Below, piece by piece: positions 1 to 24,672 of a stretch of 24,672 nt of DNA. Within the stretch, counting starts at the first letter, position 1; the number at the start of each line of letters is the position of its first letter. The notes beneath the pieces were generated by a model. It made no database searches, was not told the DNA's origin, and saw nothing but the letters and a program-made list of their open reading frames with translations. Source of the DNA: a virus. Position numbers and translations under genes: made by a program. The DNA lies in the IMG/VR virus record IMGVR_UViG_3300027810_000064, positions 1 to 24,672 of that record; one strand, written 5' to 3'.

Positions 1-872
1 GGCCTGACGGAATCGTCTGCGGGGCTGACTTGTGGGATAACTTAACAACCCATGAGGATTGTGTGGCTCACCTATATCCTTGGCCCTCACTAAACGAGAT
101 GACGATGGGCCTACGAGAGGGAGAGATTGTCACCCTATGTGCTGGGTCTGGTATAGGTAAGTCAGCAGTCTGCAAAGAGATTGCCTACCACCTACTGAGA
201 GCAGACGAAACTGTCGGATACATAGCCCTTGAGGAATCAACTAAGCGAACTGCGCTAGGCATCATGGGACTGCATCTGAATGAGCAGATATATCTGAACC
301 CTTTGGAAACTACGGAAGAGGACATGAAGACAGCCTTCGATGCTACGGTAGGTAGTGGGAAGTATTTTACCTATGACCATTGGGGTTCTGTTGGAGAGGG
401 TAACCTGTTATCAAAAATGAGATATTTAGTAACAGGAGTTAACTGCCGAATTATTTTTCTCGACCACTTGTCCATAGTTGTTTCCGGGTTAGAGGGAGGC
501 GATGAAAGAAGGATGATTGATAACACCATGACTAAACTTCGGAGTATGGTGGAGGAGTTAGGGTTCGCCTTGATTCTAGTGAGTCATCTGAAGAGACCGG
601 AAGGGCGTGGCCATGAAGAGGGAGCAAGGACTTCTCTAGCACAACTTAGAGGCAGCGCAGGAATCGCTCAGCTTTCTGACATGGTGATTGGATTGGAGAG
701 AAACCAACAGGACGCCGCCACATCCAAGATCACCACTATGAGGGTGCTGAAGAATAGGTGGAGTGGACATCACGGGGTTGCTACCACGCTGGAGTTTGAT
801 GACACAACAGGACGCCTGAACGAGGCGATACCAGCCCCAGAGGAGGATGCTAATGAGCAGAACGATTTTTGA
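1..872 (+). CDS. Primase-helicase, helicase domain (T7 gp4-like), 5' partial
   Basis: This is the C-terminal helicase part of a T7 gp4-type primase-helicase, the ring ATPase that unwinds DNA at the phage fork. The reading frame is open from the window edge (first full codon at 3), so the primase half and true start lie upstream; the TTG at 30 is only an internal codon. Visible motifs are Walker A AGSGIGKSA (nt 141-167), the Glu pair in ALEES just after it, Walker B IIFLDHLSIVV (about nt 450-482), then SHLKRPEGRGHEEGAR and LRGSAGIAQLSD, which carry the DnaB-family H3/H4 and arginine-finger region, and LERNQQ. The C-terminus is acidic and ends in Phe (ANEQNDF), like the T7 gp4 tail that touches DNA polymerase. 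The gene overlaps the polymerase gene by 20 nt. Confidence is very high; only the start is missing. Confidence 0.96.
   Translation, partial: PDGIVCGADLWDNLTTHEDCVAHLYPWPSLNEMTMGLREGEIVTLCAGSGIGKSAVCKEIAYHLLRADETVGYIALEESTKRTALGIMGLHLNEQIYLNPLETTEEDMKTAFDATVGSGKYFTYDHWGSVGEGNLLSKMRYLVTGVNCRIIFLDHLSIVVSGLEGGDERRMIDNTMTKLRSMVEELGFALILVSHLKRPEGRGHEEGARTSLAQLRGSAGIAQLSDMVIGLERNQQDAATSKITTMRVLKNRWSGHHGVATTLEFDDTTGRLNEAIPAPEEDANEQNDF
841..846 (+). promoter_or_regulatory. Shine-Dalgarno of the DNA polymerase gene
   Basis: A perfect AGGAGG lies inside the end of the helicase gene. It abuts the ATG at 847 with no spacer, but sits 6 nt before the ATG at 853, so 853 is the better polymerase start. Confidence 0.75.
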
Positions 873-2697
873 TATCGAAACAAACGGACTACTTGATGAC
901 GTCACGATGTTGTGGTGTATCGTTTGTCGCGATGCTGATACCGGAGAGGTAACAACCTACGGCCCTGATCAAGCCGCCGAAGGGGTGAGTCATCTGCTAG
1001 AAAGCGACGAGCTAATCGGCCACAACATAATCAACTATGATCTGCCCGTTCTTGCGAAGCTAGGCTACCTCGAACGACGCGGTAATCCAACGCTCCCTAA
1101 GTTGACGGATACTCTAGTGATGTCTCGGTTGATACACACCAACCTTTCTGAACAGGACAGGATCAGTAACCTAAAGGATGAGGTGATGCCGTCGAAGATG
1201 GTGGGTTCCCATTCGTTAAAGGCTTGGGGTCATCGACTTGATTGCCATAAAGGTGACTACCTTGAGGAGCATGGGTTCGACCACTTCTCCGAGGGCATGC
1301 TGGTGTATTGTATTCAGGATACCGAGGTAACCTACAGGCTATACCACAAACTGAATGAGGCGGGGTGGGACACTCAATGTCTCACCTTGGAACACAAGTT
1401 TGCTGCCTGCATGGGTCGTATGGAACGCTATGGGTTTGCCTTCGACGTTATGAAGGCGCGTGAGTTGTACGCTGACCTGTCAGTTAGGAAGCTAGAGTTA
1501 AACGAAAGCCTGCAAGAGTTGTTTCCCCCTGACACCATCAACATGAAGTCACACTTCTGGGTAGCTCCTGATGGTGAGCTATGGGCTACTAAGAAAGCCG
1601 CCAAGGCAGCAGGTATTAAGGATGGTGATCTAGACAAAGGCCCACTAAAGACAAAAGATATTCCTTTTAATCCGGGGAGTCGCGACCACATAGCTGACAG
1701 ATTGAAACGCTTGGGGTGGGTTCCTACTGACTTCACTAATGAGGGCAAGCCCAAGATGGATGAATCAGTCCTGTCGAATATCAAGATGGAGAACGATGGG
1801 GGTGCGTGTACTGCTCTTCAGGAATACTTGATGCTTATCAAGAGAATGGGTCAATTAGGTGACGGCAATCAGGCATGGATGAAGCTGGAGAAAAACGGCA
1901 GGCTGCATGGCAGGGTGAATCCTAATGGTGCAGTAACAGGCCGCTGCACTCACTCTAATCCCAACGTGGCACAAGTTCCCCGTGTTGGTAGCCCCTTTGG
2001 AAGGGAGTGTAGAAGTCTTTTCAAAGCTACAAAAGGTCGTACCCTCGTTGGGTGTGACGCAAGTGGACTTGAGTTACGTTGCCTAGCCCACTTCCTCGCA
2101 CCTTTTGATGAAGGAGACTACGCTAAGAAACTATTGGAAAGCGATATACATGTGGAAAACCAGAAAGCGGCTGGCTTACCAAGTAGGGACGCTGCTAAGA
2201 CATTCATTTATGCCTTTCTCTATGGAGCAGGTGACGAGAAAATTGGAGAAATCATTGGCAAAGGGAGGGGCGCGGGGAGGATTATTAAGAAAACATTCCT
2301 CGAAAGTTTACCGGCGTTAGCAAAATTAAAGGCTTGCATAAGTAACGTACTGTCGAGTAGAGAGTTTCTTAAAGGTCTAGACGGTAGGCATTTATATATA
2401 AGGAGTGAGCATGCTGCCCTGAACACGCTGTTACAATCAGCGGGAGCAGTAATAATGAAGCAGGCCACTATACACCTATACGAAGCTCTTACAGCTAAGG
2501 GGCTCAAGCACGGAGAAGATTGGGGACTGGTCGCACATGTGCATGATGAATTTCAAGTGGAAGTTAAGGCTGAAGGGCTGGCCTTGGTTAAGGAAGAGGC
2601 TGTGCTATCCATTCGCAAGGCGGGGGAGACGCTGGCATTCAAATGTCCCCTTGATGGCGAGGCGCATACAGGGATCAACTGGGCAGAAACACACTAG
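853..2697 (+). CDS. DNA polymerase (T7 gp5-like, family A with 3'-5' exonuclease)
   Basis: Replicative family A DNA polymerase, 614 aa from the ATG at 853, chosen because AGGAGG precedes it by 6 nt (the ATG at 847 would add two residues). The proofreading exonuclease looks intact: DIE at D7/E9, D63 in INYDLP, and Y152/D156 in YCIQD. The polymerase domain has motif A DASGLELR (D402), motif B KTFIYAFLYGAGDEKIG (from K449) and motif C HVHDEF (H564, D565). The C-terminus NWAETH matches the T7 end NWAICH, so the gene is complete. T7 gp5 is about 704 aa. Much of the shortening lies in the thumb, where the thioredoxin-binding insertion of T7 is replaced by a shorter Lys- and Ala-rich stretch (about nt 1525-1668). 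It should work with the upstream helicase and the downstream exonuclease. Confidence 0.97.
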   Translation: MSRTIFDIETNGLLDDVTMLWCIVCRDADTGEVTTYGPDQAAEGVSHLLESDELIGHNIINYDLPVLAKLGYLERRGNPTLPKLTDTLVMSRLIHTNLSEQDRISNLKDEVMPSKMVGSHSLKAWGHRLDCHKGDYLEEHGFDHFSEGMLVYCIQDTEVTYRLYHKLNEAGWDTQCLTLEHKFAACMGRMERYGFAFDVMKARELYADLSVRKLELNESLQELFPPDTINMKSHFWVAPDGELWATKKAAKAAGIKDGDLDKGPLKTKDIPFNPGSRDHIADRLKRLGWVPTDFTNEGKPKMDESVLSNIKMENDGGACTALQEYLMLIKRMGQLGDGNQAWMKLEKNGRLHGRVNPNGAVTGRCTHSNPNVAQVPRVGSPFGRECRSLFKATKGRTLVGCDASGLELRCLAHFLAPFDEGDYAKKLLESDIHVENQKAAGLPSRDAAKTFIYAFLYGAGDEKIGEIIGKGRGAGRIIKKTFLESLPALAKLKACISNVLSSREFLKGLDGRHLYIRSEHAALNTLLQSAGAVIMKQATIHLYEALTAKGLKHGEDWGLVAHVHDEFQVEVKAEGLALVKEEAVLSIRKAGETLAFKCPLDGEAHTGINWAETH

Positions 2698-2716
2698 CGA
2701 AAACGAAAGGACTGGA

Positions 2717-3064
2717 GTGGCTATTGAAATATTACTAAAGGCAATGCTAACTGATCAAGGGTTCATAGTGTCTGACCCTTGTCTATCGACGAGTTATGAT
2801 TTCATTACCGAGTGGGATGGAGTTGTGAATACCGTACAGGTGAAGTCATCCTCTTATCATAATCAGAATGATTTCTATAGGGCTGCAACTGGCAAGCGAG
2901 GTGGCTATTCTGTTCTCATGGTTCACATACCACCGGAGCGTGTGACTTATGTCATACCTTGGACTGAAATAGACAGACGATGGATTTGTATACCCGGAGG
3001 AGGGAAGCCTAACAGATATGACAAGTACAAAGAGAACTACAGTTTACTGCAGACGCCCCACTAA
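2717..3064 (+). CDS. Small PD-(D/E)XK endonuclease
   Basis: A 115-aa protein with a PD-(D/E)XK nuclease signature. Residues are E4 in the first helix (VAIEILLKAML), D28 in SYDF, and Q41-V-K43 in TVQVKSS. Gln in place of the usual second acid is known in the I-Ssp6803I/PDDEXK_5-like group, which this resembles more than T7 gp3. The GTG at 2717 is preferred because AAAGGA lies 5 nt upstream and it follows the polymerase stop by 19 nt; the ATG at 2537 would overlap the polymerase by 161 nt. It sits between gp5 and gp6 homologues, so a role in Holliday-junction or branched-DNA resolution, or in host DNA breakdown, is plausible but inferred. It could also be a free-standing homing-type enzyme. The family call is fairly sure; the function is not. 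Confidence 0.72.
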   Translation: MAIEILLKAMLTDQGFIVSDPCLSTSYDFITEWDGVVNTVQVKSSSYHNQNDFYRAATGKRGGYSVLMVHIPPERVTYVIPWTEIDRRWICIPGGGKPNRYDKYKENYSLLQTPH

Positions 3065-3353
3065 GATTGTGGTTCTTAATCAAACCTACAAGGTCGAGTG
3101 GTTGGCCTCGTCTGATGATCAAGGGCGGTGTGACCCTGACCTTTGTGTCATCCAGATAACCAAGGGGCAACCCCCCAAGGCGTTGGCCGCTACTCTACTA
3201 CATGAACTGATACACGCCGTTAACTTTGCAATGGGTGTCACCGACAAGACAACTGAAGAGGACGCAACAGGTAAGCAAGAGACAGGCCTCTCAACTGTAT
3301 GGGTAAACAACCCAAAACTTTTTGAATGGCTTCACAAACAATTTACTAAATGA
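3018..3353 (+). CDS. HExxH zinc metallopeptidase-like protein
   Basis: A protein of up to 111 aa with a zincin motif, LLHELIHAVNF (H62, E63, H66). E80/E81 about 15 residues later could supply the third zinc ligand. A conserved-looking end (NNPKLFEWLHKQF) resembles small phage SprT- or ImmA/IrrE-like peptidases. The ATG at 3018 overlaps the endonuclease by 47 nt and has GGAGGAGGG 13 nt upstream, a long spacing. The GTG at 3069 would give a shorter protein lacking the first 17 residues but has no Shine-Dalgarno. Its stop overlaps the exonuclease start (ATGA at 3350-3353), so the genes are probably translationally coupled. The substrate is unknown. SprT-like proteins can act on DNA-bound proteins, and removal of a host protein is another option; both are inference. 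Confidence 0.75.
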   Translation: MTSTKRTTVYCRRPTKIVVLNQTYKVEWLASSDDQGRCDPDLCVIQITKGQPPKALAATLLHELIHAVNFAMGVTDKTTEEDATGKQETGLSTVWVNNPKLFEWLHKQFTK

Positions 3354-4102
3354 AAACCGTATTACTTATTGATGGAGACATCATAGCCTATAAACATGCA
3401 AGCGGCTCCGAGGTAGCTGTAGATTGGGGTGACGATTGGTGGACACTCCATACAGACACTAAGAAAGCAAAGATCATCATGAACAAGGAGGTTGAGCGAC
3501 TTGCTGCAGCACTACACGCTGACAGGATAGAGATAGCTCTCTCTGGTAAGAAGAACTTCCGACATCGTGTTGACGCGAACTACAAGTCTGGAAGGAAAAA
3601 GACTAGGAAACCGATAGGTCTCCCGTGCCTTAGGGAAGAGTTGATGTTGAACTGGCGAGCCCAGATACATGATGATCTTGAGGCAGACGATTTGCTAGGT
3701 GTGTGGGCGACTGACCCTATGTACCACGCAGGCTCAAGGAAGATTATCGTTAGCATCGACAAGGACATGAAGACCATCCCTTGCAATCTATGGAACTGGA
3801 ACTACCCAGAGCTAGGGGTACAGAATATTTCAAAGGAAGCTGCCGACTACAACCACCTTATACAAACCTTAATGGGTGACTCGACTGATGGTTACAAGGG
3901 ATGCCCTACGGTAGGCCCCACTAAAGCAGCACGTATTCTGAATCCCAACCCAACGTGGGAAAGCGTCGTAAGGTGTTTCGAGGCGCACGGTTTATCAGAA
4001 GAAGAAGCACTCAAGCAAGCACGACTAGCTAGGATACTACGAGTAGAAAACTATAATCTTAGGAAGAGAGAAATAAAATTTTGGACGCCTAACAAAGAAT
4101 GA
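3350..4102 (+). CDS. 5'-3' exonuclease (T7 gp6-like, FEN family)
   Basis: A 250-aa 5'-nuclease of the flap endonuclease family, the counterpart of T7 gp6 (about 300 aa). In T7 this enzyme removes RNA primers and helps degrade host DNA and recombine phage DNA. Metal-binding acids are visible in the expected order: D8 and D10 (LLIDGDIIAY), E111, D113 and D114 (DLEADDLLG), D137 and D139 (SIDKDMK), and D177 and D180 (LMGDSTDGYKG). The last is followed by the helix-hairpin-helix-like CPTVGPTKAARIL. The basic patch FRHRVDANYKSGRKKTRKP (about 70-88) matches the helical arch or clamp region. It starts by ATGA overlap with the metallopeptidase and ends by ATGA overlap with the kinase. No Shine-Dalgarno precedes it, so coupling to upstream translation is likely. 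Confidence 0.93.
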   Translation: MKTVLLIDGDIIAYKHASGSEVAVDWGDDWWTLHTDTKKAKIIMNKEVERLAAALHADRIEIALSGKKNFRHRVDANYKSGRKKTRKPIGLPCLREELMLNWRAQIHDDLEADDLLGVWATDPMYHAGSRKIIVSIDKDMKTIPCNLWNWNYPELGVQNISKEAADYNHLIQTLMGDSTDGYKGCPTVGPTKAARILNPNPTWESVVRCFEAHGLSEEEALKQARLARILRVENYNLRKREIKFWTPNKE

Positions 4103-4659
4103 AAATAATAGGATTAAGCGGGAAGAAGCAGTCCGGTAAGGACACCGTCTACAGTATAGCCTCGGACATCTTGGCTCCACCTGTAGGGAGGGTAGGTTTT
4201 GCCGACGCTCTGAAGCAAGAGGTGAGTGAAGCTACAGGGTTTCGAGTAGAGTTTATCGAGGAACACAAGACAGAGTTCAGGAGTCTCCTTCAGGTATGGG
4301 GGACTGACTTCAGGCGACACTTCTCTGGGACTGAGTATTGGATTGAACAGATGGATGAAGTGATTACCTCTGTTAATAACAAGTATAAGTATCTGTTCAT
4401 CACCGACGTTCGTTTCGAGAACGAGGCTGAGTTCATCAAGCAACGAGGCGGCTCAGTCATCAGGGTCGAGAGGAGGCAGCAAGTCTACAAGACCATTCAG
4501 GAAGCAACCGTGGACATTGACGTCCATGTTTCCGAAACAAATATGAATGACTATTCTGGCTACGATTACGTCATCAACAACAACGGTTCTGAAAAAGACT
4601 TACAAAAATCAGTCAGATCCATGTTAGAAACTTTGAACATTTTAGAAAATGCCGCTTGA
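4099..4659 (+). CDS. Deoxynucleoside monophosphate kinase
   Basis: A 186-aa P-loop kinase predicted to phosphorylate dNMPs to dNDPs, so nucleotides from degraded host DNA can be reused for phage replication. The N-terminal P-loop is GLSGKKQSGKDT (G8 to T16), with the Asp between Lys and Thr typical of phage dNMP kinases such as T4 gp1. FADALKQEV, LLQVWGTDFRRH and ITDVRFENEAEFIK match the base- and phosphate-binding segments of this family; the last is the characteristic DVRxxNE motif. The gene overlaps the exonuclease stop (ATGA at 4099-4102), making a tight replication/salvage operon, and overlaps the next small gene by 11 nt. T4 gp1 is longer (about 241 aa), but phage members near 190 aa are common. 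Confidence 0.9.
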   Translation: MKIIGLSGKKQSGKDTVYSIASDILAPPVGRVGFADALKQEVSEATGFRVEFIEEHKTEFRSLLQVWGTDFRRHFSGTEYWIEQMDEVITSVNNKYKYLFITDVRFENEAEFIKQRGGSVIRVERRQQVYKTIQEATVDIDVHVSETNMNDYSGYDYVINNNGSEKDLQKSVRSMLETLNILENAA

Positions 4660-4849
4660 ACTTCCTCTAAATTCTGCTAATGAGAAGTTGCCTCCGGTCA
4701 CCGAGGAGCTTATCGTTTGGTTGCGAAATGTTTTTCCTGACAGGATGCCTGATGTATCGGATGATCTTACTGACATAAGATATAAACAAGGGCAAGTGGC
4801 TGTAGTTAAAACGCTTACGAGCATACATAATGAGTTAAGGAGCAATTAA
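4649..4849 (+). CDS. Small conserved-type phage protein of unknown function
   Basis: A 66-aa acidic soluble protein, with no membrane segment or signal peptide. Its core PPVTEELIVWLRNVFPDRMP, followed by YKQGQVAVVKTL and a short helix, looks like a small protein often found just before the portal region in T7-like phages of aquatic bacteria; this is a recollection of pattern, not a database result. It overlaps the kinase gene by 11 nt and has no clear Shine-Dalgarno, so it is probably coupled to the kinase. The following gene starts 1 nt after its stop. An ORF on the opposite strand covers almost the same bases but lacks context. No function is assigned. Confidence 0.7.
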   Translation: MPLELPLNSANEKLPPVTEELIVWLRNVFPDRMPDVSDDLTDIRYKQGQVAVVKTLTSIHNELRSN

Positions 4850-4850
4850 A

Positions 4851-5072
4851 ATGTGTCTAGCTAGAAAACCAGTAACATTGCCACAAAAGGCGTTCGCAAA
4901 GGCCCCGGATCAGCCTAATATATTAGCCGAGGTCACTCGTAAACCCACTAGGCTTGCGGCTAAGGGTAAACCGAAACGACGCGGGTCATCACGGAAGAGT
5001 CTTGTAGTCGCCCCCTCAGGAATCAACCCCTCTTCCGCTGGAGGTGGGTCTAATGTTTACGGGAATGTATGA
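4851..5072 (+). CDS. gp7.3-like small basic virion protein
   Basis: A 73-aa basic protein lying directly before the portal gene, where T7 encodes gp7.3. The second half is Lys/Arg-rich (LAAKGKPKRRGSSRKSLVVA) followed by a Gly/Ser tail ending SAGGGSNVYGNV. T7 gp7.3 ends in a comparable GGKKSLSVA segment plus a Gly-rich tail. In T7, gp7.3 is a minor virion protein needed for infectivity and ejected early. The start has AAGGAG 8 nt upstream (4837-4842), one of the better ribosome sites here. The stop overlaps the portal start (ATGA at 5069-5072). The homology call rests on a short motif plus position, so it is moderate. Confidence 0.6.
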   Translation: MCLARKPVTLPQKAFAKAPDQPNILAEVTRKPTRLAAKGKPKRRGSSRKSLVVAPSGINPSSAGGGSNVYGNV

Positions 5073-6658
5073 AAGTTGGAACGCTTAACTCCTATTATCA
5101 AGCCTGCGAAAATGCGAGAGACCCTTATTTACGTCGGGGTAGGGATGCTGCAAGCCTTACTATTCCTTACCTTGTTCCTCCCGATAGCAATAATTCTAAC
5201 ACTAATTACGTTACTCCCTTTCAAGGCGTGGGAGCCAGAGGGGTAAACAACTTAGCGTCGAAGCTGCTATTAGCTCTACTTCCTCCTAACTCTCCCTTCT
5301 TTCGGCTGATCATTGACCCATTTGAGTTCGCCAAGGAGGGGCAACAGGAAGAGGGCCTGAAGACTGAACTGGAGAAGGCTCTGGCTGAGATTGAGCGAGC
5401 CGTTCAGAGTGAGGTGGAGACATCTTCCATTCGTGTCGGTGTGTTCGAGGCCTTAAAGCAACTGATTGTCGCTGGCAATGTACTGCTCTACATCCCCGAT
5501 AAGGGAGGCCTTCGTGTATTTAACTTGGATCGCTATGTTTCTAAGCGAGACCCAATGGGAAACATCCAATCGATTATCGTTAAGGAATCAATCGATCCTG
5601 ATGTTCTGCCTCAGTCTGTCCGAGCAATCCTTGAAGAAGCAGGGAACCCTTCGGTCAGTACAATGGGGGCTTCGCAAGAGAAGACCGTCGATGTTTATAC
5701 TGGAATCTACAGGAGTGAAGGGAAGTGGGAGGTCAGGCAAGAGGTTGCTGACATTAACATACCTGAAGCTGAAGGTTCCTACCCCCTAGACAAGAATCCT
5801 TGGATGCCTTTACGGTACACAAGAATTGAGAATGAAGATTATGGTAGAGGCTTTATCGAGGAATACATGGGAGACCTTCAATCCCTTGAAGGGTTGACCC
5901 AAGCTATTGTCGAAGGTGCTGCAGCCGCTGCAAAAGTATTATTCCTAGTAAATCCAAATGGAACCACACGCCCACGGGTTATATCTACTGCCCCTAACGG
6001 TGCTATTGTTCAAGGCAACGCCGCCGACGTTACGGTCTTACAGATGGAAAAGTTTGCCGACTTCAGGGTGGCTCAAGAAACTGTAAGAGATATTAAGGAG
6101 AGACTTGGCTTTGCCTTTCTCATGAACACTTCGATCCAGAGGCAGGGTGAGAGGGTGACGGCTGAAGAGATTAGATTCATGGCTCAAGAGCTTGAAGATG
6201 TTCTCGGAGGGGTGTACAGCATCCTGTCACAAGAGTTTCAGATGCCTTTAGTTAATAGACTAATGGATCGAATGTCCAAAGCAGGGAGGCTCCCCGCGTT
6301 ACCTAAGAAGATTGTCAAACCAACCATTGTAACAGGCTTGGAGGCACTCGGAAGAGGTCACGATCTCAATAAGCTGGACAGTTTTGTATCAGGAGCTTCC
6401 CAATTATTGGGTGATCAATTTGCGACCTACGTAAATATGAGCGATTACCTAAAGAGAAGAGCGACTTCGCTAGGCATTGATGTTGAGGGTCTTGTCAGAA
6501 CTGAAGAAGAAATACAAATGGAACAACAACAGATGGCTCAACAAGCAATGGCTCAGCAAGTAGCACCTAACGTAGCAAACGCCGCCGGTAAGATGGCTCA
6601 AGAAGACCCTGAGAAACTAGCATCTATGACTCAAGCGGCTCAACAAATGGCACAATAA
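5069..6658 (+). CDS. Portal protein / head-tail connector (T7 gp8-like)
   Basis: A 529-aa portal protein, the dodecameric ring at the unique capsid vertex through which DNA is packaged and ejected and onto which the tail assembles. The family signature GVGARGVNNLASKLLLALLP is at residues 53-72, preceded by TNYVTPFQ. Further typical segments are VAGNVLLYIPDKGGLRVFNL, RYTRIENEDYGRGFIEEYMG and QRQGERVTAEEIRFMAQELED. The C-terminus is Gln/Ala/Met-rich, as in other gp8 proteins. Length matches T7 gp8 (about 536 aa). It begins by ATGA overlap with the gp7.3-like gene, and the scaffold gene starts 3 nt after its stop. Confidence 0.97.
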   Translation: MKVGTLNSYYQACENARDPYLRRGRDAASLTIPYLVPPDSNNSNTNYVTPFQGVGARGVNNLASKLLLALLPPNSPFFRLIIDPFEFAKEGQQEEGLKTELEKALAEIERAVQSEVETSSIRVGVFEALKQLIVAGNVLLYIPDKGGLRVFNLDRYVSKRDPMGNIQSIIVKESIDPDVLPQSVRAILEEAGNPSVSTMGASQEKTVDVYTGIYRSEGKWEVRQEVADINIPEAEGSYPLDKNPWMPLRYTRIENEDYGRGFIEEYMGDLQSLEGLTQAIVEGAAAAAKVLFLVNPNGTTRPRVISTAPNGAIVQGNAADVTVLQMEKFADFRVAQETVRDIKERLGFAFLMNTSIQRQGERVTAEEIRFMAQELEDVLGGVYSILSQEFQMPLVNRLMDRMSKAGRLPALPKKIVKPTIVTGLEALGRGHDLNKLDSFVSGASQLLGDQFATYVNMSDYLKRRATSLGIDVEGLVRTEEEIQMEQQQMAQQAMAQQVAPNVANAAGKMAQEDPEKLASMTQAAQQMAQ

Positions 6659-6661
6659 AAT

Positions 6662-7396
6662 ATGGGAGAAACACAGACCGTATCGCTAAGTGATACACCG
6701 ACCGGCCCTGATGCACCTGAAACAGAAGCTCAAGAAGCACCAGAGGAAAATAAAGAGCAAGAACAGCAGCAAGAGGAGCAACCGTCAGAGCGACCTGACT
6801 GGCTTCCTCCAAAATTCAACAACGCAGAAGACCTTGCCAGAGCCTACGGGCAGCTTGAAAGGAAGCTGTCTTCCCAAGATGCAGAGGCAAAAGGACTCCT
6901 TACTGAGGAAGATTTTTCCAGCTACTCAGATGAGTATAACAGGGAGGGGGAGCTAAGTGATGACGCTTATAAGACCTTAGAAAAGAAGGGATTGTCACGT
7001 GACTTAGTAGACAACTACATCAAGGGTCAGGAGATGCAGCGGACACACCAGCTAGACGGGATGTATTCTTTGGCTGGAGGAGAGGAGCAGTACAGCACTA
7101 TGATTAAGTGGGCTGCTGAAAATCTCCCTCAGGATGAGCTAGATTCTTATAACCTAGCTGTTCAAGGTGATCTCGGTGTAGCTAAACTGGCCATAAGAGC
7201 TTTGCATTCTCAGTTTAATCAAGCTGGTCAGGGGACTAACCCTCAGTTAGTCCAAGGTGGTAAAGCCCCCAGCGTGATTGGCTATGGTTCTACCTACGAA
7301 ATGCAACAGGACATGAAAGACCCACGCTACAAGGCTGGGGATACTACTTGGCATGCTCACGTTGAGAGGCGTTTAGCTGCCACCAACAACAACTAA
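6662..7396 (+). CDS. Capsid assembly scaffolding protein (T7 gp9-like)
   Basis: A 244-aa acidic scaffold that guides procapsid assembly and then leaves the head. The first 45 residues are very rich in Glu, Gln and Pro, as in gp9 proteins. The conserved PDWLPPKFNNAEDLARAYGQ segment follows, then a helical middle and a basic end (HVERRLAATNNN) that probably contacts the capsid protein. T7 gp9 is about 307 aa, so this one is short but complete. It sits between portal and capsid as expected, though four small genes separate it from the capsid gene. The start has no Shine-Dalgarno and follows an A-rich stop region (aataaaat). It ends with tandem stops TAA TAG before the next gene. Confidence 0.93.
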   Translation: MGETQTVSLSDTPTGPDAPETEAQEAPEENKEQEQQQEEQPSERPDWLPPKFNNAEDLARAYGQLERKLSSQDAEAKGLLTEEDFSSYSDEYNREGELSDDAYKTLEKKGLSRDLVDNYIKGQEMQRTHQLDGMYSLAGGEEQYSTMIKWAAENLPQDELDSYNLAVQGDLGVAKLAIRALHSQFNQAGQGTNPQLVQGGKAPSVIGYGSTYEMQQDMKDPRYKAGDTTWHAHVERRLAATNNN

Positions 7397-7399
7397 TAG

Positions 7400-7732
7400 A
7401 TGAAGAAAAAACTAATCGTTATCGGTGTGTTCTTGTCTTTGACATTGAGCGCAAGTGCGAACGGAAAGAAGCCGAGTGCCTTCGGGGCTGGGCTGAAACC
7501 ATCACCTCACGTGACCCTGTTTGGGCAGAAACTGTCTTGGCCTATCCCTTCCCTATGTCTGGGGAAAGCGGCTGGGGTGAACCCAGATTTCGGGGTTTCA
7601 TCAGACGGGTTCAAGCTTAAGCTGCCTTACATTGCCCTCGATATCCCCTTTCCGTCCCTGTTTTTAGGAACAAAGGACAAGAAGGTGGAGGTCAAGATAG
7701 GGTCAATCGACAAATCGAAACACACACGCTGA
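7400..7732 (+). CDS. Small exported protein of unknown function
   Basis: A 110-aa protein with a clear Sec signal peptide: MKKK, a hydrophobic core IVIGVFLSLTL, and a cleavage site ASA|NG at residues 20-21. The mature part of about 90 aa is basic and rich in Pro, Leu and Lys, with no further membrane segment. It contains two similar motifs, IPSLCLG (49-55) and FPSLFLG (84-90), each after a hydrophobic run, which suggests an internal duplication. It lies between scaffold and holin and its stop overlaps the holin start (TGATG at 7730-7734), so it probably belongs with the lysis or envelope genes. No Shine-Dalgarno is visible. I do not recognise the family. A periplasmic role in lysis or in blocking superinfection is possible but unproven. 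Confidence 0.72.
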   Translation: MKKKLIVIGVFLSLTLSASANGKKPSAFGAGLKPSPHVTLFGQKLSWPIPSLCLGKAAGVNPDFGVSSDGFKLKLPYIALDIPFPSLFLGTKDKKVEVKIGSIDKSKHTR

Positions 7733-8004
7733 TGCCTGATACCCAACCAACCGTCCACCGAGTTCTACATGAGTATGCAACGGTTAAGAAACCGGGATAT
7801 AAATCCACCGAGTTCTACATGAGTATGCTGGCTGTGGTCATTGGGGCTGTTGCTTCCTCTGGAATACTGGAGGGAAGTGATGGTTTGACCAAGGTTGTTG
7901 GCCTTGTTATGGCTGCTTTGGTAGCCCTAGGCTATACAGGTTCTCGTTTGACCCTCAAGAAACTGGATGCAGCTAATGGTAACGGCACTACTGGCAATTC
8001 TTAG
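7732..8004 (+). CDS. Holin (two-TM, class II type)
   Basis: A 90-aa protein with two predicted membrane helices, about residues 28-45 (FYMSMLAVVIGAVASSG) and 52-70 (LTKVVGLVMAALVALGYTG), joined by a short loop. Basic residues precede the first and follow the second. The segment KPGYKSTEF before TM1 and GYTGSRLTLKK after TM2 resemble a holin family common in aquatic phages and prophages, in which KPG-x-K-T-T-E-F and GY-x-x-SR recur. A holin would permeabilise the inner membrane at lysis and release the lysozyme encoded downstream. The start overlaps the upstream stop (TGATG) without a Shine-Dalgarno. Residues 8-16 and 25-33 are encoded by two identical 25-bp repeats read in different frames. 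In-frame Met30 and Met32 could be alternative starts. Confidence 0.72.
   Translation: MPDTQPTVHRVLHEYATVKKPGYKSTEFYMSMLAVVIGAVASSGILEGSDGLTKVVGLVMAALVALGYTGSRLTLKKLDAANGNGTTGNS
7754..7778 (+). repeat. 25-bp direct repeat, copy 1
   Basis: The bases from tccaccgagt to gagtatgc are identical to those at 7804-7828, 50 bp downstream. The offset is not a multiple of three, so the two copies are read in different frames of the same holin gene. This copy encodes VHRVLHEYA. Confidence 0.97.
7804..7828 (+). repeat. 25-bp direct repeat, copy 2
   Basis: An exact copy of 7754-7778. Here it is read as STEFYMSM(L), leading into the first membrane helix of the holin. The flanking bases differ on both sides, so the identity ends sharply at 25 bp. 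Confidence 0.97.
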
Positions 8005-8149
8005 GGAAATACTTAAGCTACTCTTGGAAGATGCTGCAACACCTGTTAAAGCAACGGTTGCTCCCGCTATTCCTCGCAAGCTACGTGACGCTTGGAAGCA
8101 GCGGATGCTTGACAAGTGGGAAAAAAGTAGTCTTCATTCCAACAAGTGA
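7967..8149 (+). CDS. Small amphipathic membrane-active or spanin-like protein
   Basis: A 60-aa ORF overlapping the holin gene by 38 nt and containing, out of frame, the start of the next gene. The N-terminus MVTALLAILREILKLLLED (from the ATG at 7976, the more likely start) is a strongly hydrophobic or amphipathic helix. A Pro/Ala linker follows, then a basic, helical tail (RKLRDAWKQRMLDKWEK). The overlap with a downstream signal-bearing ORF recalls Rz/Rz1 spanin pairs, where the inner-membrane subunit gene contains the outer-membrane lipoprotein gene in the +1 frame. However, the protein is much shorter than usual Rz. Neither start has a convincing Shine-Dalgarno, so coupling to the holin is likely. 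The gene is probably real because of its composition and tight fit, but its role is inferred. Confidence 0.5.
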   Translation: MQLMVTALLAILREILKLLLEDAATPVKATVAPAIPRKLRDAWKQRMLDKWEKSSLHSNK

Positions 8150-8294
8150 CACGCTGGTTCGTTTAGGGCCAGATGTCAAAGGCCGTGTATACCATTGGAA
8201 TGGTACTGAGTGGGAACTCTCTAAAAACAGAGTCACTCTACCTGAAGGATGGTTAGCGGGGCCTTTAGATTTACCTGAAGGGGACGCTGAATAG
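8031..8294 (+). CDS. Putative lipoprotein (possible o-spanin), overlapping gene
   Basis: An 87-aa protein with a lipoprotein-type N-terminus: basic HLLKQR, hydrophobic LLPLFLASYVTLG, and a lipobox-like SSGC with C26 as the likely lipidated residue. The Ser at -3 is not ideal. The mature 62 aa are soluble, with GRVYHWNGTEWELSKNR and TLPEGWLAGPLDLPEG, a segment I recall from small phage proteins near holins. The first 119 nt overlap the preceding small ORF in another frame. GGAAG directly abuts the ATG with no spacer, so initiation may depend on coupling. By position after the holin it could be the outer-membrane spanin, or a lipoprotein that blocks superinfection. There is no proline-rich stretch like that of lambda Rz1. 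Confidence 0.62.
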   Translation: MLQHLLKQRLLPLFLASYVTLGSSGCLTSGKKVVFIPTSDTLVRLGPDVKGRVYHWNGTEWELSKNRVTLPEGWLAGPLDLPEGDAE

Positions 8295-8403
8295 CCTGCA
8301 GATGCAGACAACTTGGAGGCAATCTGTAAAGGGATTGTTTAGTAGACTGTAGTGAGTGCTACAGTCGTTGAGTTGTTTAACATATAAAGAAAGGTAAAAT
8401 ATT
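8295..8403 (+). promoter_or_regulatory. Leader region of the major capsid gene
   Basis: A 109-nt non-coding stretch, the longest in the window. It holds a perfect hairpin (8345-8366) and ends with an AAAGAAAGG ribosome site 9 nt before the capsid ATG. In T7 a strong phage promoter and an RNase III site precede gene 10. A phage promoter here is likely from position, but I found no repeated promoter motif to prove it. Confidence 0.45.
8345..8366 (+). other. Perfect 8-bp stem hairpin upstream of capsid gene
   Basis: GACTGTAG (8345-8352) pairs perfectly with CTACAGTC (8359-8366) around a 6-nt loop, tgagtg. It is followed by gttgagttgttt, which is only weakly T-rich, so it may be a weak terminator, an mRNA-processing or stabilising stem for the capsid transcript, or an operator-like palindrome. 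It ends 37 nt before the capsid start. Confidence 0.6.
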
Positions 8404-9609
8404 ATGGCATTCGTAGATAATCTATTCGGCGCACCAGCAGGTGGGTCAGCCGGTATCAAGGGGCGTACAGGTGTTAATGCACCGGCAGTCGCCGCTTCAG
8501 ATGTAACAGGTCTCTTCCTGAAGAAATTCGCGGGAGAGGTAATGACGGTATTTGATGAGAAAAACATCATGAAACCGTTGCACACCCTTCGTACTATTAC
8601 GAAAGGTAAATCAGCGCAGTTCCCCATCATAGGTACTGCGAACGCAGGGTACTATACTCCCGGTTCTGACATCCTCGCTGTTGACGCGACGGGGGCTGGA
8701 CTGTTGGGTGGTATAAACTCGATGAGCCAAACGGAAACCCTCATCCACATTGATAAGCTGTTAATGTCTTCGACGTTCATTGCTTCTATCGATGAGTTGG
8801 TGAGTCATTTCGATGTGCGCTCACCGTATTCGCATCAACTTGGTGAAGCTTTGGCTAACCAGTTTGATAAGAACGTGATCACAGTTGCATGTTTAACTGG
8901 TTCCAAGAATGGCCCACGGGAAGACGGCGCTGGTGGAGATACTGATGGTATCGTTCCTTCGGATGCGTTCATCACCGGGCAGACTAAGCAGGGTTCCGTT
9001 GTGTTCGCTGCTAAGGAAACCAATGCTGACAACCGAGACCTAGTCAATACAGCTAATGCTGCTGTAAGTGGTGACGGTACGGAAGGTTCGTTGAGGGATA
9101 CGCCTAATGCGTCTGTCATTCGGAAGGCTCTCTTTGAGTCTGCTCGTCTGTTGGATGAGAAGGATGTTCCTCAGAGTGATCGCTATTGCATCCTTGAGCC
9201 GAAACAGTATTACGAGTTGATCAACAACACCTCTGGTACTGACATCATCAACTCCTCTGTTATCAACAAGGACGTCGGTGGTGAGGGTTCAATCGCTGCT
9301 GGTACAGTCATAAGGGTTGCTGGAATTACGTTGCTTACGAGCAACCATCTTCCTAAGACCGCGCTGACTGATCCGGGTAACTCGTGGACGGGTGCTACTG
9401 GTAACTCCTATGTGTACGACGCAACTGAGCTTGCGGGTATCGTATTCCATAAGGGTGGTTTTGGTACGCTGAAACTACAGGACTTGTCAATGGAGTCTGA
9501 GTATATGATCCAACGTCAGGGTACGTTGTTCGTTGCTAAATACAGCATGGGTCATGGGCCTCTTCGCCCTGAGTCTGTTGTTGTTTGGTCAGACGGCGCA
9601 CAAGAATAA
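8404..9609 (+). CDS. Major capsid protein (T7 gp10A-like)
   Basis: A 401-aa HK97-fold major capsid protein that builds the icosahedral head. The family signature GKSAQFPIIGTANAGYYTPG starts at residue 68. It is followed by ETLIHIDKLLMSSTFIASIDE, DVRSPYSHQLGEALANQFD and, near the end, GTLFVAKYSMGHGPLRPE, all matching gp10 proteins. Length is close to T7 gp10A (about 345 aa) with modest loop additions. It is preceded by a structured leader with a good ribosome site and followed by a strong intrinsic terminator, an arrangement suited to high expression. Unlike T7 gene 10, no obvious slippery site for a -1 frameshift product is seen near the end. Confidence 0.97.
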   Translation: MAFVDNLFGAPAGGSAGIKGRTGVNAPAVAASDVTGLFLKKFAGEVMTVFDEKNIMKPLHTLRTITKGKSAQFPIIGTANAGYYTPGSDILAVDATGAGLLGGINSMSQTETLIHIDKLLMSSTFIASIDELVSHFDVRSPYSHQLGEALANQFDKNVITVACLTGSKNGPREDGAGGDTDGIVPSDAFITGQTKQGSVVFAAKETNADNRDLVNTANAAVSGDGTEGSLRDTPNASVIRKALFESARLLDEKDVPQSDRYCILEPKQYYELINNTSGTDIINSSVINKDVGGEGSIAAGTVIRVAGITLLTSNHLPKTALTDPGNSWTGATGNSYVYDATELAGIVFHKGGFGTLKLQDLSMESEYMIQRQGTLFVAKYSMGHGPLRPESVVVWSDGAQE

Positions 9610-9617
9610 GTAGATTC

Positions 9618-9681
9618 ATAGGGTGCTTCCCGCTGGTAACAGCCCATTTTATGGGTGCGGGAAGTATCCCTATTTTTTTTT
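9618..9681 (+). terminator. Strong intrinsic terminator after capsid gene (T-phi analogue)
   Basis: CTTCCCGC (9626-9633) pairs with GCGGGAAG (9657-9664). The stem is extended by ATAGGG (9618-9623) with CCCTAT (9668-9673) across a small internal loop. An inner hairpin, CCCAT/ATGGG (9643-9655), fills the loop. Nine T residues follow at 9673-9681. It lies 9 nt after the capsid stop, the same place as T-phi after gene 10 in T7, and would reduce transcription of tail and core genes relative to capsid. The next gene begins 4 nt after the T run. Confidence 0.92.
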
Positions 9682-9684
9682 ATT

Positions 9685-10335
9685 ATGGCAGGCGAAAGTA
9701 AAAAAGAAGCGGTAGCCCCTATGGGTGGGGGTAGAGAGGGGACTCCCGGCAATGCGTTCTTCAGTCCGCGCCACACCCCTCATGAGATAACCCAATTTTT
9801 TAAAGCCCTGAACTACAGGGAACCTGTATCTCCAAAGGAGCCTTATAAGGAAAGGCTACTTACTGAAGAGGGTAGAGGATTGAAAGGGAAGCCGGGGTAT
9901 TCCTATATGGATACGGCAGACAATTTAACAATAGGTATAGGTCATAAGGTAGAGAAAGGTGACAAGAAAGTTTTTCAGAAACTGTTTGGGAAATCTGTAG
10001 ATTATGAGGGCCTTACGTCTGGTAAGAAACCGCTTACAAACAAGCAGATGGAGACCCTCCTTGACTATGATATAGCTAGAAAGCTGAAACGCTCCGAGAG
10101 TCTCTTCCCCAACTTTAATAAATACTCTTCCGAGATGAAGGCAACCCTCCTTGATGGAGTCTACCGAGGGGATTTATCGCAAAGCCCTAAGGCTATAAAG
10201 TTAATCAACCAAGGAAAATTTAAGGAAGCCAGTAAGGAGTACCTAGACCACGATGGTTACAGGAGGTCTAAGGCTAAGAAGACAGGAATTTACAAGAGGA
10301 TGGACAGAAACGCTGAGATTATATCGAAGGAATAA
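9685..10335 (+). CDS. Endolysin, GH24 T4-type lysozyme
   Basis: A 216-aa lysozyme that should hydrolyse the glycan strands of peptidoglycan at lysis, released through the holin at 7732. The T4 lysozyme catalytic triad can be placed: E62 in LLTEEGRG (T4 E11), D76 in YMDTADN (T4 D20) and T82 in TIGIGH (T4 T26), with D76-T82 spacing identical to T4. An N-terminal stretch of about 45 residues (Gly/Pro-rich, then HTPHEITQFFKAL) precedes the domain. No signal peptide is seen. The ATG at 9685 has no Shine-Dalgarno and follows the terminator's T run by 3 nt; a GTG at 9655 inside the terminator is in frame but would add an odd LFFFI segment. It could alternatively be a virion-borne lysozyme, since gp16 here lacks the T7 transglycosylase domain. 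Confidence 0.87.
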   Translation: MAGESKKEAVAPMGGGREGTPGNAFFSPRHTPHEITQFFKALNYREPVSPKEPYKERLLTEEGRGLKGKPGYSYMDTADNLTIGIGHKVEKGDKKVFQKLFGKSVDYEGLTSGKKPLTNKQMETLLDYDIARKLKRSESLFPNFNKYSSEMKATLLDGVYRGDLSQSPKAIKLINQGKFKEASKEYLDHDGYRRSKAKKTGIYKRMDRNAEIISKE

Positions 10336-10337
10336 AT

Positions 10338-11153
10338 ATGAGCTACGGATCAAACACAACTACGTTAGAGGCAGTCAACCAGATGTTGTCCACTATAGGT
10401 CAGTCTAGAATCTCAACTCTTGCTACCGCCGGGGAAGCTAACGATGCACAGAAGATACTAGCGGAGGTTGACAGAGCGGTGCAATCAGAGGGCTGGCACT
10501 TTAATAGATATAATAATATAGAACTGCCCGTAGGTACTGCCTACATAGATCACACAACCAGCGGGAGTGCGATAACCACTTCCGAGACGAACCCCCACCT
10601 TTTGTTAAAGGATGAGAAGGTGCTGAACAACAACGTAGCCCTCACGGTTGCCTCAGTTGACTCAGCAATAACTGCTACGCTAAGCGCAGCCCCAACAGGC
10701 CAGCGTCTTTTCTATACCCAGAGAATTGCGGTTCCTACCGACATTCTCAACATGGATACGTCTATCTATACATATACTGATATCGATCCAATAGTTCGTG
10801 GGAAGTTCCTGTATGACAGGCGAGACAACACCTACTTTTTTACAGAAGCCGTGAAGGCCACGCTAACTTATCAGGTTCCCTTTGAGGGAGCCGCTAGTGG
10901 CGAGCAGTCATTGCCAGAATATGCTAGGCGATATATTGTAACGAAGGCCGCAAGGGTATTTGCATCAAGACACGTTGGAGATAAGGAGTTAGTGCAGATG
11001 GTGGCTCAAGAAGAGATGGAAGCTAGGATGAATCTCATTCATAAGGAATCGGAGAACGCTGACTACAGTATATTCTCCAGTCCACTAGCTTACTATACAG
11101 TTTCTAGAGGTAATCCAAGTGGGTTCACCCAACCAGTAGCGTCAGGAAGCTAA
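10338..11153 (+). CDS. Tail tubular protein A (T7 gp11-like)
   Basis: A 271-aa adaptor or gatekeeper ring between portal and tail nozzle. The N-terminal EAVNQMLSTIGQSRISTL, then LAEVDRAVQSEGWHFN, match T7 gp11 segments. Further on, GKFLYDRRDNTYFF and PEYARRYIVTKAARVF match the C-terminal half. T7 gp11 is about 196 aa; the excess is mostly a Thr/Ser/Ala-rich insert at about residues 65-128, between the NIELP and RIAVPTDILNMD segments. AAGGAA lies about 8 nt before the start. The stop overlaps the gp12-like start (TAATG at 11151-11155). Confidence 0.94.
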   Translation: MSYGSNTTTLEAVNQMLSTIGQSRISTLATAGEANDAQKILAEVDRAVQSEGWHFNRYNNIELPVGTAYIDHTTSGSAITTSETNPHLLLKDEKVLNNNVALTVASVDSAITATLSAAPTGQRLFYTQRIAVPTDILNMDTSIYTYTDIDPIVRGKFLYDRRDNTYFFTEAVKATLTYQVPFEGAASGEQSLPEYARRYIVTKAARVFASRHVGDKELVQMVAQEEMEARMNLIHKESENADYSIFSSPLAYYTVSRGNPSGFTQPVASGS

Positions 11154-14100
11154 TGCCAATTGTAAAAAGTGCAACGTCGAGTTTAGCTCAAGGGGTCAGC
11201 CAGCAGGCTGAATCCCAAAGGTATCCTTCACAGGCCTCGGAGCAGATCAATGCCTACTCATCTCCTATTAAAGGATTGGTCAAGCGACCTCCATCAAAAC
11301 ATATCAGTACCGTTGCTGTCGATGGGACGGCTGACTGTACCAAGAGTTTCCTACACACTATAAACAGAGATGCTGCAGAGCGGTATGTAGTAGTTGTCAA
11401 CAAACAAGAGGCAGGACTAAGTGCAACCTATGCCACAAATACAAACCTCATAACCGCTTCGGGGGTAGCTGACGATACCGTGGTGTCCTTCTACCCCACC
11501 AATGATGATGATCGCCTTCCTACAGGCTTGAACGCAGGCGAGTCTTACTACGCTCTGTCTGCATCACCATCTTTTGAAGTATCAAAAACCCTAAACGGAT
11601 CAGCCGTTGACATAGGTGCTTCTAGTTTATCTAAGCTGACTATTGAATCAATCTACGATAACCCAACGGGGCGGTGGATAGATGGTGTGTACACCGTTAC
11701 CCTCCCAGTCGGTCATTCTTTTGAGGAGGGTGATGTTGTACAATTAAGAGGTTTAACTTCCGACGCTAAAATAATTTTTAAGGAAGACGTATCGTTTAGC
11801 TTAAGGAAACCACGTCGAGGCCCCGCTGATGTCGAACAGGACATGGCTTATTACACAGTATCTAATACTGGAGTAGCAGCGGGGGTGAAGGCTTGTGCTG
11901 GTGATAAGTTTTACTTAAGTGACCCTCTTTCACCCGGCCTATCTATACAGGACAACTATGGGTTTGTTGTAGATGACGCATGGAAAGACGCGGCGTTAGC
12001 AGATATTCATACTGAAGCTTGGGTAATGCTGGGCGATGGTACGTCAGCTAACGGCCCTCACTTTACTTTGTGGAATAACTGGACAGATTCAGGAGGCACG
12101 GCTCATCGAGACCGAGTCATGGCTACTTCAGGAGACAACCTTGCCAATGAGATGACCATGAACAAGGCTGACAATTCGGACTTCGACTCCGGGGTACTGG
12201 CTGCGTGGTCTGCTAACTTTGCAGAGTTTGAGGTCGGCGACTTGATTCGGATAGGTAGTGAAGTAGATTGCAACAAGCAGATGCGTGCCACTATAGGAAG
12301 CAAGACTATAACTGGAATAGACCACCTAGATAATACAGGTTGCTCCTCCATCTTCTTCACCAACCATGTCAAAATGGGTCAACTGTTTGATTCAGTAAAT
12401 GCTGGGGTGGGAGGCTACTGGGTTCGTTTAGCTTACTGGGGTGACATCACCAACACATCGCCTACTGCTTCTAATCCCAGACAGCTTCAACCAGCCCACT
12501 ATTCTGCAGCTAAGATAGGTACTGAAGGTGTTGGGGGCTTAACCCTACGGATGGGCGGCGGTGCGCCGGGAGTTTCTGTCTTTGATTTGGAGACAGGAGA
12601 CCAGAAGGTTGTCAATGTGGAGAGTGGTTTGGATTATCTTACAAGTGCCGAGAACCCCCATACCGATATATCTGCTGTTACAGTTGCTGACTACACCTTC
12701 CTAGTTAATAAGAAGAAGGTAGTAAAAGAAGACCTAGAACCAAAATACGTCAAGCGGTATGAGGCTTTTATCGAGGCACGTGTAGCTGACTACGGTAAAG
12801 AGTATAGGGTGCTGATTGGCGGTAACACCCATCAAGAAGATTTATCAGGTGCAGCTAAGGCGGTATCAGTTATCGATCTCCAGAAGAATATCGGAGGTGC
12901 TAGAGTATCTTCCGGTGCGATACTTCAGGCTAAGGTTGCGGGGACTAGGTTTAATGGGTACACCGTAAGGTTGATACAGCGGTGGCAATGGATCGGGAAT
13001 TATTCTACAGCAGACCTAAAGCCTAGTTGGCAAAAGAACCCCAAGAGGTTTACCCCTACGGATAAGAAATGGACTGATCTATTGCCACCGCCAGAGTACG
13101 TACAGGAGGGCGCAGATAACAAGGTGGCCATCCGTTATGACAAAGACAATAAGAACATCTATTTCTGGCTAAATTATCCGTGGTCTAACTCTGACGATGT
13201 AAAAGCCAAGGTAACAACAGTTAAAGATTTACGGGATGCTATCGATAACCACTCTACGCTAAGTGTTGACTGGTCGCTGACTAGGAGTGACGGGGTTGCC
13301 TTCGATGACACGACCGACGCAACCGCACTCGCCTACTACTTCCGTAACGTCCATATGGCAGACAGTCCGCCGACAGTCCAGTCCATCACATACACTAAAG
13401 GCCGTAACATGCTTGATATTCAGTATAACGTAGGGCCTGATTTTACTATAGGGTCTACTGACAAAATGAAAGCTCAAGCATGGCCGGACAAATATGACAA
13501 GCTGTACGAAGGCTATCTCAGTCCATCAGTTGACAGCCACCATCTAAAGAGAGTCTATGGCACTAATACGGCTACTTCGACAACAGCCAGCTACAAATTT
13601 AACGAAGGGACGATGGGCGGCACGCTCACAGATTCTGAAAGGCATTTAGTTGATGGAGAATTTTTCTATAAGACGCCTAGGTGGGTAGGTTCCGACGAGC
13701 AGATGGCTGTAGGGACTGTTGACATAGCAGAGAAACTAGCGAGCAATGTCCGACTTCCACTAGATGTTGATGGAAAAGGACAGGAATGGGTACAAGGAGG
13801 AAGGCGGGCAGATGGAGTTAGAATAGGTAAAACATTTGCTAGTAAAAGCTCGACTCATTACCTGAAAGCTTATGAAGAATGCTTTGGGATGACATCCACC
13901 CTAGATGTTAGCACACCCGGAGTTCTACAAAAATTCAGCATTACATCCACGGAAACAAATAGCCGTGTTGACGGTCATACTGTTGATTGGCAAGTCATTC
14001 AAGAGGGTTATACAATTGCTGTAAAGAATCCCCTTAACAGTAAGTTTAAGATTACTGTATCAGATGACATTGGTGGTAGAGGGTTGAAGCTGACTTATAC

Positions 14101-15745
14101 CGAGGTGGACGAAGCGGTAGACCTACCTCCTATGTGCCGTCACGGGCATATTGTTAAGGTTGTTGGACAAGCACGTGAAGAGGCTGACGATTATTACTTA
14201 CGATTCGAGAGCGACTCAGGGAATAGTGACCGCTTAGAGCATGGCCGTTGGGTCGAATGCGTCGGGTATGACCTACCCTATAGGTTTGACAAATCATCGA
14301 TGCCTGTTGGCTTAGTTAGGGAAAGCAACGGAGAATTTACCCTGAAGGAATTGGATTGGGATGAACGCAGGGCGGGAGATAACTTTAGCAACCCATTCCC
14401 TTCTTTCTCAGGAAACACTATTTCAGACATTTTCCTTTTCAGAAACAGGTTGGGTTTCCTTTCAGGGGAGAATGTAATCTTTAGCGAAGCTGGAGAATAC
14501 TTTAACTTCTTTAGGACAACCACAGCAGCCCTTCTTGATGCGGCTCCTATTGATGTACAAGCCAGTACCACCAAGGTCTCCAATCTTCACAGCGCAGTAC
14601 CTTACAATGAGAAGCTGTTGCTGTTTAGTGATCAGACACAATTCACCCTCGATGCTGAGCCCTACCTGTCGATCAAGACTGTAACTCTCACACCGTCTAA
14701 CGAGATAGACACCTTTAAGCTAACTCCGGTTGTTAGTTCTGGCGCTGTATTCTACGCTTTCGGTAGGACAGGTTTTAGCGGTGTAGGTGAGCTAAAGGTT
14801 TCCCTTGAGGATTCAGACCAGATGGCTTCTAAAGATGCCACCTCACATGTCCCTAAGTACATCAAAGGGAACATACGGAAGATGGTCACCGCTACGAACG
14901 AAGAGGTACTCTGCTGTATAACTGACGACACAACGTCAGCTACGTTGTATGTCTACAAGTTTTTTCACAACGCCCAGAACCAGAAGGTTCAATCCGCTTG
15001 GTTCAAGTATACGTTTGGTGCTGGGAACTTTATTACCGACATATCCTTCATAGGAAACACTCTCTACATGATTATTAAGAGAGGCAGTACGCAGTATATT
15101 GAATCTCTCACGTTTGAAGATGATCAGGTTGACAGTAATTTAACCTTCCAAGCTAAGCTGGATAGAAAAGTAGATAAGTCTCAAGTTACAGTTAACGCCG
15201 GGGGAACTGTTGCAACCCTCCCCTACCTTGTGACTGCTGACACTCGGCTGTTAGATACAACTTCCGCTAAATATTACACCCAAGCAGAAGGGTCAGCGGT
15301 AGGAACTAATACCTTCACGATCTCTAACCTCGACCTAAACGCAGCATCTAATTTTTATGTCGGTGATCTCTATACGCTTGAGTACATCTTTACAGAGCCT
15401 TTCTTGAAGTCTGAAAAGACCACAGAAACTGGCCGCTTCCAGCTACAGAGGGCTCACCTAGAGTTTGCTAACGCCCGATACTTCGCTGTTGAAGTGATCC
15501 ACAACCCGCTACTGACGGCCCCCTCTAAATTCTCTTTGACTAATACGTTTGAGCCTAGCTCGATACAGCAGACCCTACTTCAGGGAGATGCTGATCTACA
15601 GCAGGGTTTTTACACATTTGCTATAGCCGGTAGGAGTGACGCGCTGCAGCTTAAGTTAACGAATAGCACTCCTTACCCCTCAGATTTTCTGAGTATAGAT
15701 TATGAAGCTAGATCGTTTTCAAGAGGAAGTAGATGGAGAGGCTAG
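11153..15745 (+). CDS. Tail tubular protein B / nozzle (T7 gp12-like), greatly enlarged
   Basis: A 1530-aa tail nozzle protein, about twice the size of T7 gp12 (about 794 aa). The gp12 core is clear: GVSQQAESQRYPSQASEQIN and GLVKRPPSKHI near the N-terminus, VFDLETGDQKVV and VTVADYTFLVNKKKVV (about 475-525), HIVKVVGQAREEADDYYLRF (about 995), FLFRNRLGFLSGENVIFSE (about 1093-1110), TSHVPKYI and the C-terminal GRFQLQRAHLEFA. Two large stretches have no T7 counterpart: about residues 85-465, and roughly 560-985. The first opens with a module like the LPtGL-x-AG-x-x-YY repeats of phage tail proteins (about 97-163). The frame is continuous, so this is not a fusion artefact. The nozzle lines the DNA channel; the inserts probably decorate the tail surface and may bind the host, which is inference. 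The last 44 nt overlap the next gene. Confidence 0.95.
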   Translation: MPIVKSATSSLAQGVSQQAESQRYPSQASEQINAYSSPIKGLVKRPPSKHISTVAVDGTADCTKSFLHTINRDAAERYVVVVNKQEAGLSATYATNTNLITASGVADDTVVSFYPTNDDDRLPTGLNAGESYYALSASPSFEVSKTLNGSAVDIGASSLSKLTIESIYDNPTGRWIDGVYTVTLPVGHSFEEGDVVQLRGLTSDAKIIFKEDVSFSLRKPRRGPADVEQDMAYYTVSNTGVAAGVKACAGDKFYLSDPLSPGLSIQDNYGFVVDDAWKDAALADIHTEAWVMLGDGTSANGPHFTLWNNWTDSGGTAHRDRVMATSGDNLANEMTMNKADNSDFDSGVLAAWSANFAEFEVGDLIRIGSEVDCNKQMRATIGSKTITGIDHLDNTGCSSIFFTNHVKMGQLFDSVNAGVGGYWVRLAYWGDITNTSPTASNPRQLQPAHYSAAKIGTEGVGGLTLRMGGGAPGVSVFDLETGDQKVVNVESGLDYLTSAENPHTDISAVTVADYTFLVNKKKVVKEDLEPKYVKRYEAFIEARVADYGKEYRVLIGGNTHQEDLSGAAKAVSVIDLQKNIGGARVSSGAILQAKVAGTRFNGYTVRLIQRWQWIGNYSTADLKPSWQKNPKRFTPTDKKWTDLLPPPEYVQEGADNKVAIRYDKDNKNIYFWLNYPWSNSDDVKAKVTTVKDLRDAIDNHSTLSVDWSLTRSDGVAFDDTTDATALAYYFRNVHMADSPPTVQSITYTKGRNMLDIQYNVGPDFTIGSTDKMKAQAWPDKYDKLYEGYLSPSVDSHHLKRVYGTNTATSTTASYKFNEGTMGGTLTDSERHLVDGEFFYKTPRWVGSDEQMAVGTVDIAEKLASNVRLPLDVDGKGQEWVQGGRRADGVRIGKTFASKSSTHYLKAYEECFGMTSTLDVSTPGVLQKFSITSTETNSRVDGHTVDWQVIQEGYTIAVKNPLNSKFKITVSDDIGGRGLKLTYTEVDEAVDLPPMCRHGHIVKVVGQAREEADDYYLRFESDSGNSDRLEHGRWVECVGYDLPYRFDKSSMPVGLVRESNGEFTLKELDWDERRAGDNFSNPFPSFSGNTISDIFLFRNRLGFLSGENVIFSEAGEYFNFFRTTTAALLDAAPIDVQASTTKVSNLHSAVPYNEKLLLFSDQTQFTLDAEPYLSIKTVTLTPSNEIDTFKLTPVVSSGAVFYAFGRTGFSGVGELKVSLEDSDQMASKDATSHVPKYIKGNIRKMVTATNEEVLCCITDDTTSATLYVYKFFHNAQNQKVQSAWFKYTFGAGNFITDISFIGNTLYMIIKRGSTQYIESLTFEDDQVDSNLTFQAKLDRKVDKSQVTVNAGGTVATLPYLVTADTRLLDTTSAKYYTQAEGSAVGTNTFTISNLDLNAASNFYVGDLYTLEYIFTEPFLKSEKTTETGRFQLQRAHLEFANARYFAVEVIHNPLLTAPSKFSLTNTFEPSSIQQTLLQGDADLQQGFYTFAIAGRSDALQLKLTNSTPYPSDFLSIDYEARSFSRGSRWRG

Positions 15746-16223
15746 TTGGGATTTTGGAAAACTCTATGTACAACATGCAACCGTCAGCGACGCCAGACCC
15801 ATCACAGAACGGTTACGCACCGCTGATCGGAACGAACTCTCTGCCACATCAGGGGAGCCTCCTCTACGAGTGCTTGTCGATGGAATCCAGCAGTCAACTC
15901 CTTGCTTCACAGTCAAGATTACTGCAACCGGAGAACCTTGCGGAATCTTCGGTACTCGTGACTCTGGCCATCCCGAAAGCGGTGTGGTCTGGCTGCTCGG
16001 AACTGACGATCTCGTTGCCAACAGACTCACCTTTTTACGCCACTCAAGGATGTGGTTAAATGAATTACATAAAAAGTATAGGCTATTGTGGAATGTTATC
16101 GACGCTAGGAACGAGTTGCATCTTACTTGGCTGGACTGGCTTGGCTTTGACTTTGTTGAGGAGATAGAGAAGTATGGAGTAGAGCGGAGGCCTTTTATAT
16201 TATTTAGGAGATATCATGTTTGA
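15702..16223 (+). CDS. gp13-like internal virion protein with GNAT-like fold
   Basis: A 173-aa protein in the T7 gp13 position (gp13 is about 138 aa). The second half, VVWLLGTDDL, then RHSRMWLNELHKKYRLLWNV and TWLDWLGFDFVEE, parallels T7 gp13 (CWFVTSDQVW, YDTLWNYVWV, FLKTIGAVFHEE). The N-terminus HATVSDARPITERLRTADR looks like the start of GNAT acetyltransferases. The catalytic competence of such phage proteins is unproven. In T7, gp13 is needed for virion morphogenesis. The ATG at 15702 overlaps the gp12-like gene by 44 nt and has no Shine-Dalgarno; no better in-frame start is seen. The stop overlaps the next gene's start by 8 nt. Confidence 0.83.
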   Translation: MKLDRFQEEVDGEASWDFGKLYVQHATVSDARPITERLRTADRNELSATSGEPPLRVLVDGIQQSTPCFTVKITATGEPCGIFGTRDSGHPESGVVWLLGTDDLVANRLTFLRHSRMWLNELHKKYRLLWNVIDARNELHLTWLDWLGFDFVEEIEKYGVERRPFILFRRYHV

Positions 16224-16827
16224 AATATTAGACACAGTTCGCAGTTTCTTAACCCCTGCAGGGCCTGAAGGAGTTATGATGGCGTGTGACCCAGTTACCC
16301 TGACGGCTATGCTGGTTATTTCTGCAGCCAGCGCAGCCACTTCGTATCAGCAGGCTAACTACGCAGCTAAAGCTACCGAGGCTAAGCAAAAGCAACTGGC
16401 TGACTTGTCTGTAAAGGAGACCGCGTTGGCGATATCCGACGCTTCTCTGGAGAAGGACGACACACGTATCGCTGTTGTTAAGGAACAAGCAGAGCTAAAG
16501 CGCAAAGGTATCCAACTCACATCTACTGGAACTGTAGCTGCATTAGAAGGAGGAGCCGATGGTGCTGCCCTTGATGCCCTCGTAAATGACTATTGGTCGA
16601 GAGAAGCTCAGCTTACCTACGCCAGCCAGACTCAAGCAGACCTCGCTACGTTCCATATCGATAGGGAGATCGAAAGAATACAATTACATGGTGCAGCTAA
16701 AACAGCATCTATATTTAGACCTATAAATCAGGCCTCTCCCGGCAAGCACATGTTAGACTTTGCTGGCGATGCCATGCAGATCGGTGGGGATTACGTGGGA
16801 CAGCGTGGGGCCTTCAAAAAAGTATAA
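16216..16827 (+). CDS. Internal virion protein B (T7 gp14-like)
   Basis: A 203-aa internal core protein. T7 gp14 (196 aa) is ejected at infection and forms the outer-membrane part of the DNA channel. From residue 22 the sequence MACDPVTLTAMLVISAAS followed by an Ala/Gln-rich helix resembles the T7 gp14 start (MCWAAAIPIAISGAQ). The middle is helical and Glu/Ala/Lys-rich; SRE and HIDREIERIQLHG segments also fit. Two starts are credible: ATG 16216 with AGGAG 5 nt upstream, and ATG 16279 with AAGGAG (16268-16273) 5 nt upstream. The second gives a T7-like N-terminus. It lies in the fixed 13-14-15-16 order. Confidence 0.86.
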   Translation: MFEILDTVRSFLTPAGPEGVMMACDPVTLTAMLVISAASAATSYQQANYAAKATEAKQKQLADLSVKETALAISDASLEKDDTRIAVVKEQAELKRKGIQLTSTGTVAALEGGADGAALDALVNDYWSREAQLTYASQTQADLATFHIDREIERIQLHGAAKTASIFRPINQASPGKHMLDFAGDAMQIGGDYVGQRGAFKKV

Positions 16828-16831
16828 CAAA

Positions 16832-19800
16832 ATGGCAGCTAGAAAAAGAATCCTCCCAAGTTCTGATGAGTTAGGGCAAATGCCTAGGTCACCTGTTCGA
16901 CGTACCCGCCAGTATCCTATTGTTCCCGGCGGTGGAGGGCCTGTAGGACAGGTAGATAGCCTTGCTGGTTCTCTATTAAGGTTCAATAAAGGGCTGGAAG
17001 GCTTTTGGTCTGGGTCAAAAGCAAATAAGGATCAAGAGGGCATGGACATGCTTGCCGATATAATCCGATCCAACTCAGTTACAGATGAAGAGATTGCAGT
17101 TGAGAAGTACCTCAAAGATAACGGTAAGCCCAACATACTACACCCCGGCATACCTACTAGAGTTGTTCAGTATACTGGGGCTTATCAAGGCCAGAAGGAT
17201 GTAGCTGACATAACAACCGGCGAGGAGTTTATTAAGTACGCACAGTCGGAACTCAATAATGATTCCGGTATGACTGAAGATGGTCGAGAAGACCCTAGAA
17301 ATTACCTTGAAAAATTAAGCGATAACATCTACTCGAATTTACCTAACCGGAAGTATGTGGGTAAAACAGCAGGCCCCAACTGGAAGCGTGGGTATGACCC
17401 CGCCGTTCTATCGACCATCGACAAACTCGTAGGCCCCCAGTCTAAGTATGCTGCTAGATTTGAGGCAAGAGAGCTTGCTGTCGCCCGTAAGGCAAATATT
17501 AACGAAGCGACCTCCGCTCTGGTAAAGGCTTTAGATGGTGAAGAAGCTACCTTGGGAGGACTTTGGGATAGAGGTGACGAGGCTGGTTGGCCTGCTGGCT
17601 CTATGGACAGTCTGGCGAAGAAACTTACCGCGATTAGAAGCACCTACCCCTCAGACGCTGGAAGAGGTGTCTATTTTAGGGATGACTTACTGGGTGCTGT
17701 TCAGACAGTCTTTAAGACCAAGGCTATCGATCTAGATGCTGACCCTGATAAAGTTGCAGACCAGTTTAACCAAGTTCTAAACCTACGGCACAAGAGTATT
17801 GACGGTACGCGAGGAGGTTACGTCTTCAGCCAACTACAGAGACAGCAAGGTATCGTCTTCATGGAAACCCTGTACAATGGTGAGCAGGGGATGTCTCGTC
17901 GAAAAGCTGAGAGAGCGGCTACAGATCAAACTTATGTGCAGAAGATGGTTGTTGAAAAAATACTACAGAGTTACCCACAACTAGCAAAAGAACACCCTGA
18001 ACTGAAGAAGGATGGCCTACGAGCGTGGTCAGATTTAACACCCGAAAACATAGGTGCTGTTATAGACATCGTTGTGGACAGCGAGTGGCTTAATTTAGAC
18101 CCAAAAATCATTGACCGAGTTGCACAAGGGAATCGGGCTGCTCTGTTCAACGAGGCTAGGAGACTCTACGCTGCTGGTAAGGTACAAGAAATAAATTCTG
18201 AAGCTCATCTTGATGTAGAAGCTAACAAGATGGTTAAGCAGTTAATCAGGAATCACCCTCAGTACAAGAAAGCTTTAGTCGGCATCCACGGGGGCATGCG
18301 GTCTGCACTAGAAGGCAGCGCAACTCTGTCTGAATTTATTGGTACGATTGCTTCTAATATAGAGCAGAACAAACTGAGCATATCTCCTGAGTTTGGAGTA
18401 ACCACCGAAGCTATAAGTGGGATTGTTCATGGCATGATTCAGGGTGATGTGTCAGGGGTTGTAGGCTCAAAGAATAGTCCAGCGGCTGAAGAGGCTCGAA
18501 TATTACTTAACTACTACAAGAACAAGCTCGATAACAATCATGAGTTTAGTGATGCAGATATAAATGCTATACAGAACATCATTAACAAAACTTTTATAGG
18601 AGATGAGGATGTCGATGTTCAACTAGGGAAGCTGAACGAGCGGCTGGAACTACAGAAAGGTAACGAGCAGTTCTATGTTCTTTATGACAGAGCGGGGATC
18701 ATGACGGAAGCTATGATGCCAGAGGTGGGCGGTGACAAGACGGCTTGGGCAACAATCAATACCTACAAGGGGATGACCAATATGGGTTATGGCAAGACTA
18801 AGGAAGGTATAGAAAAGATGATCTTTGACTTAGTTCCTGAGAATGATCAACCGAAAGTTTTTGCAGCCTCGGTTGTGTGGATGACTGCTGGTGAAGATTA
18901 TGATGCCGCACGTAAAGAGGTTACAGAAAGATGGAAGTCAGCAGAGATAAAGCGAGGAACTTCTCCAGAAGAGTTAGACGACAGGTACAGAGATAACGAA
19001 ACTAAGTTGAGAAACGAAGTTATCATGCAGATGAAGGGTAACCGGGACAGGTACATCAGGATGTTCAATCAACTCCAGAACCCGCCCGACCTTACTGAAA
19101 CAGATGATGAATCTAGGGTAACCGCGCTGGGTTCTACCCAAGACGAAGCCCTGAATAACGCTGCCACTACTACCCGTATGAACTACGAGGCTAATGTAGA
19201 GCAACTCAGCGAGATGCTGGACGCCAACTTTAGCGGGGTAAAAGACGATCCCACTACACCGGATGTAGACGAAAGTGGGGATGCCGTTTTCAATGATTTG
19301 AGACCTATGGATACTACTGGTCGAAATGCTGCCGTCGAGTTTTTCACAGGAGAAAATGGAGACGCCCGCTACTCAAGGGCTATTAAGGTCAGAGATCAGT
19401 CAGCTACAATTACTGCTAATGTTACAGCTTCTTTAGTTAGCGAACATCATGAACTAAACAAAATCGAGGATGCAGAAGGTCGCCATGAAGATATATCCAG
19501 ACATAGGGCAAACATTTCGGGCTACCAGAAGCAGTTGATTGCACATAAGTCTACCTACGAAGGAGTTCCTTGGCGGGATTTAGCAGATGGTACGGCCAAC
19601 TTTAATCTAGACGCATCTACTGGGATTGTTATGGACATTCCTGTAGCAATGAAAGACCTCGATAGAGCTAACACTATTGTGATTGGTTCGTGGGAGGAGA
19701 GCATAGAGAGGGGGAAGCTTTTCAACGATCTTGAAAAACGCTTGGATGGCGGGATGAAGAAGGCTGATCTTACAGATGATGATAAAGAGACTATAAAATA

Positions 19801-20872
19801 TGTAGGATTCATTCAGCAGTTCTTAGGTGGAAACCTTCTCGATCCTAATCCAGATATACGGAAAGAAGTGCAGAAAGGTTATGGTAAGTGGATAAGGCAT
19901 CAGCGCAGTCAGATGATTGCTACTGATCCCGGCAGATTGCCCGACTGGACAAACGTAGCTATTAAGAATGGGCTGCTAAAAACTTTTGAAGAAAGCGGCA
20001 TACTTCCTGAAGACCTTTCTAAGGGACAGCAGATTTCAAGGCAGAATAACTTTGTCCCTTGGGCCTTCGACGATCCTACTGATTTTCACTACAGGGGCGA
20101 GACGTATGACTATGGAACCGCTAGAAAGGTACTAGCTGTTAAAGGCTACAACGACGTCATAGCACATGGTGATTTCTCGATTAAAACAGGAGTTACATCC
20201 GAGGAGTTTTTCAAACTATACAACGGCTTAGCTGCTGGTCGAATTGCTTCAGAGCGTTACGATTGGGAACCCGGAAGCTCGTGGACAGACAGCCACGCTT
20301 GGGGCCTTATTGGTTTTGGGGAGAGAAAAGGAATCCCCGGTAAGGGAGGAAAAAATGACCACGGTTGGTGGTATAAATTTCCGAGGGCAGAGTCAGTCTT
20401 CAAGCCAGACAACGTTTCTAAAGAACAGGTTCTTGTTATCGCAGAAGAGTTAGCCTTAGGAGAACTTGGCTACCAGAACGCTAGAATCCTACATCGATCC
20501 TATAGAGATTTAGATGTCTTAATGACGGGAGCAGGGATTACACCGAATAAGAGTGGCCAAGGAAATAAAATACAAGCAGCGGTCAAATCTAAAATACTTC
20601 CACCTGCGCTTGGAATAGCTCCTAAGTGGGACTGGCACAAGGATGGTGACGGCAGCGGGCTGAAGCTGACTGGCGGAGACGCTTGGCTTGATGCTAAGAA
20701 AAACTTTCGTGCGTCCGTAGCAAAGTATCAGCAACTGTTAGAATCTAAGGTGAGGAGTCCAGAACTCGCCAGAGCTTTTAAGAAGCTATACGATTCTGAG
20801 GACATAGGAGTCACTTACGGTAATGAACTAGAGCCGTTTGAACTTTATCCATTACCTATACCCGATAAATAA
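16832..20872 (+). CDS. Internal virion protein C (T7 gp15-like), enlarged
   Basis: A 1346-aa internal core protein in the gp15 position; T7 gp15 is about 747 aa. In T7, gp15 and gp16 form the periplasmic tunnel and inner-membrane channel for DNA entry. It is long, soluble and mostly helical, with a basic Pro-rich N-terminus (RRTRQYPIVPGGGGP). After this, LRFNKGLEGFWSGSKANKDQ matches the opening of gp15-like proteins. No transmembrane segment or clear enzymatic motif was found. The C-terminal region carries Trp/Gly-rich segments (SHAWGLIGFGERKGIPGKGG, WDWHKDGDG). The ATG at 16832 is chosen because it is 4 nt after the gp14 stop; a start at 16760 would overlap gp14. There is no Shine-Dalgarno, only an A-rich leader. 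Confidence 0.88.
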   Translation: MAARKRILPSSDELGQMPRSPVRRTRQYPIVPGGGGPVGQVDSLAGSLLRFNKGLEGFWSGSKANKDQEGMDMLADIIRSNSVTDEEIAVEKYLKDNGKPNILHPGIPTRVVQYTGAYQGQKDVADITTGEEFIKYAQSELNNDSGMTEDGREDPRNYLEKLSDNIYSNLPNRKYVGKTAGPNWKRGYDPAVLSTIDKLVGPQSKYAARFEARELAVARKANINEATSALVKALDGEEATLGGLWDRGDEAGWPAGSMDSLAKKLTAIRSTYPSDAGRGVYFRDDLLGAVQTVFKTKAIDLDADPDKVADQFNQVLNLRHKSIDGTRGGYVFSQLQRQQGIVFMETLYNGEQGMSRRKAERAATDQTYVQKMVVEKILQSYPQLAKEHPELKKDGLRAWSDLTPENIGAVIDIVVDSEWLNLDPKIIDRVAQGNRAALFNEARRLYAAGKVQEINSEAHLDVEANKMVKQLIRNHPQYKKALVGIHGGMRSALEGSATLSEFIGTIASNIEQNKLSISPEFGVTTEAISGIVHGMIQGDVSGVVGSKNSPAAEEARILLNYYKNKLDNNHEFSDADINAIQNIINKTFIGDEDVDVQLGKLNERLELQKGNEQFYVLYDRAGIMTEAMMPEVGGDKTAWATINTYKGMTNMGYGKTKEGIEKMIFDLVPENDQPKVFAASVVWMTAGEDYDAARKEVTERWKSAEIKRGTSPEELDDRYRDNETKLRNEVIMQMKGNRDRYIRMFNQLQNPPDLTETDDESRVTALGSTQDEALNNAATTTRMNYEANVEQLSEMLDANFSGVKDDPTTPDVDESGDAVFNDLRPMDTTGRNAAVEFFTGENGDARYSRAIKVRDQSATITANVTASLVSEHHELNKIEDAEGRHEDISRHRANISGYQKQLIAHKSTYEGVPWRDLADGTANFNLDASTGIVMDIPVAMKDLDRANTIVIGSWEESIERGKLFNDLEKRLDGGMKKADLTDDDKETIKYVGFIQQFLGGNLLDPNPDIRKEVQKGYGKWIRHQRSQMIATDPGRLPDWTNVAIKNGLLKTFEESGILPEDLSKGQQISRQNNFVPWAFDDPTDFHYRGETYDYGTARKVLAVKGYNDVIAHGDFSIKTGVTSEEFFKLYNGLAAGRIASERYDWEPGSSWTDSHAWGLIGFGERKGIPGKGGKNDHGWWYKFPRAESVFKPDNVSKEQVLVIAEELALGELGYQNARILHRSYRDLDVLMTGAGITPNKSGQGNKIQAAVKSKILPPALGIAPKWDWHKDGDGSGLKLTGGDAWLDAKKNFRASVAKYQQLLESKVRSPELARAFKKLYDSEDIGVTYGNELEPFELYPLPIPDK

Positions 20873-20873
20873 A

Positions 20874-23800
20874 ATGCCAATAGATACAGGACAATTTGGA
20901 GATGAGGAGCGATCTAGGTCGCAAGTAACATCTGATGCTTACAATCGATTAGCTGGTAGGTATAACGAAGATTATTACCACGAACAAGCTGCTAGGAATA
21001 GAGAGGGCTACTGGATGCAGAAGCTTGCGTCAGCAGGTCGTGGTGGTCTTAAGCTAATAGAGAATACCGTCAACTTGCCAACTGACTTAGCTGGTTTTCC
21101 TAAGCTGATTGAGCCCACCAAAGCGATTGAACGGCGGGAAGGCTGGCAGAATCATCTTCTTGAAAACGTGGTGGATTATGCAGGAGCGTTTATAGGCACG
21201 GGTAAAATCAAGTGGCTAAAGGATGTTGGGAAAATAGAAGGCCTTAAAAAAGGGGCAAGGGCTACTAACAAGGAGAAGCTTAAGGGGGCTGCAATCTCTG
21301 GGTTGGCCAGAGGATCGGCTGCTGACTTCCTTGCCTTTGACGGTAGTGAAAGTTTAGTGCTGAGTTTGTTAGACCTCCACCCTGAGCTTCACCAACCCTA
21401 TGATAAAATAACAGCCGTACCGGGATGGGAAAATATGTCTGCTGCTGAATTAGAGGCAGCTACTTATGGTGCTGGTTGGTCTGCAAAGCGGCTTGCAGCC
21501 AACTGGGGAGGGCGCATGTTCAACGCTGGTGAGGGAGCCTTCATCCAATCGTTCCTGCAAGTGTTTTGGAAAGCTGCCAAGATCAAGTTCAACAACGATA
21601 AGATGACCATTAAGGCTGGAGAAGGCCTTGATCCAAAGATTCAAGAAGGTGTAGATAAAACAGCGGCAGTTGAAAAAAAGCGGAGGAAGGCGTTTATTGA
21701 CCCGGACAAAGACCTTACCCCGAAGCAGAGACAGGAAAAAGCAGCTTGGACTCACGCCTCACAGAAAGACGCCGCATCTGCTACAGAAGACTTAGCTAAA
21801 AAAACGGAGGCAGAAGAAATGGCTCTTGAGAAGGCTAAAGCCGATTTAGCTTCTGCCGGTGAAGCTGCTAAAGGTAAAGAAGGAAAACTTCATGAGGCTG
21901 CTGAGTCAGACACGCTGGCTCCTAGAGCGTGGGATGATGCTGAAGAAGCCATAGCTGCTGAGAAACAGGGAGCAACCGCAAGGTCTGCAGAAGATGGTAT
22001 AGACGATGGTGTCTTTGAACTGACAGGGCGAACCCGGCACAGTAAGGATTATAATCCACATGTCGAAACTGTCGAACAAGTGGCACGTAAGGATGAAGGT
22101 TACGGGACACCGCTGGCTCCTAAGGCATCTCCAATTTATCACTATAGCGAAGAGGTAGCTGACAAGGCAGGCATACTTGTCGATACCGGAAGGCTGCGTC
22201 AGGTTTGGGATTTCTTCCATGAAGAGGATACGATCAAAATGCTTTGGCGCAATGAGAGCATTCCTCACGGTCGCATGCGGAAGAGTGAGTTCTGGACGGA
22301 CGGGCCTCCAAAGGGACGCGGAGCAGGCGTCTCGCGTAATTACGACAGAGCGGCCTTCAATAGCTTCGATGAGTTCCAAGCCTTTGTTATAGCTAGAGGC
22401 AAGGCCGAGATAAAGTACCCCCTGCTAAAAGGAGAGTCGCTCCCCACTTATCATAACCGATTGGATAAAGCTGCAGCCAATACCCTGAAGAGGCAGGGCC
22501 TAGGAAACTTTTGGAAATATGAGTTAGACCCTGTTAAGGGGATGAAGCAGTTTCAGGTAGATTTAGATACCTACCTCAAGCGGTTGTTCAATAACACGGA
22601 TGAGGCTAAATCAATCTTGGCTGACTTGAAGCTCCTGAAAGAAGGGAAGGCAGTTAACCTGAATGAGATATTCTTAAGGGCTCAAAAGATTCTAAACATA
22701 GATTCTACAATGACTGACTCACACTTGAAGTATTTCACTTCGAGGATAATGCACTTCTTTATGAAGAACATGCGTGACGGCTTTGGGAAAGTTACCTCAC
22801 ACAGTAAGCATGATCAACTTGCCAGCGCAATTCAATGGATGGGAGAAGGCTCAAGCCGAAAGTCTGCTAAAGATTGGATTCAGGACGATCTCTTGAATCA
22901 CATCGATAACATAGCTAGAGCTAACAAATTATCTCCTCAAGGTGTAATCGAACGGATTCGTTCTGGCCGTGGGGACTTTAAGGATTTGTGGCCGGGAATG
23001 AAAATCCCTGAGACGCCGCTGCTCAAATCCATGCTGGAGGATGTCAAGGTTACCCAAGAGCTATATATTAGAACATGGGCCTATCGTCTTAACACGGTAG
23101 CGGTCATGAAGAAATTCGATCTAGCGGTTGACCGCGTTATTAGGGAGGGTGACGAGGCTGCTGATGGTGTGGTTTCTAATAAATCTTATGCTGAAATGGC
23201 AGTAGAGATTGAGAAAGTTGAGCGTCATTTGCATGCTTTCAGAAATCTAGGAACTGCACATGGAAGAAACCTAGCGTCGATGAAGGCTCTTCATTCGGCT
23301 GGCTTAGGTGGGCCTGCTGCAGAGAAGGAGATACTGGAGGAGATCATTGGCAGGGGCGGCGGTACAAAGGGGTTACAGCAGTTAGCTGTTAGGCTTAAGG
23401 CCGTACGAGATGCACATGGAGGCACAGGCTCAGAAGGGTCTGCCTTTATACAGAAGGACGTCCTGCACAAGACTGTTACAGGTATAGATGTTCACAATGA
23501 ATACTGGTTGAACTCTATATTGAGTGGTGGCAGGACACAGATTGTTAATGCTATAGGTACTCTACTTCATCTGGTGTTGAAACCAGTAGAGGGGGCTTTA
23601 GGAACTCTTGGGAGAGACCCTAAGAATAGGAAGTATTTCATTTCTCAAGGTGTTTATGCAGCCAACCTCATCTTTGACACGATGAAGTTTACTACTGTAA
23701 TGATGAAGAACCGCACTCAGAAAGCGGTAGGCTCAATCGATGAGAAGCAGTACATGCAGAAAAGGGAGGATATGTTATCCCCAGTACAAGAGAGTCAAAG

Positions 23801-24672
23801 CTTCAGACAGGCAGACGGCAGTCTAGGCAAGGCGCAACTCATCGATGGTAACACTAACCACGCTGCTGGTACTTATGCTGCTGCCAAGAAGGCGTTCCAC
23901 TCAGGCAAAAGTGTACTGGAATCTAGAAGTCAGTTATTCGACGTCACACCACACCAAGCTATAAATAGAGAGTTGCTCCCTGAATCAGCTTCTGAGTTAG
24001 CTAAGGATTCTCTGGATTACCTCGGTAATATTATACGTATCCCCAGTCGTTTCATGATTGCTACTGATGAAGTCTTCAAACAGATACAGTATAGATCAGC
24101 ATCTTTAGCAAAACTAACACAAGAGGCACTAGAGAATCTACCGAAGTCAAAGCACAATACGGAAGAGATGACCCAGTATATCGCTGCTCGTTTCCAAGGT
24201 TTGATCAGAGGTAATGGGGCTCGTTATACTCCCAAGGCAGTTGAAGACGAGGCAATGACTAATTTCTACAGGGCTGTAGCACGTTCTGAAGAAACTGGGG
24301 AAGCCATGCCTAAGGAAATGCTTAAGCGAGATGACTATGTTGCTGGTTATTTTGCTAAAAACTATAAGAAAGACAAAGAGGTTCTTGCTGATTTCGCGAT
24401 GGATTGGGCTGAAGATACTACCTTCACTAGGGGGTTGGATGTTGATCTACTCCGTATGCAAGAGCATGGACACCTTCAGGGTAAGAAGAGCGTTAACAAG
24501 GCTGTACAGGATTTTGTAGCTGACCACTCCTTCATGAGGATTATGGCTCCATTCGTTAGGACGCCTGTTCAGCTAGTTAGTTTCCCACTACGTAGGATAT
24601 GGCTACCTGATTCCGTCATGCGGGGTATTATAAATAAACCAGACGGGTGGTTGAAGAAAACCCACTTACGAT
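20874..24672 (+). CDS. Internal virion protein D / DNA-ejection protein (T7 gp16-like), 3' partial
   Basis: This frame is open from the ATG at 20874 to the window edge, at least 1266 codons with no stop; T7 gp16 is 1318 aa. It starts 1 nt after the gp15 stop, with no Shine-Dalgarno. Segments recalling the large ejection proteins of T7-like marine phages are RGSAADFLAFDGSE (from 146), RIPSRFMIATDEVFKQIQY (from R1055) and MAPFVRTPVQLVSFPLRRIW (from about 1224). Residues about 245-372 are Ala/Glu/Lys-rich and probably coiled coil. The T7 N-terminal transglycosylase domain is not visible: no Glu-Ser-Arg-type catalytic motif or LGMMQ-type motif occurs in the first 200 residues. The protein probably spans the cell envelope during DNA entry. 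The C-terminus is outside the window. Confidence 0.88.
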   Translation, partial: MPIDTGQFGDEERSRSQVTSDAYNRLAGRYNEDYYHEQAARNREGYWMQKLASAGRGGLKLIENTVNLPTDLAGFPKLIEPTKAIERREGWQNHLLENVVDYAGAFIGTGKIKWLKDVGKIEGLKKGARATNKEKLKGAAISGLARGSAADFLAFDGSESLVLSLLDLHPELHQPYDKITAVPGWENMSAAELEAATYGAGWSAKRLAANWGGRMFNAGEGAFIQSFLQVFWKAAKIKFNNDKMTIKAGEGLDPKIQEGVDKTAAVEKKRRKAFIDPDKDLTPKQRQEKAAWTHASQKDAASATEDLAKKTEAEEMALEKAKADLASAGEAAKGKEGKLHEAAESDTLAPRAWDDAEEAIAAEKQGATARSAEDGIDDGVFELTGRTRHSKDYNPHVETVEQVARKDEGYGTPLAPKASPIYHYSEEVADKAGILVDTGRLRQVWDFFHEEDTIKMLWRNESIPHGRMRKSEFWTDGPPKGRGAGVSRNYDRAAFNSFDEFQAFVIARGKAEIKYPLLKGESLPTYHNRLDKAAANTLKRQGLGNFWKYELDPVKGMKQFQVDLDTYLKRLFNNTDEAKSILADLKLLKEGKAVNLNEIFLRAQKILNIDSTMTDSHLKYFTSRIMHFFMKNMRDGFGKVTSHSKHDQLASAIQWMGEGSSRKSAKDWIQDDLLNHIDNIARANKLSPQGVIERIRSGRGDFKDLWPGMKIPETPLLKSMLEDVKVTQELYIRTWAYRLNTVAVMKKFDLAVDRVIREGDEAADGVVSNKSYAEMAVEIEKVERHLHAFRNLGTAHGRNLASMKALHSAGLGGPAAEKEILEEIIGRGGGTKGLQQLAVRLKAVRDAHGGTGSEGSAFIQKDVLHKTVTGIDVHNEYWLNSILSGGRTQIVNAIGTLLHLVLKPVEGALGTLGRDPKNRKYFISQGVYAANLIFDTMKFTTVMMKNRTQKAVGSIDEKQYMQKREDMLSPVQESQSFRQADGSLGKAQLIDGNTNHAAGTYAAAKKAFHSGKSVLESRSQLFDVTPHQAINRELLPESASELAKDSLDYLGNIIRIPSRFMIATDEVFKQIQYRSASLAKLTQEALENLPKSKHNTEEMTQYIAARFQGLIRGNGARYTPKAVEDEAMTNFYRAVARSEETGEAMPKEMLKRDDYVAGYFAKNYKKDKEVLADFAMDWAEDTTFTRGLDVDLLRMQEHGHLQGKKSVNKAVQDFVADHSFMRIMAPFVRTPVQLVSFPLRRIWLPDSVMRGIINKPDGWLKKTHLR

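Follow-up and report, generated by a model that had tools for sequence, protein, structure and literature searches.

How does a small phage gene come to hold the same 25 bases twice, read in two different frames? The question is raised by a locus in the metagenomic virus record IMGVR_UViG_3300027810_000064, analysed here from position 1 to position 24,672 (24,672 bases; this whole stretch of DNA is called the window). The window appears to be a podovirus-like phage fragment, and its gene order points to a T7-like podovirus. It encodes a DnaB-like helicase and a family A DNA polymerase, together with a head-tail adaptor, a head assembly/scaffold protein, a major head protein, a large tail protein, a second tail protein and a lysozyme-like endolysin. 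A search for named relatives among 50,697 phage records gave no match, either by DNA or by protein.

The repeat lies in a small, tentatively holin-like gene

The ORF that carries the repeat (7732-8004, + strand) sits between the scaffold and the major head genes, beside two other small ORFs, and its start overlaps the stop codon of the upstream gene (TGATG). It encodes a protein of 90 aa with hydropathy peaks at residues ~25-50 and ~49-74, as expected of a holin of the two-helix type, a small protein with two membrane helices. The predicted structure, which is of low confidence (mean pLDDT 63, pTM 0.30), places helices at residues 24-42 and 50-82 and leaves the N-terminal tail uncertain, with residues 1-20 modelled at a pLDDT of ~48. 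The description of the gene draws on the called ORF, the family alignment, the hydropathy profile and the low-confidence model.

In the family-model scans the window ORF gave no Pfam match at E≤0.1 and no PHROG match at E≤0.001. When 27 members of its family were compared with PHROG, four holin families were matched by 5, 4, 4 and 2 members, respectively, all weakly (best E 0.004), and 13 of the 27 members weakly matched a "superinfection exclusion" family (best E 0.02). The name "holin" is therefore used tentatively, since the window ORF has no significant family match and just some of its relatives weakly match holin families. No paper on this gene family was found among the open-access papers searched.

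The neighbouring ORFs are also small. Directly before the holin-like gene, a 110-aa ORF with a signal-like N-terminus (7400-7732, + strand) has relatives in 24 loci and matched no family model. Downstream lie two small overlapping ORFs (7967-8149 and 8031-8294, both + strand), a pair reminiscent of the Rz/Rz1 spanins; the family-model scans matched neither ORF to spanins or to any other family. The ORF at 8031-8294 has a hydrophobic start followed by a lipobox-like LGSSGC, and it is conserved in 29 loci.

A perfect 25-base repeat read in two codon phases

The two copies, at 7754-7778 (copy 1) and 7804-7828 (copy 2) on the + strand, are identical at 25 of 25 positions (100%), with a start-to-start offset of 50 bases. 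Their edges are abrupt, as the 10 bases flanking the copies on the left agree at 1 position out of 10 and so do the 10 bases on the right. A search for the 25-mer allowing up to 3 mismatches returned these two matches alone in the whole window and none in 100 shuffled sequences, so that no such repeat is expected by chance; the pair is also the sole one of at least 18 bases at 100% identity in the window. Two inverted pairs of 13 bases at 92% identity occur near the site, neither of them suggestively placed with respect to the repeat.

Relative to the ORF that begins at 7732, the codon phase at the first base is 1 for copy 1 and 0 for copy 2, so that the former reads (V)HRVLHEY(A) and the latter STEFYMSM(L). 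The third frame of the 25-base unit contains a stop codon, leaving a single alternative frame open. The perfect repeat with its abrupt ends and its offset of 50, as well as the reading of one unit as VHRVLHEYA and of the other as STEFYMSML, had been described in an earlier reading of these bases (the sequence-only reading) and were reproduced in full.

Copy 2 belongs to the family and copy 1 to the window

In order to establish which copy is the older one, the N-terminus of the window protein, MPDTQPTVHRVLHEYATVKKPGYKSTEFYMSM, was compared with those of its closest relatives, MPDTQLTVPVVNEAVKKPGYKSTEFYMSM (L007), MPDTKLSVPVVGETVKKPGYKSTEFYMSM (L004) and MPKTKLTVPVVNETVKKPGYKSTEFYMSM (L023), taken from the 52 loci that an IMG/VR scan with the holin-like protein had returned. 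The start codon and the first residues (MPDT...) are common to the window and the close relatives, whose pattern, MPDT.xTVPVVNETVKKPGYKSTEFYMSM, is 9 bases shorter than that of the window. The difference falls between the "TV"-like residues and TVKKPGYK, where the closest relatives have 5 codons (PVVNE-like) and the window has 8 (HRVLHEYA), the latter being the stretch supplied by copy 1. Copy 2 encodes the family motif KPGYKSTEFYMSM, and 24 of its 25 bases are found exactly in one other contig (L023/L055). The 25 bases between the copies (7779-7803, + strand), which encode (A)TVKKPGYK, are the part conserved at the DNA level: this spacer, AACGGTTAAGAAACCGGGATATAAA, is nearly unchanged in 12 aligned relatives and is ancestral.

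We then surveyed 101 loci (all except L053, which is the window itself) together with the window for a second copy upstream of the motif. The motif was matched, with 60 or more bases upstream of it, in 68 loci, representing 34 distinct sequences, while the other 33 gave no row, the motif being absent or altered or the upstream sequence too short. The longest exact match between a sequence's own copy-2 segment and its 150 upstream bases did not exceed 8 bases in any of the 34 distinct relatives, against 25 in the window. Judged by these alignments, copy 2 is the ancestral source and copy 1 is derived. An old repeat shared by the group was rejected, as not one of these 34 carries copy 1; conservation of both copies in distant relatives, which would have spoken against a recent origin, was looked for among them and found in none.

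These comparisons agree with the assignment of copy 2 to the conserved holin-family motif in the sequence-only reading, and they divide its further proposal that copy 1 is an out-of-frame duplication which supplied a new N-terminus. Copy 1 is indeed derived and out of frame, but the start codon and the MPDT residues were already there in the close relatives, so that what changed is an internal stretch of the tail. In distant relatives the tails are quite different, or the protein begins almost at the KPGYK motif, and the N-terminal tail is therefore a variable, partly dispensable part of the protein; it is probably disordered.

A probable origin of copy 1 by templated replacement

A plain tandem duplication was rejected, since such an event makes one junction and would duplicate the spacer, whereas the window has a single 25-base spacer, which is ancestral. 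The segment was copied, as the word "duplication" in the sequence-only reading implies, but not simply so, as a new junction lies at each end of copy 1.

We consider instead, with a probability of roughly 80%, that copy 1 arose recently by a single self-templated replacement in the course of replication, through template switching or serial slippage. According to this model, the growing strand would leave its place at ~7754-7756 while the N-terminal part of the gene was being copied, would copy ~22-25 bases from the motif region, which in the ancestor lay ~41 bases ahead, and would rejoin the ancestral template at AACGG (7779). In all, ~13 of the old bases would be lost and about 22 gained, and the downstream reading frame is kept because the net change of +9 is divisible by three. 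The pasted piece, being read in another frame, would put HRVLHEYA in the place of PVVNE, turning 5 codons of the tail into 8. Such a change would be tolerated, and be neutral or nearly so, because of its position in the variable and probably disordered N-terminal tail. The perfect identity of the two copies suggests a recent event, although a stretch of 25 bases dates it loosely.

The new segment is identical to a template only 50 bases away, and its junctions show little homology, 1 to 3 bases on the left (T or TCC) and none on the right. The value on the left hinges on the third base of one codon in the ancestor, where the 12 aligned relatives have G, A or T; the ancestor is a proxy, since the nearest relatives that cover the site have ~75-76% DNA identity to the window over long stretches.

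The same sequence could also have been reached in two steps: the 50 bases 7779-7828 would first have been duplicated in tandem, and a deletion of 41 bases would then have taken out the first copy of the spacer together with the ancestral bases next to it. This route yields exactly the observed sequence (+50 -41 = +9) with the frame restored, and, if the ancestor read GTC CCG, as may be inferred from the alignment of 12 relatives, the deletion would fall between TCC repeats. However, it needs two events rather than one, and its intermediate is frameshifted: when the 50-base tandem duplication was built in the proxy L007, the reading frame stopped before the first hydrophobic helix, so that the intermediate would probably have lost the protein. 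For these reasons we regard the two-step route as unlikely.

We also weighed whether the repeat could be an artefact, produced during library preparation or metagenome assembly, since the window is a single metagenomic virus record. Exact searches with the 25-mer and with two flanking stretches found no other contig in the public set scanned, a result that says little here, as records close to the window may be missing from the collection. The one near-identical contig, L054 (IMGVR_UViG_3300046532_000064), aligns to 4400-7681 of the window with 99.8% identity over 3,282 bases and ends at 7681, 72 bases before copy 1; it comes from nearly the same phage and stops short of the repeat. An artefact would nevertheless require a pair of independent false joins, neither of them sharing more than 3 bases. 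Chance would also have had to preserve the reading frame and to steer clear of the stop codon that the other alternative frame contains, which makes this explanation very improbable.

Function and selection

The sequence-only reading had further proposed that the repeat might be a binding site for RNA or protein, and that the copies might offer alternative starts to the holin. Both copies do contain ATGAGTATG, and that of copy 2 lies in the reading frame of the gene, immediately ahead of the first hydrophobic helix, an arrangement that would suit a second translation start of the dual-start holin/antiholin kind. On the other hand, the frame opened by the ATG of copy 1 (ATGAGTATG) runs for 17 codons and then meets TGA, and the Met codons of copy 2 are not kept throughout the family, as L002 reads YLSL there and several distant relatives (L031, L038, L042 and L051) read WLS. 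A binding site or an RNA element made of two copies finds no support either, as none of the 34 distinct relatives has copy 1. A functional repeat of any of these kinds is accordingly the least credible of the explanations that we considered.

A separate matter is whether the re-framed segment, once made, was kept by selection because it alters the cytoplasmic tail of this protein and, with it, the timing of lysis. We hold this to be improbable; if it were true, phage lysis proteins would gain tail variants by out-of-frame copying of their own coding DNA.

Known parallels and local repeats in the group

Frameshifted internal duplication is a source of new protein sequence, and it resembles the event in the window in that a piece of coding DNA has been copied inside its own gene and is translated in a different frame. 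The window differs from it in scale and consequence, since only ~8 codons are involved, these belong to a variable tail, and nothing points to a new function. Among the open-access papers searched, none was found on out-of-frame internal copies in phage genes. Serial replication slippage, in which a strand slips forward and then back on the same template, usually shows microhomology at both junctions. It fits the direct-orientation replacement in the window, where the junctions share 1-3 bases on the left, depending on the ancestor, and 0 on the right. The process is named in the abstract of PMC3597517. Short-range template switching is well described, for instance in great apes (PMC7954356), where a nearby template (within 100 bases) is copied in one event, so that several changes appear grouped together and the sequence often becomes longer. 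As in the window, a short nearby template is copied to a new place in one event; that study, however, concerns great apes and requires a template in reverse orientation, whereas the window belongs to a phage and holds its copy in direct orientation.

The window repeat is an ordinary mutation of a known type, in a new instance. It gives a clean example of a single short copying error that rewrites several residues at once and leaves the frame intact, and it shows why such clusters of changes should be mistaken neither for a series of point mutations nor for a sign of positive selection. Taken alone, it adds little to the knowledge of phages or of lysis.

In order to place it within its group, we searched for exact local repeats of at least 18 bases at offsets of up to 200 in the window and its relatives' loci (103 sequences, of which 55 non-redundant records, 308,655 bases in all, were retained once the overlapping ones had been removed). 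The search returned 12 rows that correspond to 10 arrays, and the window's is the one array whose offset is not divisible by three, a count of 1 in 10 that is no rate, as the window was chosen for its repeat. The offsets of the nine other arrays are all multiples of three, and these lie head to tail but for one. The window repeat, the only one that is both spaced and out of phase, is a recognisable oddity within the group and not a new kind. Among the relatives, short tandem repeats begin at 1218 in L060 (unit of 12 bases), at 2322 in L052 (27 bases) and at 2411 in L069 (15 bases).
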